The notes beneath the pieces are model-generated. The model worked only from the letters and a program-made list of their open reading frames with translations, did no database searches and had not been told where the DNA came from. 64,000 nucleotides of DNA. Origin: Candidatus Saccharimonadota bacterium (GTDB taxonomy: Bacteria; Patescibacteriota; Saccharimonadia; Saccharimonadales; UBA4665). Positions within the stretch are counted from its first letter, which is position 1, and each line of letters starts with the position of its first letter. The position numbers and the translations under genes were made by a program. The stretch covers positions 351,648 through 415,647 of the forward strand of contig PDRS01000005.1 in NCBI GenBank assembly GCA_002746885.1. Direction: 5' to 3'. Shown here piece after piece: positions 1 to 64,000 of this stretch.

Positions 1-248
1 TTCCACCGACCCAGGTTAGTGTACTAAACGACACCAAAGGCGAGGTAGCAACCGCCGTTCTTATTACGTGCGATCCGCCTGGGTTCAGTACAAACCGTCT
101 CGTTGTATGGGGCAAACAGATTAGTCCAAGCGTGACATCAAACACTGCACCTACTACCGCACCCACCGTCGCAGAGCCCACCGAAATCACCAGCAACGGT
201 CCCACGCTGTGGACGCGCATGTGGCGCGGCATCCAGTTCTGGAACTAG
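1..248 (+). CDS. Sortase, C-terminal fragment
   Basis: This is the open 3' end of a gene cut by the window edge (frame from base 3, stop TAG). The visible 81 residues contain the sortase active-site end: TCDP with the catalytic Cys, then NRLVVWGKQIS with the catalytic Arg. Sortases are membrane-anchored transpeptidases that attach or polymerise surface proteins at an LPxTG-like signal. A short Thr/Pro/Ala-rich linker and a WTRMWRGIQFWN tail follow, so the catalytic domain is not quite at the C-terminus. The His and the N-terminal membrane anchor lie outside the window. The gene is convergent with the PEGA gene. The sortase call rests on the Cys/Arg motif; the class is uncertain. Confidence 0.8.
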   Translation, partial: PPTQVSVLNDTKGEVATAVLITCDPPGFSTNRLVVWGKQISPSVTSNTAPTTAPTVAEPTEITSNGPTLWTRMWRGIQFWN

Positions 249-275
249 ACAACCTGTAGCGGCAACTAGAGTAGA

Positions 276-1772
276 TCAGGGTAATATGTACGCTGTTTGC
301 GCCAGCTCAGGCGCACCGCTACCCGACGACCGCACAGTGTACCCATAGCGATAATCTGGCGCAAAAAACACGCCATATTCGGGTAAACCTGGCTGCAAAA
401 CACGCCGATTTATATTGTCGTATTCATACACCACTACTTTGCCAGCAGAGATATAGCTCAGCCGATCGCCATCCATCCAAGTCGCATGCTCTTGCGGTGG
501 ATCGATGGCGTCAATTGCTTTGTATAGATAAGTATCATCCTGTTCAAGATCATACACAGCATGGTTTTGGCGATTCGCCGCTACAATAAACCGCGCATTG
601 GCCGAAAACGCAACGTACTGCGGAGAAACGAGCCTGAGAAACCGAAATGGATGCGGCGTATCCGTCGGCCTCGCGAGAACAGCATCGAGCGGATTGCGAA
701 ATACATACACGCCCTTGAGCGCACTGGAACCCGCCACTACGTACCATTTGCCTTCATACTGCGCAATATCAAGCACATACCGTTCCGCCACCGGCAACTG
801 CCGCAACATGCTACTGCGCGTCCCTTGCTGAAGCACGACCGAAACACTCCCCGTCTTTGGCGTGCCGCCGAGCGGAGCATCAGTGACATACAACACCGTG
901 TCATCGCCGTACGTCTTGTAAGCAAAAACTCTGTTAAGCTGAAGCGAAGTGGGCGGCTCACCGCCTAATCGAGCTGTTCGTAATCCTTTGGTTTCAGTGT
1001 TATACACATAGAACTTATCGTACTTTTTGTCAAAAAAGTGCACTTGGTCAGTCGGCTGAAGCTGCAGTTCACGGGTAACGTTTCGTACCTGCGTACCCGC
1101 ACGATCCATCACGATATATTCTTGCGCAGCAGAGCCCTCAGCCGTAAACGACCTGAGTGTCAAAAAATGGCGTTCATCGCTCGACCATTCCACGACTTTC
1201 CATGATTGAACAGAGTCCGCCACCGTGAAAACACTCGATTCTATCGACACGGTTTCGCTACTTAAGTCCTTGTTGTTGCGCAAATCTATAACCTGTATTT
1301 GACTCGGAGCCGCGACCTCGGAACCAACTAGCCAGCGACGACTCGGGCTTTGTGTCAAAAACGCAAGTTGACCAGTGAACGAAAGTGTATTTGTTGTTTT
1401 CAGTTTGTTCGGAAAGAGAATAGGGTAATCAAACCGCTGAACATCTCCGCCGACAACAGTGATGGTACGCTTCCAATCTTGATAGCCTGTGCGCGAGACA
1501 CGAAACGCATATTCTCCGCTCTGTAAATTGATCTTGCCGTTGGTCCGAAAGGACCGCTCTACGCCATCAATGAAAACATCAGCACCTTTCGGTTGGCTCG
1601 AAACAAATACTAAACCGCAGCGATTAACCGTTCCATCTCTACTAAAGCAGTAGCCGTCAGTTTGTTTCAAAAGCACCCAACTCAAGAGCGCGATCGCGAT
1701 GCCAATAAGACAATAGCTCGTAATGAGAAACGCGCGATGAAAACGTTCTTTCCGCGGGTTAAGAAAATCCAT
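276..1772 (-). CDS. Membrane-anchored PEGA-domain surface protein
   Basis: About 498 residues. I start at the internal ATG MDFLNPRKERF because the ORF-track start adds an implausible Arg-rich stretch and a TATACT -10 box (1783-1788) lies 10 nt before this ATG, predicting a near-leaderless mRNA. One N-terminal membrane segment (LITSYCLIGIAIALLSWVLL) is followed by a PEGA domain (VSSQPKGADVFIDG...LQSGEYAFRVSRTGYQDW). The rest looks like a beta-propeller-like extracellular domain with repeated short strands. PEGA domains are common in envelope proteins; no enzymatic motif is seen. Role in the cell surface is inference. It is convergent with the upstream sortase gene. Confidence 0.75.
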   Translation of the reverse strand: MDFLNPRKERFHRAFLITSYCLIGIAIALLSWVLLKQTDGYCFSRDGTVNRCGLVFVSSQPKGADVFIDGVERSFRTNGKINLQSGEYAFRVSRTGYQDWKRTITVVGGDVQRFDYPILFPNKLKTTNTLSFTGQLAFLTQSPSRRWLVGSEVAAPSQIQVIDLRNNKDLSSETVSIESSVFTVADSVQSWKVVEWSSDERHFLTLRSFTAEGSAAQEYIVMDRAGTQVRNVTRELQLQPTDQVHFFDKKYDKFYVYNTETKGLRTARLGGEPPTSLQLNRVFAYKTYGDDTVLYVTDAPLGGTPKTGSVSVVLQQGTRSSMLRQLPVAERYVLDIAQYEGKWYVVAGSSALKGVYVFRNPLDAVLARPTDTPHPFRFLRLVSPQYVAFSANARFIVAANRQNHAVYDLEQDDTYLYKAIDAIDPPQEHATWMDGDRLSYISAGKVVVYEYDNINRRVLQPGLPEYGVFFAPDYRYGYTVRSSGSGAPELAQTAYILP

Positions 1773-1900
1773 AGCACGTTTTAGTATACCGCAACTCCAC
1801 GCGAGGTCATCGAATATTCGACCACGAATGAGTCGCAATGACAAAAACATCAGTAGACACACCTGCAGCCCCGACAAACGTACCGTAGCACCTAAACCGC

Positions 1901-1930
1901 TTGCGTTTCGAAGAGCAAAAGCGGTATGAT
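1901..1930 (+). promoter_or_regulatory. Promoter of the 1971 gene
   Basis: TTGCGT (1901-1906), 18-nt spacer, TATGAT (1925-1930). The start codon is about 40 nt downstream and has an AGAGGA Shine-Dalgarno-like stretch, so this gene has a conventional leader, unlike many neighbours. Confidence 0.55.
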
Positions 1931-1970
1931 GTAAGAAATAGACCTATCAGGCGAGAGGAAGCCAAACAAT

Positions 1971-3050
1971 ATGGGAAAAGCAGTCGTCCAGCTCAACGGC
2001 ACAGCATACGATGCAGGTACCGGTCAACGGATAGCTGACATTTCGCCAGCACGCGGCGCGCAGCGAACAGCCCCAGCCCAAAAGCCAAAACGCACAGCTG
2101 CCGCAAAGACCGCTTCTGCCGCCTCTGCCACAAGACAGCGAAAACCGGCAGCCCACACGAAGCACCGCGCGACACAGTCATCAAAAACGCTCATGCGCCA
2201 CGCCGTCAAAAAACCTGCCAGCAGCACAAAAAAACAACTGCACGTTCAGCACGAGTTAACTCATACCACACAACACGCCCCCGTCGTAAAACAAACCGCT
2301 GCGCACGTGGACGCAGCTCGGTTGCACCGCGCTCAGCAGGTTGAAAAAGATCACCAGGTACGCCGTTTTCACAGCCCAGCACCTATTCCAGTTACATTTA
2401 CTGACCTCGCCGTACAAACAAGCCCCAACGATCCTACTGAACCCGCAGACCCAGCTCCAGATATTCCGCCACCAGCACCTATTCCCGACGAGAAACAGAA
2501 ACAGCAACCTCACGACATGTTTGAGCAGGCAATCGCAAACGCAACGCATTACGTCGACATTGCTGCCCACAAAGCACATTTTAGAAAAAAAGCTCGCCGG
2601 CATGTCGCCGCGATGAGCGCTGGCATAGTGAGCCTGCTTCTTATTGGCGGATTCTTGGCGTATGCCAACATACCGAGCGTTCAGGTACGCGTGGCTGGAG
2701 TGGTCGCAGGCGTCTCAACACGGCTACCCGACTTCAGAGCGGCTGGTTTTACATACGATAGCGTCTCGGGAGAAAATGAACGAATTGTGTATAACTTTCA
2801 CAGCGAGCTCGCGCCATATCAGCTCATCGAGCAGCAAACAAACTGGAACGGCAAGCAGATGATACACCATGTTTCTTCTGTTGCAGCAAATGGGCGACCA
2901 AACTACACCCAGCTTACCGCTGGCAACATAATGGTGTACAAATTCAGCGATACTCATGCAACATGGGTCAAAGACGGCATATGGTACCAAGCGCACGGCG
3001 ACCAGCCCCTCAGCGACGATCAAATCCGCGCCCTCGTGGAAAACAGCTAG
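1971..3050 (+). CDS. Basic, single-pass membrane protein of unknown function
   Basis: 359 residues. Residues 1 to about 200 are a low-complexity, Lys/Arg/Ala/His-rich, presumably cytoplasmic region with a Pro/Asp-rich stretch near 150-175. A membrane segment (AGIVSLLLIGGFLAYANI) lies near 217-234. The C-terminal part of about 125 residues, predicted outside, looks folded (GFTYDSVSGENERIVYNF...YTQLTAGNIMVYKFSDTHATWVKDGIWYQ). The architecture is that of an anti-sigma or DUF4367-like membrane sensor, but I cannot assign a family. The basic N-terminus could bind nucleic acid or phospholipid. It lies 143 nt upstream of gltX, which has its own -10 box. Confidence 0.6.
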   Translation: MGKAVVQLNGTAYDAGTGQRIADISPARGAQRTAPAQKPKRTAAAKTASAASATRQRKPAAHTKHRATQSSKTLMRHAVKKPASSTKKQLHVQHELTHTTQHAPVVKQTAAHVDAARLHRAQQVEKDHQVRRFHSPAPIPVTFTDLAVQTSPNDPTEPADPAPDIPPPAPIPDEKQKQQPHDMFEQAIANATHYVDIAAHKAHFRKKARRHVAAMSAGIVSLLLIGGFLAYANIPSVQVRVAGVVAGVSTRLPDFRAAGFTYDSVSGENERIVYNFHSELAPYQLIEQQTNWNGKQMIHHVSSVAANGRPNYTQLTAGNIMVYKFSDTHATWVKDGIWYQAHGDQPLSDDQIRALVENS

Positions 3051-3181
3051 CGTAAACGGCGCATGGGCGCCCGAAGCCAAACGGCAAGCACATAGCGAGC
3101 AGTCGAACGGCGCACAAAACCAGTTTTTGGCGAGCAGCAAAAGGGAAGTATCAGACACTAGGAGAGAACGACCTTCCTCTG

Positions 3182-3187
3182 TATACT
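3182..3187 (+). promoter_or_regulatory. -10 box TATACT of gltX
   Basis: TATACT ends 6 nt before the gltX ATG, placing the expected transcription start at or next to the A of ATG. No Shine-Dalgarno sequence is possible, so the mRNA should be leaderless. No convincing -35 was seen. Confidence 0.65.
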
Positions 3188-3193
3188 AAAGCC

Positions 3194-4618
3194 ATGACAA
3201 CCATCCGCACACGCTTCGCGCCCAGTCCAACTGGATACATCCATGTCGGAAACGTTCGCGCCGCACTATTTCCTTGGCTGCTGGCCCGCCAACAAAACGG
3301 ACAGTTCATTTTGCGCATAGAAGACACCGACCAAGCGCGTTTTGTCGAAGGCGCAACCGACCTCATACTAGAAACGCTCCAGTGGCTTGGACTCGAATGG
3401 GACGAAGGCCCGCGCGTCGGCGGCTCTTTTGGCCCGTATGTTCAGACTGAACGCCGCGACATCTACCACACTTGGGCACAAAAGCTTATCGACAGAGACC
3501 TCGCCTATGCCGATCCTTATACGCCAGAACAAGTTCAAACCTTTCGCGAAGAAGCAAAAGCCGCCAAACGTGCGTTTTTGTACCGCGACCACCGTCCACC
3601 GAACCCGCCCGCCTGGGACGGCTCCCAGCCGCTCCGCTTCAAAGTAAGTGAAATCAAGCGCTACACATGGCACGATCCTGTCATGGGCGAGCTGACTGCT
3701 GGGCCAGAAGCATTAGATGACTTTATCCTCATAAAGGCAGACGGCTTGCCCACCTACAATTTTGCACACATCGTCGACGACGCCGAAATGGGTATTACGC
3801 ACGTTATACGCGGACTTGAATATATCAGCAGTATTCCGCGCTACCTCAGCCTGTACGAAGCGCTCGAGCTTACGCCCCCCGTACTAGCTTGCTTACCGCA
3901 CATCATGGCGCCCGACGGCAAAAAAAAGCTCGGAAAACGCGACGGCGGTGCCAAAAGCGTGACAGACTACCGCACCGACGGTATTCTTCCCGAAGCCATG
4001 CTTAACTTTCTCGCCAGCCTCGGCTGGAACGACGGCACCGAGCAAGAGATTTTCAGCCGCGAAGAGCTGATAGAGAAATTTAGTCTCGAACGTGTCCAGA
4101 AGAGCGGCGCGCGCTTCGACGAAGCCCGATTACTCTGGATGAATGGGCAGTGGATTCGCCGCCTCGAGCTCGACGATCTGTACGCGCGAGTCGCAGCCTA
4201 CTGGCCAACCGAAGCCGCAACCGCCGAAGTACCATACAAAAAGCAAGTGCTCGCCCTCGTCCAAGACCGTCTCAAAACCCTCGCCGAACTACCCGTACTG
4301 ACGCGCTACTTTTTTACCGAGCCAGCCGAAAATCGCACACTCATCACAGAAAACAAGCAGCTCAAGAAACTTGAACCTAGCGACATTGACCGCTTAGTCG
4401 CCGCAGCCCGCAACAAACTGAGCGGGGTAGAGCAGTGGGACGCTGAGCACATTCAGACCGCACTCAACGAACTATTGGAAGAAACTGGCCAAAAACCCGG
4501 CGTACTTTTCAGCCTCGTCCGCGTATACACCACCTGGACTCCTTTCAGTCCAGAGCTCCCCGCAACCCTCGCGCTCCTCGGAAAAGAAACCACCATTAAC
4601 AGACTTCCAGCACAGTAA
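3194..4618 (+). CDS. gltX: Glutamyl-tRNA synthetase
   Basis: 474 residues, normal bacterial length. This class I synthetase charges tRNA-Glu with glutamate in the cytoplasm. The HIGH-type motif is PTGYIHVGN near residue 9, followed by the family sequence LRIEDTDQAR. The KMSKS-type motif is KKKLGKRDG near residue 240. The C-terminal alpha-helical anticodon-binding part (residues about 330-474) is present. The window also encodes tRNA-Glu(CTC) about 7 kb away. Start choice is firm: the TATACT box is 6 nt upstream and the conserved N-terminus begins within a few residues. Whether it is discriminating or also charges tRNA-Gln cannot be decided here. Confidence 0.97.
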   Translation: MTTIRTRFAPSPTGYIHVGNVRAALFPWLLARQQNGQFILRIEDTDQARFVEGATDLILETLQWLGLEWDEGPRVGGSFGPYVQTERRDIYHTWAQKLIDRDLAYADPYTPEQVQTFREEAKAAKRAFLYRDHRPPNPPAWDGSQPLRFKVSEIKRYTWHDPVMGELTAGPEALDDFILIKADGLPTYNFAHIVDDAEMGITHVIRGLEYISSIPRYLSLYEALELTPPVLACLPHIMAPDGKKKLGKRDGGAKSVTDYRTDGILPEAMLNFLASLGWNDGTEQEIFSREELIEKFSLERVQKSGARFDEARLLWMNGQWIRRLELDDLYARVAAYWPTEAATAEVPYKKQVLALVQDRLKTLAELPVLTRYFFTEPAENRTLITENKQLKKLEPSDIDRLVAAARNKLSGVEQWDAEHIQTALNELLEETGQKPGVLFSLVRVYTTWTPFSPELPATLALLGKETTINRLPAQ

Positions 4619-4674
4619 ACGGCTATTGTTTACCCAAAAACTAGTAGTTGGCGCTAGAGAACTAACCCCGCCTT

Positions 4675-5106
4675 TTAATTAGCCCAGGGTACTATCTCTA
4701 CGGCCAAATAATGCGGGTACTGCCCCAGAGCTCCCGCAACGACATTTGAGAGCAAATTCCCAGAAGCTTTCTCTCTTTTTTCAGTTTCACTATGCTCTTG
4801 CGCAACCCGAAAAACAGTCTTAGTAGGACCAGTAGAAGTTGACTCGTCTGACTCGCCATTACCCCCAGCTACCGCAACAGAACCTAATGTATAACACTGC
4901 ACAGAACCAAAAGAAATAGCTTCTCTTAGCTCCTCCACAATACTTTTCTCAGACACTTCGTCTGGCAAGGGCGGCTGCACAGCAACCTCAAACAAAATCA
5001 GACTACCTCCGCATTTCCGCGCCCGCGCAGAAACCTTATATATGGTTTGTCCTGCAGGGGTCTGCTGCGTACCCTGTTCTATGTGTGATCCTGGTGTAGT
5101 TGGCAT
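4675..5106 (-). CDS. Hypothetical small protein
   Basis: 143 residues, no family recognised. The N-terminus is polar (GSHIEQGTQQTPAGQ). The middle looks like a small alpha/beta domain (GSLILFEVAVQPPLPDEVSEKSIVEELREAI), with a Gly/Ser/Thr-rich linker and a C-terminal strand (HYLAVEIVPWAN). No signal peptide or membrane segment. It is divergent from the DUF3048 gene across a very AT-rich 100-bp gap. It belongs with the small hypothetical genes (also at 8.7, 34.5, 49 and 62-64 kb) that interrupt housekeeping genes and look like lineage-specific accessory loci. Confidence 0.55.
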   Translation of the reverse strand: MPTTPGSHIEQGTQQTPAGQTIYKVSARARKCGGSLILFEVAVQPPLPDEVSEKSIVEELREAISFGSVQCYTLGSVAVAGGNGESDESTSTGPTKTVFRVAQEHSETEKREKASGNLLSNVVAGALGQYPHYLAVEIVPWAN

Positions 5107-5197
5107 ATTAGCACTTTACCTTACATAAAATAAAAATCCCATAAATCATACCCAATCGCCCATGCCAAAGCAAGCATAAGCAATTGCTTTTTTCTGC

Positions 5198-5203
5198 TAC
5201 AAT
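5198..5203 (+). promoter_or_regulatory. -10 box TACAAT of the DUF3048 gene
   Basis: TACAAT is followed by 7 nt (AATGCTT) and the ATG at 5211. The same arrangement, TACAAT-ATGCTT-ATG, recurs at 8295-8307. The spacing decides the start: the mRNA should begin at or next to this ATG, so the upstream TTG and ATG of the ORF track are not used. Confidence 0.6.
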
Positions 5204-5210
5204 AATGCTT

Positions 5211-6611
5211 ATGATTAGTGATTTTGTCGGCGGAGAAGAACGTCCGCGCAGGCCAAAACGAATTGAACCCCTGGAAAGGAAACCCCAGAAATCTATTCAT
5301 GAGCTTGCGGCCGAACACGACGCAAGGGAAGCCGCCGCCAATGAACAACATCGGGCTTCTTCGGAGCCAGAAAGCAGGCGGCGAGAAGACGTATTCGAAG
5401 AACCAGTGTTCACACCGCCCGACATGATCACCGAAACAGCCACCCAAGAACCTTCCGATCAACCGACGCATACCCTCACTCGCGACAAAGACCGAACCAA
5501 CGGCTTCTTGACATTTCGCTGGACCCTCAGTCGAAAGTGGACTATCATCGCCGCTGTGCTTACCGTACTTCTCATAGGCGGCGGGGGCATCGCGGCTTAC
5601 TACCTCACAAAGCCAGGCGTCAAAGGCGGCGTATACATAAGCAAGAGCAAGCGGCCGCCGAAACCAGAACCCAAAATTACAACGGTTGCGAGCAGCCTCA
5701 GCGGCCTACAGGTTGATCCCGCCGTCAACGAACGGCCCGTTATTGGCGTCATGATAGAAAACAGTCTGGCAGCTCGACCCCAAAGCGGGCTTGATCAAGC
5801 GAGCGTGGTCTTTGAGGCCATCGCCGAAGGCGGCGTGACACGCTTTCTCGCACTTTTCCAAGACACACAACCCGACTACATCGGACCAGTGCGCAGCGCA
5901 CGACCATACTTCGTGCAGTGGTGTATGAGCTTTGATTGCGCTTACGGGCATGCTGGCGGAAGCCCAGAGGCGCTCGCCAATATTCGCCAGTGGGGCACAA
6001 AAGATTTACCCGACACACGCGGCATATATTGGCGCGCTTCTAACCGATATTCACCGCATAATCTCTATTCTAGTAGTGCAAAACTCAGCGAGCTTGCTGC
6101 ATCGCGCGGCTACGGCAAACCGACTTTTACCGGCTTTACACGCAAGGCCGACCAGCCGCTCCACAAAGCAGCCCCAGCACAGGCAGGCGAAGCGCCAACC
6201 GACGGCCGCCAAAAAGCACACCTGATCAATCTCAACATATCGAGCGGCAAGTACAACGCGCGCTTTGACTATGACGCCACCAGCAATAGCTATAAACGCA
6301 GTCAAGGCGGTGCCGCCCACATAGCCGTCAATGCCGCCGGACAACAAACCCACATAAGCGCTCGAGTTGTCGTTGCGCTCGTTATGCAGTACGGCATTCA
6401 GGCGGATCGCGTACACAGCGTTTACAACACCGTCGGAAACGGCCAAGCATATATCTTCCAAGACGGCAGCGTCGTCCAGGCAAACTGGAGCAAGACGAGC
6501 GTCGCTGGACCGCTCGTTTTGACCGACGCAAACGGAAACCCCATCGCACTTAACGCCGGCAAAACATGGATAACCGCTCTCGGCGGACCTGGTCGTTTAT
6601 CATACCAATAA
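5211..6611 (+). CDS. DUF3048 (YerB-like) membrane-anchored extracellular protein
   Basis: 466 residues. A charged cytoplasmic tail of about 115 residues (many Arg/Glu) precedes a membrane segment (WTIIAAVLTVLLIGGGGIAAYYL). The extracellular part matches the DUF3048 family: NERPVIGVMIENSLAARPQSGLDQASVVFEAIAEGGVTRFLALF, GPVRSARPYF, and a C-terminal beta domain (DGSVVQANWSKTSVAGPLVLTDANGNPIALNAGKTWI). The family is related to B. subtilis YerB; its biochemical role is unknown. The gene is followed after 3 nt by a sensor kinase, so the two are almost certainly co-transcribed and may work together in an envelope response (inference). Confidence 0.85.
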   Translation: MISDFVGGEERPRRPKRIEPLERKPQKSIHELAAEHDAREAAANEQHRASSEPESRRREDVFEEPVFTPPDMITETATQEPSDQPTHTLTRDKDRTNGFLTFRWTLSRKWTIIAAVLTVLLIGGGGIAAYYLTKPGVKGGVYISKSKRPPKPEPKITTVASSLSGLQVDPAVNERPVIGVMIENSLAARPQSGLDQASVVFEAIAEGGVTRFLALFQDTQPDYIGPVRSARPYFVQWCMSFDCAYGHAGGSPEALANIRQWGTKDLPDTRGIYWRASNRYSPHNLYSSSAKLSELAASRGYGKPTFTGFTRKADQPLHKAAPAQAGEAPTDGRQKAHLINLNISSGKYNARFDYDATSNSYKRSQGGAAHIAVNAAGQQTHISARVVVALVMQYGIQADRVHSVYNTVGNGQAYIFQDGSVVQANWSKTSVAGPLVLTDANGNPIALNAGKTWITALGGPGRLSYQ

Positions 6612-6614
6612 ACT

Positions 6615-8150
6615 ATGGACTTTTTTAGCAAATACCGCCGCCAGCTCACCTCACGCATCATTGTGTACGTTTTGACGCTAGAGGCGCTTGTTTTAGGGAT
6701 GGGTTGGTTTTTTATATCGCAAGATATTGCATTGACATACACCTTTGCGGCAATGGTTTTTCTGGGCGTAGGAGGAGGTTTGTTGTTTGCGAAATTCATT
6801 ACCGAAACCAGCACCGAGCCGCTGCGCGCGCTCTGGCAAGCTATTTTGCATGTTGCGCCGCATAGCCAGTCGGAAACCGCGCCAAGAATAGACGAGCTCC
6901 ACTACGGCAAGGAGCTCGTTTCGAACCTCGTAAACCACATTTACCAAATGGCAAGCGTCGTTGAAGATGTCGAAAGAACCAACGCGAAAAGAGCCCAAGA
7001 CATGCATGCAAATTTCCTCGCCAATGCACTGCCGCTTCCTCTGGTGGTGCTCGACAAAACAGACACGATCGTCTACGTCAATGAAGCCGCTCTAAAATAC
7101 TTTGGCAAACCCGCCGACGAGCTTGAGGCTCAAAACGTCTACACTGCCATAGACATGTCCTTTGCCGACGACCAAACGCTCAGCAGCTGGCTGCAGGGAA
7201 CACGCACATCGAGCGTCACCGCAAACATGCGCTGGGAACGCGTCCGCATTGGGCTGCCAGGACAAAAAGACACAAAACAGTTCGATCTCGCCGCACACTA
7301 TAACAGCGATAACCCTATGGGCTACGAAACACTGCTCATCCTCTTTGACCATACCGAAATCTACAGCCAAGACGACCAGGCAATGAGCTTCGTAGCACTG
7401 ACCGTACACGAACTACGCACCCCCATGACACTGCTGCGCGGCTACATAGAAGTATTTGACGAGGAGCTCGGCCCAAGCCTAAATACCGAAATGAAAGCAT
7501 TTATGAAAAAAATGGATGCCGCCGCTCAGCAACTTGCCGCTTTCGTCGACAACATCCTGAACGTCGCAAAAATAGAAGACAACCAACTCACATTACATCT
7601 CAAAGAAGAAAAATGGGAAGATGTTTTGCGTGCTGTCGTCAACGATCTACGACTCCGCGCCAGTGTGCGCGGCGTCACCATAAAAGCAACAGTGGCCCGC
7701 AACTTACCAACGGTAGGCGTCGATCGCTACAGCATATACGAAGTTGTCGCAAACCTGTTGGACAATGCCGTCAAATACTCGCGCGGAACCAAAGAAGTAC
7801 ACCTTACTGCCAGTCTCAATACCGACGGACTTGTTGAAACGAGCGTCAAGGATTTTGGCCTAGGCATAGATAGCTCAATACTGCCGCACATTTTCGACAA
7901 ATTTTATCGCAATCATCGTAACCGCGCACAAATCGGCGGCACCGGCCTCGGCCTCTTCCTGAGCCGCGCCATTGTCCAAGCCCATGGCGGCCAAATATGG
8001 GTAAAAAGTAAAGTCGATGAAGGCAGCACTTTCACCTTTACCGTGCTGCCGTACGCAAAACTTGCAGAGCAGGGCAAGGCGGGCGACAGCGGCGGCGTCA
8101 CCCGCGGAGCACATGGCTGGATTAAAAACCACTCGCTCTACCGAGAGTAA
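6615..8150 (+). CDS. Membrane sensor histidine kinase with PAS domain
   Basis: 511 residues. Two N-terminal membrane helices (residues about 14-60), a cytoplasmic linker, a PAS-like domain (LPLPLVVLDKTDTIVYVNEAALKYFGK), then HisKA with the phospho-accepting His in LTVHELRTPM. The HATPase domain has an N-box (NLLDNAVKYS), G1-like DFGLGI and GGTGLGL. All catalytic elements are intact. It probably autophosphorylates in response to an envelope or internal signal; the loop between the helices is very short, so sensing is likely within the membrane or via PAS. It starts 3 nt after the DUF3048 gene; the single-domain regulator at 8307 is the likely partner but has its own promoter. Confidence 0.92.
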   Translation: MDFFSKYRRQLTSRIIVYVLTLEALVLGMGWFFISQDIALTYTFAAMVFLGVGGGLLFAKFITETSTEPLRALWQAILHVAPHSQSETAPRIDELHYGKELVSNLVNHIYQMASVVEDVERTNAKRAQDMHANFLANALPLPLVVLDKTDTIVYVNEAALKYFGKPADELEAQNVYTAIDMSFADDQTLSSWLQGTRTSSVTANMRWERVRIGLPGQKDTKQFDLAAHYNSDNPMGYETLLILFDHTEIYSQDDQAMSFVALTVHELRTPMTLLRGYIEVFDEELGPSLNTEMKAFMKKMDAAAQQLAAFVDNILNVAKIEDNQLTLHLKEEKWEDVLRAVVNDLRLRASVRGVTIKATVARNLPTVGVDRYSIYEVVANLLDNAVKYSRGTKEVHLTASLNTDGLVETSVKDFGLGIDSSILPHIFDKFYRNHRNRAQIGGTGLGLFLSRAIVQAHGGQIWVKSKVDEGSTFTFTVLPYAKLAEQGKAGDSGGVTRGAHGWIKNHSLYRE

Positions 8151-8294
8151 CCAAGCCGCCGCATTTTATGCGCTACATCTCGTAAAGCAGCCGTTCTGCG
8201 CCGCTACTGCGCGGCGTTCATCATACATAACCCCATTCATATCTTGAGAACCGCCGTTTTTTCCGAAAATTGAACATTGCGCCCCAAAAATTGC

Positions 8295-8300
8295 TACAAT
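8295..8300 (+). promoter_or_regulatory. -10 box TACAAT of the receiver protein gene
   Basis: TACAAT lies 6 nt before the ATG at 8307, predicting a leaderless mRNA and ruling against the upstream TTG start in the ORF track. Confidence 0.6.
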
Positions 8301-8306
8301 ATGCTT

Positions 8307-8717
8307 ATGCAACCAGACGCAAACGCTCCCGCACCAACACCAAAACTGAGAAAAATTCTCTGCATAGAAGACGAGCACTTTATTGGTGAACTATACACGC
8401 GAGCCCTCACCAGGGCAGGCTACGAGGTAGACGTAGAGCTTGATGGGCAAAAAGGCCTAGCCGCCGCACAGACCGATGCGTACGACATCATTCTGCTCGA
8501 CCTCATGGTGCCGCATATTACTGGCATAGAAGTACTGCGTACGCTGCGCGACCCGCGGCAAACACCGAAAATGCATGCGCGCATCATCATTACGACCAAT
8601 CTTGAGCAGCGCGATGACGTCCGCGCCGACATAGAGCGCCAAGCAGATGGATACATCGTCAAAGCCGAAATCACCCCGCGCCAGCTCGTTGAGTTTCTCG
8701 CCAAACTCGAACCGTAG
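8307..8717 (+). CDS. Single-domain response regulator
   Basis: 136 residues, a receiver domain with no output domain. The acidic pair is in KILCIEDEH, the phospho-acceptor Asp in DIILLDLMVP, the conserved Thr region in IITTN and the Lys in YIVKAE. It would accept phosphate from the kinase at 6615 and signal by protein contact, like CheY/Spo0F-type proteins (inference). The gene ends 5 nt from the stop of the convergent hypothetical gene at 8723, so no room exists for a separate terminator. Confidence 0.9.
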   Translation: MQPDANAPAPTPKLRKILCIEDEHFIGELYTRALTRAGYEVDVELDGQKGLAAAQTDAYDIILLDLMVPHITGIEVLRTLRDPRQTPKMHARIIITTNLEQRDDVRADIERQADGYIVKAEITPRQLVEFLAKLEP

Positions 8718-8722
8718 CAGAC

Positions 8723-9079
8723 CTACCCTAAAGCGGCAGCAAGCCGACGGGGAGGTGTGCTAGCCATAGAGACTCCTAGTCCCCCATCTAGAAGCGCGTC
8801 GCCAATCAGGTGCGCAATTTTTGGTGAAACTGGCGGAGAAAAAGCCAAGGTATGATCACCGATACGTTTTACTGTAACCTGTTTGCGTTGCGAGGAATTA
8901 GGCGAGGATTCCTCTGATAAGGCAGTATCCAAGGCAGCTTGTACAATACGACGAGCAGACTCATTGAGACCCGTAAAACCGCTAACGCTCTCAACCAAAC
9001 CGCCGACTGGCACGGTCGAACCTCGGGCGAGATCAGGACCTGGATGACAACCCTGTGCGTAATTAATCCCTAGCGGCAT
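8723..9079 (-). CDS. Hypothetical small protein
   Basis: 118 residues from the ATG at 9079, chosen because AAGAGG lies 7 nt upstream; the ATG at 9109 overlaps the -10 region. No family recognised. Features are Gly/Pro-rich N-terminus (GCHPGPDLARGSTVPVGG), a helix-like middle (NESARRIVQAALDTALSEE), a basic short strand segment (RKQVTVKRIGDHTLAFSPP) and a hydrophobic small-residue end (HLIGDALLDGGLGVSMAS). No signal peptide. Divergent from the TrmB-type regulator; the promoters lie back to back within 90 bp, so that regulator could control this gene (inference). Confidence 0.5.
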   Translation of the reverse strand: MPLGINYAQGCHPGPDLARGSTVPVGGLVESVSGFTGLNESARRIVQAALDTALSEESSPNSSQRKQVTVKRIGDHTLAFSPPVSPKIAHLIGDALLDGGLGVSMASTPPRRLAAALG

Positions 9080-9107
9080 ATACGACCTCTTATTACCTAT
9101 GCATGTC

Positions 9108-9135
9108 ATATTACCCTATATCGATCTTTTTTCAA
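9108..9135 (-). promoter_or_regulatory. Promoter of the 8723-9079 gene
   Basis: On the minus strand TTGAAA (9130-9135), 16-nt spacer, TAATAT (9108-9113), then a short leader with AAGAGG before the ATG at 9079. Confidence 0.55.
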
Positions 9136-9156
9136 TCTAAATCCGGCGTATATTTT

Positions 9157-9187
9157 TTGACAGAAAAAAGAGATTTCGTGCTAAAAT
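9157..9187 (+). promoter_or_regulatory. Promoter of the TrmB-type regulator
   Basis: TTGACA (9157-9162), 19-nt spacer, TAAAAT (9182-9187), 11 nt to the ATG at 9199. It is 22 bp from the divergent promoter at 9108-9135. Confidence 0.55.
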
Positions 9188-9198
9188 ACACCTTACGT

Positions 9199-9948
9199 AT
9201 GACGAAAACGTTTCGTTTTGAGGAAATTGGCTTAGAAACTCGTGACAAACGCGTATACGAGGCGCTAGTAGCGAGTCCGCGCAGCAGTCTGCGGAAGATC
9301 GCCGCCGCCACGGGCATCAACCGAGGCAGCGTGTATGAAAGCATGAAAAAGCTCGCAGAGCGAGGGCTTGTCGGCTCCATAGAAGTCGGTAAGCAACGCC
9401 GCTACACCGCTAGCAACCCAGAAGTCATCATAGAGCTCCTGCGCGAACGCCAGGAACAAGCCGTAGCCGCACGCGCGATGGCCGAAACGTACATCGCAGA
9501 GCTACCCAAGCCAGACGAAGAAGTTACAAACAGCGCTTCGTTTGCCATGTTTTACGAAGATCATGAAGGCGTAGCAGCCATTTTGCGCGACGTACTGGCC
9601 ACTTGCCGCGAGCAAGCACATCCAGCCTACCGCGTCATTTCCACGAAACGCGTCCGCCAGTACATGTACCAAAATTTTCCAAACTTTACGCAACGACGTA
9701 TTGCCAGCGGCATTGCCGTACGCGTTATAGGTGTTGGCACGGGCAGCAGCGGTGATGACCTGAGCGAGCGCAAACAACTACTCGCCACCCGCGGCGAAGC
9801 ACCAAACTGCTACACGCTCATCTATGGCGAGAAAACTGCTTTCATCACCATGGACGAAGCAAATGTCCTTTCCGCCATTGTCATTGACAACCCAGGCGTC
9901 ACGCATTTTCAAAAAGAGCTTTTTGACCACCTATGGCAAACACTCTAG
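9199..9948 (+). CDS. TrmB-family transcriptional regulator
   Basis: 249 residues from the ATG that follows the promoter; the 32 upstream residues of the ORF-track version are discarded. The winged-helix DNA-binding domain occupies residues about 10-80 (SSLRKIAAATGINRGSVYESMKKLAERGLVGSIEVGKQRRYTAS), matching the TrmB/Sugar-specific regulator pattern. The C-terminal part (residues about 115-249) is the ligand-binding or PLD-like effector domain of such proteins. The ligand is unknown. A methyltransferase gene follows 40 nt downstream and the divergent small gene shares its promoter region; both are candidate targets. Confidence 0.85.
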   Translation: MTKTFRFEEIGLETRDKRVYEALVASPRSSLRKIAAATGINRGSVYESMKKLAERGLVGSIEVGKQRRYTASNPEVIIELLRERQEQAVAARAMAETYIAELPKPDEEVTNSASFAMFYEDHEGVAAILRDVLATCREQAHPAYRVISTKRVRQYMYQNFPNFTQRRIASGIAVRVIGVGTGSSGDDLSERKQLLATRGEAPNCYTLIYGEKTAFITMDEANVLSAIVIDNPGVTHFQKELFDHLWQTL

Positions 9949-9988
9949 CACCAAACCAGCAATCAACTCATCGATCACCGCTACATAC

Positions 9989-10642
9989 ATGCCGGTGGCG
10001 GCAAATCATCAACATATTGACATGCCCGATCTAGTCCCGTCACTCCTCGCCAAACATTCTCTCATCTCTGACCAAGTGAGCGAGCCCCAGATTGCAACTA
10101 TCCTCCATGAGTTAGACAAAGTTCTGGCTCGCGGCACTGCGGGCGACATCGTCGAGTTCGGCTGCTACATCGGCACGACCAGCCTCTTTATTCGCCGCCT
10201 GCTCGATGCACGCGGCCAATCATCCCCGAGAACGTTTCACGTATACGACAGCTTCGCTGGTTTGCCGCCAAAATCCACAAAAGACGCGTCGGCAGCGGGA
10301 GAATCTTTTACCGCAGGAGAACTCGCAGCGAGCAAAAAACAGTTTTTACGCGAGTTTCAGAAAGCCGGTTTACGACCGCCCGTCATTCATAAAGGATGGT
10401 TCGCAGGCCTCAGAGCAAACGACGTACCGAACGACATTGCGTTTGCGTTCCTCGATGGCGATTTCTACGAAAGTATTCGCGACTCGCTTCGCCTTGTGCT
10501 ACCGCGCATGCAAAAGGGCAGTACCATCGTCATAGACGATTACTCACGCGAAGCACTTCCTGGCGTAGCCCGCGCCGTCCACGAACACATCAACCCCCAA
10601 ACCATCACCACAACCCACAACCTCGCCATCATCCACCTCTAA
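9989..10642 (+). CDS. TylF/macrocin-O-methyltransferase-like SAM-dependent methyltransferase
   Basis: 217 residues if the ATG at 9989 is used; the ATG at 10022 is an alternative. The upstream part of the ORF-track protein overlaps the TrmB gene and is rejected. SAM-binding motif I is VEFGCYIGTTS; the family's metal/substrate motif is AFAFLDGDFYESIRDSLRLVLPRMQKGSTIVIDDY, typical of TylF-type O-methyltransferases. Substrate unknown; in other bacteria relatives modify macrolide or polysaccharide sugars. It lies 40 nt after the regulator gene and is probably co-transcribed. Confidence 0.85.
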   Translation: MPVAANHQHIDMPDLVPSLLAKHSLISDQVSEPQIATILHELDKVLARGTAGDIVEFGCYIGTTSLFIRRLLDARGQSSPRTFHVYDSFAGLPPKSTKDASAAGESFTAGELAASKKQFLREFQKAGLRPPVIHKGWFAGLRANDVPNDIAFAFLDGDFYESIRDSLRLVLPRMQKGSTIVIDDYSREALPGVARAVHEHINPQTITTTHNLAIIHL

Positions 10643-10664
10643 CCCCCAAGCCCACCAACCATCC

Positions 10665-10692
10665 TACTTTTCTATGCGATAGCATAAAAAAG
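10665..10692. terminator. Hairpin after the methyltransferase gene
   Basis: ACTTTT-CTATGC-gata-GCATA-AAAAAGT forms an AT-rich inverted repeat about 25 nt after the stop codon. It lacks a GC-rich stem, so it is a weak terminator candidate only. The remaining 170 nt to rlmH hold no recognisable gene. Confidence 0.35.
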
Positions 10693-10853
10693 TTGGGCGG
10701 AAGTGAGGATGTTTTTAGGTTCTATTTGCAGACTAGGAGTATGCGGCTGAGGGGATCAGATGTAAGGGGAGATTTTCGACCAACATACACCAAACGCGTA
10801 AGCCTGGCCGAACTAAGGAAAACGTGCACCTTTGACGATGGATATCTCTGCCC

Positions 10854-10859
10854 TATACT
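10854..10859 (+). promoter_or_regulatory. -10 box TATACT of rlmH
   Basis: TATACT, 7 nt, ATG: leaderless arrangement. Confidence 0.6.
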
Positions 10860-10866
10860 GAGCTAG

Positions 10867-11298
10867 ATGAAGATACACATTTTGACCATAGGCAAGCCGA
10901 AGCTCGCATATGCGCAGATAGGATTTGAGGAATACGCAAAACGCATGGCGCGCCTACATGAACTACGCATCACGCATCTGGCAGACAGACACTCGAACGA
11001 CGCCGCGAAAATTACGAGCAAAACGCATGGCGCGACCGTTGTGGCACTGGAGATACAAGGTACGCAACATACGTCTGAGGAGTTGGCAGCATTTCTACGT
11101 AAACGCGAGCTGGAGAGCAGGGAGCTATGTTTTGTCATTGGCGGACCAGACGGCCTACCCCAAGCCGTGCGCGACACTGCAGACTTTCAGTGGTCGCTCA
11201 GCCGCCTGACGCTACCGCACGACCTTGCTATGGTCGCGACCCTCGAAGCTCTCTACCGCGCCAGCACAATCAACGCACACCTGCCGTACCACAAGTGA
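10867..11298 (+). CDS. rlmH: 23S rRNA pseudouridine-1915 N3-methyltransferase
   Basis: 143 residues, slightly shorter than E. coli RlmH (155). This SPOUT-class methyltransferase modifies m3-psi1915 in helix 69 of the large subunit. Diagnostic features are the N-terminal MKIHILTIGKPKLAYAQIGFEEYAKRM, the trefoil-knot loop LCFVIGGPDGLP, and the C-terminal LSRLTLPHDLAMVATLEALYRASTINAHLPYHK, which holds the conserved YR and YH residues. Start supported by family alignment and by the TATACT box. tRNA-Glu follows 80 nt downstream. Confidence 0.97.
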   Translation: MKIHILTIGKPKLAYAQIGFEEYAKRMARLHELRITHLADRHSNDAAKITSKTHGATVVALEIQGTQHTSEELAAFLRKRELESRELCFVIGGPDGLPQAVRDTADFQWSLSRLTLPHDLAMVATLEALYRASTINAHLPYHK

Positions 11299-11378
11299 TA
11301 TAGACAGTAGGTGACAGCTGTGGTAATCTGTTGAAGCCCAATTGGAAATTGCACATCGAAAATTGAGCAAGGCAACCC

Positions 11379-11455
11379 GGCCCCGTCGTCTAGTGGTCCA
11401 GGATATCTGGTTCTCATCCAGAAGATCGCGGGTTCGAACCCCGCCGGGGTCACCA
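11379..11455 (+). tRNA. tRNA-Glu (anticodon CTC)
   Basis: 77 nt with a genome-encoded CCA. The acceptor stem GGCCCCG pairs with CGGGGTC (one G-U pair). The D arm, the anticodon stem TCTGG/CCAGA with loop TTCTCAT (anticodon CTC, reads GAG), and the T arm GCGGG-TTCGAAC-CCCGC are all intact. A strong terminator follows directly. Confidence 0.97.
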
Positions 11456-11492
11456 AGTAAAACGCTCAGTCGCTAGACTGGGCGTTTTACTT
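11455..11492 (+). terminator. Terminator of tRNA-Glu
   Basis: AAGTAAAACGCTCAGTC - GCTA - GACTGGGCGTTTTACTT: 17-bp stem with one G-U pair, directly abutting the tRNA 3' end. The right arm itself supplies the U-rich stretch. Confidence 0.8.
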
Positions 11493-11601
11493 AGGCAGAC
11501 TTCACACGGTGACTTGCGGCTGCAAAACCGACTGCATACTCCCTTCATCCGCTTGCTTTTTACAGGGAAAAAACACATACTAGACATAAGCGATTTAGAC
11601 C

Positions 11602-12966
11602 ATGCAAGAATACATAGTAATCGGCGGTGGGGCACTGGTAGTGGTAACACTCGGTATTATCGGGTGGGTGCTTGCTATCAAGCGCAACGGATCTGGCTCG
11701 CAGGTCACCAATAAGCTCGCCCGCTCACTACGGAACGAAAGAGAAAAGTCAGATATCATACTCGGCGCTATTCAGGACGGCGTGGTACTCATAGACGAAC
11801 AACAAATCATTCGCCACTTTAACCAAGGCGCCGTTAACATCACCGGCTGGACGAAACAGGAAGCCGAAGGACTCGACTGGCACTCAGTATTGAAGTTCGT
11901 CAGCGCCAAGGGAGAAACCATTACAAGCGAGCAAACCCCGCTCGCCAAAGCTTTCGCAACCAGTCAGCCGCTCCGGGACAACACTGTCAGCATCAACACA
12001 AAAGCCGCAACAAATGTTGCTACAAATTTCAGCGTTTCACCCCTCATAGACGACAAAAAACAGTGCACTGGTCTTGTGGCAATCTTCCGAGACGTGAGCG
12101 AAGAGCGCGCCGAAGAAAATCAGCGTGCCGAATTCATTAGCACCGCCAGTCACGAGATGCGTACCCCCGTTGCGGCCATAGAAGGCTACCTCAGCCTCGC
12201 CCTCAATGAAAAGGTTGCCACCATAGATAACCGCGCCCGCGACTATCTAGAAAAAGCGCACAGCAGTACCAAACATCTCGGCCAGCTTTTTCAAGATCTC
12301 CTCACCAGTGCCAAGGCCGAAGACGGCCGCCTCACAAACCACCCGCGCGTCACCGAAATGGGTGCTTTTCTGGAACAGCTCGCACAAGACCTGCGATTTT
12401 CGGCCGAAAAAAAGGGTTTATTTATGGAGTTTTTATTTGGCAATTCAGATATAAAAGACGCCAGTGGCAATGGCAAGGCTCATGACATGAACAAAATCGT
12501 GCGGCCGCTGTATTACGTACAGGTCGACCCAGACCGCATGCGCGAAGTTATTACCAATATCTTTGATAACGCCTGTAAATACACCGAAGAGGGCAAAGTC
12601 AGCCTCGGACTAACTGGCAACAACGATGTCGTACAGATTTATATTCGCGACACCGGCGCAGGCATCCCACCAGAAGATGTTCCACATCTGTTCCAGAAGT
12701 TTTATCGGGTAGATAATAGCGCGACCCGCACCATTGGCGGCACCGGACTGGGCTTGTTTATTTGCCGCAAAATCGTCGAGTTGTTCCAGGGGCGATTATG
12801 GGTTGAGAGCGAGCTAGGCAAGGGCAGCACGTTTTACATAAACATTCCGCGCCTCACATCGAAAAAAGCCGAAGAACTCATGGCAGCCGAGACAGTCGCA
12901 CCGCTCGACACAAAAACCATCACACCTTCATCTTCATCAGCAGTATCGACAACGGCAGCAGCGTGA
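11602..12966 (+). CDS. PAS-containing membrane histidine kinase
   Basis: 454 residues. One N-terminal membrane segment (residues about 4-26), a PAS domain (ILGAIQDGVVLIDEQQIIRHFNQGAVNITGW), HisKA with phospho-acceptor His in STASHEMRTPV, and a full HATPase (NIFDNACKY N-box, DTGAGIPPEDVPHLFQKFYR, GGTGLGLF). The architecture resembles WalK/PhoR-type kinases. An insert (GNSDIKDASGNGKAHDMNK) before the N-box is unusual. A Ser/Thr-rich C-terminal tail follows the ATPase domain. It is 60 nt upstream of a response regulator with a giant tail and probably pairs with it, although that gene has a separate TATACT promoter-like box. Confidence 0.92.
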   Translation: MQEYIVIGGGALVVVTLGIIGWVLAIKRNGSGSQVTNKLARSLRNEREKSDIILGAIQDGVVLIDEQQIIRHFNQGAVNITGWTKQEAEGLDWHSVLKFVSAKGETITSEQTPLAKAFATSQPLRDNTVSINTKAATNVATNFSVSPLIDDKKQCTGLVAIFRDVSEERAEENQRAEFISTASHEMRTPVAAIEGYLSLALNEKVATIDNRARDYLEKAHSSTKHLGQLFQDLLTSAKAEDGRLTNHPRVTEMGAFLEQLAQDLRFSAEKKGLFMEFLFGNSDIKDASGNGKAHDMNKIVRPLYYVQVDPDRMREVITNIFDNACKYTEEGKVSLGLTGNNDVVQIYIRDTGAGIPPEDVPHLFQKFYRVDNSATRTIGGTGLGLFICRKIVELFQGRLWVESELGKGSTFYINIPRLTSKKAEELMAAETVAPLDTKTITPSSSSAVSTTAAA

Positions 12967-12972
12967 TATACT
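12967..12972 (+). promoter_or_regulatory. -10-like TATACT upstream of the long-tailed regulator
   Basis: TATACT lies directly after the kinase stop codon, about 54 nt before the GTG start. The resulting leader carries AAGGG repeats that may serve as ribosome-binding sites. Confidence 0.45.
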
Positions 12973-13026
12973 GCCTAGGTAACAAACTATAAGCACTTTC
13001 ACGAAGCAAGGGTATAAGGGTACACC

Positions 13027-15021
13027 GTGGCAAAACTACTCCTCGTCGAAGACGACAACAATTTACGAGAAATTTATCAAGCACGCCTGAGCGCAGAAGG
13101 CTATGAGATCGTCACCGCCCAAAATGGCGAAGAGGCTCTTTCTGTTGCAAAACAGCAACGTCCTGATCTCGTCATTTCCGATGTTATGATGCCGCGCATA
13201 AGCGGGTTTGAAATGCTCGATATTTTACGCGCCACACCCGAACTTGCTAACACCAAAGTCATCATGCTAACCGCGCTGGGGCAGGCCGAAGACCAAGCAC
13301 GCGCTGGCAGACTCGGCGCCGACAAGTACCTCGTAAAGTCACAGGTTACTCTTGAGGATATCGTCAACTGTGCCCGCGAGCTTTTGAGCGACACAAAAAC
13401 CACTACGCCAGCACCCGCAGATGATACTTCTGCCACCACCGCTGCCGCTACTGGCGCGGCGGCCGCGACAACGCCAGATCCAGCGGTAGCAGCAGGTTCA
13501 GCAACCGCCCCAACATCCCCAGCAGACCCAGCCGCCGTTCCCGAACAAACAGAACCGGTTGTTACCCAGCCGCAGACCGATCCAGCACCAACCGCAGCCC
13601 AAGACGACAGTAGTGATAATCCAGCGGCGACCGTAGATACGCCCGATCCAGCAGAACCAGCGGCAATAGCCAGCCCTACTGCAGCTACAAACCAACCCGA
13701 CGCGCAGTCAGCGACCACGGAACCAGAACCAGCGCCAACGCCAGAAACGCAACCCTCCGAGCCGACTCTGTCGGCGCCAGAACCAGCCACGCCAGCGCCA
13801 TCCGCAGAAAGTCCTGCGCCAGAAGCACCCGCCCAAACAAGCTCAACGCAAACTGCAGCAAGCCAAGACACCGCCACCCCCGAACCAGAACCCGTGCTTC
13901 CTCCAGTAGAAACACCCGAATCAACACCCCCGACAGACCCCCAGTCGCCAGCAAGCCCGAGCAGTCCCGAACAGGAGGCAGCGCAAGACACGCCAGCCAC
14001 CGCAGAGCAGCCGCAGACACCCGCTAGTATTACGCCTCCAGCAGATCAGCAAACACTCGCCGCCGAAGAGGCGACTATAGATTCGCAAATCGCCTCGTTT
14101 GCCAATGCGGCGACAGAATCAGCTCCAGAAACAGCGACAGCACAAGCAACAGAGCCTACGGCAGAGACAGCTCCCGAGCCAACCACAGAGCCAACCACAG
14201 AATCAGCAACGGGTTCAACGTCAGAGACAACGACAAAGCCAACCCCCGCGACCGAAGCCCCCGCGGCTCCATCTGCCGAGCAAAACGAAATAGCTAACGA
14301 ACAAACCCTCACAGAAGCCGTCGAAGACTTAGCGGCCGCCGTCAATGAGCCGCCCGCGCCAGCTTTACCCCCCAGCCAAAAAACAGTACCCGGGGAAGAA
14401 CCAGCCGCCACGAACAGCCCCGCCCCCGAAGCTACTCCCGCAGCAACGCCAGAACCAGCAACAGAACCCGCCCCGACCGCACCTGCAAAATCCATTCCTG
14501 TCGTAGTGTCTGGCGATGACCAATCTCAACCGTCCGACGCTGCAACGCCAGCGCCCGCAACGCCAGCGCCAGAAACAGCACCAACACCAGAAACACAACC
14601 CGCCGAGGCAGCTCCATCAGATACTGAATCAGTCACGCCAGCCGCAGCTGCGCAACCGACCGAGGAAAAACCCGCATCGCCTCAGCTTCCGCCACCCGCC
14701 GACGACGACTCGGAACAAGTAACCGTCGCCGGAAAAAAGGTTATAAAACCTCTCAACGACATCACGAAAGGACCCAACCTAGACGAGCTTCTCGCCAAAG
14801 AAGCTGCCAAAGAGCAGGCTAACGCGGCTACCAACACACAAGCAGTCGTAGGAGGTACAACACCTACTCAACCGACAAACCAACCAGCAACAGCACCTGG
14901 CCTTCCAGAAAAACCCACCCAGCAAACTCAGCAGCCAGCGACACCACAGCAGCCCGCCGCTGCACCCCAACCACCCGTTCAGCAGCCCGCCGCAGACGAC
15001 CCGAACAGCATCGCGCTCTAA
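13027..15021 (+). CDS. Response regulator with very long Ala/Pro/Thr/Glu-rich tail
   Basis: 664 residues, GTG start. Residues 1-120 are a complete receiver: KLLLVEDDNN, phospho-acceptor Asp in DLVISDVMMPRISGFE, Thr in VIMLTALG, Lys in KYLVKSQ. Residues about 125-585 are a low-complexity tail dominated by Ala, Pro, Thr, Glu, Ser and Gln, with few hydrophobic residues and no recognisable DNA-binding domain. Near residue 568 a short conserved-looking patch appears (EQVTVAGKKVIKPLNDITKGPNLDELLAKEAAK), then more Pro/Gln-rich sequence. The tail must be disordered. Typical receivers are 120-240 residues. Third-position use keeps the coding frame, but the tail has long spurious antisense ORFs. Function of the tail is unknown. 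Confidence 0.9.
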   Translation: MAKLLLVEDDNNLREIYQARLSAEGYEIVTAQNGEEALSVAKQQRPDLVISDVMMPRISGFEMLDILRATPELANTKVIMLTALGQAEDQARAGRLGADKYLVKSQVTLEDIVNCARELLSDTKTTTPAPADDTSATTAAATGAAAATTPDPAVAAGSATAPTSPADPAAVPEQTEPVVTQPQTDPAPTAAQDDSSDNPAATVDTPDPAEPAAIASPTAATNQPDAQSATTEPEPAPTPETQPSEPTLSAPEPATPAPSAESPAPEAPAQTSSTQTAASQDTATPEPEPVLPPVETPESTPPTDPQSPASPSSPEQEAAQDTPATAEQPQTPASITPPADQQTLAAEEATIDSQIASFANAATESAPETATAQATEPTAETAPEPTTEPTTESATGSTSETTTKPTPATEAPAAPSAEQNEIANEQTLTEAVEDLAAAVNEPPAPALPPSQKTVPGEEPAATNSPAPEATPAATPEPATEPAPTAPAKSIPVVVSGDDQSQPSDAATPAPATPAPETAPTPETQPAEAAPSDTESVTPAAAAQPTEEKPASPQLPPPADDDSEQVTVAGKKVIKPLNDITKGPNLDELLAKEAAKEQANAATNTQAVVGGTTPTQPTNQPATAPGLPEKPTQQTQQPATPQQPAAAPQPPVQQPAADDPNSIAL

Positions 15022-15051
15022 ACATATAAGCTCATCTAGCAGTAAACGCAG

Positions 15052-15057
15052 TATACT
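15052..15057 (+). promoter_or_regulatory. -10 box TATACT of the pseudouridine synthase gene
   Basis: TATACT, 6 nt, ATG: leaderless arrangement. Confidence 0.6.
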
Positions 15058-15063
15058 AGTGTT

Positions 15064-15744
15064 ATGCGTATCAATAAGTATGTGGCGTACACTTCGTCGC
15101 TCAGCCGCCGTGCGGCCGATGCCGCCATCACCGACGGCCGCGTAACGATAAATAACCGCGTAGCCCAAACCGGATCCCAGGTGCAGCCAACGGATACAGT
15201 ATGTCTGGACGGCACACGACTCACCCCAGCCGCCACCCACACGACTATCATACTCAACAAACCCACAGGGTACGTTTGCTCGCGAAACGGGCAGGGTAGT
15301 AAAACCGTTTTTGCACTTTTGCCGTCCAAATACCAGCACCTGCAGCCTGTCGGCCGCCTCGACAAGGACTCTTCCGGTCTACTGCTCTTAACAAGCGACG
15401 GCGACCTCGCCAACCAGCTAACCCATCCCCGATACGCCAAAACAAAGGTTTACGAAATCACGCTCGACAAACCTCTCCAGCCCCATCATCAACAGCTAAT
15501 CACCGACCGCGGTATCATGCTCGAAGACGGCCTCTCCCGTTTTACTATCACAAGACAAGACTCAAAAAACATGAGTCATAGACATCCTACGTACGAAGTA
15601 CGCATGCAGGAAGGCCGCAATCGCCAAATTCGCCGCAGTTTCGCTGCCCTCGGCTACACCGTCACCACACTCCACCGCACCCACTTCGGCCCCTACGCCC
15701 TCAAAGATTTGCAAATTGGCGCATATTGTACCGTCCAGGTGTAA
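15064..15744 (+). CDS. RsuA/RluB-family pseudouridine synthase
   Basis: 226 residues. An N-terminal S4 RNA-binding domain (MRINKYVAYTSSLSRRAADAAITDGRVTIN) precedes the catalytic domain. The active-site Asp lies in VGRLDKDSSGLLLLTSDG; the C-terminal family motif is YEVRMQEGRNRQIRRSFAALGYTVTTLHR. Such enzymes isomerise a uridine in 16S (RsuA) or 23S (RluB/E/F) rRNA; the exact target cannot be set by eye. The gene ends 37 nt before der, which has its own TATACT box. The start agrees with the S4 domain beginning at residue 1. Confidence 0.93.
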   Translation: MRINKYVAYTSSLSRRAADAAITDGRVTINNRVAQTGSQVQPTDTVCLDGTRLTPAATHTTIILNKPTGYVCSRNGQGSKTVFALLPSKYQHLQPVGRLDKDSSGLLLLTSDGDLANQLTHPRYAKTKVYEITLDKPLQPHHQQLITDRGIMLEDGLSRFTITRQDSKNMSHRHPTYEVRMQEGRNRQIRRSFAALGYTVTTLHRTHFGPYALKDLQIGAYCTVQV

Positions 15745-15768
15745 TTGGCGCCAGTACATGACCGCTGT

Positions 15769-15774
15769 TATACT
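15769..15774 (+). promoter_or_regulatory. -10 box TATACT of der
   Basis: TATACT, 7 nt (GGAAAGA), ATG at 15782. The spacing selects this ATG over the ORF-track start 66 nt upstream. Confidence 0.6.
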
Positions 15775-15781
15775 GGAAAGA

Positions 15782-17293
15782 ATGAGTAGTAAATTACCGA
15801 TTGTGGCCATAGTAGGGCGGGCAAACGTGGGGAAGAGCAGTCTTTTCAACGCCGTACTCGAACGGCGCGAAGCCATTGTAGCGCAAGAAGCAGGCACCAC
15901 GCGAGATAGCGTATGGGCGAAAGCCTCGTGGTCTGCGCCGCACGACAACCGCCCAAACACCACCGCAGGCGATACGCCTGCCAACTCCAGCGCGCCTCTT
16001 TCGTCTCACGAGTCTTCCGCTAAAAACCGTTTCGATTTTTGGCTAGTCGACACCGCTGGCATGAAAACCGCCGAAGACGACTTTGAGTTTACCATTCAAG
16101 AACAGATTACTCAGGCGGCCGACAGCGCCGATATCATATGGGTGGTCGTAGAAGCCAACGTGCCTATCGGCGAGGAAGATCGCCGCGTTGCCAAAATCGC
16201 CCTCAAAAGCGGCAAACCAGTTTTTCTCGTCGTCAACAAGGTAGATAAAGCGCGCGGACACGACCTACAGGGGTTCGACCGGCTCGGTATTCGCCACATT
16301 TTTCCAACCAGCACCACGCAAAATCGCGGTATTTCACAGCTGCTCGACACGCTCGCGCAACAAATTCCACAAAAAGTCCTCAGCGACAACCCAAACAAGG
16401 TAAAGCTCGCCTTGCTCGGCCGCCCAAATGTCGGTAAAAGCGCGCTTTTCAACACCCTAGCAAAAAAACAGCAAGCCATCGTAGCTGACCGCGCCGGTAC
16501 TACCCGCGATGTCAACCGCACGAGCGTTCGTTACGAAGGCCGCGAAATTGAGCTACTAGACACCGCTGGTATTCGCCGCAGCGGAAAAATCGGACGGGGA
16601 ATCGAACATTTCAGCATCATTCGCAGCCTCGCCGCCATAGAGCAAGCTGATGTATGCTTACTCCTCATGGACGTAAACGAGCTCAACACCGGCCTCGACC
16701 AAAAAATCGCTGGCATGATAGAGGAAGCGGGCAAGGGACTCATTATCGTCGTCAGTAAATGGGATAGCGTAGAAGGAAAAGATGCCTACACCAGAGACGC
16801 CCTCGCCCCGCAGATCGCTGACGCCTTTAGTTTCGTCCCCTGGGCGCCGCTCATCTTTACTAGTAGCCTTACGGGGCAAAATGTCACCAAAATTTTCGAC
16901 CTCACGCTCCAAGTAGCGGAGCATCGGCGGACTCGCATCGCCACCAGCGCATTAAACACCTGGCTCGCAAGCATCACCGCAAAACACCCGCCCGCCGGAC
17001 TCAAAAACCGCGCCCCAAAGCTCAATTACATGATTCAGGAAACAGACAACCCTACGCCTGCTTTCAAGATATTTGGCGCTCACACTCGTTTTCTTCACTG
17101 GAGCTACAAGCGCTACATGGAGCGCGAACTCCGACAGGAATGGAACTTCGATGGCACAGCTGTGCAACTGTGGTTTATCGAAAAAGAAGGCCGCCACAAA
17201 CACGGCAATAGCCCAACCAAAGCACCCCGATCCGGCACACAACGAAAAATCGTGAAAAATAAAAAACGAAGCGGTAAAATGAGAAAGACATGA
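15782..17293 (+). CDS. der: Ribosome biogenesis GTPase Der (EngA)
   Basis: 503 residues; E. coli Der is 490. Two tandem GTPase domains are complete: GRANVGKSS, VDTAGM, NKVD in the first; GRPNVGKSA, LDTAGIR, SKWD in the second. A C-terminal KH-like domain follows (residues about 380-470) and a basic tail. The first G domain carries an insertion of roughly 35 residues between the switch I region (TTRDSVWAKASW) and the DTAG motif (rich in Asn/Thr/Ser/Pro), not usual for the family. Der acts in 50S assembly. It lies after the pseudouridine synthase gene. Confidence 0.96.
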   Translation: MSSKLPIVAIVGRANVGKSSLFNAVLERREAIVAQEAGTTRDSVWAKASWSAPHDNRPNTTAGDTPANSSAPLSSHESSAKNRFDFWLVDTAGMKTAEDDFEFTIQEQITQAADSADIIWVVVEANVPIGEEDRRVAKIALKSGKPVFLVVNKVDKARGHDLQGFDRLGIRHIFPTSTTQNRGISQLLDTLAQQIPQKVLSDNPNKVKLALLGRPNVGKSALFNTLAKKQQAIVADRAGTTRDVNRTSVRYEGREIELLDTAGIRRSGKIGRGIEHFSIIRSLAAIEQADVCLLLMDVNELNTGLDQKIAGMIEEAGKGLIIVVSKWDSVEGKDAYTRDALAPQIADAFSFVPWAPLIFTSSLTGQNVTKIFDLTLQVAEHRRTRIATSALNTWLASITAKHPPAGLKNRAPKLNYMIQETDNPTPAFKIFGAHTRFLHWSYKRYMERELRQEWNFDGTAVQLWFIEKEGRHKHGNSPTKAPRSGTQRKIVKNKKRSGKMRKT

Positions 17294-17314
17294 TCCAAGC
17301 GCAAAAAACCAAAC

Positions 17315-17366
17315 AACAGGGAAGGCGACCGCATCGCCCAACAGAAAGGGCGACGCTATCCCTGTT
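17315..17366 (+). promoter_or_regulatory. Nested hairpin upstream of pth
   Basis: AACAGGGA (17315-17322) pairs with TCCCTGTT (17359-17366) and encloses a second GC-rich stem, ATCGCCC/GGGCGA. There is no T-run after it, so it is either an RNA structure in the pth leader or a processing site rather than a clear terminator. Confidence 0.4.
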
Positions 17367-17411
17367 CGCGCTAAGGAAAACTGAAGCAACCCAACTCGGA
17401 GGAAAAAGTCT

Positions 17412-18050
17412 ATGGCTTTGTTCGTAAAACGCCCCGAAATCGGAAGTCGTTTGAGTTTCACGACCTACGGCATGAACAAAACCCTTCTGCTCGTCGGGCT
17501 CGGTAACCCTGGCCGCGAGTACGACGGCACGCGGCACAACATTGGTTTTGCTTGTCTTGACGCCTTTGCCGCCGCAAACGATTTTGAGCCGTGGGTGAAT
17601 AAAACAGACATGAAATGCACGCTAGCCACCAAAACCGTGGGCGACACCCGTGTTATCTTGTGCAAGCCCCAGACCTTTATGAACCTCAGCGGCGAAGCCG
17701 TACAGGCCGTACTGCATTTTTATAAGCTCAACCTCGAACAAGTCGTCGTCGTGTACGATGACGTAGCGGTCGATTTCGGCCAAGTTCGCCTGCGCCGCGG
17801 CGGCAGCAGCGCTGGTCATAATGGCATCAAAAACATCACAAAACACTTGAGCAGTGAAGACTATGGCCGCGTGCGCGTAGGGGTCGGACCCAAAAAACCT
17901 GAGCAGATCGATTCCGCCGACTTCGTTCTCCAAACATTCAGCGCAAAAGAGCAGGAAAACATACCGAAGCTTCTGCGTGAAACCAACGCCACCCTCAGCG
18001 AACTCGCCTATGGCTCACCTCTCACCCCCGACACACGCAGCTTTTTATAG
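17412..18050 (+). CDS. pth: Peptidyl-tRNA hydrolase
   Basis: 212 residues. Pth releases tRNA from peptidyl-tRNAs dropped by the ribosome. Motifs are LLVGLGNPGREYDGTRHNIGF (catalytic His is the H of TRHN), KPQTFMNLSGEAVQAV, VVYDDVAVDFGQVRLRRGGSSAGHNGIKNI. The ATG at 17412 has a clear GGAGG 9 nt upstream, giving 20 extra residues before the usual start MNKTLLLVGLG (17472), which has no ribosome-binding site. I keep the longer form because of that site, but the shorter form is the family norm. Confidence 0.95.
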   Translation: MALFVKRPEIGSRLSFTTYGMNKTLLLVGLGNPGREYDGTRHNIGFACLDAFAAANDFEPWVNKTDMKCTLATKTVGDTRVILCKPQTFMNLSGEAVQAVLHFYKLNLEQVVVVYDDVAVDFGQVRLRRGGSSAGHNGIKNITKHLSSEDYGRVRVGVGPKKPEQIDSADFVLQTFSAKEQENIPKLLRETNATLSELAYGSPLTPDTRSFL

Positions 18051-18135
18051 CTATCTTTGTTGAGTCACGCAGCTTCCACGCCACGTCCGCAGTTCAAACA
18101 CAGTGTTCGTAACACGAGGGTCCGCTAGACGGTGC

Positions 18136-18141
18136 TATACT
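18136..18141 (+). promoter_or_regulatory. -10 box TATACT of the SDR gene
   Basis: TATACT 33 nt before the ATG at 18175; the leader carries AAGGAG, spacing 5, so this gene uses a conventional ribosome-binding site. Confidence 0.5.
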
Positions 18142-18174
18142 ACGAAAAGAACGTTGAGGTAATCAAGGAGAAAA

Positions 18175-18831
18175 ATGGCCGATCAGCAAAAACCTACTCT
18201 AGTTATAACCGGCGCGGCAGGAGGGCTTGGGCGCGAGCTATCACGCGTAGCCAGCGACGCAGGATATCACGTGTATGGGGTAGTCAGAAGTGACGACGAC
18301 GAGGTTTCTTCCGGGACGCAGAAAATCATTGCCGACCTCGAAGACCCCGAAGCGGTCAAAGCAGGCTTTCGGGCGATTGCCGCCGACTCGCAATCATCAA
18401 ATATCGCGGTCATCGCAAACGCGGGAAAATATGTCAGTCTAGAGGTAAGCGAGTGGACTGCCGAGGTGTTTCGAGACATGTGGAATGCCAATTTTATTAC
18501 CGCACTCAACACGACTATTGCGGCTCAGGAAGTTTTTGCATCTGGACGCGTCGTGTATCTTCTGGGGCAAAACGCGTTTGAGCCCAACGACGGTTCTGGT
18601 CCGTACGGTGTCGCCAAGATGGCGATCAATCGGATGGTTGAGTCGCTGCGACTAGAAGACAAAGGCCGGCCGTGGGACTATTCGTTGATCGCCAGCGGCT
18701 CAATAAACACGTGGTCCGACACGGCAGAGCCAGAAACCATAGACATCAATGAAGCAGCTCAAGAAATCCTCAGGGTCGCCCTCTGGAACGGCACAAGCGC
18801 GCCAGCTTTCTTGCTGATGACGCCGAGCTGA
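18175..18831 (+). CDS. Short-chain dehydrogenase/reductase
   Basis: 218 residues, Rossmann-fold NAD(P)-dependent oxidoreductase. Cofactor motif TGAAGGLGREL near residue 12, NAG motif in VIANAGKYVS, catalytic YxxxK in GPYGVAKMAINR. The usual catalytic Ser position reads LLGQNAFEP, so Ser may be replaced. Slightly shorter than the 240-260 typical of classical SDRs. Substrate unknown. It has its own promoter, and the minus-strand RNA terminator lies about 100 nt beyond its stop. Confidence 0.85.
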   Translation: MADQQKPTLVITGAAGGLGRELSRVASDAGYHVYGVVRSDDDEVSSGTQKIIADLEDPEAVKAGFRAIAADSQSSNIAVIANAGKYVSLEVSEWTAEVFRDMWNANFITALNTTIAAQEVFASGRVVYLLGQNAFEPNDGSGPYGVAKMAINRMVESLRLEDKGRPWDYSLIASGSINTWSDTAEPETIDINEAAQEILRVALWNGTSAPAFLLMTPS

Positions 18832-18910
18832 AGCCTCGATTGGTCACTTGGCAGCTGTCTGGCGCATTGCGCAAAACCGATCCGCGCGGCAACCCTCGCA
18901 AGGTACTCAC

Positions 18911-18965
18911 ACTCAAAAAAACACAAAAGGCCTTACAAGAGGGGGTGGGCACCGCTTGTAAGGCC
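18911..18965 (-). terminator. Intrinsic terminator (minus strand) of the candidate RNA
   Basis: Read on the minus strand: GGCCTTACAAG, a 15-nt loop, CTTGTAAGGCC, then TTTTGTGTTTTTTTGAG. This is a perfect 11-bp stem with a U-tract and only makes sense for minus-strand transcription. No protein gene on that strand ends here. Confidence 0.85.
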
Positions 18966-19364
18966 ATTTATGGAGACCACCGAAGTGATCTCCCTCCACC
19001 CTTCAACCCACCCTCAGACAGCGAAACATCGATACACCTATGAAGTCTACGGTGACGTGTCTCCCCACCGCACGCGGCGCGGGGAACCGTTCAGGCTCAC
19101 TCCTTATCTGGGGTCTTCGCAAAGCCAACGGCTTCGCCAAGGTCCTAGTTAAAGGGGTTAGTTTGTTTTAGAACGTCTACTCGACGAGATGTCGAAAAAA
19201 AGAAAAGTGGAGGGTAACAACTTTTGCCATCCGCTTACTAGCAGACAGTGGCACGCTCTAAAACAATCTAACAGTTGTTCTCGCGCTACTGCACAAGAAC
19301 AGTTAGAATGGGGTAATATAAGGTGCGAAAGTGTCGTTCACGCAAGCGTGCACAACGCTTATGA
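18915..19364 (-). ncRNA. Candidate structured non-coding RNA of about 450 nt
   Basis: A minus-strand unit is bounded by a near-consensus promoter (TTGACA-17-TAAAAT, with TGC before the -10) and an intrinsic terminator, and contains no ORF of note on that strand. It encodes several stems: a 9-bp stem closed by a UUCG tetraloop (GGAGATCAC/GTGGTCTCC, 18972-18993), a 12-bp stem CTTGGCGAAGCC/GGCTTTGCGAAG with one mismatch, and CCCC/GGGG flanked elements. Size suits RNase P RNA or tmRNA, but I could not find the RNase P core (GAGGAAAGTCC, ACAGAA), a tmRNA TTCGACNGG/CCA end, or the SRP GGAAGGAAGCAG loop. So the class is unknown. A 17-codon ORF starting ATGGCAAAAGTT lies inside but has no ribosome-binding site. 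Confidence 0.6.
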
Positions 19365-19370
19365 GTTGCC

Positions 19371-19399
19371 ATTTTAGCAAAAACGTGTCATATTGTCAA
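19371..19399 (-). promoter_or_regulatory. Strong sigma70 promoter of the candidate RNA
   Basis: On the minus strand TTGACA (19394-19399), 17-nt spacer, TAAAAT (19371-19376), with TGC directly before the -10. It points away from dprA. Confidence 0.75.
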
Positions 19400-19418
19400 T
19401 ACTTTTTCACTATTTGGT

Positions 19419-20282
19419 ATGAAAGTAAAAAAAGTTACATTAAACGATAATGCTTATCCTTCTGTATTGAAGGATATTGCCTCGCCGCCAAAAGAACTCT
19501 ACTACCTAGGAGCAGAGCCAGCCGCATGGCTAAAGCGTCCGCGAGTAGCCATCGTTGGCAGCCGCGCCATAACACCATATGGCAAAATCGTCACAACGCA
19601 ACTAGCGGCTGCACTGGCCGAACGAAACATCAGTATCGTGAGCGGGCTTGCCCTTGGGGTTGATGCGGTAGCCCACCAGGCAGCGACACAGTCTGGCGGC
19701 CTGCACATTGCCGTGCTGGCAAACGGCCTCAATCAAATATATCCAGCGAGCAACACTTCGCTAGCGCGCAAACTGCTTGAGCAGGGTGGAACAATTATCT
19801 CAGAGTACCCCGAAGGTATGCCGAGCCTGAAACAAAACTTCGTCGCCCGCAACCGCATCATCGCTGGACTAGCCGATGCACTACTCATCACCGAAGCCTC
19901 CGACAAAAGTGGTACGCTACACACTGCCCGTTTTGCTATGGAGCAGGGCAGAGATGTCATGGTCGTACCAGGCAACATCACCAGCCCAAACAGCGTAGGC
20001 TGCAACCAACTCATAAAGTCAGGCGCCACACCAGTGACATCTCTGGAAGATATTCTCTTTGTGCTCGGTGCGAAAAACCTCGCAACAACAACGTACATAC
20101 ACAAAGGAGACACCCCAGAAGAGCAGCTACTACTAGATCTCCTGTACAACGGCGTCAGCGACGCCCACGATTTATTAATGGAAAGCGGCCTAACACCTAC
20201 GCAGTTTAGCCAAACCCTCACCATGCTTGAACTCTCTGGGAAAATCAATCCACTCGGAAACAATCATTGGGCGCCGGCATAA
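19419..20282 (+). CDS. dprA: DNA processing protein DprA/Smf
   Basis: 287 residues. DprA loads RecA on single-stranded DNA during natural transformation. The Rossmann-like core is complete: VAIVGSRAITPYG, SGLALGVDAVAHQAA, AVLANGLNQIYPASN, QNFVARNRIIAGLADALLITEASDKSGTLHTARFAMEQGRDVMVVPGN, GCNQLIKSGATPV. A C-terminal winged-helix segment (residues about 225-287) is present. The N-terminal SAM-like extension of larger homologues is missing. Presence fits the known transformability of Saccharibacteria. topA follows 195 nt downstream, the common dprA-topA order. Confidence 0.96.
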   Translation: MKVKKVTLNDNAYPSVLKDIASPPKELYYLGAEPAAWLKRPRVAIVGSRAITPYGKIVTTQLAAALAERNISIVSGLALGVDAVAHQAATQSGGLHIAVLANGLNQIYPASNTSLARKLLEQGGTIISEYPEGMPSLKQNFVARNRIIAGLADALLITEASDKSGTLHTARFAMEQGRDVMVVPGNITSPNSVGCNQLIKSGATPVTSLEDILFVLGAKNLATTTYIHKGDTPEEQLLLDLLYNGVSDAHDLLMESGLTPTQFSQTLTMLELSGKINPLGNNHWAPA

Positions 20283-20411
20283 GCCGTCAACCCCACAGCC
20301 AAGCGCCAAGCAAGCACACAGGACAGAACGGCATAGCAAACAAGCCATATCGCTCGCCGTGTTGACAGCTCGGCGAGCAATCGCCGCTCGATCCGTAAAC
20401 CAAAACCACTG

Positions 20412-20440
20412 TTGACAGACGCGGTTCGGACAGCTATGCT
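20412..20440 (+). promoter_or_regulatory. Promoter of topA
   Basis: TTGACA (20412-20417), 17-nt spacer, TATGCT (20435-20440); leader about 31 nt. A second TTGACA near 20364 lacks a partner -10 and sits in a GCTCGGCGAGC palindrome. Confidence 0.65.
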
Positions 20441-20477
20441 TGCACGTCGGCAACATAGTAAGTAAAGTAGTGTCTAC

Positions 20478-22850
20478 ATGGCAAAAACCGCAAAAAATCT
20501 CGTTATCGTAGAAAGTCCGGCCAAAGCAAAAACCATCGAGCAGTACCTCGGCAGTGACTTCACGGTACTGAGCAGCGTCGGACATATTCGCGCCATACCA
20601 AAAAAGACCAAAGACGGCACTCCCCCCGTGGATATTCCAAACGGATTTGCAACCACATACGAAGTAGATCCAGAAAAGAAAAAGATCATCGCCGAACTCA
20701 AACGAGCCGTGAAAGCGGCCGAAACCGTTTGGCTCGCTACCGACGAAGACCGCGAAGGCGAAGCTATTGCCTGGCATCTCTGCGAAGTGCTGGGGCTTGA
20801 CGCAGACAAAACCAAGCGAATTGTCTTTCACGAAATAACCAAAAACGCTATCTCTGAAGCCATAGAACATCCGCGCACAGTCGACATGCAGCTCGTGCAA
20901 GCGCAGCAGGCGCGGCAAATCCTCGACCGTATCGTCGGGTTTGAGCTCAGCCCTGTAGTATGGCAAAAAGTTCCGGGCGGCAAAAGTGCTGGACGCGTGC
21001 AAAGCCCCGCCGTAAAACTACTCGTCGAACGCGAGCGCGAAATTCAGGCGTTTGCCGGCAGCGCACAATTTAAACTAACGGCTGAGTTTACCCACGCTAG
21101 CGACACCTTTTCCGCCGAACTGCCGCGGCGGTTTGACGCCGAACAAACAGCCCATGACTTTCTCGAAACGCTTGCAGACGCAACGTTCTCAGCCGCCAAT
21201 GTTTCAAAATCACCCGGCACACGTAACCCCAGCGCTCCGTTTACCACAAGCACGCTTCAGCAAGAGGCGAATGCGAAGCTCGGTTTCGGCAGCCGCGCCA
21301 CCATGGCAGCCGCCCAAAAACTCTACCAGTCCGGAAAAATCACCTACATGCGAACCGACTCAATGAACATAAGCAAACAAGCTGTTGCTTCGGCGGCCAG
21401 CTACATCGAAAAAACGTACGGCAAAGACTACGTCCAGGTCCGCACATTCCGGACGAAAGCAAAAGGCGCTCAGGAGGCCCACGAAGCCATTCGACCCACC
21501 AATATGGCTCTTGAGGTGGCGAGCAGCAACTCGAGCGACCAAAAGCTCTACGACCTTATCCGCCGCCGCACGCTCGCCTCGCAAATGGCGGCAGCGCGTC
21601 TAGAAAAAACCACCATCACCATTAGCGCCGAAGATTCAAAACTAGAACATCGCATGGAAACGAAAGCGCCAGCGCCCGCCTTTGAAGCTAAAGGCGAAGT
21701 CATTACATTTGACGGCTTTTTGAAAGTGTACGGCCGCAACAAAGAAGACGCCACGCTACCGCCGCTTACCTCTGGCGACAAACTACAATTGACAACTGCC
21801 AGCGCCCGCCAAGTGTTTGCCCGTCCGCCCGCTCGCTACACCGAAGGTTCGCTCGTGAAAAAACTCGAAGAGCTCGGCATTGGCCGCCCGAGCACCTACG
21901 CAACCATCATTGGCACTATACAAACGCGAGGCTACGTTGAACGAGGCGATTCCGAAGGACGTCCGCGAGACGTTATTCAGCTCACACTCGACCCACGTGC
22001 CACCGACAGCAAACAGCGCATCACGAGAGAAACGGTCACCGAAAACACCGGTGCAACAAAAGGCAAGCTCGTGCCCACGCCGAGCGGTCAGCTTATCGCC
22101 GACTTTCTCAGCCAGTACTTTGAGCCAGTCATTGACTACGGCTTTACCGCCAAAGTCGAAGAAGAATTCGACGATATCGCCGAAGCAAAACTCCCGCGGA
22201 ACACCATGCTCACGCATTTTTACGAGCCGTTTCACGCCCTGGTTGCCAAAAGCGGCAGCATAGACCGCGCTAGTGTCGCGCAGGCCAGGGAAGTCGGTCG
22301 CGACCCGAAAAGCGGCAAACCTATCATTGCAAAATTTGGACGATTTGGCCCTTATCTTCAGCTCGGCGTCGGCGGCGAGGGCGCAGAAAAACCGCAAAAT
22401 GCGCCATTACCCCGAAATACGTCTGTTGAAAGTGTCACGCTGGAAGAAGCCCTCAAAGCGTTTGAGCTACCCCGCCTCGTTGGTCAAACCGAAGACGGGC
22501 AAGACATAAAGGCAAACATCGGTCGCTTTGGGCCATATATACAAATAGGGAAACTTTTCGTCAGTATCAAACCGCACGACCCGCACGATATAGACCTTGC
22601 CACCGCCCGCACACTCTACGCCGAAAAACTACGCAGCGAAGCCGAAAAAAACATTACGAACTTCGGCGATGGCGTACGAGTCCTGAAGGGCAGGTGGGGA
22701 CCATACGTCACTGACGGCAAAAAAAACGCCAAGATCGCCAAAGATACCGACCCCGCGAGCATCACCCACGAACAAGCGCTCAAACTCTTAGCTGATGCTC
22801 CTGCCGCAAAAAAGCGCCCCCCATTCCGCCGCAAAAAATCTACTCGATAG
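20478..22850 (+). CDS. topA: DNA topoisomerase I
   Basis: 790 residues. Type IA topoisomerase that relaxes negative supercoils. The N-terminal TOPRIM domain has VESPAKAKTI and the metal-binding ATDEDREGEAIAWHL. The active-site Tyr is in YMRTDSMNIS (residue about 297). C-terminal topo-C repeats (KFGRFGPYLQLG, IGRFGPYIQIG, GRWGPYVTDG) replace Cys4 zinc fingers; no CxxC pairs were seen. It ends in a basic KKRPPFRRKKSTR tail, likely DNA-contacting. Confidence 0.97.
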   Translation: MAKTAKNLVIVESPAKAKTIEQYLGSDFTVLSSVGHIRAIPKKTKDGTPPVDIPNGFATTYEVDPEKKKIIAELKRAVKAAETVWLATDEDREGEAIAWHLCEVLGLDADKTKRIVFHEITKNAISEAIEHPRTVDMQLVQAQQARQILDRIVGFELSPVVWQKVPGGKSAGRVQSPAVKLLVEREREIQAFAGSAQFKLTAEFTHASDTFSAELPRRFDAEQTAHDFLETLADATFSAANVSKSPGTRNPSAPFTTSTLQQEANAKLGFGSRATMAAAQKLYQSGKITYMRTDSMNISKQAVASAASYIEKTYGKDYVQVRTFRTKAKGAQEAHEAIRPTNMALEVASSNSSDQKLYDLIRRRTLASQMAAARLEKTTITISAEDSKLEHRMETKAPAPAFEAKGEVITFDGFLKVYGRNKEDATLPPLTSGDKLQLTTASARQVFARPPARYTEGSLVKKLEELGIGRPSTYATIIGTIQTRGYVERGDSEGRPRDVIQLTLDPRATDSKQRITRETVTENTGATKGKLVPTPSGQLIADFLSQYFEPVIDYGFTAKVEEEFDDIAEAKLPRNTMLTHFYEPFHALVAKSGSIDRASVAQAREVGRDPKSGKPIIAKFGRFGPYLQLGVGGEGAEKPQNAPLPRNTSVESVTLEEALKAFELPRLVGQTEDGQDIKANIGRFGPYIQIGKLFVSIKPHDPHDIDLATARTLYAEKLRSEAEKNITNFGDGVRVLKGRWGPYVTDGKKNAKIAKDTDPASITHEQALKLLADAPAAKKRPPFRRKKSTR

Positions 22851-23102
22851 GCAAGAGCTACCGCCCGCTGCACAGCCACAGTTTGCGACAGCATCTCTGC
22901 TCTGCGGCGACACAGCCAAAGCCAGCTACTACAGCCGGCCGCATGGGCGTGAGATCTGCGCATTATCCTCCTCATTTTGTCCACAGGCAAACCATGAGCT
23001 TATTAACTTTTACAACATGGGGTCTGTATGTAAGTCAATTTTTGTGCTACAATAAGTGTTACAAAGGCACTTTGTGAGGTAAGCAGCAACGAAAAGTGGT
23101 GA

Positions 23103-23123
23103 TTTACGAACCAATTTCGTAAA
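23103..23123. promoter_or_regulatory. Dyad operator candidate upstream of the sigma4-HARE gene
   Basis: TTTACGAA-ccaat-TTCGTAAA is a perfect 8-bp inverted repeat ending 6 bp upstream of the -35 box (23130). Position and symmetry suit a repressor or activator dimer; the binding protein is unknown. Confidence 0.45.
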
Positions 23124-23129
23124 AAGTTG

Positions 23130-23158
23130 TTGACTTTGTATATCAAAAGTTTTATAGT
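23130..23158 (+). promoter_or_regulatory. Promoter of the sigma4-HARE gene
   Basis: TTGACT (23130-23135), 17-nt spacer, TATAGT (23153-23158), 10 nt to the ATG at 23169. A GAGGT lies just before the ATG but would fall at or upstream of the transcript 5' end. Confidence 0.7.
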
Positions 23159-23168
23159 AGAGGTAATC

Positions 23169-24197
23169 ATGACAGAGAACACTGCCATTATCAACACTGA
23201 AGCAATCGCTCAAGACATCCTCGACAGCATTGATCGCGAGCGAGAGCGAGAAATCATCTCCCGACGTTACGGTCTGTTTGACCGCAAGGAAACGCTTGAG
23301 CAAATCGGCGAATTACTTGGCATCACTCGCGAACGCGTCCGCCAGCTTGAAAAGTCCGTTATGACCAAGTTGCGCCAAACAGGCACCGAATTGCCTCACA
23401 TCAGCGATATCCAGTCAACTATCTTGCACTCGCTCGGCGAAGCAGGGGAGACAGCCCGCATAACCGCCCTAGCAGAAAAACTAACCGCCGAAAACACCCG
23501 CACCGACCAATCTCGCTTGGCATTTTTGACCGAGCTATGCCCAGACGTTACTGTTGTCTCAGAAGATGACACATACTTTCAGGCAGCAGGGACGGGCAGT
23601 ATACACAATGTCGTACAGCTGAAAAAAGAAGTCGGCAGCGTCGTAGATGCAATAAAGAAAGCTGGCAAACCTGTCGAGAAGAAAAATCTCGCCAAACTCG
23701 CCGGTTTTGAGTCAAACGATTACGCCGCCGCACTCGCCAGCATCAGCAAACAGCTCGCGACTCTCAACGGCCGCTGGGGTCTCGTCCGATGGCCAACCGT
23801 CAACCCAAAGAACATTCGCGACAAAATCTACGTTATTCTCAGCGAACATAAGAAGCACATGCACTTCAACGAAATCGCCGAAGCTATCAAAGCCAGCGAC
23901 TTCAAGCGCAAAGACGTCACCACTCAAGCCATACACAATGAACTCATCAAGGACAAGCGCTTCGTTTTGATTGGTCGCGGTCTCTACGCCCTGAAAGAGT
24001 GGGGCTATCAGAAGGGCACTGTTGCAGACATCATCAGCGAGGTCCTGCGCGAAGCCAAAGAACCGCTACACCGTGACGAAATCGTCCAGCGCGTCCTGAA
24101 AAGCCGTTTCGTGAAGGAAACTACCATTCTTCTAAATCTCCAGAGCAAACCCCAGTTCAAACGCGTCGCCAAAGCCACCTACGAACTCAGCGAATAG
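23169..24197 (+). CDS. Sigma-region-4/HARE-HTH transcription factor
   Basis: 342 residues. The N-terminal part (residues about 20-75) is a sigma-70 region 4 helix-turn-helix (EREIISRRYGLFDRKETLEQIGELLGITRERVRQLEKSVMTKLRQ), the module that reads -35 boxes. There is no region 2, so it is not a complete sigma factor. Two C-terminal HARE-HTH-like modules follow: IRDKIYVILSEHKKHMHFNEIAEAI...FVLIGRGLYALKEWGY and TVADIISEVLREAKEPLHRDEIVQRVL. HARE domains occur in RNA polymerase delta subunits. It may be an RNAP-associated factor (inference). The start is set by the promoter spacing. Confidence 0.85.
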   Translation: MTENTAIINTEAIAQDILDSIDREREREIISRRYGLFDRKETLEQIGELLGITRERVRQLEKSVMTKLRQTGTELPHISDIQSTILHSLGEAGETARITALAEKLTAENTRTDQSRLAFLTELCPDVTVVSEDDTYFQAAGTGSIHNVVQLKKEVGSVVDAIKKAGKPVEKKNLAKLAGFESNDYAAALASISKQLATLNGRWGLVRWPTVNPKNIRDKIYVILSEHKKHMHFNEIAEAIKASDFKRKDVTTQAIHNELIKDKRFVLIGRGLYALKEWGYQKGTVADIISEVLREAKEPLHRDEIVQRVLKSRFVKETTILLNLQSKPQFKRVAKATYELSE

Positions 24198-24206
24198 GAT
24201 CTTCTC

Positions 24207-24989
24207 TTGCCACGCACCTTTCCTCTGGAAGAAATGCCCAGTGAGCTTTTTGACGACCTAACCGGTCCCGCAGGGCTAAGATATGCAAAGAGCCTCTTAG
24301 ACCTGTATGATCCCTCCGAGCCAAGCTGCTTTCAAGTCACTGAAGCAGGGGTGGCCACTACGCCCAGACCACTAGCTCACGTCGACGCTTCATTTCCGGC
24401 ACAGATGAGAGACGCCATGAAAGCAAACGTGCTCAAGCCTGGCTGCTTAGTACTTCCCACCGCACGCAGTGCAATACCTTGCGCCGATGCTGTACGCGGA
24501 TTTGCTACCGAAACAAACATACATGACCTATCCTACGGTCATGTAGATCCACGCGGTAATTCTGATAATTCTCCTCAAGAAACCGAGCGACTAGCCGAAG
24601 TATTTCGCACCAAAAAGCCAGAAACGGTTTTAGTTATCGACGAATTCACCGTTAGAGGGGAGACGGCCGCAACAGCTGTTGCTATAGCACTTGATGGGTT
24701 AAAAGCTGCAACCAAATCCGCCACACCCGTCGGCTTAATAACTGGTCTCTGGTATAGCGTACTCGCCCCTCCACGCTATAATGCTGCAGACCTTTTCGAC
24801 AAACCTGAGTTCGACGGCGGCAATTATATAGACTACGAGAACGTTACGCTGGAACCTTTAGCGCCATACATGCTAAAAGCGGGACAGATAGCAGCAAACA
24901 TGCTGAAGATCGATTTTTCTTCGCGCAATGCAATACGTCAATACACCCTAAAAGAACTCACCGTACCGCCACGCTCAGTTCAGTCGTAG
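24207..24989 (+). CDS. Phosphoribosyltransferase-like protein
   Basis: 260 residues with a TTG start preceded by AGGA at 9-nt spacing; an internal ATG at residue 10 is the alternative. A PRPP-loop-like motif is seen at VLVIDEFTVRGETAATAVAIAL (type I PRTases have a string of hydrophobics, D-D/E, and TxxTGxT), with LPTARSAIPCADAV upstream as the likely hood/PPi loop region. Substrate unknown. It begins 9 nt after the sigma4-HARE gene, so the two form an operon. Confidence 0.6.
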   Translation: MPRTFPLEEMPSELFDDLTGPAGLRYAKSLLDLYDPSEPSCFQVTEAGVATTPRPLAHVDASFPAQMRDAMKANVLKPGCLVLPTARSAIPCADAVRGFATETNIHDLSYGHVDPRGNSDNSPQETERLAEVFRTKKPETVLVIDEFTVRGETAATAVAIALDGLKAATKSATPVGLITGLWYSVLAPPRYNAADLFDKPEFDGGNYIDYENVTLEPLAPYMLKAGQIAANMLKIDFSSRNAIRQYTLKELTVPPRSVQS

Positions 24990-25710
24990 CGTCTCTGTGC
25001 AGAGCGATGTCTACCATTACCATTTATGTACAAAATACGAACAAAAGATATGTGGTTTCGGTAGAGCAAGTGCAGGCTGCAAGGCGGCCGCATTCGCACA
25101 AACAGCGCGGGGGCGGGGCAATGCACTTATACGAAAACGCGCGCCGTAGACAAACCGCGAAAAACTAGGCAAAAAGACAGGCAAGGTGAATGGAAAACGA
25201 ACAATGATGATATGTCGCACAATGTATATTTTGCGACGTTAATATTGGTTTTTATCATGATTCGCCATACCCCCCGAAACGGGGGAGTTCTAGCACGGAC
25301 AGCCCGTTACTGCTAATAACTCGCTCCAGAACGAGCTGTGGCGTTCGTTTCTCGTAACAACCCTGGGCTAGCCTTATACGCAAGCCGTGTACTCGCGACA
25401 CACCGTCGCACGCCACATGCATAGTGTTTGCTTTTTTGTCTTTACGCTACTGTGATATACTTTTTGCGTTGTACCAGAAGACTTTTCCACATGTGTATTG
25501 TGAAAATATTTGCTTTTTTGCGTAATTGACTTTTTCGTATAGTATTCCCCTACTTTTCTATCTGACTTCCCTATTTTTATTTGACATTTAGTTTTTTAGA
25601 CGTTTTTATATAGTTTTTTTCTCATTATTCGCAAAGACCGAACATTTTACGAACTACAATAGGGTAGCGTCAGGGGAAGTCCTATGCCCCGCTACCGCCG
25701 CTTAACAGCG
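24990..25710. other. Gene-free interval with structured and AT-rich parts
   Basis: Region between two convergent genes. The first part (to about 25440) holds GC-rich dyads: CCCCCCG-AAA-CGGGGG near 25270, and GAGTT...AACTC enclosing TAGCA...TGCTA. A weak plus-strand promoter TTGCGA-16-TATCAT lies just upstream, so a structured RNA of roughly 180 nt is possible. The second part (25440-25680) is T-rich on the plus strand with several promoter-like strings (TATACT at about 25457, TTGACA near 25581). A hairpin GGTAGCG..CCCCGCTACC at 25660-25700 follows the ftsQ stop and may end the dcw transcript. No protein gene seen. Confidence 0.4.
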
Positions 25711-26619
25711 CTACTTATAGTAAACTTTGCCGAGCGCACGCAGGTCGAGATACTCGGCCGGTGCTTGCGCCCCAAGCTGCTGCAAAACAGCCACCGCTCC
25801 CCCGCTCTGCGTCAGCGCATCTGCCTGAAGATTAAACCGCACATAGTATTGTTTGCCAACAAGCCATACGCGCAGCTCATAGGGCGCTTCTGCAGGTAGT
25901 TCCAGCCTATCAACCGCCATGTTATGCTGCGTTAGCTGAAACACAACCGTTTTCGCAAATGCAACGGTAGACGCTGGCAAAAACTGCTTACCCGCCTCTG
26001 GTCGACGTGCGCTCGTTTCACGTAACTTTACCAACTCAGCCGGCGGGACAGCTACCCTCGCAAGCACGTAGCCGCCGTTAGACAACGTATAAAAACCAGT
26101 TGATGACTGCAGGACGAAAAGCGTTGGCGCCGGCCTCACATGCACAACCGGCCGATTACCCACCAGAGGAACACTCACTACTGCACTGGAAAGCTCCGGA
26201 AACTGCGCCTGAAGATTACTCGCAATACCTTTTGTGTTGAGCGTTATTTTATTGCGGTTCAGCAAGCTACTCTTGAGCGCTGCATCTGCAGCATATGCAT
26301 AGTCATCAACCGGCAAAGCGAGCGACTGTTGGTTTTCGGCTACGACGATTTTGCTGTGCGGAGACACCGCTAGGACTTTGACTGCGCAAACGAGCCCCAC
26401 GAGAAGATACACCCCAAGCAGCACGTTGTGTAGTAGCGATTGACGCCGCCCGCCGCCAGACGCCTCGGCACCGCCGCTCAGCCGCTCTCTGCCAGTAAGC
26501 GGCACACTCGACTGGCGAACATTGTAGTACGTGTACACTGGTGTTGCGCCCTGTCTTTGCGGCCGATCGCGACCAGGCACAAGCGGCTGCGATGCTTTTT
26601 TTGTACGGCCCCACCTCAT
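25711..26619 (-). CDS. ftsQ: FtsQ/DivIB-like division protein
   Basis: 302 residues from the ATG 4 nt after the murG stop; the longer ORF-track start overlaps murG. A basic cytoplasmic tail of about 65 residues is followed by one membrane segment (LLGVYLLVGLVCAVKVLAV). The extracellular part carries a POTRA-like region (KITLNTKGIASNLQAQFPELSSAVVSVPLVGNRPVVHVRPAPTLFVL, then GFYTLSNGGYVLA) as in FtsQ. FtsQ/DivIB links FtsL-FtsB with the septal machinery. Sequence is diverged; the call leans on topology and on its position as last gene of the dcw cluster. Confidence 0.8.
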   Translation of the reverse strand: MRWGRTKKASQPLVPGRDRPQRQGATPVYTYYNVRQSSVPLTGRERLSGGAEASGGGRRQSLLHNVLLGVYLLVGLVCAVKVLAVSPHSKIVVAENQQSLALPVDDYAYAADAALKSSLLNRNKITLNTKGIASNLQAQFPELSSAVVSVPLVGNRPVVHVRPAPTLFVLQSSTGFYTLSNGGYVLARVAVPPAELVKLRETSARRPEAGKQFLPASTVAFAKTVVFQLTQHNMAVDRLELPAEAPYELRVWLVGKQYYVRFNLQADALTQSGGAVAVLQQLGAQAPAEYLDLRALGKVYYK

Positions 26620-26623
26620 GGCA

Positions 26624-27784
26624 TTACGTACCCTGCCCTGTTTTTCGTATAAGCTCAGCGAGCTCGGATGCGGCATGCGGATGGGCAAGCCGCGCAATTG
26701 CTCGAGAAAGCTTCGCGCGTTTATCTGCGTTTTGCAGCAGTTCAGCAAGCGTACGCCCTAACCGCTCTGGCTGTTCTGCCTGATCTTCGGTTAGCTCCAC
26801 CACTGCGCCCTGTTGCGCCAAACTGTGGCTATTTTTCACATTCCAGCTCAACTGCTTCGAAGGCACGAGCAGGCACGCCTTCCGCTGAAGAGCAAACTCG
26901 GCGATACTGCTCATGCCGCCGCGCCCCACGACGACGTCGGCCGCTCCAGAGTAGCGATACAGATCAGCCTCAAAAGCGTGCACCCGTACACGAGCTTGCG
27001 CCTTACCAAGTTTGAGCTTTTCGTAAGCCTGGCGCGTTTCCGCCTCCAGCTCGCGGCCAGTGAAATGAAAAATAACCAAATTTGGCAACGTTGCCAGCAG
27101 GTAGCGTGCGTTTGCTACCATCGCTTCATTCAACATCCGCGCGCCGTTTCCGCCGCCTGTCACTAGGAGAACTTCATCATATGCGTCGACCTGAAGTTCT
27201 TGTTTGTACCGCTGCTGTATCGCGGCGGTAACCGGCCGATGCTTATGCCCCGTCGGCATACCAACTTCCACAATAGTTTCTTTCGGATACGGATACAATG
27301 CGGCTGGCAAAGCCACCGCATGCACTGCTGCCCAGCGAGCAATAATGCGATTCGCGAGACTCGGCAGACTATCGGCATCGTGCGTAATATACGGTACGCC
27401 CCGCAGTTTCGCCGCAAGTGCCACCGGCACACTTACATACCCGCCGCGGCTAAAAACCACAGCCGGTTTCAATCGCCCCAGCAAACGATAGCTCTCCACT
27501 ATGCCGCATAGCGTCCGAAATACGTCCCGTACATTGAGCGCCTGAGTTTTTAGATCGAGCAGCTGACGCCAACCTTCCTCGCTATAACGGCGGAGTTTGC
27601 CAGCCGAAACTGTTTCAACGCTATCGATGGCATCGTTTTGGCGAACAACATCCAGCAAGCCGTCATTCTTTTGCCCGATGTACGTCAAACGGCTTTTGGG
27701 CGATTGCTGCTTTAGTTCATGCGCGACGGCTAGCACCGGGGCGATATGCCCTCCCGACCCGCCGCCTGTCAGTACTATATTCAT
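26624..27784 (-). CDS. murG: UDP-GlcNAc:lipid I N-acetylglucosaminyltransferase
   Basis: 386 residues. MurG makes lipid II at the inner face of the membrane. The N-terminal glycine loop is MNIVLTGGGSGGHIAPVLAVAHEL; the second, LVTGGGNGARMLNEAM, and the UDP-GlcNAc site DVVVGRGGMSSIAEFALQRKACLLVPSK are both intact. Normal length. Its first 68 nt overlap the 3' end of ftsW, an unusually long overlap for this pair. Confidence 0.96.
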   Translation of the reverse strand: MNIVLTGGGSGGHIAPVLAVAHELKQQSPKSRLTYIGQKNDGLLDVVRQNDAIDSVETVSAGKLRRYSEEGWRQLLDLKTQALNVRDVFRTLCGIVESYRLLGRLKPAVVFSRGGYVSVPVALAAKLRGVPYITHDADSLPSLANRIIARWAAVHAVALPAALYPYPKETIVEVGMPTGHKHRPVTAAIQQRYKQELQVDAYDEVLLVTGGGNGARMLNEAMVANARYLLATLPNLVIFHFTGRELEAETRQAYEKLKLGKAQARVRVHAFEADLYRYSGAADVVVGRGGMSSIAEFALQRKACLLVPSKQLSWNVKNSHSLAQQGAVVELTEDQAEQPERLGRTLAELLQNADKRAKLSRAIARLAHPHAASELAELIRKTGQGT

Positions 27785-28973
27785 ATGTATTCCTATCTCG
27801 TTGCCTTGTGTTGGTCACGCGCCGCGTCGTAAAACTCGTGTAGTGCGAAACCTGAAACACCAGTCCTAACGCAGCCCCCACGAACAGCACGCTCGTGCCG
27901 CCATAGCTTATCAGCGGCAGCGTGATGCCTTTCAATGGCAACAATCCTATCATAGCACCTATGTTGATAATTGCCTGCGTACTCAGCCACGCCAGCACGC
28001 CCACGACGATGAGCCGGCTAAACATATCAGGGGCGCGTTCAATAATCAACCGTAGCCGCGCAAACAAAGTCAAAAACAACCCGAGCAACACAACAGACCC
28101 AACAAACCCAAATTTTTCCGCGTAAATGGCAAAGATGGAGTCGTTCTGCGCCTCAGGCAAATACCCGTACGCCTGAACGCTTTTGCCAAGTCCGAGTCCT
28201 ATCAAACCGCCCGAACCCACGGCGATCAGCGCTTGGCATGCTTGGTGGCCAATGTCTGTTGAGCAGTTTGATTCGGGGTGAAGAAAGGCCGTAAACCGGT
28301 CTTGTCGGTACGGCGTCATCGCAGTTGCTACCACTGCCAGCAACACAATAGCCATCACGATTATCATAACATGCCGCATAGGCAAACCTGCCACAAACGC
28401 CATGATGGTCGCCATCGCCACAATCACTCCGGCCGACCCCAGATCGCTTTGCACAAAAGCCACCACAAACCCAACCATCGCCATGACGAACATGAGCGGC
28501 TTCAATGTTTTTTGATACTCGCCGATTGTACCTTCGCGAAAACGAGTAGCCAGAAAACCGCTTACAGTGATGAGCAAAGCAAACTTCAGCACTTCCACCG
28601 ACTGCAAGGAAAACGTCCCTAGGCGTATCCAGCGGTGCTGCGGATAAGCCGGAACCGCCGGCGTTGCCAAAGCAATAAGCGTACCTACCACGGCGGCACC
28701 GAGCAGCCACCACTGCCAGCGCTGCCATTGCGCCAGCGGCACCCGCGCCGTTACAAAAAACACCACTACGCTCAGCGCTATCGCCAGCATTTGGTGGGCA
28801 ACAAAATTACCCCCGCGCAACTCTGCCAGCGCTGGACTAATCGAATAAACGACAACTAGCCCCACCGCAAGCAAACAAGCAGCAATAACAAGCAGCCAAT
28901 AATCCGGCCGGTGTTTCCGGGGCGCATCCGCCGCAGGACGCCTGCCAGCAAAGGAAACTGAGCGATCAATCAT
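27717..28973 (-). CDS. ftsW: Septal peptidoglycan polymerase FtsW (SEDS)
   Basis: 418 residues, ten predicted membrane segments. SEDS hallmarks are HRWIRLGTFSLQSVEVLKFALLI, QSDLGSAGVIV, GSGGLIGLGLGKSVQAYGYLPEAQNDSIFAIYAEKFGFVG and INIGAMIGLLPLKGITLPLISYGGTS. It polymerises glycan strands together with the class B PBP at 30201. The basic C-terminal tail (about 40 residues) lies in the murG overlap. Its ATG overlaps the stop of a 31-codon ORF (TATGATTGA), suggesting translational coupling. Confidence 0.95.
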   Translation of the reverse strand: MIDRSVSFAGRRPAADAPRKHRPDYWLLVIAACLLAVGLVVVYSISPALAELRGGNFVAHQMLAIALSVVVFFVTARVPLAQWQRWQWWLLGAAVVGTLIALATPAVPAYPQHRWIRLGTFSLQSVEVLKFALLITVSGFLATRFREGTIGEYQKTLKPLMFVMAMVGFVVAFVQSDLGSAGVIVAMATIMAFVAGLPMRHVMIIVMAIVLLAVVATAMTPYRQDRFTAFLHPESNCSTDIGHQACQALIAVGSGGLIGLGLGKSVQAYGYLPEAQNDSIFAIYAEKFGFVGSVVLLGLFLTLFARLRLIIERAPDMFSRLIVVGVLAWLSTQAIINIGAMIGLLPLKGITLPLISYGGTSVLFVGAALGLVFQVSHYTSFTTRRVTNTRQRDRNTYEYSTDRRRVGRAYRPGASRRA

Positions 28974-29061
28974 ACCGCCGCCTAGCTACCGCCGCGGCTT
29001 CACGCACAGCCCGCCCGAACGCGATCTGGTTTTGAATATCCCTGCGTACAATGTTTGTCAT
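28966..29061 (-). CDS. Tiny basic ORF between mraY and ftsW
   Basis: 31 residues (MTNIVRRDIQNQIAFGRAVREAAAVARRRYD), too short for the ORF track. It begins 18 nt after the mraY stop and its TGA overlaps the ftsW start, a layout typical of translational coupling. It would form a single amphipathic, Arg-rich helix. Only an AGGAAG remote from the ATG serves as ribosome-binding site. It may be a real small protein or a leader used to carry ribosomes to ftsW. No homologue recalled. Confidence 0.4.
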   Translation of the reverse strand: MTNIVRRDIQNQIAFGRAVREAAAVARRRYD

Positions 29062-29079
29062 TATAATTACCCGCGCTTC

Positions 29080-30129
29080 CTAGCCGTAGCGGCCCATGAC
29101 GAAGATCGCCAGCCCAATAAGCGCTGCGACCTGGCCAATCACCCAAAACCGCATGGTCACTTTTGCTTCTGGCCAGCCAATTGCCTCAAAATGATGGTGG
29201 ATCGGCGATATCCGAAACAACTTTTTGCCGCCGCGGAGCTTTTTCGAAGCAATCTGCAAAATGACCGAACCAGCTTCCGCGACAAAAACCAAGCCAATCA
29301 CTGGCAAAAGAAGCACCGTGTCGGTATACATCGCAACCACGCCCAGCGCCGTTCCCAGCGCAAATGAACCGACGTCGCCCATAAAAAATCGCGCTGGAAA
29401 AACATTGAACCACGTGTAACTCATAAGTGCTCCGACCACAGTCGCGCAAAAACCAGCTATGCCGTATTTCTGCTCCAGCAGCGCTATCACGGTATAGGCC
29501 GCAAAAGCAATAGTCGCCAAGCCGCCCGCTAGCCCATCGAGTCCATCGCTAATGTTGACCGCATTGGCCGTTGCCACAACCACCAATGTAAAGAGCGGGA
29601 TAATCCACCAACCAAGCACTATCGAATGATCAAATCCTGGCAGTTGCATGCCATCAAAACCAAGCTTGTAGTAAAAATACCAGCCGCCCAGTGCCGCCAC
29701 CGAAGTTATGAGCAGGAACTTCAGCTTCGAAGGCAATCCAGCTTTCCCTGTACCATCTCCGCGCAAGTTTATGACGTCATCAATCAGCCCAATCAACGCC
29801 GCACCCACAAAAGCCGTGAGCGGCAACCATGTTTCAGCGCGCGACCAGTTGGCGCTCAACGTCAAAAGCGCCACTGTCACAATAAAAACAACCCCCGCCA
29901 TAGTTGGTATGTGCCGCTTATGCTTTTCACCGTGCAACTTCATAAACATCGTTGCTTTTGTGCCCGTCAGCGTTTCGGTTCGCGGTTTTTTCCATAACTG
30001 CCAGCGGTAAGCAACAGTCGTATAGAGCGGCGTCAGTGCCATCGACAGCAAAAACCCACCCATACCAAGTAACACAATCTTTAGCAGACTAGACCCCTGC
30101 AGCGTCACCGAGAGTAATTGAGTATCCAT
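29080..30129 (-). CDS. mraY: Phospho-MurNAc-pentapeptide transferase
   Basis: 349 residues, about ten membrane helices. MraY forms lipid I from UDP-MurNAc-pentapeptide and undecaprenyl phosphate. Conserved stretches include KLHGEKHKRHIPTMAGVVF, LIGLIDDVINLRGDGTGKAG with the Asp pair, NAVNISDGLDGLAGG, FMGDVGSFALGTALGVVAM and the cytoplasmic FRISPIHHHFEAIGWPEAKVTMRFW. Length and motifs are normal. A TATACT box (30165-30170) gives it an extra internal promoter with a leader of about 29 nt. Confidence 0.97.
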   Translation of the reverse strand: MDTQLLSVTLQGSSLLKIVLLGMGGFLLSMALTPLYTTVAYRWQLWKKPRTETLTGTKATMFMKLHGEKHKRHIPTMAGVVFIVTVALLTLSANWSRAETWLPLTAFVGAALIGLIDDVINLRGDGTGKAGLPSKLKFLLITSVAALGGWYFYYKLGFDGMQLPGFDHSIVLGWWIIPLFTLVVVATANAVNISDGLDGLAGGLATIAFAAYTVIALLEQKYGIAGFCATVVGALMSYTWFNVFPARFFMGDVGSFALGTALGVVAMYTDTVLLLPVIGLVFVAEAGSVILQIASKKLRGGKKLFRISPIHHHFEAIGWPEAKVTMRFWVIGQVAALIGLAIFVMGRYG

Positions 30130-30164
30130 GCGTATCCGTTTCTTATTAGTCTTTCTTTTCGTAC

Positions 30165-30170
30165 AGTATA
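30165..30170 (-). promoter_or_regulatory. Internal -10 box TATACT before mraY
   Basis: TATACT on the minus strand, 35 nt before the mraY ATG, in the 71-nt ftsI-mraY gap. Confidence 0.45.
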
Positions 30171-30200
30171 GCGCATCGTCGTGACTTCGGTCATCTTCTG

Positions 30201-31979
30201 TTACCTTTTCTTCGGTTTCACATCGTAATTGTTGATCAGCATGTGCGCAATATCCGCAAACACTGGCTGGCCAGTTTGGGCACCCGCATATCCGGCATAA
30301 CCTTTCGGTTCTATGTTGTAAACAATCACCGTATACTGCGGCGTATCGCCGCCCACATACCCCATGAACGTTCCATTGAAAACATCTTCTCGGTACAAAC
30401 CGGTTTTTTCGTCTATAATCTGAGCTGTTCCTGTCTTGCCGCCAACGCTATAGCGGCTATCGAAACGCATGGCGGGCGCAGCGAGTGCATGACCCTGAGT
30501 AACGTAGTCCAGCAGTTCTATCATGCTGCGGCTAGTGCTCGGCGAAACGACATTTCGCTGCAGCACAACTGGTTTTCTCTCCGCTGTATTTCCTGCCGCA
30601 TCGCGCGTCGCAGCGACAAGACGCGGTTGATAGTATGTTCCGCCATTGACAATAGCCCCAAGAGCGCTTGCCATCTGTAGCGCCGACGCCGAATAAGCCT
30701 GCCCAAACGACATATTTGCGTACGTTATATTAACGCCGTTATCTTTGTCCTCTGGCCCCAAAACGTAGCCAGTACCTTCGTAGCCCTGCTCTATGCCGCT
30801 CGGCTTCGTCAGACGATAGTGATTGACAAAATAGTCATACAATTTTTCGCGGCCGCTCTCGTTTAGCTTACCGCCGCCCATCTGCATGAGCACCCACACT
30901 GCGCCCGTATTGAGCGAGCGGTTCAATAAACTTTTCATATCCTGCGGCCCCGCGCCTTTACCCTCGGCAACATTGAGCACCTTAGCGCCGTCTATGACCC
31001 ACTTCCCTGGGTCGTGATACGACGTGTCTTTCGTGATATCGCCGCTGTCTATAGCAGCAGCCACCGTCAGCACCTTCGTAATGGAGCCTGGCTCAATCGG
31101 GCTTGTCACGCTGTAATTTTGGAACAATACGCCATCTTCCACTGTTTCGTATTTTGCTGGGTCGAAGGTCGGATAGTTTGCCATCGCTTTAATTGCGCCA
31201 GTATTCGTTTCCATAACAATAGCGCTCACATTTTTCGAGTGGAACTTCTCCTGAGCAGCTTTGACTATCTGCTCAACCTGACCCTGCATGCCTATGTCGA
31301 GCGTCAGTACAACGTCCTCGCCCGCCTGAGGCTGTATGAGCAGGTTTTCACTGCTCGCTGCGAGCGGAACGCCATTGACGTCGGTAATCGCCTTGAGCCG
31401 CCCCTTTGTGCCCCCTAGGGTGCTTTCCAGCGCCTGCTCGACACCATATTTTCCCTCGCCGTCATTATTGACAAACCCAAGCACCTGCGAGGCCATCGTC
31501 CCCTGCGGATACACCCGGTAATTCACCTGCTGCGCGGCAATGCCCGGAAACTTCAGCGCCAGCACCTTTTTATGCACCTCTGGACTCACGCGCCGTTCTA
31601 GTACAACGTACTTCGTCTGCTTCGTACGCAGTTTCGTTTCTATGGACGGTGCATCTCCCGCGAGCAGCGGCGCAAGCGCTTCGGCCGTTTCACTTGGTTT
31701 TTTGATAATACTGGGGTCGGCAAATATCGTATAACGCTTTTCGTTGAGGACGAGCGGAATGGTTTTTCCGTTCAGCTGTGCGTAGATTGCTCCGCGCTCG
31801 GGCGCAACATCGTATTCGCGCACCTGATCACTCAGAGCAAGCGATTTAAAGTGATCATAACGAATAATTTGCGTATAAAAAAGTTTTACGACAAACGCCG
31901 CAAAAACAACGACAATCAACGCATACCAAAAGCGCGTACGTTGAATAGGATCAGACTGATAGCCAAAATGTGTTGCCAT
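30201..31979 (-). CDS. ftsI: Septal class B penicillin-binding protein (FtsI/PBP2-like)
   Basis: 592 residues. One N-terminal membrane anchor (WYALIVVVFAAFVVKLFYTQII), a PBP dimerisation domain with RGAIYAQLNG, then the transpeptidase domain. Catalytic motifs are SITK in IEPGSITKVLTVAAA (the more common form is STFK), SLN in NRSLNTGAVWV, and KTG in VGGKTGTAQII. It cross-links septal peptidoglycan with FtsW. No PASTA domains. It follows ftsL by 25 nt. Confidence 0.95.
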   Translation of the reverse strand: MATHFGYQSDPIQRTRFWYALIVVVFAAFVVKLFYTQIIRYDHFKSLALSDQVREYDVAPERGAIYAQLNGKTIPLVLNEKRYTIFADPSIIKKPSETAEALAPLLAGDAPSIETKLRTKQTKYVVLERRVSPEVHKKVLALKFPGIAAQQVNYRVYPQGTMASQVLGFVNNDGEGKYGVEQALESTLGGTKGRLKAITDVNGVPLAASSENLLIQPQAGEDVVLTLDIGMQGQVEQIVKAAQEKFHSKNVSAIVMETNTGAIKAMANYPTFDPAKYETVEDGVLFQNYSVTSPIEPGSITKVLTVAAAIDSGDITKDTSYHDPGKWVIDGAKVLNVAEGKGAGPQDMKSLLNRSLNTGAVWVLMQMGGGKLNESGREKLYDYFVNHYRLTKPSGIEQGYEGTGYVLGPEDKDNGVNITYANMSFGQAYSASALQMASALGAIVNGGTYYQPRLVAATRDAAGNTAERKPVVLQRNVVSPSTSRSMIELLDYVTQGHALAAPAMRFDSRYSVGGKTGTAQIIDEKTGLYREDVFNGTFMGYVGGDTPQYTVIVYNIEPKGYAGYAGAQTGQPVFADIAHMLINNYDVKPKKR

Positions 31980-32004
31980 GCGTGTTCATGTCCAGCTACA
32001 GCAA

Positions 32005-32349
32005 CTATTCTACCGTTCCACTTGGAGCAACTGCAACAAGCGACTGAGCTTCTGGAGAGTTTTTGACCTTGTCGAGCGACTGCAGGCGAGCCGAAGCGGC
32101 CGCTAGATTATCGCGCTCATCCTGTAAAACAGACTGCTCATGCTGCAGTTTATTGAGCGCATAGCCGTACGCATTGGTTTTAGTAACCTGCGTCAGATAC
32201 AGCAAACCGAGCAGACATGCCAGCACAATCAGCACGATCGTGTTACTGACCGGTCCGAGCCGTTTGCTCGCTGGACGGAAACTGACCGAATTTTGCCCGC
32301 GCACGGCGAGCTGCTGGCGCCCAAGCGCCAAGCTAGATGAATATGTCAT
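32005..32349 (-). CDS. ftsL: FtsL-like division protein
   Basis: 114 residues: cytoplasmic tail of about 35, one membrane segment (NTIVLIVLACLLGLLYLTQV), then a periplasmic/extracellular coiled coil (YALNKLQHEQSVLQDERDNLAAASARLQSLDKV). Size and topology match FtsL, which forms the FtsQLB complex activating FtsWI. Identification relies on position between rsmH and ftsI as well as topology. Its ribosome-binding site (AAAAGGA) abuts a perfect 10-bp hairpin (32367-32387) that could sequester or expose it. Confidence 0.85.
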   Translation of the reverse strand: MTYSSSLALGRQQLAVRGQNSVSFRPASKRLGPVSNTIVLIVLACLLGLLYLTQVTKTNAYGYALNKLQHEQSVLQDERDNLAAASARLQSLDKVKNSPEAQSLVAVAPSGTVE

Positions 32350-32366
32350 AATGTTTGTTTTTCCTT

Positions 32367-32387
32367 TTGGGAGGACAGTCCTCCCAA
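32367..32387 (-). promoter_or_regulatory. Hairpin 2 in the rsmH-ftsL gap
   Basis: TTGGGAGGAC-a-GTCCTCCCAA, perfect 10-bp arms. Read as minus-strand RNA it lies directly before the ftsL ribosome-binding region and contains a GGAGG. Confidence 0.6.
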
Positions 32388-32397
32388 GTTGATTTTG

Positions 32398-32424
32398 GCA
32401 GGCGGAGCGAATCGCTCCGCCTGC
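32398..32424. promoter_or_regulatory. Hairpin 1 in the rsmH-ftsL gap
   Basis: GCAGGCGGAGCGA-a-TCGCTCCGCCTGC, perfect 13-bp arms, GC-rich. On the plus strand it is followed by TTTTTG and would look like a terminator, but no plus-strand gene exists. On the transcribed minus strand it follows the 20-codon ORF. It may be a processing or attenuation element. Confidence 0.6.
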
Positions 32425-32433
32425 TTTTTGCCC

Positions 32434-32496
32434 CTATCGGACCACTTTGACGTGGACTTTGTAGGCCCGGGAGCTGCTTTTTACCCGTATAGGCAT
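32434..32496 (-). CDS. Tiny basic ORF between rsmH and ftsL
   Basis: 20 residues (MPIRVKSSSRAYKVHVKVVR), too short for the ORF track. It begins 22 nt after the rsmH stop with AAGGGA 8 nt before the ATG and is followed by two perfect hairpins. Seven of its residues are basic. It could be a leader peptide controlling ftsL-ftsI expression or a real micro-protein. Nothing like it is known to me. Confidence 0.4.
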   Translation of the reverse strand: MPIRVKSSSRAYKVHVKVVR

Positions 32497-32518
32497 AGAG
32501 TTCCCTTTCTTTTATTGT

Positions 32519-33391
32519 TTATTTTCGCTGCAGAACGCGTAGTTTTGCACTGCGCGCCCGCGGATTAGAAACAAGTTCAGTGTCGTCGGCGAGTACCGGC
32601 CGCTTTGTCAGCAAACGAAAACCAGCATCATAGGTTTCGCCTGAAACTTCGGCAAATGCCCGCTTTACCATGCGGTCTTCTAGACTATGGAAGCTGATCA
32701 CTCCCAGCCTGCCGCCAGGCGTTAGCAAATCAAGCCAGACCTGAAGGCTGCGCTGTAGCTGTCCCAGCTCATCATTGACTGCAATGCGAATTGCCTGAAA
32801 GCTCTTTGTCGCCGGGTGCGTTTTACTTCGCCCAGGCAACGCCGCGGCAATGACCTGCGCCAGCTCAAGCGTAGAGCTAAGCGGGCGATGCCGTACAATC
32901 GCTGCGGCAACCGCGCGAGCTCTCGGCTCCTCTCCGTACGAACGAAGAATAGTTTCAAGCGCGCGTTGGTCATAGCTATTGACAATAGTATCGGCGGTTA
33001 GTTCGCTTCGTTGATCCATTCGCATATCGAGCGGACCATCTATACGAAACGCAAAACCGCGTGACGACGTATCAAGGTGCAACGACGAAACACCTAAGTC
33101 CGCCAGTATCATATCGAAGCGCTTCCCCTGCTCTTGCAGCTGGCGAGAGGCTTCTTCGAAACTGGCATGCAGAACCATCGCACCACGCTGCGCCAGAGGC
33201 TGTAACGCGGCTATCGCAGTTGCATCGCGATCGACCAGCGTCATACGTTTCGGCGCTTTGGTGCGCTCCAGTACGGCAGTGGCGTGACCCCCGTAACCGG
33301 CTGTCAGGTCGAGGTATGATTGACCTCGGTCTGGCGCAAGATACGCGAGCACCGCTTCGAGCAGTACGGGCTTGTGTGTGCTTTGTGACAT
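32519..33391 (-). CDS. rsmH: 16S rRNA (cytosine-1402-N4)-methyltransferase
   Basis: 290 residues, formerly MraW. SAM-dependent methylation of C1402 in 16S rRNA. Motifs are HKPVLLEAVLAYL, YLDLTAGYGGHATAVLE, DMILADLGVSSLHLDTSSRGFAFRIDGPLDMRMD, and GGRLGVISFHSLEDRMVKRAF. Normal length, slightly short. Its leader is an A/C-rich, G-poor stretch that follows a structured 460-nt interval after mraZ. Confidence 0.97.
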   Translation of the reverse strand: MSQSTHKPVLLEAVLAYLAPDRGQSYLDLTAGYGGHATAVLERTKAPKRMTLVDRDATAIAALQPLAQRGAMVLHASFEEASRQLQEQGKRFDMILADLGVSSLHLDTSSRGFAFRIDGPLDMRMDQRSELTADTIVNSYDQRALETILRSYGEEPRARAVAAAIVRHRPLSSTLELAQVIAAALPGRSKTHPATKSFQAIRIAVNDELGQLQRSLQVWLDLLTPGGRLGVISFHSLEDRMVKRAFAEVSGETYDAGFRLLTKRPVLADDTELVSNPRARSAKLRVLQRK

Positions 33392-33850
33392 AGTGCATGT
33401 CGTATTTGTTTTTATTTTTTATGTTTGTTTTGGTGTTTGTTTTGGTACAATCACCTACTCAGCAGCCAACTTTTTGTTTTTTTGGTGTTTTTGTTTTTGT
33501 AGCGTCCTTGGTCCGTATGTAAGGAAGTATTTGTTTAGTTGAGATTTAAAAAATCCCGTAAGACTTCCGACTTACCAAAGACAAAGTGAGAGACTTATGT
33601 GTGAGGTGGAGTTTTGGGAGGTGTTTTATGGAAAGAACGAAGGTTTTATAGTGGTTGTCCTTACATCCACTTGTTGACTGCCGAATAGGTGACCTCAAGG
33701 CATTACCTTGAGCAATGTTGATCATCAAGCATTGAACTTTGAACGTTTACCCTTAATGGCGCTTGATCGATGAAAAATGATCAAGACCCAGCGGTCGCTG
33801 TTCAAAGATTTCGCCTAGTTGTTAATGTGCTTCTATGCTGCCGCAGGACA
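33392..33850 (-). ncRNA. Structured mraZ-rsmH intergenic leader
   Basis: 459 nt without a credible gene. On the minus strand it carries consecutive hairpins: CTTGATC...GATCAAG (33762-33785), CTCAAGG-taatg-CCTTGAG (33694-33712), and GTAAG...CTTAC followed by GGGATTTTTT (about 33550-33575), the last resembling an attenuator. The final 130 nt before rsmH are almost pure A/C and should be unstructured. This looks like a cis-regulatory leader for the dcw genes. The 60-codon ORF 33546-33728 inside is not convincing. Confidence 0.45.
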
Positions 33851-34219
33851 CTATGCCTGCTCAGCTGCTAATAAACGCCAGTATTTGCCAACACTCACCG
33901 CCGCGACGTCCTTGCCGATGCCGGCATAGTCAAGTAAGTGCTGTTCCAATGTAATCCGCCCCTGTTTGCCGTCGAGCGACTGTTCGACCTTTCCCATGCG
34001 AAATTGCACGTTGAGATCAGCAACTCGCTCGTCGAGAATGTCTCCGGCCAGCTGAGGCTCAACCAGATTATTCCAGACATCCCTGGGGTACAGGTGCAGA
34101 TACTGTCCAAATCCACGGGTAATGACTGCTCCGCTTGCAAACGTGCCGCGAAGTTCGGTCGGTATGGTTAGCCGCCGTTTATCGTCTAGTTTGCGCTGGA
34201 AGTAGTCCACCTGTGTCAT
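33851..34219 (-). CDS. mraZ: Transcriptional regulator MraZ
   Basis: 122 residues, a little shorter than the usual 140-150. Two SpoVT/AbrB-type halves are visible: DYFQRKLDDKRRLTIPTELRGTF and EQSLDGKQGRITLEQHLLDYAGIGKDVAAVSVGKYWRL. MraZ binds repeats of TGGG-type pentamers upstream of its own gene and controls the dcw cluster. Such repeats are present at 34403-34438, which supports both the call and autoregulation. Confidence 0.93.
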   Translation of the reverse strand: MTQVDYFQRKLDDKRRLTIPTELRGTFASGAVITRGFGQYLHLYPRDVWNNLVEPQLAGDILDERVADLNVQFRMGKVEQSLDGKQGRITLEQHLLDYAGIGKDVAAVSVGKYWRLLAAEQA

Positions 34220-34402
34220 ATGGTTATTTTTTTAAGTGTACGGTGAGTGTTTGTTTTTGCCCTTGCTTTCGTTCCCAGTAGTCTGTTGCCAGACCAGCGG
34301 AAGCCGCGAGCGCGGGAGAGTTTTTGCCGAAAGGTTCTTGAGAGAAACTTCTGGCGACTCGAGAGGCAGTTCGCCTTTGTTTGAAGCGGGCTACCTACTT
34401 TT

Positions 34403-34438
34403 ACCCACTGCTAACAGTTTACTACCCACTCTCACCCA
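34403..34438 (-). promoter_or_regulatory. MraZ operator (TGGGT repeats)
   Basis: Three TGGGT repeats on the minus strand at 34434-34438, 34424-34428 and 34403-34407. The first two are separated by exactly 5 nt; the third is 21 nt further, close to two more 10-nt periods. This matches the TGGGN repeats with 5-nt spacing established for E. coli MraZ. The upstream pair lies between the -35 and -10 boxes. Confidence 0.8.
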
Positions 34439-34444
34439 CTTCAA
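34416..34444 (-). promoter_or_regulatory. Promoter of mraZ and the dcw cluster
   Basis: TTGAAG (34439-34444), 17-nt spacer, TAAACT (34416-34421). The spacer contains two MraZ repeats. Leader to mraZ about 190 nt; a second -10-like TACACT lies about 15 nt before the mraZ ATG. Confidence 0.65.
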
Positions 34445-34457
34445 TACACATAATGTG

Positions 34458-34482
34458 AAAAAAGTGGTGAAATTCACACCAC
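34458..34482 (-). terminator. Terminator of the 34526 gene
   Basis: On the minus strand GTGGTG-tgaattt-CACCAC followed by TTTTTT; it insulates the accessory genes from the mraZ promoter just downstream. Confidence 0.65.
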
Positions 34483-34525
34483 CCTTTCACTTATGTACGT
34501 ACCCGTCACTCGGTCGGTTGACAAC

Positions 34526-34897
34526 TTATGTGCCAGCCTCAGGAGTCGTCACATTAATAGAACCTGTTGCGGGATTTTGCTGAACACAAGTTTTTTGAGA
34601 CATCCGGTACGTAGCATCACCCCTAAGCGACCTAGTTCCAATATCTCCTGCTACAGCTTCAGTCAAGCTTACATGAGCCGCACCAAAGTTCGGGATGGTC
34701 GCAGGCGAAATTACACCTTGCTCACGACCCTTATCTATAGCGGCATTTAATTGGCTTGCGGCTATGCCGCTCACCGTACCGCCATATTCACTGCCTTTGA
34801 TATCTTTTTTCGGATCTACGCATACGGTTTTTTGCGGTTCTGGTGATTCGGCGATATGCGCTATCCCCAAAAAACCTCCAGCCCCCAGCACAAACAC
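34526..34897 (-). CDS. Hypothetical membrane-anchored accessory protein (start unclear)
   Basis: At least 123 residues from a GTG. The open frame extends upstream to a TAA at 34961 and encodes WHATQEFVRKHPAKALGVFVLGAGGFLGIAHIAE, a convincing basic-plus-hydrophobic anchor, but without an in-frame ATG/GTG/TTG. A perfect AAGGAGG and ATG (about 34952) precede it in a different frame that stops after 8 codons. So the gene may carry a 1-nt indel near its start, or begin at the GTG. The rest is polar (KTVCVDPKKDIKGSEYGGTVSGIAASQLNAAIDKGREQGVIS...TYRMSQKTCVQQNPATGSINVTTP) with two Cys. Family unknown. Confidence 0.5.
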   Translation of the reverse strand: MFVLGAGGFLGIAHIAESPEPQKTVCVDPKKDIKGSEYGGTVSGIAASQLNAAIDKGREQGVISPATIPNFGAAHVSLTEAVAGDIGTRSLRGDATYRMSQKTCVQQNPATGSINVTTPEAGT

Positions 34898-34960
34898 CCC
34901 AAGCGCCTTCGCAGGATGTTTACGGACAAATTCCTGCGTAGCATGCCATAATGCCCCTCC

Positions 34961-35224
34961 TTACGATCCGCTAACTCGTGCGGGGCGAGCGAAACCAAGC
35001 TGAGCATGACCAATGTGGGTTTCTGCCTCGCGCAAGTGCGTGTGTTCGAGCGCTTCGCCGCTGCCATGCGCTGGATCGTGGTATATGGTAGCTATCATGC
35101 CTTCGCTACTTTTCATTGCTGTTATTAGCAGAGCTGCAATCGCGACATACATACCTACATGAAAATGCACAGGGTGCATACGAAGCCGCTTTTGTGTTTT
35201 AGATTTTTTTGCCATTTTTGCCAT
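34961..35224 (-). CDS. Small single-pass membrane protein
   Basis: 87 residues. A Lys/Arg-rich N-terminus (MAKMAKKSKTQKRLRMHP) precedes one membrane segment (FHVGMYVAIAALLITAM), then a polar, His-rich part (HDPAHGSGEALEHTHLREAETHIGHAQLG) that could bind metal. Its TAA is in the same frame as the next gene, and the next gene's Shine-Dalgarno overlaps this stop. The promoter at 35280-35308 is near consensus. Unknown family; likely one accessory operon with 34526. Confidence 0.55.
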   Translation of the reverse strand: MAKMAKKSKTQKRLRMHPVHFHVGMYVAIAALLITAMKSSEGMIATIYHDPAHGSGEALEHTHLREAETHIGHAQLGFARPARVSGS

Positions 35225-35279
35225 ATTTTTGATTTGATGTTTGATATGTTTAGCTTGTTTATGTTTACAAGACTATCCT

Positions 35280-35308
35280 ATCATAACAAAACATAACTAT
35301 TTTGTCAA
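35280..35308 (-). promoter_or_regulatory. Strong extended -10 promoter of the 35224 gene
   Basis: TTGACA (35303-35308), 17 nt, TATGAT (35280-35285) preceded by TTGT. One of four very similar promoters at accessory genes. Confidence 0.7.
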
Positions 35309-35463
35309 CTACATGTTATCCCTGCTCGTATTTGCCCGCATTCCTCCCTTGTTGCTAAAGAAGTGCTACGCGAGCTACTCGGGCGTACACTCGCAACACA
35401 AAAGCACTGCTTGCTCTTCGGTCATAACACCGAGCAGCGAGCAACACAAAACCCAACCTACGT

Positions 35464-36174
35464 TTACTTCCGGCTACGCCGTCCGCTCACTTTATTTCGC
35501 CGAAAATCTCTGTACGCCAGTTCTCGACGATGCTGATCAATTCCCTCTATATACTCATCAAAGCCCTGCAGCAGCGTCGAAAACCGCCGGTTCGGCACCA
35601 AGAGTTTTAGCAGTTTCTTCTCTTGCGCCAAATATTCCACCAGACTGAAAAAATCACCGTCGCCGCTCACAATAACCGCCTTGTCGTAGTTTGGCAGCTC
35701 TTTCATGGCGTACAGCACCAAGTCGGCGTCAATATTCCCCTTCACGAGCGCCTTCTCGGCGTCTTCCGTTTTTCCGCCTCCAGCTTCAGCCGACCGATTA
35801 TTTCGCGCCGTCCCGCTCGCTGCTGGCGACTGGGCATGTGCTGGACGCTGTTCGTTGGGCGTTACCCGCTGCTTTATTTCCAGCGTCGGCTTGAGCACCA
35901 CCAGAAAGCCGTGCGCATACATCTGTTCGTACAGAGCTTCATTTTCCGCCATATAGCCTATAAACATATACGCCTGCGTAACGTTGTGTTCGCTTCGAAG
36001 CCATTCGCGAAACTTCGCCCAATCCATCTTCCAGCCAATTTTCTGCACGCCGAGGTTCAGGTTTTGACTGTCGATAAACGCATAATTGCCCTTGGGCTTA
36101 CTGTTTGCTCGCGGCTGCTTTTTCCGCCACCACGGTTTTCGCCCGCCTTGTCTTTTGCTGTGTTGTTCTGTCAT
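35464..36174 (-). CDS. NYN-domain (LabA/DUF88-like) putative nuclease
   Basis: 236 residues. The NYN fold, a PIN-like metal-dependent RNase fold, is shown by NYAFIDSQNLNLGVQKIGWKMDW (first Asp), NIDADLVLYAM (Asp) and DKAVIVSGDGDFFSLVEYL (DGDF with the third acidic cluster). A disordered insert (RPAHAQSPAASGTARNNRSAEAGGG) separates the halves. Both termini are strongly basic (RKPWWRKKQPRANSKPK; RRNKVSGRRSRK), consistent with RNA binding. Leaderless start: TATACT at 36182-36187 lies 7 nt before the ATG. Likely role in RNA decay or processing (inference). Confidence 0.85.
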   Translation of the reverse strand: MTEQHSKRQGGRKPWWRKKQPRANSKPKGNYAFIDSQNLNLGVQKIGWKMDWAKFREWLRSEHNVTQAYMFIGYMAENEALYEQMYAHGFLVVLKPTLEIKQRVTPNEQRPAHAQSPAASGTARNNRSAEAGGGKTEDAEKALVKGNIDADLVLYAMKELPNYDKAVIVSGDGDFFSLVEYLAQEKKLLKLLVPNRRFSTLLQGFDEYIEGIDQHRRELAYRDFRRNKVSGRRSRK

Positions 36175-36181
36175 ATAAGAC

Positions 36182-36187
36182 AGTATA
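36182..36187 (-). promoter_or_regulatory. -10 box TATACT of the NYN gene
   Basis: TATACT, 7 nt, ATG on the minus strand. Confidence 0.6.
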
Positions 36188-36197
36188 CTACGCCGCC

Positions 36198-36431
36198 CTA
36201 CTTGCCCGACGAAGCACTCATAACCCAGCCGGCAATACGAGACACAGGACCGCGCCTATCCCGTATAGCTGGACAAAGCAGCGGAGAATCTTCGACTGTT
36301 CCAGTGGTACGCTTGAGTATCCTAGCGCCAAGCAGATTCAATGCCAGCACCAGACTGCACTCATGCATAAGAGCTCCAAGCCGTATAGAATCGTCCATTG
36401 CGGCACGAAACTCCTGGTATTGTCGCCACAT
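36198..36431 (-). CDS. Small hypothetical protein downstream of the helicase
   Basis: 77 residues from the ATG at 36431 (a TTG 18 nt upstream is the alternative). It begins about 38 nt after the helicase stop, same strand. Contents: a helical start (MWRQYQEFRAAMDDSIRLGALMHECSLVLALNLLGARIL) and an Arg-rich end. No family recognised, and coding status is uncertain. Confidence 0.35.
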   Translation of the reverse strand: MWRQYQEFRAAMDDSIRLGALMHECSLVLALNLLGARILKRTTGTVEDSPLLCPAIRDRRGPVSRIAGWVMSASSGK

Positions 36432-36468
36432 GGTTTTCTTTATGCGCAAGAGCGTTTTACGATAAACA

Positions 36469-37980
36469 TTACCGTTTCACTATTCGTAAGATATCCTCAC
36501 CATACCGCCGCCACTTCGCCGTACCTACCCCTTTGATTGCTAGCAGAGCCTGTTCGGTCTGAGGGCGGCGCGCGGCGAGTTCTTTGAGCGTGGCGTCATG
36601 AAAAACCATGTAGGGCGCAGTTTTCTCCGCGGCGGCCTGCCGAGTCCGCCACGCTTTCAACTCCTTGAAGAGCGCTTCATCGAGCGCCGCTTCGACATCT
36701 TCTGACGCGGTTTTTTCAGCAAAATCGAGCGTTTCTTGCGCTCGCAGCTCGCTCTGTTTGTGCAGCCATTTGTCAAACTCGTGAACCGCCGGATGCATTG
36801 CCAATGCCATACGGTTCACCCCCGTCAAATAAATCCCGTCCATGCTTCGCACACGAGAAAGCGCCACGTACCCCATGCCAGGCGCAAAGCTCCGGCTCAG
36901 GTCAATTTCGGCCGCATCAAGGCTCATCCCTTGGCTTTTATGAATTGTGATCGCCCAAGCGAGCCGCAGCGGCAGCTGCGTCACCTCCGCCGTAACCCGC
37001 CCGTCTTCTTCGAGCGACCAACTGTGCGGCTCGACATGCACCTCTTTGCCGCCCGTCGTTACTACGAGCGGCGTATCGCCCACAAAATCCATCACGACGC
37101 CGCGCGTACCATTGACAAATTTTCCTCTCTGGCTATTTGCGACAAACATGACTTCAGCACCCCGCTTCAGGACGAGCTCTTCGGGAGCAAGAACGCTTTT
37201 CATAAGTTGTTCGCGCTTCGCCGCTGCACCGCTTGCGCGCATGCGGTAGGTTTTTGGTTCCGCCCCCAAGGCACGGAGATGTTGTTCGTTTATTTTATCG
37301 ACATCGACATTGTGCGCATACAACCGCGTCAGCACTGTGGTTGCCGCCGGTTTTTGCGCCAAACGCTCCTGCAAAGCAGCCTCATGATATTCGCCAACGT
37401 CACCCTGGCGCATAGCCCCCAGCAAATCAAGTAACGTATCGCCCGCCATTTGGCGATGTTGCTCAGTCAGATAGCAAATGACTGGGTCAAGCTCCTCCCA
37501 TGCAGCACTTAGGTGGGCAAAATCTGGTTCCGTTCGCTCGCGCTCTACCGGCGGCAACTGAAACAAATCGCCGACCAAAACAACCTGCAGCCCGCCGAAC
37601 GGCTTGTTGTTCATACGGATCTTCTTGGCCAGTAAATTGACCATATCAAGCCTGCGGCCATGCAACATAGAAATCTCATCTATGACGAGTATATCCGTGG
37701 CATTGTAACGCTTGACGAGCTTTGACTTTGCGCTCAAGCGCGCGAGATCATGCTGACTCAAAGTGTCGAGAATACCAAGCCCAGACCACGAGTGAATTGT
37801 GCTGCCGCCAATGTGCGTCGCTGCTATGCCAGTGCTCGCTGTGATTGCGACATTTTTACCGCGTTTTCGAGCCAACCGAATAAACTCATTCAGTACGTGC
37901 GTTTTGCCCGCCCCTGGCGCACCAGTCAAAAAAATGGACTCGCCGTCCATCATCAGTTGCAATGCCTGTGTTTGTCTCAT
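36469..37980 (-). CDS. PIF1-like SF1 helicase with C-terminal HRDC domain
   Basis: 503 residues. Walker A TGAPGAGKTHVLNEF, motif Ia-like ITASTGIAATHIGG, Walker B LVIDEISMLHG, motif III VLVGDLFQLPPV, motif IV-like TEQHRQ, and motif V/VI WAITIHKSQGMSLDAAEIDL...YVALSRV. These are PIF1/RecD2 features. Residues about 430-500 (FKELKAWRTRQAAAEKTAPYMVFHDATLKELAARRPQTEQALLAIKGVGTAKWRRYGEDIL) form an HRDC domain, normally found in RecQ and RNase D. PIF1-HRDC fusions are known in diverse bacteria. Likely unwinds DNA or R-loops in repair. Confidence 0.92.
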   Translation of the reverse strand: MRQTQALQLMMDGESIFLTGAPGAGKTHVLNEFIRLARKRGKNVAITASTGIAATHIGGSTIHSWSGLGILDTLSQHDLARLSAKSKLVKRYNATDILVIDEISMLHGRRLDMVNLLAKKIRMNNKPFGGLQVVLVGDLFQLPPVERERTEPDFAHLSAAWEELDPVICYLTEQHRQMAGDTLLDLLGAMRQGDVGEYHEAALQERLAQKPAATTVLTRLYAHNVDVDKINEQHLRALGAEPKTYRMRASGAAAKREQLMKSVLAPEELVLKRGAEVMFVANSQRGKFVNGTRGVVMDFVGDTPLVVTTGGKEVHVEPHSWSLEEDGRVTAEVTQLPLRLAWAITIHKSQGMSLDAAEIDLSRSFAPGMGYVALSRVRSMDGIYLTGVNRMALAMHPAVHEFDKWLHKQSELRAQETLDFAEKTASEDVEAALDEALFKELKAWRTRQAAAEKTAPYMVFHDATLKELAARRPQTEQALLAIKGVGTAKWRRYGEDILRIVKR

Positions 37981-38045
37981 GTTTTCGCCCCTCCGTACGC
38001 TATGCGTTTACTCCGTGCTTGTACGTTTCGTCTTACGTACAACCC

Positions 38046-38051
38046 AGTATA
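38046..38051 (-). promoter_or_regulatory. -10 box TATACT of the PIF1-like gene
   Basis: TATACT with a TTGCGG 16 nt upstream; leader about 60 nt with a GGAGGGG ribosome-binding site 8 nt before the ATG. The large palindrome begins only 23 nt upstream of this box, next to the -35. Confidence 0.55.
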
Positions 38052-38074
38052 CCTCTCACCGCCTTCCCCGCAAC

Positions 38075-38146
38075 CCCCAACGCATTGTGTTTTCCACTTC
38101 GTTTTAGATTGTACGGCCGTACAATCTAAAACACAATGCGTTGGGG
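38075..38146. repeat. Large nested palindrome
   Basis: Two overlapping perfect dyads. Outer arms of 19 bp: CCCCAACGCATTGTGTTTT (38075-38093) and its reverse complement (38128-38146). Inner uninterrupted 32-bp palindrome at 38101-38132, centred on TACGGCCGTA. The AAAAC at 38128-38132 belongs to both, so the two structures compete. It lies between the end of the DUF4868 operon and the helicase promoter. It is far longer than ordinary terminators here; there is no U-tract. Confidence 0.85.
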
Positions 38147-38175
38147 TGTATTGGCTGAGGAGCGCGTCGGGGAGA

Positions 38176-38195
38176 TGTCATATGAATGTATGACA
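38176..38195. repeat. Short inverted repeat after the small membrane protein gene
   Basis: TGTCATA-tgaatg-TATGACA, 7-bp arms, about 25 nt past the stop of the gene at 38219. Confidence 0.5.
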
Positions 38196-38218
38196 GTTTT
38201 GGCGTTTCGTTTATTGTG

Positions 38219-38437
38219 TCAAGATTTTTTGTGACGTTTTTGTGCAGATTGACGGATGACCTCACCTCCTGCTGCTTGAGCAAGGTTGAGAACACCTAAT
38301 GTATTCGCGGCGACCGCCAGCGGCGCAGTCAGCACCGCCCCCGCAGCAAAACAAGCAAGCGCGCCGAGCGCGTTCACGTTGCGATACCAACGCGCCATCC
38401 GCTCGCCCTTCCCTTCTTCTGGCCTGCCTGCGCCCAT
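38219..38437 (-). CDS. Small membrane protein paired with DUF4868
   Basis: 72 residues from the ATG 7 nt after the DUF4868 stop (the ORF track adds a TTG start). A polar N-terminus (GAGRPEEGKGERMARWYRN) is followed by one long hydrophobic helix or hairpin (ALGALACFAAGAVLTAPLAVAANTLGVLNLA) and a basic end (RQSAQKRHKKS). The tight spacing makes an operon certain. Kiwa systems pair DUF4868 (KwaB) with the membrane protein KwaA, but KwaA has several helices and this protein is far smaller, so it is at most an analogue. Confidence 0.6.
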   Translation of the reverse strand: MGAGRPEEGKGERMARWYRNVNALGALACFAAGAVLTAPLAVAANTLGVLNLAQAAGGEVIRQSAQKRHKKS

Positions 38438-38444
38438 GTTCAAC

Positions 38445-39449
38445 CTAAACCTCTGTTTCGTCCTTTGTCTTCAGCGGGCGTTTTTTGATAATCTCGTAGC
38501 GTTCGCCTGTAAGCGGCGATTCCCAGTAGTCTTCGTTGATGATGTTTACGAAAGTTGTCAGACTTTTGTCGTCCATAATGATAATCTTCCCCTGATCATC
38601 AGGCATAAGCTCCAAGTCCATATCTTCGGCGTACTCAAGGGCTTTGTCCTGAGAAACTTTGCCAACTTCCAGCTTTTGCAACTTCTGAACGAGCTGTTTC
38701 TTTCCCTTGAGTAATGCGTTCAACCCCACGCCTTCTGGAAAACTCAAGCCATAGACATCCATAATTTCACGAACCTTACTTTCTGCGATAGCAGCCTCTT
38801 TTGCGTCATAGCCAAACAACGTTTTTAGCTTTGATTGACTAAACACGTACACGTCTTGTTCCAAAATAAGCAGCTGCGGGTCGGTTGAAAGGCGCAGCGC
38901 TGCTTCGGCGTCAAACGGCATGAATCTATCAGCTCGAAGCATCCACCCCTGTTTTCCCTTCATGACCTGCGCTTTTGGCAGCACTTTCGCCATATAAAAC
39001 GGCTTATCCATTTCGGCGTGGCTGACGCGCACCAAAACACCCTTCATATGATTGATGTCATGCTCATCTTCCTTAAACAGCACAATTTCACGCTCCTGCG
39101 TTCGCAGCCAGGCGAGCGTTTCGCGCAGTTTTTCCACCTTAAAGACCTGTGTACGTTGCAGTACGCCCGTTTCGGCTTCTGCTTCTTCAAAACCGCGCAC
39201 AATGAGCCCTTTGTCCGCTCCTTCGAGCACATAGTCGAGCACCTCGTCGACAAATATTGGTTCAAGCTGTTTTTTGAGACTTGCGGTGAGCGCCGTTTTG
39301 TACAGCACATAGTTTTTCGAAATAAAAAAGAGTTCAATCTTTAGTTCATCTTTGTACTGAACAAGATTATTAGCCCACGCAAAAACATCTGTCTCCTGAT
39401 ATGCGTCGCGTTCTTTTTGCAGCTGCGATTCGAGCGTTTCTTCTTCCAT
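38445..39449 (-). CDS. DUF4868 (KwaB-like) protein
   Basis: 334 residues from the ATG that lies 6 nt after a TACAAT box (39456-39461); the longer ORF-track start is excluded by this spacing. The C-terminal half carries the DUF4868 signature as I recall it from KwaB proteins: LEQDVYVFSQSKLKTLFGYDAKEAAIAESKVREIMDVYG, then LVQKLQKLEVGKV, and the terminal GKIIIMDDKSLTTFVNIINEDYWESPLTGERYEIIKKR. No membrane segments. KwaB is the cytosolic partner in the Kiwa anti-phage system. Whether this homologue is defensive is unknown. Followed by a small membrane protein gene. Confidence 0.75.
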   Translation of the reverse strand: MEEETLESQLQKERDAYQETDVFAWANNLVQYKDELKIELFFISKNYVLYKTALTASLKKQLEPIFVDEVLDYVLEGADKGLIVRGFEEAEAETGVLQRTQVFKVEKLRETLAWLRTQEREIVLFKEDEHDINHMKGVLVRVSHAEMDKPFYMAKVLPKAQVMKGKQGWMLRADRFMPFDAEAALRLSTDPQLLILEQDVYVFSQSKLKTLFGYDAKEAAIAESKVREIMDVYGLSFPEGVGLNALLKGKKQLVQKLQKLEVGKVSQDKALEYAEDMDLELMPDDQGKIIIMDDKSLTTFVNIINEDYWESPLTGERYEIIKKRPLKTKDETEV

Positions 39450-39455
39450 GGGAGT

Positions 39456-39461
39456 ATTGTA
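39456..39461 (-). promoter_or_regulatory. -10 box TACAAT of the DUF4868 operon
   Basis: TACAAT, 6 nt, ATG on the minus strand: leaderless arrangement. Confidence 0.6.
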
Positions 39462-39533
39462 CCACCAACGATACACGAGGTGTGTTGTGTAATCACCGAC
39501 GCTCAGCGGACAAAGCGGCTCAGCAGCAAGCCT

Positions 39534-42281
39534 TTAGGCCGCTCGGCGTAGACGTCGTTTGAGCGGACCGCTGACACGGCTACTCCACACTCCTCGAAGC
39601 GCCTCAGCTCCCAGGTAGTAGTATGGGAAGACCGTCAGCACCAAAAATGTGCTCGAAAGCAGGCCGCATATAAGCACAACGGCAAGCCCCTGCCAAAACG
39701 GACTCGTCACCGCCAGCGGAAGCAGTGAAACCATCGCCGTCATGCTCGTCGCGAGCAGTGGCCGAAATCGCTCAGCCAGCGCCTCACGCGCCGCATCGAC
39801 TGCGCCCATACCAGCGCGGCGCGCCTGATTTGCGTAATCAGTCAGCAAAATCGTGTTTTTGATACTCAACCCAATGAGCGCAAAGAAGCCAAGCATCGCA
39901 AAGAAGCTAAAAGGATTATCCGACAGCACCAGCCCAAGCGTTACGCCAAACAAACTAAACGGTATCGCCAGAAAAATCAGCAGCGGTTGCAGCAAACTCC
40001 GGAACTGTACAGCCAGCACCGCGTAAATCACCAGCAGCACAATCGGAAGCGCCACCACGAGCGTCTGGAAACTGTTTTGGTTTTCATCCTCCTGCCCAAA
40101 GTCAAATTGCAAAGCGTCTTTTTCGACACCATAACGTGCAACCCGCTCTGGGGGGAAGGCTTTTTCAACTGCGTCTTTCGTCAGCGTCACGAGAGCCGTC
40201 GTGTCGCTGTCGACAAACCGCGCCGTCAACCCAACAAATGCGTTTCCATCAGCCCGAGTTAGCACGTCGGTAGTATCGGCTTGAATGCTTTCAAATCGCA
40301 CCTTTGAATCGTCTGCTCGGCGAATATCGGCTTTCCTGAGAAAAGCAACAACATCATCAACCAGTCGTTTTGCTCCTTCGCGATTGCTGTCGGAACGAAC
40401 TTTTGCCGTAAACGGTGAAGCCGGCGGACCGGCATCTTGCGAGCGGAAAGACACCCGCGCCTGCCGAAAGTCCTTGAAGGCAACCTTCAGTTTTTTGAGA
40501 TACTGAGGCGCCGTCGTCTCGCGCTTGCTGTAGTCTACCAGCTCTATGTAGTAGTTTGCCGACTGCGGACTAGCCGCGCCATAATGTGCGCCGTAGGCAA
40601 AATCCTCGCCCAGCACGCCCTTCAGTTTTTGCAGCGCTTCATCTGTCGCGACTTGCGCTGTTTCTATGGTTGTACCGGGGGCAAAAGCCGTCGACATTAT
40701 CAGCGTGTTTGTGTCCTTCGAGGGTGGAAAAATGTTGAATTTTACCTTTTGAAACAAAAATCCGCTTGCCCCGATAAACAGCAAACTCAGCAACACTGCG
40801 CTGCCGCCCACGAGCGACATTTTGAGCCGGCTATGCTGCGCCCATAACATCGGTGAAGCCAGTCCGCGAGCAACCTTTTGTTCCACATTGACCGCAATCT
40901 CTCGTTCAGCGTGTTTGCCTGTGTGTTTTTTGCCAAGCATAACGTATCGAGCCACAAACGGAATAAATATGAGCGCCAGAATAACACTTAGGGACAGCGC
41001 AGCGATAATAGTAACCGGGATAGCTCGAATAAACTCGCCCAATACACCACCCACAAACAACAGCGGCGCAAAACTCAGTGCCGCTGCAAGTGTTCCTGCG
41101 AGCATAGCGCGCCCCACCCTGCCGACCGCCGTAGCCACAATGTCGTCGGAGTCTTTTTTCCGCCGGCGCTGCACGTCGAGCGCTTCAACCATAATAATCG
41201 TATCGTCCACGATAAGGCTCAAACCAAGTATGAGCGAAAAGAGCGTGATGGTGTTCAGCGTATATCCAATAAGCTCAAGCAGACCAAGCGCCGCCAAAAT
41301 AATCACGAGTAAAGACAGCACAGTCATAAACGACGCCCGCACCGCAATAACCACTGAGCCAACAACCAACACAGCAAGCAAACCTTGTATCAGCGTCCAC
41401 TGCAGCTCCGAAATTTGCTGTCGTATACTCGGCGCAAAACTTGCGCTCAGTTTTGTCGAAAAGCCTTCTGCTGTATGTTTCGTATTGTACGCCTCAACCG
41501 CCGCCTGAATCTGATCGTTAAACGCAACGACATCAGCGCCATCTACTATGGTAAATCCTATCGGCACAGAGCTATAGAAAACAGTTTTTCCGTCTTTTCG
41601 TTCACCAAAACGTTCAAACTTTTTCTGAACCTCGGCCGCCTGCCCCGTCAGTGGGTTTACCGCCTTACTCAGCGGACTAATGATAGATACATCTTGCACC
41701 AGACTCAGGTTTTGCGAACGGAAAAATCGGGCAGCCGCTTCTGCGTCGGGCACGAGTTTTTTCTCTGGCATACTTGGGTTTGCTGGCGAGAAGAACGAAA
41801 CCACTGCATCATCGCCGCGATCCGTAAAACCAAAACGCGCAGCCTCAAACGACAGTTTTGCGCCAGGCGGCACGATTTGCTTGTCGACAATCTCAGCTTG
41901 AAGCTGCTTTGACGCTGCGGCCGCATCGACATCTTCTTCGTACTCCACGATGACGGTCGAAAAGTTCGCCAAGCTCTTTGCCCGCACCGACTTCACGCCT
42001 GATTGTTTTAGCAAATACTGGCTGACAGGCTTTCCGACCTCGCGGTCGACGCGTTCGGCGTCGTTGACAAAATACGTTCCCTGACCAATCGCAACTGGAA
42101 TGTTGATAGGCGGAAAACCCTCGCGTTTGAGCAGCGTCGAATAGCTCAAAATACCAAACCCAGCTACGACAAGCAGCAGCGCAGCAGTAAACCGCGGACG
42201 AGCAAAAAAGAACATAGCCAGACGCTGCAGCGGCCGCAATACCGTTGTTTTTACCGTAGAATGCCGTGCTGTTTGTTTCAT
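39534..42281 (-). CDS. RND-family (AcrB-like) exporter
   Basis: 915 residues; AcrB-type pumps have about 1030. Twelve membrane segments: one near residue 35, five around 290-450, one near 495 and five near 740-890. The TM4 proton-relay motif is LSLIVDDTIIMVEAL with the Asp pair, and the partner half ends LIGLSIKNTILLTDYANQARR with the conserved TM10 Lys. Two porter loops are shorter than in AcrB. In a monoderm-like or symbiotic cell without an outer membrane it would act without a TolC channel. No membrane-fusion protein gene is adjacent, so substrate is unknown. Confidence 0.9.
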   Translation of the reverse strand: MKQTARHSTVKTTVLRPLQRLAMFFFARPRFTAALLLVVAGFGILSYSTLLKREGFPPINIPVAIGQGTYFVNDAERVDREVGKPVSQYLLKQSGVKSVRAKSLANFSTVIVEYEEDVDAAAASKQLQAEIVDKQIVPPGAKLSFEAARFGFTDRGDDAVVSFFSPANPSMPEKKLVPDAEAAARFFRSQNLSLVQDVSIISPLSKAVNPLTGQAAEVQKKFERFGERKDGKTVFYSSVPIGFTIVDGADVVAFNDQIQAAVEAYNTKHTAEGFSTKLSASFAPSIRQQISELQWTLIQGLLAVLVVGSVVIAVRASFMTVLSLLVIILAALGLLELIGYTLNTITLFSLILGLSLIVDDTIIMVEALDVQRRRKKDSDDIVATAVGRVGRAMLAGTLAAALSFAPLLFVGGVLGEFIRAIPVTIIAALSLSVILALIFIPFVARYVMLGKKHTGKHAEREIAVNVEQKVARGLASPMLWAQHSRLKMSLVGGSAVLLSLLFIGASGFLFQKVKFNIFPPSKDTNTLIMSTAFAPGTTIETAQVATDEALQKLKGVLGEDFAYGAHYGAASPQSANYYIELVDYSKRETTAPQYLKKLKVAFKDFRQARVSFRSQDAGPPASPFTAKVRSDSNREGAKRLVDDVVAFLRKADIRRADDSKVRFESIQADTTDVLTRADGNAFVGLTARFVDSDTTALVTLTKDAVEKAFPPERVARYGVEKDALQFDFGQEDENQNSFQTLVVALPIVLLVIYAVLAVQFRSLLQPLLIFLAIPFSLFGVTLGLVLSDNPFSFFAMLGFFALIGLSIKNTILLTDYANQARRAGMGAVDAAREALAERFRPLLATSMTAMVSLLPLAVTSPFWQGLAVVLICGLLSSTFLVLTVFPYYYLGAEALRGVWSSRVSGPLKRRLRRAA

Positions 42282-42323
42282 ACCCCGTGCCGTCTCCCCC
42301 GCCTTAGATTACTTCACTACTTT

Positions 42324-42329
42324 AGTATA
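42324..42329 (-). promoter_or_regulatory. -10 box TATACT of the RND gene
   Basis: TATACT about 42 nt before the ATG, giving a leader of about 36 nt. Confidence 0.45.
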
Positions 42330-42452
42330 GCGGCATAACGCGGTTTTCGTAAGCGGCATAACGCCCGCATGCCCATAACCCCAGCCGCTCGCCTTCACGG
42401 AATGCGTCAGCGCAAACCGCAGCTGCTATAGCACGGCTGCCCCGTTGTTGGG

Positions 42453-43658
42453 CTAAATAATGATTTCGGCGGCATTAGGAAAGCTGTTGTAGCCCTTATG
42501 GCTCATGCTTCGGCAGTATGCGCCAACGTCATAAATGGCCATAACGTCACCTATATTCGCCCGTTTGAGTGTACGCGACGCTAGCCCTTCTGGATCGCCG
42601 GGCGCCGGTGTAAAAATGTCGCCTGTTTCGCAATTGTGCCCCACGACAATGTATTCAGCTGACTCTGTTGCGTCGTTCAGTACTTCCAGCCGGTGCTGCG
42701 CCCCGTACATACCAGGACGCGCAATGTCATTCATACCGGTGTTGAGGCGGAGAAACGCGTGGCCGTCTTTGCCGGTGTCAACCACGTCGACAATCTCCGC
42801 AAGCAATACGCCAGCGTGTCCAACCAACCAGTTTCCTGGCTCTATTTCTAAGGAAATTTCTCTACCAGTTTTTGCGGCGAAGTCGTTTCGCTGCTGCGCA
42901 AAAGCACCGGCTATAACCGCCATATCAGCTTCCTGCTCGTCGCCAAAGCGATGGATTTTATAGCCGCCGCCCATATCCACACTCACAACATCTGGCATAT
43001 TTTCGACGATATCAAGCGCAGTTGACATCATTTTGCCCCACATATTGGGGTCAGCCCCAGACCCAATATGCACATGCAAGCGATCAATTGCGACGTTCTG
43101 GGCAGCCGCCAGCGCCAATGCCTGCGGCACGTACGCGTTCCAGAGACCAAAACTGCTATTTGCTCCGCCAGTTGTCAGGCGGTTGTTATGCCCCGCACCC
43201 AAACCTGGGTTCACCCGAAGCCCAACCGTGTTCGGACGACCGTTAGTTTCGAGGAACAATTGCAGTTGATGTAGCGATGTCGCAACATACTGCACGCCGC
43301 GTGCAAGCAACTCCTTGAGCCGATGCGCTGGCTGCTGACTAGAAAGACTGATCTTTTCCCCGGGCACACCCGCGTCCAGCAAATCAAACGCTTCGTAGCT
43401 CGAACTAGCGTCAAAATGTAGTCCCAGCTCATGAAACAGCCGTATCACCTCTGGGTGATTGTTCGCCTTCATGGCGTATCTGGGGGTGAACTCACATGGC
43501 ATATGAAAGCTGAGTAACTTTTTTGCTCGCTCCTCCAGCATAGCCCGCGAGTATACAAAAAGCGGCGTTCCGCGCTCCGCCGCCAACGTCCGAAACAATT
43601 GCGCGTCCCACCCGTTCATGTCATCAGTCGTCTTTTTCATCTTAGCCACAATTGTCAT
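42453..43658 (-). CDS. LysA-like PLP-dependent decarboxylase (fold type III)
   Basis: 401 residues (alternative ATGs at residues 7 and 14). Alanine racemase/ornithine decarboxylase-type barrel: the PLP Lys is in PRYAMKANNHPEVIRLF, the His in LHVHIGSGADPNMW, the phosphate-binding Gly run in VDMGGGYKIHRF, EPGNWLVGH, and the active-site CET in VVGHNCETGDIF followed by YDVGAYCRSM. Resembles diaminopimelate or carboxynorspermidine decarboxylases. No other lysine-pathway genes are present, so the substrate is open. Confidence 0.85.
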   Translation of the reverse strand: MTIVAKMKKTTDDMNGWDAQLFRTLAAERGTPLFVYSRAMLEERAKKLLSFHMPCEFTPRYAMKANNHPEVIRLFHELGLHFDASSSYEAFDLLDAGVPGEKISLSSQQPAHRLKELLARGVQYVATSLHQLQLFLETNGRPNTVGLRVNPGLGAGHNNRLTTGGANSSFGLWNAYVPQALALAAAQNVAIDRLHVHIGSGADPNMWGKMMSTALDIVENMPDVVSVDMGGGYKIHRFGDEQEADMAVIAGAFAQQRNDFAAKTGREISLEIEPGNWLVGHAGVLLAEIVDVVDTGKDGHAFLRLNTGMNDIARPGMYGAQHRLEVLNDATESAEYIVVGHNCETGDIFTPAPGDPEGLASRTLKRANIGDVMAIYDVGAYCRSMSHKGYNSFPNAAEIII

Positions 43659-43776
43659 ACTCCGCGCCGCTTACGTTGCTGTATTTCTCGCACACAGTAT
43701 ACACTACCGCCGCTCAAGGTGTGCGCAAAGTTTTTGCAACTTCGGGTCGATGGCAGCTCGACGCAGTCGTCATGAA

Positions 43777-44253
43777 TCATATGTTCATGATACGGTATTC
43801 ATGACCAGTAGACTCGATAACTTTTATGACATCGTTCGGCCTCAGAAAGACAGTAGCGGTGTTGTCGTTTGGGTGAAAACCCAGTTCCGGCTCGCTCGTA
43901 AGCGACGCGTCCAAGATAACGTACACATTTTGCGCACCAGGGTGCAGCAGGCCAAAAACAGAAACATTGCCTGGCGGCACACCCACGAGCTCCTCTACGC
44001 GCTCTCGCTGCACAAACTGTAGCTTTTTCACGCCCAAAACCCGCGCTAGGTCTTTCATGTCGAGCCGGTTCAGCCCGCGCATAGCTACCATCCACACGTG
44101 CGCCTTTTTTTCGTCAGTAATCAGCAGCGTTTTTACTGGTACTTTTTCTGGCAGCTTTAGGCTGCTTTCTGCCACCGTGAACATTGCTTCATGTTCTTGT
44201 AGCCGATATGGCACCGCCAAATCATCTAATAACGCAAAAACCGCCGCTCGCAT
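43777..44253 (-). CDS. YbaK/ProX-type aminoacyl-tRNA deacylase
   Basis: 158 residues. Family features: PYRLQEHEAMFTVAESSLKL, VKTLLITDEKKAHVWMVAMRGLNRLDMKDLARVLGVKKLQFVQRERVEELVGVPPGNVSVFGLLHP, and VILDASLTSEPELGFHPNDNTATVFL. Such proteins hydrolyse mis-charged Cys- or Ala-tRNA-Pro, or related substrates. The start is fixed by TATACT 6 nt upstream. Divergent from the small gene at 44277 with overlapping promoters. A perfect TCATGAA/TTCATGA repeat (43770-43790) covers its stop codon. Confidence 0.88.
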   Translation of the reverse strand: MRAAVFALLDDLAVPYRLQEHEAMFTVAESSLKLPEKVPVKTLLITDEKKAHVWMVAMRGLNRLDMKDLARVLGVKKLQFVQRERVEELVGVPPGNVSVFGLLHPGAQNVYVILDASLTSEPELGFHPNDNTATVFLRPNDVIKVIESTGHEYRIMNI

Positions 44254-44259
44254 ATACCT

Positions 44260-44267
44260 AGTATAAT
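44260..44267. promoter_or_regulatory. Overlapping divergent -10 boxes
   Basis: AGTATAAT encodes TATACT on the minus strand (44260-44265, 6 nt before the YbaK-type ATG) and TATAAT on the plus strand (44262-44267, 9 nt before the ATG at 44277). The boxes share 4 bp, so both directions use one unwinding site. Confidence 0.7.
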
Positions 44268-44276
44268 ACTCATATC

Positions 44277-44522
44277 ATGGCCTTCAACCATTACGCAAAA
44301 CTGAAACGAATTCTCGCCGACGAACCAGCCGGTTGGTACATTCAACGCATCATGGAGCCAACCACAGCCAAGACATTTAAAGGCGAAGTGCGGCATTTTG
44401 ACCACTACTACCGCCTGTACCACGCCGACGGCAAACCCATAAAATATGGCAAGTTCCAGCAGCTCGACCGCCTCGCCGCCACTCTTGGCCGCTCACCCGA
44501 AGACTTACCGCTCACCGCCTGA
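44277..44522 (+). CDS. Small hypothetical protein
   Basis: 81 residues (MAFNHYAKLKRILADEPAGWYIQRI...). Rich in aromatic and basic residues, predicted alpha/beta, no membrane segment or signal. The pattern FNHYAKLKRILADEPAGWYI and FDHYYRLYHADGKPIKYGKFQQLDRLAATLG suggests a compact folded domain with Tyr/His/Lys. No family recognised. Divergent from the deacylase gene with a shared promoter core; leader only 2-3 nt. Confidence 0.65.
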   Translation: MAFNHYAKLKRILADEPAGWYIQRIMEPTTAKTFKGEVRHFDHYYRLYHADGKPIKYGKFQQLDRLAATLGRSPEDLPLTA

Positions 44523-44565
44523 CATCCTTTGCCTGCGGCTTATAGTATACAGCCGCTTGTTGTGT

Positions 44566-46182
44566 TCACCTGCTTACTAACGCATCATATATGATGATGC
44601 TGATCGCTATGATAACCAGCGGGATCAAGAACCACGCCAGGCTCGCAACACCCAAACCAAACCGCGATCGCAAGCGCCTGCCCGTGTCTTGCGCCATTTC
44701 AAGCGCGCGACGTTCGTTGTACCGACTTGCATAGTCATTGCGGCGAGCAATGTGCCCAGCGACCGCAGAACCCGCTTTCAAGATGTCGTCAACTACTTGC
44801 GGATTGTCGCACCCAAAGCGCGGAATACGTTTTTTATACACATACAGGTAGTTGTCGATCAGTTCAACGTCATACGCCGCGGCGTGCGTCTTTAGCACTT
44901 GCATGATGTCTGGAGTCAAAATATGGCGCGCATCTGCTTCGTAGCCTTGCGGTGCATAAACGGTGAAAAACTTCTTGAAATCACCATCGAGCTGCAACTT
45001 TTGTGAAGGATTAACGAAGTCGGCGAGGTCAGAAAAAACCCCAAAATAATCATTTGAACGGCTATCGAGCAATATGTTTGGCATGTGCTGCGGCAGACGA
45101 AACCGAGCGTATACCCATCGTAGCCGACGCGCAGAATGACTCTGTCCTATGAGATATGAGTACTCACCAAATACCGTCGAGTCTGGAAACTCGATCTTTG
45201 TATGGTAGTTCTGACTACCTGGACGCTGAAATATTTTTCCAGGCTGATCAGACGAAGCAGCGCGGTCAAACGTAATCGCCGCATGATTGGCGTCTGCAAA
45301 GCGCTGCAACCGCACAACACTCCGACAGTATTTCGTGGGCAAACGCGCAACTCCAACCATGATAGCCAAAAATATGACCGCGGCGGTAATCAACCTTACA
45401 GGACCGCCAAGGTCAGATGCATTGAGATAAGCAGACGCCGCCAGCGCGACTATTGCGCTCGGTATAGCGAGCACTATCGTCGCTGCAACCGCGTCTATTT
45501 TTGATTTCCGAGTAGCCCAACAGGCACGGTACGCCTCCCTCAGCGAAACAGCCGATGACAGCGGAGTGGTGTCAACTTTCATTTGTTCGTGCATATCTGC
45601 TTTCAGTATAGCAAAACCATCCGTATAATGTGAATTACTGGGAAAACGGATGCCAAGCGCGACACGCACGAGAGCTTCTGGTGGTCTTTGGAGCAACCTC
45701 ACTTTGAGGTCATCGCCAGGTCCCCGCCGAGGGACCAGCAGGCTTTGCGCACCAACTCTGCGCGCCGAAAGGACATCTTTAAATATTTGATCGCCTACCA
45801 TGAGTACCTCTGCAGGATCAACGCCGTGATCAGCAGCGGCCCGCTGAATCATCAAAGGGCTAGGCTTCCGACAGCTAGTAGGCCGTTTCCCGGGCGGTGC
45901 AACTTTCGCCGGAGTAAACACTGGCATGCCGAAAGGCGTAAACATCGCGTCCAGCTCCTTGACTCTTTCGCCATACGCGTTGCTTATCACGCACCTATCT
46001 AAACCTGCTGCGCCCAATTTCGTCAAAGTACGGGCGACCGGCTCGTCTAATGTTGCGTGATGTTCCGTCAGCGTACCGTCGACATCAAAAGCAACAAGCC
46101 GTATGCCCGTAGTTTCGCGAAGTAGCTGAGGAAGTTCCTCTACCGCCGACAGAACGTGAGTTGGCCGCAATAGCTCTATCAT
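44566..46182 (-). CDS. HAD (YqeG-like) phosphatase fused to a membrane domain
   Basis: 538 residues. Residues about 25-175 match YqeG/GEP4-type HAD phosphatases: VAFDVDGTLTEHHATL (the usual second Asp is DVDGT), CVISNAYGERV, CRKPSPLMIQRA (Lys), VLMVGDQIFKDVLSARRVGAQSLLVPR. YqeG relatives dephosphorylate phosphatidylglycerophosphate. The rest has two membrane helices near 230-275, a soluble region of about 220 residues (KYCRSVVRLQRFADANHAAITFD...DNYLYVYKKRIPRFG), and a C-terminal anchor (LGVASLAWFLIPLVIIAISIIIYDAL). The fusion is unusual. TATAAT and GAGGAG before the ATG support the start. Confidence 0.8.
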   Translation of the reverse strand: MIELLRPTHVLSAVEELPQLLRETTGIRLVAFDVDGTLTEHHATLDEPVARTLTKLGAAGLDRCVISNAYGERVKELDAMFTPFGMPVFTPAKVAPPGKRPTSCRKPSPLMIQRAAADHGVDPAEVLMVGDQIFKDVLSARRVGAQSLLVPRRGPGDDLKVRLLQRPPEALVRVALGIRFPSNSHYTDGFAILKADMHEQMKVDTTPLSSAVSLREAYRACWATRKSKIDAVAATIVLAIPSAIVALAASAYLNASDLGGPVRLITAAVIFLAIMVGVARLPTKYCRSVVRLQRFADANHAAITFDRAASSDQPGKIFQRPGSQNYHTKIEFPDSTVFGEYSYLIGQSHSARRLRWVYARFRLPQHMPNILLDSRSNDYFGVFSDLADFVNPSQKLQLDGDFKKFFTVYAPQGYEADARHILTPDIMQVLKTHAAAYDVELIDNYLYVYKKRIPRFGCDNPQVVDDILKAGSAVAGHIARRNDYASRYNERRALEMAQDTGRRLRSRFGLGVASLAWFLIPLVIIAISIIIYDALVSR

Positions 46183-46215
46183 TTTCCCAGCTCCTCAACA
46201 GTGTGCATAAGTTTC

Positions 46216-46221
46216 ATTATA
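46216..46221 (-). promoter_or_regulatory. -10 box TATAAT of the HAD-membrane fusion gene
   Basis: TATAAT 33 nt before the ATG at 46182; the leader has GAGGAG at 8-nt spacing. Confidence 0.5.
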
Positions 46222-46351
46222 TTCCATCTCTCCTCAATATAGTAACATTCAGGCGCTCATCTGCTTGCGCCCAACCCACCCTGCATAACAAACTAACCAT
46301 ATGGTCACAGCGTACGGTCAACCGTCACGCCATGCCTCGAAACGCAAAACG

Positions 46352-47095
46352 TTACTGCAAAGGAGCGCGAGAGCGATACCGCTCGATGAAATTTTCGAGT
46401 ATGCGCGGTGCTTGGATGTCCTGCTCCTGCTGGGCTGCGGCCACCAAAACATCGACTTCATCGGGGTGACAATACCCCGCATGCTGGTAAACACGCAACC
46501 TCAGCGCAATACCATCGGCGTCGAGTTCTGGGTGGTATTGCGTCGCGTAGACGTTATTGCCAGCTCGTACTACCTGCGCGCAAGCGTCCGAACCAGCGAG
46601 CAAATGAAGACTGTCTGGCAGCCGCGCAACACCTTCTTTGTGCCCGACAAACGCTCGAAACGACTGGTCAACACCGGCGAGTAGCGGGTCGCTGGCGCCG
46701 AGCTCGCTAACTCGCACATCCACCGCTCGAACCGGCTCAGACACACCAAAACTCATGTGCCCTCCCTGCTGCGTGACGAGTGCGCCAACACCGAGGCAAA
46801 CGCCGAGAAACGGGGTATCTGTCTGCACAATCTGCTCAATCAGTGCGAGCACATAGTCTTCGTATGCGCGCTGTTCGGGTGATTTGTGGCTATCCAGCTT
46901 CGCAAAGTTATTTGGCCCGCCGCCCATCAAAATACCGCTATAATCGTCGAGGTTGATGACGTCATAATCTTGCTCGTACAGTTTCTTGCGCACCAACTCA
47001 TGCGGCTCAAGCCCGCCAAAACGCAAAAACGCCCGATATTCATCCTCTGACGCCTCTTCCTCAGGACGCGACTGAAGCAACAAAAACGGCCTCAT
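46352..47095 (-). CDS. Class I glutamine amidotransferase-like protein
   Basis: 247 residues, starting at the ATG preceded by GGAG (spacing 6) rather than the TTG one codon upstream. The nucleophile Cys is in FLGVCLGVGAL and the His-Glu pair in YATQYHPELDADG; DDYSGILMGGGPNNF is the oxyanion region. It resembles stand-alone GuaA-type amidotransferases (YtfF/PuuD-like group). Substrate unknown. The gene follows glyS by 48 nt on the same strand. Confidence 0.85.
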   Translation of the reverse strand: MRPFLLLQSRPEEEASEDEYRAFLRFGGLEPHELVRKKLYEQDYDVINLDDYSGILMGGGPNNFAKLDSHKSPEQRAYEDYVLALIEQIVQTDTPFLGVCLGVGALVTQQGGHMSFGVSEPVRAVDVRVSELGASDPLLAGVDQSFRAFVGHKEGVARLPDSLHLLAGSDACAQVVRAGNNVYATQYHPELDADGIALRLRVYQHAGYCHPDEVDVLVAAAQQEQDIQAPRILENFIERYRSRAPLQ

Positions 47096-47143
47096 CAAGA
47101 CTCCATGATTGTTTTGATCGTGCTGACCGAAACAGACACCGTA

Positions 47144-48460
47144 TCAAACCGAAACATGTGCTATTTCACCTATCGTCACGCGTTTTTGCTCGGTCGTGTC
47201 GCGGTCGCGTACGGTCACAGTGTCGTCGTCCAGCGTCTGAAAATCGATGACGATACACTCTGGCGTGCCGATTTCGTCTTGGCGCCGATAGCGTTTGCCG
47301 ATATTGCCGTTGTCGTCCCACATGACGCGGCCCGGAGCTACGCGGCTCAGCGCCTGGTACACCGCGCGGGCTTTTTCGACCAGCTCGGGCTTGTTTTTGA
47401 GCAGCGGCGAAACAGCATAGCGAGCAGGCGCGAGATGCTCTGGCAACGCGAGATAGATGCGCGTTTCATCGTTTTGTGTATCCTCGCGGTAAGCGCTGAC
47501 TAGCACCGCCATGAGCGCGCGTTCGACGCCAAAACTCGGCTCGATAACGTGCGGTACGAAACGCTCGTTGGTGCCTTTTGTCTGGTATTCCATGCTTTTT
47601 TTGCTGACGCGCTGGATATTTGCGAGATCAAAGTCAGTGCGATACGCCAGCCCCATCAGCTCTTCGCGGCCGATCGGGTAGTCGAACTCAAAGTCAATCG
47701 TCCGTTTGGAATAATGCGCCCGATCCTCGGCCGGCACCTCTAGCTCATGCACGCGCTCAGGCGGCAGGCCGAGCGCGCCAAAAAAGCGCTTGCACTCGCC
47801 CACCCAGTGCTCGAAACTGTCCTGCCATTTGTCCGGATGTACAAAATACTCGATCTCCATCTGCTCGAACTCGCGCGACCGAAAGACAAAATCGCGCGGA
47901 CTGATTTCGTTGCGAAACGCCTTGCCCTGCTGCGCCATACCAAACGGCAGGTCGGGATAGAATGTATCGACGACGTTTTTGAAATTGGTGAAAATACCCT
48001 GGGCGGTCTCTGGTCGCAGGTAGCTGATAGATGACTCGTCGGTGACTGGCCCGACATTGGTGCGAAACATCATATTGAACAGCTTGGCTTCGCCAAATGT
48101 GCCAGTCTGTCCGCACGTCGGGCATGTGTCTGGGTCGTCGAGTTTGTCGGCGCGAAATCGCCCTTTGCACTGGCTGCATTCGACCAGCGGATCGGTAAAT
48201 GTATCGGTATGTCCGCTCGCCTGCCAGACTTTTTGGTTCATCAAAATAGCCGCATCGACGCCGTATATGTCATCGCGCTCGTCGACAAACATCCGCCACC
48301 ATAGCTGCATAATATTACGTTTGAGCGCCACACCGAGCGGTCCATAATCCCACGTGCCGCTCAGGCCGCCATAGACGTCGCTCCCCTGAAAAATAAATCC
48401 TCGCCGCTTACATAGCGACACAATATCATCTAACTGCACTTCGTTTTTTTGCTCGTTCAT
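47144..48460 (-). CDS. glyS: Glycyl-tRNA synthetase (single-chain, alpha2 type)
   Basis: 438 residues; starts at MNEQKNEV because TATACT (48470-48475) lies 9 nt upstream. Class II motifs: motif 1 near WDYGPLGVALKRNIMQLWWRMFV, motif 2 FRNEISPRDFVFRSREFEQMEIEYF, motif 3 FGVERALMAVLVSAY. A zinc-binding set is visible in CSQCKGRFRADKLDDPDTCPTCGQ. The C-terminal anticodon-binding domain (residues about 335-438) is present. Normal for the eukaryote/Gram-positive type. Confidence 0.96.
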   Translation of the reverse strand: MNEQKNEVQLDDIVSLCKRRGFIFQGSDVYGGLSGTWDYGPLGVALKRNIMQLWWRMFVDERDDIYGVDAAILMNQKVWQASGHTDTFTDPLVECSQCKGRFRADKLDDPDTCPTCGQTGTFGEAKLFNMMFRTNVGPVTDESSISYLRPETAQGIFTNFKNVVDTFYPDLPFGMAQQGKAFRNEISPRDFVFRSREFEQMEIEYFVHPDKWQDSFEHWVGECKRFFGALGLPPERVHELEVPAEDRAHYSKRTIDFEFDYPIGREELMGLAYRTDFDLANIQRVSKKSMEYQTKGTNERFVPHVIEPSFGVERALMAVLVSAYREDTQNDETRIYLALPEHLAPARYAVSPLLKNKPELVEKARAVYQALSRVAPGRVMWDDNGNIGKRYRRQDEIGTPECIVIDFQTLDDDTVTVRDRDTTEQKRVTIGEIAHVSV

Positions 48461-48609
48461 ATACGCTGCAGTATACCACAATCATCCCTGTATGAGCTGG
48501 TCGAGCGGCGGCGCTCAGGTTTCATGAAAATACGACCACTCGATGGCTCAAAAAGATTAGCACAGAATTTGAAAGCGAAGAGTAACCACCACTTTCGTAA
48601 ACTTATCAC

Positions 48610-48636
48610 AACAAGAAAACACCCCTTACGGGGTGC
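48610..48636 (-). terminator. Terminator of the 48681 gene
   Basis: On the minus strand GCACCCC-gtaa-GGGGTG followed by TTTTCTTGTT. It separates the accessory gene from glyS. Confidence 0.7.
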
Positions 48637-48680
48637 TTTCTGCTAGCTTGCTTCAGTTAGTGTAAATGTCGCTTCTGTTC

Positions 48681-48980
48681 TTATCGCTGCTGCGGTATTC
48701 GTGCTTGTTCAAGGAGGTCAATCACCTTTTTTGCCTCTTTCTCTGATACGAAGCCATCTTCTCCATCTTCTTTCGACCCAATAACTATTCTCCCCAGTGA
48801 GTGTCCAGCAGGGCCACCTACTCGTGAAGTTTTTTTCATCTGAAGACCATCTGGAGATTTAACAATAGAGTAGTTGGTTATCAACCGTTCACCATATACA
48901 TCACCTAGCCATGTTGCGCGAGTTATTCCCGCTATACACCCTTGATCATCTCCAGAAACACCGTCACGAGAACAATGCAC
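48681..48980 (-). pseudogene. C-terminal half of a probable frameshifted accessory gene
   Basis: 99 residues from a GTG. Upstream of the GTG the same frame reads GESILGVGRTLRLDDINKGTIG without any start codon, continuing the protein at 49031 after a +1 shift inside a G7 run (C7 at 49045-49051). The GRTLRLDD motif repeats GRTLWLDD of the upstream half, which supports one original protein. The C-terminal part (GCIAGITRATWLGDVYGERLITNYSIVKSPDG...SEKEAKKVIDLLEQARIPQQR) has no recognised family. Could also be a sequencing indel or a phase-variable tract. Confidence 0.55.
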
Positions 48981-49030
48981 GCCAATAGTCCCCTTATTGA
49001 TATCATCAAGTCGAAGCGTCCTACCAACTC

Positions 49031-49432
49031 CTAAGATAGACTCACCCCCCCAGAGGACTTCTCAGTTACCAGGCCAAGCAACGCTTGCACTGTTTCTTCT
49101 GTCGGCGGCTGCATAGCTTCTGGGTCGACAGCAACTTCAGGTTGCGGCTGGTGACCTGGATTGGATGGGTCAGGTTGTTTTTTAACTAGAAAATCATAAT
49201 CATAAGGCATGCTAGTAGCCCCATCGTCAAGCCAAAGCGTTCTACCAGCTTCTGAGCTAGCATGATCCCCAGAGGACAAACCAAGTAACTCCCACGTCAT
49301 TGTTTGCGCGACTTGCGTGAGCGATTGCAGAACTTCTTGCCTGCAGGCGGCAGCTTTAGGGTCGGGGGACAAGTACGGCTGGTGACCTGGATTGGCTGGA
49401 TTGGATGGATTGGGTCGTTCTTGTGATGTCAT
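49031..49432 (-). CDS. Accessory protein, N-terminal half (frame broken at a G7 run)
   Basis: 133 residues from the ATG placed 7 nt after a TATCAT box (49440-49445) with TTGACA 17 nt further up; the ORF-track start is rejected. Contains two related units: PSNPANPGHQPYLSPDP...LLGLSSGDHASSEAGRTLWLDDG and PSNPGHQPQPEVAVDPEA...LLGLVTEKSSGG, the second continuing into GRTLRLDD only if the frame shifts at G7. Pro/Asn/His-rich linkers start each unit. No membrane segment. Unknown family. Confidence 0.55.
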   Translation of the reverse strand: MTSQERPNPSNPANPGHQPYLSPDPKAAACRQEVLQSLTQVAQTMTWELLGLSSGDHASSEAGRTLWLDDGATSMPYDYDFLVKKQPDPSNPGHQPQPEVAVDPEAMQPPTEETVQALLGLVTEKSSGGVSLS

Positions 49433-49439
49433 GGCTAGA

Positions 49440-49468
49440 ATGATAGCATAAAGATTTCGTAATGTCAA
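49440..49468 (-). promoter_or_regulatory. Strong extended -10 promoter of the 49432 gene
   Basis: TTGACA (49463-49468), 17 nt, TATCAT (49440-49445) preceded by TGC, then 7 nt to the ATG: consensus and leaderless. Confidence 0.75.
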
Positions 49469-49634
49469 TACCCATCAGAGCAGAAGTATCCACCCACCAT
49501 ACATCTTGGACACATTTCACTAAACTAGAAAGGAATAGAAGAGAGACAATATAGAAAGATGACAGACAGTCTATTCAGCGGCTCCTTCTCCTGCGGTGTC
49601 CATATACACTCTCGCACCGCGAGAAATCGCACTA

Positions 49635-51071
49635 TCACGCATAAGGAAAGTACCAAGGACGTCGAGTCGTGTCGTTTCCAGACAACTGCTCCTGCACGAC
49701 CTTGTCATACGTAAACTCGCGCATCCCAGCACACCCAAGCTCAGAGCCAATGCCACTATCTTTAACCACAGACCAAGGGCACGGCGCAAACGACTGCAGA
49801 GGCTCATTAACCCAAACCATGCCAGTGTCACTACGCCGAGTGACATATTCGGCAAAACTCGCGTCATCCGTCCATACAGATAGCCCAAGGCCGTAATTCG
49901 TGCTATTGGCACCGGCAATTGCCTCGTCAATGTTTTCAAACGCAACGAGCTCAACAACGGGTCCAAACACATTTTCTGTCGCCAGCCTAGCATTCTTCGG
50001 TACGTCGCAAAGAACCGTCGGCTGGAAAAAGAAACCTTCCATATCCAGCATTGAGCTGCCACCGCATAGTACCTTGGCGCCCTTGTCTACGGCATCCTGA
50101 ACAATTGAGCTCACAATCTCGAACTGACGCTCATTCGCGATTGGTCCCATATCAACGCCGCCGCTCCAACCAGCACCCACGCGAAGAGCTTTGCTCTGCG
50201 CCACAACCCGAGGAACCAGTTCATCCCACAACGCGCTAGGGATAAACACCCTCTCGACGGAACTACACCATTGACCGCAGTTCGAAAAGGCTCCATACAC
50301 AATCCCAGCTGCCACCAAATCCAAGTTACTGACCGAGGGATCAACAATCAAAGAATCCTTCCCAGAAAGCTCCAACACAGCTTTTCGCAGACGCCGCCCG
50401 CAATCCTGGGCTACTTTTCGACCCGCAACGACGGATCCAGTAAAAGCCACTACGTCTACATCGCTGTTTACCAGCAACTCGCCTGTGGCGCCATCTCCGA
50501 CGACCGTCTGGACAACACCCTCAGGAAAACCTGCCTGATCAAACGCAGCCTGCAAAGCCAAACCACTCTCCGGCGTATATTCCGAAGGCTTAATAATGAC
50601 ACAACAACCGGCCGACAATGCCGGCGCCACAGCCCACACAACCTGCTGGACTGGAGCATTCCAGGGCTTGACCACCGCAACCACTCCGCGGGGTTCCCGA
50701 AGAATTCGCGCACGCTTCTCTGGAAGAGTCAGTCCGGTGAGGTCTAAATCTTCCGGCGCAAGAAACTCCGCAGCGTGGTCGGCAAAATACCGGAAAAACA
50801 CCGCCGACTTAGTCACCTCAGGAACCGATTCGCCGCGAACTCGCCCCATTTCGCGAGTGATCACCTCTGCGATAGCCTCAGCCTCGCCCTCCAAGTAATC
50901 CGCCACTTTATGAAGAAGCTGCGCACGTCTCTCGAACCCCAACATTTTCCATTCAGGAAACGCCCGACGCGCTGACTGCACCGCCTCGGCTACGTCGTCT
51001 TTTCCGGCCGCTACGAAACGTCCAGTCACTTCCTTCGTTGCTGGGTTGACTACGCTGAAATCTCTCTTCAC
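49635..51071 (-). CDS. Aldehyde dehydrogenase family protein
   Basis: 478 residues. The start is the GTG at 51071, which has GGAGG 5 nt upstream; the TTG at 51083 lies over that site. NAD(P)-dependent oxidation of an aldehyde to an acid. Motifs: PWNAPVQQVVWAVAPALSAGCCVIIKPSE (cofactor and oxyanion Asn), FTGSVVAGRKV, catalytic Glu in VLELSGKDSLIV, catalytic Cys in NCGQWCSSVERVF, and FGPVVELVAF. Resembles succinate-semialdehyde or gabD-like enzymes. It is one of few metabolic enzymes here. Confidence 0.93.
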   Translation of the reverse strand: MKRDFSVVNPATKEVTGRFVAAGKDDVAEAVQSARRAFPEWKMLGFERRAQLLHKVADYLEGEAEAIAEVITREMGRVRGESVPEVTKSAVFFRYFADHAAEFLAPEDLDLTGLTLPEKRARILREPRGVVAVVKPWNAPVQQVVWAVAPALSAGCCVIIKPSEYTPESGLALQAAFDQAGFPEGVVQTVVGDGATGELLVNSDVDVVAFTGSVVAGRKVAQDCGRRLRKAVLELSGKDSLIVDPSVSNLDLVAAGIVYGAFSNCGQWCSSVERVFIPSALWDELVPRVVAQSKALRVGAGWSGGVDMGPIANERQFEIVSSIVQDAVDKGAKVLCGGSSMLDMEGFFFQPTVLCDVPKNARLATENVFGPVVELVAFENIDEAIAGANSTNYGLGLSVWTDDASFAEYVTRRSDTGMVWVNEPLQSFAPCPWSVVKDSGIGSELGCAGMREFTYDKVVQEQLSGNDTTRRPWYFPYA

Positions 51072-51253
51072 ATCTTCCTCCAAACCTTTGGCACTGCTTG
51101 CCCTGAAGCTAGCTTACCACGATGAACTCCACCCCGAAAGCAAGCACGGCCATCACGATGCACTGAACCGCAAGACCTAGAAGAACCAGAAAACAGTCTT
51201 CTAACAGTAGTGAAAAAGTGTGATTTTGGTTTTGTATTCGATATGTGTCAACG

Positions 51254-52003
51254 CTAGCGGATGATTCGTCCGCCGTCGACGATCAGTGTTTGGCCGGTCA
51301 CAAAGTCTGAGTCGCTAGAGGCAAAAAACAAAATGACCTTTGCGACATCCTCTGGCGTCGCCAGTCTGCCCATGGGCGTACTCTGCGCCAGTTTGTCGGC
51401 AGTTTCTTTGCTGTAGTTACTCGTAAATAATTCCGTTTCGACCGGGCCGGGCGCCACCGAATTGATCGTAATATTGTACGGGCCAAATTCAGGCGCCAGC
51501 GTCTTCATCAGCGCATCGACACCCGCTTTTGATGCCGCATAAGGCGCACTAGTCAAACTACCGACAATCGAGGAGATAGACGAAACATTGACCACTTTTC
51601 CAGCACGCTGTTCTTTCATAGGTTTGCTCACAGCCTTGATGCAGTTGTAAGTTCCCCGCAGATTGGTTTCCATGTTTTTGTCCCACGCGTCTGGAGTCGT
51701 TTCGTCGAACGGCTGCGGGATCAAAATGCCGGCGTTGTTAACGAGAATATCGATTCGGCCGAAGTCTTCGATGATTTTTTGCATCATCGCGGCAACATCA
51801 TCGCCATCGGCCACGTCGCACTGCATCGCGACAGCCTCGCCGCCACGCTCTTTGATTTCGTCCACGACAGCATGCGCCGCTTTTTCAGAAGAATGATAAT
51901 TGACGACGACCGTGGCGCCTTCTTGCGCGAGCAGGCGCGCAGTGGCTCTGCCGATGCCTTTGCCCGCGCCAGTAACTAGGGCTATTTTGTTGGTTAGTTT
52001 CAT
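51254..52003 (-). CDS. SDR oxidoreductase (FabG-like)
   Basis: 249 residues; start at the ATG preceded by GGAGG, 23 residues into the ORF-track protein. Classical SDR: VTGAGKGIGRATARLL (cofactor loop), NNAGIL, catalytic Ser in NVSSISSIVGS, YAASKAGVDALMK (YxxxK), APGPVETELF. Likely 3-oxoacyl or sugar/alcohol oxidoreductase; the substrate is not evident. A TATAAT lies about 40 nt upstream. Ends on the same strand as, but 182 nt from, the ALDH gene. Confidence 0.9.
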   Translation of the reverse strand: MKLTNKIALVTGAGKGIGRATARLLAQEGATVVVNYHSSEKAAHAVVDEIKERGGEAVAMQCDVADGDDVAAMMQKIIEDFGRIDILVNNAGILIPQPFDETTPDAWDKNMETNLRGTYNCIKAVSKPMKEQRAGKVVNVSSISSIVGSLTSAPYAASKAGVDALMKTLAPEFGPYNITINSVAPGPVETELFTSNYSKETADKLAQSTPMGRLATPEDVAKVILFFASSDSDFVTGQTLIVDGGRIIR

Positions 52004-52111
52004 GCGACCTCCCTCGATGTTGGCAATGTTTGACGATTGGTTATTATACCGCGCAGCACCTACCGTACGCAAAGAAGCCCACGAGCCGAGGAAGCCGCGC
52101 CGTCTTGTTCA

Positions 52112-52155
52112 AAATCGGAGTTAAATCGGATTTAACTCGGAGTTAACTCCGATTT
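52112..52155. repeat. Nested palindromes between divergent genes
   Basis: AAATCGGAGTTAA (52112-52124) is inverted at 52143-52155; inside lie GAGTTAAATC-g-GATTTAACTC and GGAGTTAACTCC. Several overlapping dyads of one core, GAGTTAA, suggest a multi-site operator or alternative hairpins. It lies about 110 nt upstream of the SDR start on one side and 136 nt upstream of the 52291 gene on the other. Confidence 0.6.
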
Positions 52156-52278
52156 CGAACTGCGCACAAACACAACTACCTCTCCTACGGGTTTGCAAAG
52201 CCGAGTATTTACGCGGTGCAATCCAGACTGACCCAACGCGAACGGTGCATAACTATTCGCGATCCACTCGGCAGGAAG

Positions 52279-52284
52279 TATACT
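52279..52284 (+). promoter_or_regulatory. -10 box TATACT of the 52291 gene
   Basis: TATACT, 6 nt, ATG: leaderless arrangement. Confidence 0.6.
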
Positions 52285-52290
52285 TAGGGC

Positions 52291-52794
52291 ATGAGCAAGA
52301 TTTACTACGGCCACTCCTGGAACACAATGCTAAAGAAAGTTCGCGAACCCATTTCCGAACACGAGGCACGCCTGCGCTTCGAGCAGGGCCCGTGGTTTAC
52401 CGTCGTTAGCCTGTCCGAGCCTTCGTCGCCAGCTCCCGATTTCGCGATCGAGCTGCTGCCTCAGTTTGAGTTTGCCCGCGTGATTTTCTACACCGATGCA
52501 GGCTCGATAGCCAGAATCCACGATTTTGAGCCGCACGACGGTCAGCTCTTCATGGTTTCATCAACGACTTACACATACCCCGACGACTCCTACTATGGGC
52601 AAAGCAAGGCAAATGTGGTCGTAACTATCATGTATTCGCCCGACGGCAAAGCCACCTTGACCAAGGACGATGTGAGCAATCCGCAAGTGACCCAGGAAAC
52701 GCGGACCGATGTAGATGTTTCTGCGAACTGGGAGCCGATTCCTGAGTTTGGTGATTGGGATGGTCTCGCACGGTGTGATCGCTGGCGGGAGTAA
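52291..52794 (+). CDS. Hypothetical cytoplasmic protein
   Basis: 167 residues, acidic, mostly beta by appearance (FTVVSLSEP, FARVIFYTDAGSIARIHDF, QSKANVVVTIMYSPDGKATLTKDD). The start MSKIYYGHSWNTMLKKV is fixed by the leaderless -10 spacing. No membrane segment, signal or catalytic motif. No family recognised. Only plus-strand gene between 44.5 and 59.5 kb. Confidence 0.6.
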   Translation: MSKIYYGHSWNTMLKKVREPISEHEARLRFEQGPWFTVVSLSEPSSPAPDFAIELLPQFEFARVIFYTDAGSIARIHDFEPHDGQLFMVSSTTYTYPDDSYYGQSKANVVVTIMYSPDGKATLTKDDVSNPQVTQETRTDVDVSANWEPIPEFGDWDGLARCDRWRE

Positions 52795-52881
52795 GGTCAA
52801 CCACCGAGCGCGCAAAACCGCCATTACTGAACCCAGAAAACAGCCTCCCTAGCAACGTCAGTAGTGCTAATCGCAGTGCGC

Positions 52882-53343
52882 TTAGCGCGCGTCTTTTTTG
52901 GCCAACAACTTGCGCCATTTTCTCTGGCGGTGGGCGTAGAATAGCGTTGCCCACGCGTAGACAAACGGCGTTTTCCAGCCAGCGAATAGTTCGATTCTGT
53001 CGGTGTAGCTCGTTCTGTCGCCATCAAGTTCACGAAGGATGATTTCGTGATTCCAGACCGGTACGTGGCGGTTGCTCTCGTTGGTATATATTCTGTTCGG
53101 ATCAAACGCAACCACGCGTATAGTGTGCTGGCCAAATGGTATGATGCCAAATAATTTGGCTCGAAATACAAACGTTTCGCCCGCCCGCCACCGCAAGTCA
53201 TCCGCTGCATCCACCGGCGCAAAATAGATGTACGGCGCGGCTATGTATTGCAGCGTCCTCAGCTCCCCGAGCAGCGCAAACACACAGCTCTTTGGCGCCG
53301 GCAAGACTGTGCTTCGCTCGACTAGCTTACTGACTCGGCTCAT
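52882..53343 (-). CDS. SRPBCC/START-like domain protein
   Basis: 153 residues. N-terminal pattern LVERSTVLPAPKSCVFALLGELRTLQYIAAPYIYFAPVDAADDLRWRAGETFVFRAKLFGIIPFGQHTIRVVAFD followed by HEIILRELDGDRTSYTDRIELFAGWKTPFVYAWATLFYAHRQRKWRKL matches polyketide-cyclase/SRPBCC proteins, which have a deep hydrophobic ligand pocket. The ligand is unknown. It overlaps the DUF2834 gene by 17 nt and is translated with it. Confidence 0.75.
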   Translation of the reverse strand: MSRVSKLVERSTVLPAPKSCVFALLGELRTLQYIAAPYIYFAPVDAADDLRWRAGETFVFRAKLFGIIPFGQHTIRVVAFDPNRIYTNESNRHVPVWNHEIILRELDGDRTSYTDRIELFAGWKTPFVYAWATLFYAHRQRKWRKLLAKKDAR

Positions 53344-53704
53344 TTTTCCCTGTTTTTCTAGCGGAGATTAGGTTTGGCGTATCGTTTTCGTGTTCCGCTT
53401 CATTTTGTCGTTCGACTTGGTATAGAAACAGCGGAAGCCCCGCCGACACGCCAATGACCAGCGTGGCGATTATCGGTAAAACGTAGTGCTGAACGTCTTT
53501 TTTACGCTGCATGATATAAATACACAGCACGATAATCGATATCGCCACATCATAGACAAAAAACCGGCTCATCCTACTGGCAAACATCTGCTCAGCCATC
53601 AACGAGACGTCAAAACCGTTTGCCGCGATGAAGCCGCCAAATTCCCAGTAGGGAAAAATCGTCCCGATGAGAAAGAGTAGTAGATAGAGATGTGTTCGCT
53701 TCAT
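53327..53704 (-). CDS. DUF2834 membrane protein
   Basis: 125 residues from the ATG at 53704; the ORF-track ATG overlaps the TATAAT box. Three membrane segments (LYLLLFLIGTIFPYWEFGGFI, RFFVYDVAISIIVLCIYIMQ, VLPIIATLVIGVSAGLPLFLYQV) and the family motif PYWEFGGFIAANGFD. DUF2834 proteins are of unknown function and often occur with lipid or SRPBCC-type genes, as here. Confidence 0.8.
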   Translation of the reverse strand: MKRTHLYLLLFLIGTIFPYWEFGGFIAANGFDVSLMAEQMFASRMSRFFVYDVAISIIVLCIYIMQRKKDVQHYVLPIIATLVIGVSAGLPLFLYQVERQNEAEHENDTPNLISARKTGKNEPSQ

Positions 53705-53839
53705 TGTTTTGTACAACCCACCATAAGGTTCAGTTTTCATTATAGCGGATACGAATGTTAGGGTCTAAAATCCAGAAAGAAACCCTCTGGCGGTAGCGAA
53801 AAGTACGAGCCGAGCCAACGGCTCGCCGACGAAAGAGAG

Positions 53840-54535
53840 CTATGAAGCCTTTAAGTGCATCTGTTGCAATGTTTTCATGAGTGGCAAAAGCTTTCGCGAA
53901 TACTGTTCGTAGGCTTGGACGCGACTCAGCGTACGAGGAGTGTACTGCGCAAACAATAACCGCAAGAACTTGATCGTCCCCGTATCAAACGACCCGTCAT
54001 CTCGCAGGCAAAATGCCGCCGCCTCGTAGTCAAACTCGTAGCGTTTGTTTGCCTGCAGTTTTGCGCCTGCTGTATTGGTTTGCATATTTGGCGTGTGGCC
54101 GGCAAGACGAATGAGTTGGGCGCGAAACCAAAGTCCCACGCAATCCGCCGACACATCGTAGTCGTCAAGCGCAGCAAATGCATGTTCGAGCAAGTCATAA
54201 TACGCTCGTTCGAGCGCATCTTCTGTCACTCGATGGAGCAAAGCTATGAGCTCGTACCCAAGCATAGTGCGATTTATGTCTCGCACGATGCCTTCGTAGT
54301 GCCGCACCAGGCGCGACGAAACCAGCGTACTCACACTGCCCCGCCCTGGCAAATACGTAATTTCACTGGTGCTAAAAAGTTCTATACCGCCCGCCAGCTT
54401 GCTTTTTACCTTGCGCACCCCTTTTGCCATAAGACTCAACTTTCCAACGTCTGGCGTCAAAACCGTAATAATACGGTCGGCTTCGCCATAATTCACTCGG
54501 GTGAGCACGATTGCCGTAGTGCGTTTTTGCTTCAT
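53840..54535 (-). CDS. recO: DNA repair protein RecO
   Basis: 231 residues. The ATG at 54535 overlaps the stop of the response regulator (ATGA), so the longer ORF-track start is rejected. N-terminal OB fold KQKRTTAIVLTRVNYGEADRIITVLTPDVGKLSLMAKGVRKVKSKLAGGIELF is diagnostic. RecO loads RecA with RecR/RecF. The zinc-finger Cys set of some homologues is absent (only two Cys). Co-transcription with a regulator and a degenerate kinase is unusual for recO. Confidence 0.92.
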   Translation of the reverse strand: MKQKRTTAIVLTRVNYGEADRIITVLTPDVGKLSLMAKGVRKVKSKLAGGIELFSTSEITYLPGRGSVSTLVSSRLVRHYEGIVRDINRTMLGYELIALLHRVTEDALERAYYDLLEHAFAALDDYDVSADCVGLWFRAQLIRLAGHTPNMQTNTAGAKLQANKRYEFDYEAAAFCLRDDGSFDTGTIKFLRLLFAQYTPRTLSRVQAYEQYSRKLLPLMKTLQQMHLKAS

Positions 54536-54912
54536 GCGCGCGACCGCTCCGTCTGCGCGACAGCTTCGCAAAGCTGCCTTATGCAAACATGCGACTTGAC
54601 GAAAACGGTGTGCACATCGAGATCGCGCTGGAGCGCTTCGTTTGCACCGGCATGAGGATTGAGATATGAAACAAGCAGTATAACTGGTATATCACGCCAC
54701 TCGCTGTAGCTCCGAAACTCATACAAAAACTCAATACCATTGTGCCGCGCCATGTCATACGCCAAAACGACCGCGTCAGGCTGTGTTCTGTCGGCCTCGC
54801 CGACCGCTTGCTGCGCAGTGCGCACGCAAACGGTACTGTGACCGTCTTCCTGCAAGCCCGCCGCATACGTTTTGGCGAGCACAACATCTGGTTCAACGAC
54901 GAGTACATGCAT
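54532..54912 (-). CDS. Receiver-domain protein upstream of recO
   Basis: 126 residues from the ATG 2 nt after the stop of the kinase-like gene. Receiver fold with HVLVVEPDVVLAKTY (acidic pocket reduced to E-D), phospho-acceptor Asp in DAVVLAYDMARHNGIE, and Lys in VFVKSHV. No output domain. The divergence around the acidic pocket leaves phosphorylation uncertain. Overlaps recO by 4 nt. Confidence 0.85.
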   Translation of the reverse strand: MHVLVVEPDVVLAKTYAAGLQEDGHSTVCVRTAQQAVGEADRTQPDAVVLAYDMARHNGIEFLYEFRSYSEWRDIPVILLVSYLNPHAGANEALQRDLDVHTVFVKSHVCIRQLCEAVAQTERSRA

Positions 54913-54914
54913 AG

Positions 54915-55667
54915 CTACACCAACTGTAACTGCCGACAACGAGGCAACGTCGCCGCCAAGCCCGACGCATTATGATACCGCGCAACATGAAGCGTACTGG
55001 CAACCGCCGAAAGCAGACCATCAGCAATAAACACACCTGTCGCTGGACCGCTCACCAGCTCGCCATAAGGCTGTTGCGTCCAGCCGCCGAGCTGACGCGC
55101 ACGGCGCAACGCTTGAGTAGTCAGTTGCATGCGCTGGCTATACCAGCCCGTCACTACGCCGTATCTACTTCGGTGAGCGCCCAGTCGAACGACTTGGTTT
55201 TCTTCACCGCTTTCGGATTGCGCAGCAATAAAAACCTGCCCCAAGCTCAGTAGCGCCGACTGCATAATAGCCCTGTCTGTAATAACTGGCTCAAGCCGAG
55301 CGGGTACATCTACTTCAAGCGAAACGTGTAGCTGTTTTGCATACGGCTGAAGCAACTGCAACGTCTCTGGAAGCACGCTCGTCAGGGCAACTGGTTCCAG
55401 CTCTGGCTCAGCCGTGCCGCCATGCAGCCGCATCATCAGCGTATAGCTTTCGAGTAATTGCAACGACGCGCGGCTAATGTCTTGCACCGCCTGCCACCGC
55501 TCACTCTGGCTGTCGGTCGGCATACCGCCCGCCTGCTCACTCAACAGCGCCAGCTGTAACATGGCATGATTAACACCCTCAGCCAAACTCACAAAGAGTT
55601 TTTCCTGTTCGTTAAAAGCTTTGGACTGCCGACTTTTCCCCTGCACTGCTACCCTCTCGCTGTACAA
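54915..55667 (-). CDS. Degenerate histidine-kinase-like protein
   Basis: 250 residues, TTG start in the track. A helical dimerisation-like part (EKLFVSLAEGVNHAMLQLALLSEQ...VQDISRASLQLLESYTLMMRL) lacks the HExxxP phospho-His box, though VNHAMLQLALL could be its remnant. The ATPase-like part (LQPYAKQLHVSLEVDVPARLEPVITDRAIMQSALLSLGQVFIAAQ) lacks the N, G1 and G2 motifs of HATPase. So catalytic activity is doubtful. It may be a scaffold for the receiver next door. TATACT lies 13 nt before the TTG. Confidence 0.65.
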   Translation of the reverse strand: MYSERVAVQGKSRQSKAFNEQEKLFVSLAEGVNHAMLQLALLSEQAGGMPTDSQSERWQAVQDISRASLQLLESYTLMMRLHGGTAEPELEPVALTSVLPETLQLLQPYAKQLHVSLEVDVPARLEPVITDRAIMQSALLSLGQVFIAAQSESGEENQVVRLGAHRSRYGVVTGWYSQRMQLTTQALRRARQLGGWTQQPYGELVSGPATGVFIADGLLSAVASTLHVARYHNASGLAATLPRCRQLQLV

Positions 55668-55718
55668 ACTACTGAGTAGTAGTATAGCCGAGGAGCTGGC
55701 GCGTGGATATTGTGAAAA

Positions 55719-56387
55719 TTATGGCGAGAAGCTCGCGTTTGGCAAAATAATCTTGCTGAAGTCCGCATTAAACTGATTCGACTCTATCCAAAGTTTCAGC
55801 GTCTTGTCTCGCACCGGAAGCACCACCATGCTACCCTGTTTTGTTGGTGTCAACTGACCGTCAATCCGCACACCAACTTGCGTCGGTGTTTTTGGCAGTG
55901 CGTAGGGAGTTACTGTCACTTTCCCCTGTTTTTGCAGCCCTTTAAACTGAGCCATTGTTTGACTGTATGAAGTCGACACAATCTGTGCGCGAAGCGCAAA
56001 AACCGACTTTCGGTCGGTTGCCGACGGTACGTAGTCGGGGTTAAAGTACGCGTCGAGCGGCTGCCCTGATTTCGTTACGATATATGCGCTCCACGTTTTG
56101 GGATAGCTAATAGTTACGCTGCCGTACGTTTCTGGTCCGACGTATGTTTTCAGCGGCCGTTTGGCTGCCTCTGCGTAGTCTGCCGCGTCTTTCGCCTGCA
56201 CTTCTTTCGTATTTTGCGCAACTGCGGCTTTAATTTTTTCGGCAACATTGTTTTTATAATCTTGACGACCCAAAAACGCCCATATACCAAACCCGAGCGC
56301 CGCAACCAAAAAAACGCTCAGCAAAACCACCGTCACAAGAACTACGGTTGATCCCTGTTCATTTTTTGTATACTTCATACCGCTCAT
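55719..56387 (-). CDS. Membrane-anchored extracellular protein
   Basis: 222 residues from the ATG at 56387 (56378 alternative); the upstream 86 residues of the track overlap the methyltransferase gene and are discarded. One membrane segment (STVVLVTVVLLSVFLVAALGFGIWAFLG) near the N-terminus, a Lys/Ala-rich linker helix, then a beta-rich extracellular domain (SVTISYPKTWSAYIVTKSGQPLDAYFNPDYV...LKLWIESNQFNADFSKIILPNASF). The pattern 'YP-x-x-W...Y.NP.YV' resembles PsbP-like/lipoprotein domains, but I make no firm assignment. Confidence 0.6.
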   Translation of the reverse strand: MSGMKYTKNEQGSTVVLVTVVLLSVFLVAALGFGIWAFLGRQDYKNNVAEKIKAAVAQNTKEVQAKDAADYAEAAKRPLKTYVGPETYGSVTISYPKTWSAYIVTKSGQPLDAYFNPDYVPSATDRKSVFALRAQIVSTSYSQTMAQFKGLQKQGKVTVTPYALPKTPTQVGVRIDGQLTPTKQGSMVVLPVRDKTLKLWIESNQFNADFSKIILPNASFSP

Positions 56388-56574
56388 GGTAGCGCATTTT
56401 CCACCCCTAACGCAAGCAAATCCGAGCTGCCGCAAGAGCACACCCTCTGACGCTTTGCCGCAAGCGTACCAAAACCAAGAGAAAGACCTGCCAAGAAACT
56501 GGACCGCCGAAAAAGCAAACCACCAGGAAAATGCACAACCGCGTGCGCATATGGATCGGCGCCTTCGCCTCACC

Positions 56575-57051
56575 TCAGTACCGGTAGAGGAAAACGGCAT
56601 TTTTCTCGGCAGCAACAGCTTTTCCTGGCACCGTAAACGCCACACTCACGAGCGGTTTTTTGTAAACCTTCATGCGTTCATCAAGCCGCTGCATGTACTT
56701 GTCCAAGAGAAAAACGAAAACACCGTCGGCTGGCGGCCACGGCGTACGCCAAAAGTTTGCCCAACGTACCGTCACCATGCTGCGGTATTTGCGCGTTTTC
56801 CAAAGCGCCACGAGCACAAGCACGGGATTGATTTCAAAACCGATAGCTTTATACCCTTCCCGCGCAGCGGCCAGCAGCACCTTGCCGTCTCCGCAGCCAA
56901 GCTCTAGGACCGTCTGCCCTGGCTTCAGACGCAGCAGTGCAAACGCGGCCTGTACCTGCGGCGACATAGTTGGCAGGTACGGAGCACCAAAAAACACCAC
57001 CGCACCGAACAGCAACAACACAAACCCTCCAGCCCAAACAAGCCATTCCAC
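56575..57051 (-). CDS. Membrane-anchored SAM methyltransferase (FAM173/ATPSCKMT-like)
   Basis: 158 residues with a GTG start abutting the xseB stop. One N-terminal membrane helix (FVLLLFGAVVFFGAPY), then APYLPTMSPQVQAAFALLRLKPGQTVLELGCGDGKVLLAAAREGYKAIGFEINPVLVLVALW: SAM motif I (LELGCGDG) and motif II acidic residue (GFEINP). The arrangement is like the FAM173 group, whose human members methylate lysine on the ATP synthase c-subunit and ANT. Target here unknown. It is the last gene of the xseA-xseB unit. Confidence 0.8.
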   Translation of the reverse strand: MEWLVWAGGFVLLLFGAVVFFGAPYLPTMSPQVQAAFALLRLKPGQTVLELGCGDGKVLLAAAREGYKAIGFEINPVLVLVALWKTRKYRSMVTVRWANFWRTPWPPADGVFVFLLDKYMQRLDERMKVYKKPLVSVAFTVPGKAVAAEKNAVFLYRY

Positions 57052-57252
57052 CTACGCGTCCTGCAACTGTTTTTTTACTTCGTTTTCAGCGTGCTTCAAA
57101 TAGTCTTCAATATCTGCTACGAGCGCCTTGCCCGCCGCGTGCAGCTGCAAAGCCTTATCAAGCGGAACGTCTTCGCCCTGAAGTTGTGCGAGAATCCGCT
57201 CCAGTTCCTCTGTTTTTGCCGCATAGTCAAACTGTACAAATGTTTTACTCAC
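57052..57252 (-). CDS. xseB: Exonuclease VII small subunit
   Basis: 66 residues, GTG start overlapping the xseA stop (GTGA). Features of XseB: FDYAAKTEELERILAQLQGEDVPLDKALQLHAAGKALVADIEDYLKHAENEVKK. It binds the long C-terminal helices of XseA. Confidence 0.92.
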   Translation of the reverse strand: MSKTFVQFDYAAKTEELERILAQLQGEDVPLDKALQLHAAGKALVADIEDYLKHAENEVKKQLQDA

Positions 57253-58388
57253 TTTTTCCCTTTCTTCGTTGCGATTGATTTTACCTGAGACATAGCTTCT
57301 CCATCTGAAAACATTATCCGAACCTCTGAACCAGACTGTAGCTGCGCCGCCCGCGTAACGACCTGCGACCCCGCTCGCACCAGCGCATAACCTTGCCGAA
57401 GCGGCCTGCGAGGATCATATGCCGCTAGCAATTGCAGTGCGGTCTGCTGTTTCTGTCGAGCAACTACGGCAACATGCTGCAGCTCATCATCAAGCCGCCC
57501 AGCTAGCACTGCTAGTTCGTTTCGCTGCTGCGCGAGTATCTGAGCAAGGTGCTCGTCGAGCCATTTTCTACGAGTATACAAATGGCGAAGCTCCTCTTTG
57601 CGGTCTGACACAAGCACCTCCGCGGCATTACTCGGCGTGCTGGCGCGGCGGTCCGCCGCCAGCTCCGCAAGACAGGTGTCGACCTCATGGCCGATTGCTA
57701 CCAAGGTCGGCGTACGGCTCGCCGCCACCGCTCGCACAACTCGTTCATCGTTCCACGCCGCCAAATCTTCAGCACTGCCGCCGCCCCGAACCAGCACTAC
57801 CACTTCCGGCGGCTCGCTTGCTTCGTTTGCCTGTTTCAGCGCAGTGGCGATCTCACCAGGCGCTCGTTCACCCTGAACGAAAACATTGTAGTGCATAATC
57901 TGCAGACCGCCCCATCGCGCATGTATAATCTTCACAAAATCCGCATACGCCGCAGAGTCGCCCGCCGTTATCAGCGCAATTCGCCGCGGCACTTGCGGCA
58001 ACGAACGTTTGCGCGCTGGGTCGAACAGACCTTCTTTTTCAAGCTTTGCCGCCAGCAAATCTGCCGCACGCTTGAGCGCCCCTTCGCCCACAGGCTGTAT
58101 AGACTGCGCCTGAAAACTAAAGTTGTACAGCGGATGCAGCCGCGGCGAACCGCCCACCCGCACCACCATGCCGTCTTCAAGCGGCCCAGACAGCGCGTAC
58201 ACTGTCGCAAAACATTTGAGGCTGGCCGCCTCGTCCTTGAGATCAAAGTAGACCCATTTGTTTTTGCTAACTCGAAAATTACTCAGCTCTCCCTCAACCT
58301 CGACATAGGGATACGCGAAGTCCAGCGTTTGGTTCAGCGACGCGACAAAGTCGCTAACCGAAAAGCGAACCGAAACGACATCTTTCAT
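57249..58388 (-). CDS. xseA: Exonuclease VII large subunit
   Basis: 379 residues, shorter than E. coli (456). N-terminal OB fold (VEGELSNFRVSKNKWVYFDLKDEAASLKCFATVY), then the nuclease core (RRIALITAGDSAAYADFVKII, VVLVRGGGSAEDLAAWNDERVVRAVAASRTPTLVAIGHEVDTCLAELAADRRASTPSNAAEVLV) and a shortened C-terminal coiled coil ending in DPRRPLRQGYALVR. Degrades single-stranded DNA with XseB. TATACT (58397-58402) lies 8 nt before the ATG. Confidence 0.95.
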   Translation of the reverse strand: MKDVVSVRFSVSDFVASLNQTLDFAYPYVEVEGELSNFRVSKNKWVYFDLKDEAASLKCFATVYALSGPLEDGMVVRVGGSPRLHPLYNFSFQAQSIQPVGEGALKRAADLLAAKLEKEGLFDPARKRSLPQVPRRIALITAGDSAAYADFVKIIHARWGGLQIMHYNVFVQGERAPGEIATALKQANEASEPPEVVVLVRGGGSAEDLAAWNDERVVRAVAASRTPTLVAIGHEVDTCLAELAADRRASTPSNAAEVLVSDRKEELRHLYTRRKWLDEHLAQILAQQRNELAVLAGRLDDELQHVAVVARQKQQTALQLLAAYDPRRPLRQGYALVRAGSQVVTRAAQLQSGSEVRIMFSDGEAMSQVKSIATKKGKK

Positions 58389-58396
58389 AGTTTATT

Positions 58397-58402
58397 AGTA
58401 TA
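58397..58402 (-). promoter_or_regulatory. -10 box TATACT of xseA
   Basis: TATACT, 8 nt, ATG on the minus strand. Confidence 0.6.
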
Positions 58403-58457
58403 CCCGAATGTTCCAGGCAGCAGGTAGCTCCCAGCAAAATGTAAGCACGATATGTGA

Positions 58458-59510
58458 CTACGTTTTTGCGTCAGGCGGACCTTTTTGCCGCAGATGTTCG
58501 TGGTAAAAATACGCACCTGGTATGATTTGGATCGAGATATTGAGTATGCGATACATGACCGTAACCGGCAGACTGAGACGCGACGGCACGCCAGTAGCCG
58601 TGAGCGTAAGAGTCATTAATCCCTCGTATATACCAACACCCCCTGGCAAAACACTAATGAGTCCGGCAAAGTTTGCTATAGCGTACGCCAAAATGACCGA
58701 ACCCACATTCACAAGATCGCCAAACGCCATGTAGACAACGTATATGGTCATTACTTCCCAGAAATTTGCCAAAAGCGCCCACAGCATCGGTTTTTTCAGC
58801 CGACTCCAGTCGCTGCTCATCATGGTGTAGTTTTCGTTCAGGTCGTCGAACACACGGCGCACTTTGTCGATTTTGATCGCTTCGAGGTTCTTCGGCCGCA
58901 CGAGCCGAATCAGCCGATTAAGCCAACTGCTGAGATACGTAAAAAAGCCGGAGATACGCCGTTTGCTACTAATAACGAAACCCATGCCCACCGTCAACAT
59001 CACGACGACAGTCGCAATGGAACTCGCGAGCAGCAAAATGATACTGTTCATGTGCCCCTGCACCGCCAGTGCAAACACACCGAGCAAAATAAGCCCTTCA
59101 AAGCTGAGAAAATACATCACAAGCTTAAAAAGCTGCACCGCCGATGCCTTGGACCCTGTAATACTGTCGCCCTTCATGCGCGCCCCAAAGTACGATATGC
59201 CGCTCACGCCGCCGCTTGGAAACACCGTGTTTACGTAGTTGAGCGCCAGCGCGCTTTTGTACAGGTCTTTGTAGCGCAGCTTGTTGCCTACAATAGCAAA
59301 GAGGTCGCGGTACAACCGTGTCTGCGCGTCATAGTTCAACAGCTGCGTCAGCGGCATAAGCAGCAGCACCCAAGCGTTGATCTGAGACAAGTTTTCGAGC
59401 GTCTCTTTGAGCTGGCCGCGTATGGCAAAAACAAGCGCCAGCAAAGCCGCTACCGTCACAATGTTTAATAACAGTTTCCAATTTCGCCGAAAAAAGGACC
59501 GTTCCGCCAT
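58458..59510 (-). CDS. YbhN/AglD-family (LPG synthase TM) membrane protein
   Basis: 350 residues, about eight membrane helices. Family signature: LNYVNTVFPSGGVSGISYFGARMKG and the C-terminal IANFAGLISVLPGGVGIYEGLMTLTL. Related to the transmembrane domain of MprF and to UPF0104 proteins, which flip or transfer lipid-linked groups. No catalytic aminoacyl-transfer domain is fused, so a lipid transport role is the inference. Divergent from the Trm11-like gene with overlapping -10 boxes. Confidence 0.87.
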   Translation of the reverse strand: MAERSFFRRNWKLLLNIVTVAALLALVFAIRGQLKETLENLSQINAWVLLLMPLTQLLNYDAQTRLYRDLFAIVGNKLRYKDLYKSALALNYVNTVFPSGGVSGISYFGARMKGDSITGSKASAVQLFKLVMYFLSFEGLILLGVFALAVQGHMNSIILLLASSIATVVVMLTVGMGFVISSKRRISGFFTYLSSWLNRLIRLVRPKNLEAIKIDKVRRVFDDLNENYTMMSSDWSRLKKPMLWALLANFWEVMTIYVVYMAFGDLVNVGSVILAYAIANFAGLISVLPGGVGIYEGLMTLTLTATGVPSRLSLPVTVMYRILNISIQIIPGAYFYHEHLRQKGPPDAKT

Positions 59511-59521
59511 ACCCTACATGC

Positions 59522-59528
59522 TATCATA
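59522..59528. promoter_or_regulatory. Overlapping divergent -10 boxes
   Basis: CTATCATA encodes TATCAT on the plus strand (59522-59527, 7 nt before the ATG at 59535) and TATGAT on the minus strand (59523-59528, 12 nt before the ATG at 59510). Second example in the window of a shared unwinding site. Confidence 0.65.
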
Positions 59529-59534
59529 CAGTCT

Positions 59535-60842
59535 ATGGACAAAGCAGTCAGTATTCTTGGGCGGCAGCCAGCGCTGGGGCTAGCGGAGCTGGAAAGTCTT
59601 TATGGCGCCGAGGTAGTTTCGGTAGTTGCGCCTGGCGTGACCGGACTTGCGCTCGATGCGCCAGAGGTGAACTTTGCGCGGCTCGGCGGTTCAACCCGAC
59701 TAGCGACAGTGCTCGGCGAAGTTTCCAGCACAGATTTCAAACACGTCGAAAAATCGCTCATATCGTTCGTAAAATCCACCGCCTTTGCCCTACCCGACGA
59801 AGGCAAGTTTCACCTCGGCCTCTCTGCCTACGGTTTTACTATAACCCCCGCGAAGCTCAACGCGCTTGGTCTCACGCTAAAAAAAGTCATTCGCAAACGC
59901 CACAACGGTTCCGTGCGGCTCGTACCAAACAACGCAGCCGAGCTCAGCACCGCGCAAGTGTATCACAATCATTTGGCAAACGACCAAGGGGCGGAACTGC
60001 TACTCATCAAAACTACTGGCGAAAAAACTATCATTGCCCGCACTGTCGCTGTGCAAGATATCGACAGCTACACCTTGCGTGATCGCGGACGCCCTCAGCG
60101 CGACGCTCGCGTAGGCATGCTACCGCCGAAACTTGCGCAAATCATCGTCAATATGGCAACCGCGAGCCACAGGCCGCTTTCAGAAATCACCGTCCTCGAC
60201 CCATTTTGCGGTACTGGCGTATTGCTCCAGGAAGCCTTGCTTATGGGCTGCCGAGCGTACGGCACTGACCTCGAACCGCGCATGATCGCATACAGCACCG
60301 CCAATCTCGACTGGTTATCGAAAACCTACGGCCTACAACCAGAACGTTACAAACTCTCCCAAGGCGATGCCACCAGCCATGAGTGGAACCTAGCAGACGA
60401 CCAAACAGAAGCAAGCGGCCGCACGCATACCGCCAATCGCCGCCAACCGGCCTACACCGTTGCCTGCGAAACGTATCTGGGACGGCCGTTTACAGAAGCA
60501 CCGGCGCGGGCAGTGCTTGAACAAACCGTCAGCGAGGTCAACACCATCGTCAAAAAGTTTCTCGCAAATATCCACCCGCAGCTCGCTCCTGGCACACGTC
60601 TTTGTCTCGCCGTTCCCGCTTGGTACACCGGAGCCAACTGGTCGGAAGCAACCAGTCAGAAGCAATCAGCCGACCGCCGCCTCCCGCCCGTCACCGCATT
60701 TCGCCGCCTTCCGCTACTAGAGCAACTGGGTAGCCTCGGTTTCAAACGCATCAATTTCCAGCATGCGCCCCAGGAACAGCTCATTTATTACCGCGAAGGC
60801 CAGCTTGTCGGGCGCGAGCTCGTGACATTGACGCGCGAGTAA
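59535..60842 (+). CDS. Trm11-like THUMP/RNA methyltransferase
   Basis: 435 residues. N-terminal region (1-175) resembles the THUMP-type start of Trm11/TrmG10 proteins (SILGRQPALGLAELESLYGAEVVSV). The methyltransferase part has DRGRPQRDARVGMLPPKLAQIIVNMA, SAM motif I VLDPFCGTGVLLQEALLMGCRAYGTDLEPRMI. The catalytic motif IV, normally DPPY or similar, reads VACETYLGRPF here. That change is a missing key motif or a lineage variant. Probable substrate tRNA guanosine (inference). Leaderless start. Confidence 0.82.
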   Translation: MDKAVSILGRQPALGLAELESLYGAEVVSVVAPGVTGLALDAPEVNFARLGGSTRLATVLGEVSSTDFKHVEKSLISFVKSTAFALPDEGKFHLGLSAYGFTITPAKLNALGLTLKKVIRKRHNGSVRLVPNNAAELSTAQVYHNHLANDQGAELLLIKTTGEKTIIARTVAVQDIDSYTLRDRGRPQRDARVGMLPPKLAQIIVNMATASHRPLSEITVLDPFCGTGVLLQEALLMGCRAYGTDLEPRMIAYSTANLDWLSKTYGLQPERYKLSQGDATSHEWNLADDQTEASGRTHTANRRQPAYTVACETYLGRPFTEAPARAVLEQTVSEVNTIVKKFLANIHPQLAPGTRLCLAVPAWYTGANWSEATSQKQSADRRLPPVTAFRRLPLLEQLGSLGFKRINFQHAPQEQLIYYREGQLVGRELVTLTRE

Positions 60843-60984
60843 GGTACACTGGTAGCCTTACTGTACGATACACTGGTTAACAGATACGAAACGTGTAGAG
60901 AAAAGTAGATAGCGAGAAGAGGAAGCAGCCGAACAAATCGGCGAAACCGCTGGCAGCACCAGCAACGACGAGGAAAAGCACAAC

Positions 60985-61674
60985 ATGCGTACAGCGTTAC
61001 ACAAAATGGTTCGACCCGCCGACTTGGTTGTCGCATTGTACATATTCGGCATCATGGCGGCTGAGCTTTTAGGCGCAAAAACTTTCGTTATCACGCAGCT
61101 TGGCGACTACACGCTACGCGCCAGCGTGGCAATTTTTCTGATGCCCCTGCTTTTTACGCTCACCGATGTCGTCACTGAGGTACGCGGCAAAGAACGCGCT
61201 CGCAGTATGGTCATATCTGGCCTCGCCGTGATTGTTCTGCTGGTGTTTTATACCGCACTCGCCACGTCGCTGCCGCCCTCAGCTCGCTCTGCGGGCAACG
61301 AAGCTGCCTACGACAGTGTGTTTCATAACTCCATACGCATGTCTATTGCTAGCCTTATCGCCTTTACCTCCGCTGCATTCCTCGACATAGCCATCTTTGC
61401 AAAATTGCGCGAGCGCATGCACAAGCGCGCCCTGTGGTTTCGTAACAATGTTTCCAACTTTATTTCGCAGTTTGTCGATTCGGCGGTGTTTTTGACAGCC
61501 GCTTTTTACGCGCTGAGCTACTCTGTCAGCAGTAACATTTCCTTCATTTGGAGCCTGTTGCTCCCCTATTGGTTGCTAAAATGCCTCATGTCGGCCCTAG
61601 CAACGCCGCTCGTTTACGCCGGCGTTCGCTTTTTGCGCACCGACAAGACGCGCGAGCGCACGCAGAACCGTTGA
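60985..61674 (+). CDS. VUT-family (DUF165, YhhQ-like) putative queuosine precursor transporter
   Basis: 229 residues, about six membrane helices. Family features: VALYIFGIMAAELLGAKTF, MPLLFTLTDVVTEVRGKERARSMVISG, and the C-terminal FRNNVSNFISQFVDSAVFLTAAFYA. E. coli YhhQ imports 7-cyano-7-deazaguanine for queuosine. Uptake rather than synthesis fits a reduced genome. An AGGA at 9 nt precedes the ATG. Its leader of about 140 nt has TACACT-like boxes near 60845 and 60870. Confidence 0.88.
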   Translation: MRTALHKMVRPADLVVALYIFGIMAAELLGAKTFVITQLGDYTLRASVAIFLMPLLFTLTDVVTEVRGKERARSMVISGLAVIVLLVFYTALATSLPPSARSAGNEAAYDSVFHNSIRMSIASLIAFTSAAFLDIAIFAKLRERMHKRALWFRNNVSNFISQFVDSAVFLTAAFYALSYSVSSNISFIWSLLLPYWLLKCLMSALATPLVYAGVRFLRTDKTRERTQNR

Positions 61675-61700
61675 CTTTCAGGGGTGGATTGCGCTATAAT
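61671..61700 (+). promoter_or_regulatory. Promoter of rpmA
   Basis: TTGACT (61671-61676, overlapping the stop of the transporter gene), 18 nt, TATAAT (61695-61700). Confidence 0.7.
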
Positions 61701-61703
61701 CAA

Positions 61704-61732
61704 GCGCAGATTGAGGTTAGATTGGTCTGCGC
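61704..61732 (+). promoter_or_regulatory. Hairpin at the 5' end of the rpmA leader
   Basis: GCGCAGA, 15 nt, TCTGCGC, followed by CTTTCTTCCTCTTTG. The rpmA leader is about 210 nt; the T-rich tail makes this an attenuator or autoregulatory-site candidate. Confidence 0.45.
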
Positions 61733-61916
61733 CTTTCTTCCTCTTTGTTAAAAACTTAAGCGTTTTTGCGCCGCCGCAACGGCTTTGCCGGTAGTAGCCG
61801 CAGCGCAAACTGCCGAGCAGCCCAGGCGAACCGTACAAATCTACGGCGAGCGAGGATTACTGCCGGCGGCACAGCAGCGCTGCCCGCAATGCGGCCGCGC
61901 AACAAGGAGCAGATAT

Positions 61917-62189
61917 ATGTCACATGTAAAAGCAGGTGGTACTTCCAAAAACACAAGAGATTCAGCCGGCCAGCGCCTCGGCGTTAAGCGCTTCGGCGGT
62001 CAAGCCGTCAAAAACGGCGATGTTATCGTTCGTCAGGTAGGCGCTACCAAACGCGCCGGCACCGGCACCACCATGAGCCGCAACTACACCATTCACGCTG
62101 CCAAAGACGGCACAGTAAAAATGCAGCGCCGCAAAGTCCGCACGTTCAGCGGCCGATCTGTCCGCCGCACCGAAGTCACCGTCGAATAA
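61917..62189 (+). CDS. rpmA: Ribosomal protein L27
   Basis: 90 residues. Begins MSHVKAGGTSKNTRDSAGQRLGVKRFGGQAVKNGDVIVRQ, the conserved L27 N-terminus that reaches the peptidyl-transferase centre, with no Firmicute-type cleavable extension. AAGGAG 8 nt before the ATG. The usual partner rplU is not adjacent. The 45 upstream residues in the ORF track are leader sequence, not protein. Confidence 0.97.
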   Translation: MSHVKAGGTSKNTRDSAGQRLGVKRFGGQAVKNGDVIVRQVGATKRAGTGTTMSRNYTIHAAKDGTVKMQRRKVRTFSGRSVRRTEVTVE

Positions 62190-62257
62190 AGCACAGCCGC
62201 CATGCGCCAGGCACCTCAACGACGCAAAGCAAAAACTACACTAGTTGCCGGTCGATA

Positions 62258-63376
62258 TTAGCTATCCCATGCACCGTTTTGTTTGATAAAAAGACTCACG
62301 TTTTCTAGGTCAGATGCAACCTGACTGAGATCGAGCGGCATTTCGTAGCCCGCAGCTCCCCCGTACATCTTATCGGCACCTTCAGCATTAACTATTCCAT
62401 ATGCGTAAGCGATTTTGCGTTGACTATCCTCAGAGTACCCCAGTAGGCTTACCGCCTCAGCCAACACCGCAAGAGCATACCCCTCAGCAAAACGCTCATT
62501 ATGTATTTGTATAGATTGATCTTTGTTTGCCCCGAGTGAATGCTCGGGATGTATTGCCAACACTTTTTCGCTCATGGCATCAAAATTCCCCGCATGAGCC
62601 TGCCCATGGACTTCGAGGATACGACCAACGCCATACTGCACCACATGACCAAACTCATGTGCAACGAGTTTTAATACCTGAAATAGCTTTTTGTGTTCTG
62701 GCGCAATCTCAGCGCCGACTTGCTCAAGCTTCTTTGAAGTTATCTCCATAATGGCGTGAGGTTGTTCTTTTAAATCGTCCTGATTAAGCCCGATAACTGG
62801 CTCGGATCTGCCCGAAACATGTATTTTCTCTGTCGAAAATGCTGGACTGTCGCTACCGGCACGAGCGTTGCGTTCGACACCAATGACTTGACTGTATTTG
62901 CCTGCCTCAATAACAAGCGACAATGCTTCGGGGTTTTGCCCACCGATAACTCTCTGCCCTATGCTAGATACTAGGTCAATAGCTTTTCCGACCGAATGTT
63001 CAAAATTACTATCTGGCGCAAACTGTAGTTCTTGGGCTAGGGACTTCAACTCCTCCGCATCACGTTCAGGAGAAGGCAATAGAGCGTGTTGGTTCCGTCT
63101 TGCAACGTGACGAAAGTCAACCGAAGACATTTCTCCTCCCTGGCTTGAAAACTCCCGAGGAACTTGTATTAAATCGCGCGGAGCCAGTGGTTCCGTAAGC
63201 TCACCGCCCTCGACCGGAAGCGCGGGACTTCTGGTGCCGTCTCCAGACAATGCGCCACCACCCAAGACATGAACTGTTTCTTCGCTAAACTGCGAGTCAC
63301 CACCATAACGCTCAGCATAACCTAGCACATGGTGGGGTTGTATTATGTTCGGTGAATCTTGAACTGTTTCCGTCAT
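62258..63376 (-). CDS. Putative zinc metallopeptidase, accessory
   Basis: 372 residues, no signal peptide. The N-terminal 120 residues are polar and probably disordered. A gluzincin-like motif appears at LVAHEFGHVVQYG (HEFGH, residue about 240), with a candidate third ligand in HNERFAEGYALAVL about 60 residues on. A helix rich in Ala/Tyr follows. The combination supports a metal-dependent peptidase; substrate unknown. Strong promoter TTGACT-17-TATTAT. Base composition is more AT-rich than neighbours. It could act on a host or competitor only if exported by an unrecognised route. Confidence 0.65.
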   Translation of the reverse strand: MTETVQDSPNIIQPHHVLGYAERYGGDSQFSEETVHVLGGGALSGDGTRSPALPVEGGELTEPLAPRDLIQVPREFSSQGGEMSSVDFRHVARRNQHALLPSPERDAEELKSLAQELQFAPDSNFEHSVGKAIDLVSSIGQRVIGGQNPEALSLVIEAGKYSQVIGVERNARAGSDSPAFSTEKIHVSGRSEPVIGLNQDDLKEQPHAIMEITSKKLEQVGAEIAPEHKKLFQVLKLVAHEFGHVVQYGVGRILEVHGQAHAGNFDAMSEKVLAIHPEHSLGANKDQSIQIHNERFAEGYALAVLAEAVSLLGYSEDSQRKIAYAYGIVNAEGADKMYGGAAGYEMPLDLSQVASDLENVSLFIKQNGAWDS

Positions 63377-63401
63377 TTTCTATTATTTATTTAGTAGCGA
63401 T

Positions 63402-63430
63402 ATAATAGCACATGCTTTATATTTAGTCAA
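63402..63430 (-). promoter_or_regulatory. Strong extended -10 promoter of the metallopeptidase gene
   Basis: TTGACT (63425-63430), 17 nt, TATTAT (63402-63407) preceded by TGC; leader about 18 nt. Confidence 0.7.
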
Positions 63431-63499
63431 CAAAATCGTCTTGTGGCTTACCTGCTGTGCGTCTGTATGTACAGCGGTGGAGGCAGGTTGTGAATGCAA

Positions 63500-63859
63500 T
63501 TATTTCGGTTGATTATGGCCGCCACCTTGAACGGGCTGCGACGAGTCTAAGCACACGCGCCCTAGCCGAGGGATCCGACCCTCTGGCGGCACCACGGGCG
63601 GGACACCAGCCTCCAAGCCTGCTTCGGGCGTCGCTTCGGGCGTTCCCCTACCGCCGCCAGGTCTTATACCACGGCCGATAACCCCGACCGGCTTGCGGTT
63701 CCGCCATTCCTCCAGAGTCCCTGGCCAAGCTGCACCAAAATCCTCAAATGCCTTATTATACGCACCCGCAGCTCCGGGGTTCGGGAATAATCTAATGTCT
63801 GTAGCTGGCAGAACTGACGGACGCTTTTGCCATCCTTCGTAAGATTCGTGTGTAGTCAT
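63500..63859 (-). CDS. Hypothetical small Gly/Pro-rich protein
   Basis: 119 residues from the ATG placed 6 nt after TAATGT; the ORF track begins at a TTG two codons earlier. N-terminal half may fold (SYEGWQKRPSVLPATDIRLFPNPGAAGAYNKAFEDFGAAWPGTLEEWRNRKP); the rest is Gly/Pro/Arg-rich (GRGIRPGGGRGTPEATPEAGLEAGVPPVVPP). No family recognised. It shares promoter type with the metallopeptidase gene downstream. Confidence 0.5.
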   Translation of the reverse strand: MTTHESYEGWQKRPSVLPATDIRLFPNPGAAGAYNKAFEDFGAAWPGTLEEWRNRKPVGVIGRGIRPGGGRGTPEATPEAGLEAGVPPVVPPEGRIPRLGRVCLDSSQPVQGGGHNQPK

Positions 63860-63865
63860 AACCAA

Positions 63866-63894
63866 ACATTAGCATAAACTTTATAAATAGTCAA
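63866..63894 (-). promoter_or_regulatory. Strong extended -10 promoter of the 63859 gene
   Basis: TTGACT (63889-63894), 17 nt, TAATGT (63866-63871) preceded by TGC, 6 nt to the ATG. Very like the promoters at 49440, 63402 and 35280. Confidence 0.7.
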
Positions 63895-64000
63895 ACCTAC
63901 GTCCCCGAATTAACACTCAAAACGCAACCCCACCTATAACTTGAAGAGCCACAGGGTTTCTCCGTATCCTGTTGTTTGCAATAGAGCAACTAATACGAGA

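What the first reader, a model, noticed from the sequence alone, without database searches (positions are those of the whole stretch)
38219..39461. DUF4868 (KwaB-like) gene paired with a tiny membrane protein
Seen: the C-terminal block resembling DUF4868, a leaderless TACAAT promoter, and a 72-residue one-helix membrane protein 7 nt downstream. Known: KwaB (DUF4868) works with membrane protein KwaA in the Kiwa anti-phage system. No KwaA-like four-helix protein is nearby. Inference: a minimal two-gene variant in a CPR bacterium where a small membrane peptide replaces KwaA, or a non-defence role.
Basis: partly seen in the sequence, partly recalled or inferred. Interest (0 to 1): 0.72.

Follow-up and report, generated by a model that had tools for sequence, protein, structure and literature searches.

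The report
KwaB-fold core gene beside Pif1 helicase

Summary
The gene is real and is a distant, full-length relative of KwaB. It passes the Pfam KwaB cut-off, and its predicted structure (pLDDT 86) matches only the solved KwaB structures in the PDB (E 4e-14, 326 columns). It is not a Kiwa system: it scores 44.7 bits against a cut-off of 200 for true KwaB, and no KwaA was found in 93 genomes of the family. What is conserved is different. The KwaB-like gene is single-copy, present in 94 of 105 good genomes of a sister family and 25 of 53 of the window's family, absent from the viral, phage and plasmid collections searched, and sits in a housekeeping region. In 112 of 113 genomes with both genes on one contig, a Pif1-family helicase lies within 6 kb on the same strand, including clades where the order is swapped. 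The best reading is a KwaB-fold DNA-binding protein serving a helicase in genome maintenance. The pairing is shown; the mechanism is inferred.

The parts
38445..39449 (-). KwaB-like (PF16162, former DUF4868) gene, 334 aa, ATG start
39456..39461 (-). TACAAT -10-like hexamer 6 nt upstream of the ATG; probable leaderless start
   Evidence: not tested experimentally
38219..38437 (-). 72-aa one-helix membrane ORF; sporadic gene, not a conserved partner
36469..37980 (-). Pif1-family SF1B helicase with C-terminal HRDC domain, 503 aa: the conserved neighbour
   Evidence: PIF1 2.8e-34, HRDC 9.7e-26; linkage
35464..36174 (-). NYN-domain protein, a frequent member of the same neighbourhood
33851..34219 (-). 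MraZ; start of the division/wall cluster that borders this neighbourhood
38070..38150 (.). long inverted repeat (MITE/REP-like) between the small ORF and the helicase

Best explanation
A vertically inherited, single-copy KwaB-fold protein of Saccharibacteria that works with the adjacent Pif1-HRDC helicase in chromosome maintenance. Proposed mechanism: the KwaB-like protein binds DNA, as KwaB does, and recruits, loads or restrains the helicase at stalled forks, R-loops (RNase HI is a frequent neighbour) or recombination intermediates. Shown: the fold, the conservation, the neighbourhood and the linkage. Inferred: DNA binding by this clade, physical contact with the helicase, and the substrate.
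For: Only KwaB structures match the model. Homologs are in 126/151 genomes of family f18 and 35/93 of the window's family f1, almost always single copy. Both genes lie on one contig in 113 genomes; in 112 they are within 6 kb, and in all 113 on one strand. Gaps are below 300 nt in 58 and as short as 7-14 nt in many, which suggests an operon. In 11 genomes the order is swapped but the genes stay near each other. Among loci with at least 6.5 kb on each side, Pif1 is within 3 kb in 44/53, against 2/53 for MraZ and 12/53 for the tRNA synthetase, which are themselves recurrent neighbours. In f1 no KwaB-positive genome lacks the helicase (genus-level Fisher p = 0.001). KwaB-like divergence tracks RsmH (r = 0.76), MraZ (0.69) and Pif1 (0.65), as expected of vertical descent. 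No relatives in viral contigs, phages or plasmids. A review states that KwaB binds DNA without cleaving it (PMC12904381).
Against: 31 KwaB-positive genomes of f18 show no helicase hit at the threshold used, and co-occurrence there is not significant (p = 0.32), so the helicase is not indispensable. Many f1 genomes keep the helicase and lack the KwaB-like gene. No DNA-binding residues were tested. The region is fairly syntenic overall, so part of the linkage is background.
Confidence: 0.45

Rival explanations
1. A resident, lineage-fixed anti-phage function: the KwaB-like protein, alone or with the Pif1 helicase, binds incoming DNA and blocks its replication, without KwaA.
For: KwaB fold; KwaB is a DNA-binding defence effector (PMC12904381); the helicase has local similarity to helicase parts of some PADLOC systems.
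Against: Single-copy, about 90% present in good f18 genomes, vertical, in a housekeeping region, absent from mobile records. Defence genes are usually patchy and mobile (general knowledge). The PADLOC matches of the helicase cover only shared ATPase/HRDC domains.
Confidence: 0.25
2. A chromosomal DNA-binding protein with another job (nucleoid organisation, transcription, DNA uptake or recombination); linkage with Pif1 reflects ancestral gene order and shared transcription only.
For: General synteny of the region; the KwaB-like gene survives without a helicase hit in 31 f18 genomes; Saccharibacteria are naturally competent (PMC10633639).
Against: Linkage with Pif1 is much tighter than with the other neighbours and survives order swaps and insertions.
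Confidence: 0.24
3. One reading: a minimal Kiwa in which the 72-aa membrane protein replaces KwaA.
For: Adjacent in the window, in G004 and in G476.
Against: Small ORF homologs in 6/93 genomes of the family, next to the KwaB-like gene in 3/35; not next to it in the other congeners examined; KwaA absent in all 93.
Confidence: 0.04

Closest known systems
KwaB of Kiwa (PF16162; NF041623; PDB 9mrx, 9mtn, 9nyu, 9o0i)
   Same: Full-length fold match (E 4e-14, prob 1.00, 16% identity); shared C-terminal DY..S.LTG..Y-like signature; similar length.
   Different: No KwaA, 44.7 bits against the 200-bit equivalog cut-off, lineage-specific conserved TD.F.WANN N-terminus, chromosomal core gene near Pif1 instead of a kwaA-kwaB pair.
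Genuine kwaAB loci on plasmids of Emticicia, E. coli and Salmonella
   Same: Encode PF16162-type proteins.
   Different: In all three examined, kwaA lies directly upstream of kwaB; in Saccharibacteria it does not.
Pif1/RecD2-type SF1B helicases with HRDC
   Same: The neighbour at 36469-37980 has PIF1, Pif1_2B and HRDC domains.
   Different: Pairing with a KwaB-fold protein was not found described in the papers searched.

Membership tests
KwaB fold family (PF16162) | profile score above the gathering cut-off | tested here: met
   34.5 vs 26.3 bits; all 55 homologs match at E <= 0.1
KwaB fold family (PF16162) | KwaB three-dimensional fold | tested here: met
   six PDB matches at E <= 0.001, all KwaB chains; whole-chain TM-score only about 0.5 with 13 A rmsd, so domain arrangement may differ
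Kiwa system | KwaB equivalog score | tested here: not met
   44.7 vs 200 bits
Kiwa system | KwaA membrane partner, adjacent | tested here: not met
   NF041622 absent in 93 genomes of the family; no KwaA identified in the neighbourhood survey
Kiwa system | anti-phage activity and DNA binding | not testable with these tools
   needs experiment
Two-gene variant with small membrane protein | conserved adjacency of the small ORF | tested here: not met
   3 of 35 KwaB-positive genomes of the family

The most novel reading that the evidence does not exclude
The KwaB fold has a housekeeping branch: in Saccharibacteria it is a core chromosomal DNA-binding factor that forms a maintenance module with a Pif1-HRDC helicase (and often RNase HI), and Kiwa's effector and this protein descend from a common DNA-handling ancestor.
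Probability: 0.4. Interest if true: 0.68.

Novelty: new variant of a known kind. Interest (0 to 1): 0.55.

Why it matters
It shows an anti-phage effector fold kept as a resident gene in a reduced-genome episymbiont lineage, gives a partner (Pif1) to test, and warns that single-gene defence surveys could wrongly count Kiwa in Saccharibacteria. Genetic tools exist for some cultured Saccharibacteria (PMC10633639), so the role is directly testable if a cultured strain carries the gene.

Tried and rejected
The small membrane ORF as partner: rejected for lack of conservation. Mobile origin: no relatives in viral contigs, phages or plasmids. KwaA elsewhere in the genome: none found. RNase HI as an obligatory third member: within 3 kb in 27/53 loci only, no RNase HI motif in the window, and its divergence does not track the KwaB-like protein. 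PDB by single sequence: no hit; by profile only KwaB at E 0.11, later settled by fold. The Kiwa paper (PMC12348683) is not in the library. Papers on Saccharibacteria with Pif1: none found.

Full report
What is there. The 334-residue gene lies at 38445-39449 (-) and the 72-residue ORF at 38219-38437 (-), 7 nt downstream. TACAAT at 39456-39461 ends 6 nt before the ATG. A TANNNT hexamer at a similar place recurs in many relatives of the window's family, so a leaderless transcript is plausible, though not tested.

The KwaB relationship is real but distant. PF16162 (DUF4868, now named KwaB) is matched above its cut-off, PADLOC KwaB models match over nearly the full length, and all 55 Saccharibacteria homologs aligned match PF16162. 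The NCBIfam KwaB equivalog model gives only 44.7 bits against 200. A single-sequence PDB search found nothing, and a profile found only KwaB at E 0.11. The AlphaFold2 model (pLDDT 86.4, pTM 0.77) matched six PDB chains at E <= 0.001, all KwaB, best E 4.2e-14 over 326 columns. TM-scores near 0.5 with large rmsd suggest two domains placed differently. Profile-profile comparison with three plasmid KwaB proteins aligned 300 columns at probability 86%.

It is not Kiwa. In the three plasmid kwaAB loci inspected, kwaA lies directly upstream of kwaB. NCBIfam KwaA has no match in 93 genomes of the window's family, and none of the recurrent neighbour families examined was identified as KwaA.

The small ORF is not the partner. 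Homologs are found in 6 of 93 genomes with a profile; the single sequence finds five of them clearly, besides one marginal hit in another genome. They lie next to the KwaB-like gene in the window's genome, G004 and G476 only; in G023 the homolog is about 8 kb away, and in G465 on another contig. The ORF family itself is conserved enough to be a real gene.

The conserved neighbour is a Pif1-family helicase with HRDC domain, 36469-37980. The KwaB-like gene is in 35/93 genomes of the window's family, including all 7 of the genus, and in 126/151 of a sister family, 94/105 of the good genomes. The helicase was sought in the same genomes. Of 113 genomes with both on one contig, all have them on the same strand and 112 within 6 kb; 58 have gaps below 300 nt, some 7-14 nt; in 11 genomes the helicase lies upstream instead of downstream. 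Other genes come and go between them.

The locus is a housekeeping region. In 59 loci the recurrent neighbours are RNase HI, a class II tRNA synthetase (read as glycyl-tRNA synthetase from its sequence), RecO, NYN, GH1, CofD, MraZ and RsmH. Pif1 is within 3 kb in 44/53 well-flanked loci, against 27 for RNase HI, 12 for the tRNA synthetase and 2 for MraZ. Protein distances of the KwaB-like gene track RsmH, MraZ and Pif1 (r 0.76, 0.69, 0.65), consistent with vertical descent; they do not track RNase HI or the tRNA synthetase, whose clusters may mix paralogs. Within the phylum, PF16162 above its cut-off was found only in this order, and no relatives were found in plasmids, phages or viral contigs.

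Mechanism. A review states that KwaB binds DNA, does not cleave it, and acts with KwaA at the membrane (PMC12904381). A resident KwaB-fold protein without KwaA, tied to a helicase of a family known for forks, G-quadruplexes and R-loops (abstracts of PMC8998199 and PMC3999857), is best explained as a DNA-binding partner of that helicase in genome maintenance (confidence 0.45). A fixed defence role (0.25) or another chromosomal role (0.24) are not excluded. Weaknesses: 31 sister-family genomes have the KwaB-like gene without a helicase hit, co-occurrence there is not significant, and nothing biochemical was tested.

Novelty. The fold is known; its use as a Pif1-linked core gene was not found described in the papers searched, but most subscription papers are not held.

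Noticed in passing
window 38070-38150: An 81-nt long-hairpin inverted repeat (z -8.7) whose palindromic core GATTGTACGGCCGTACAATC occurs at 8 places on one contig of the own genome (6 exact, 2 with one mismatch), at 2 in G001 (one mismatch) and at none in five congeners: MITE/REP-like element.
   Followed up: partly
G524:C1:157185-157979: A second, divergent KwaB-like copy in one genome of the sister family.
   Followed up: no
alignment A1, C-termini of L023-L042: Many sister-family KwaB-like proteins end in a conserved ...EGEPPRG tail that is absent in the window's family; possible interaction motif.
   Followed up: no
N-termini in alignment A1: A recurring DIL(A) motif near the N-terminus of many homologs (MxQDILAP, ADILG), absent in the window's own protein.
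   Followed up: no
window 39534-42281: 915-aa RND/AcrB-type transporter directly upstream; also found upstream of the KwaB-like gene in congeners G003 and G005 (cluster c59).
   Followed up: no
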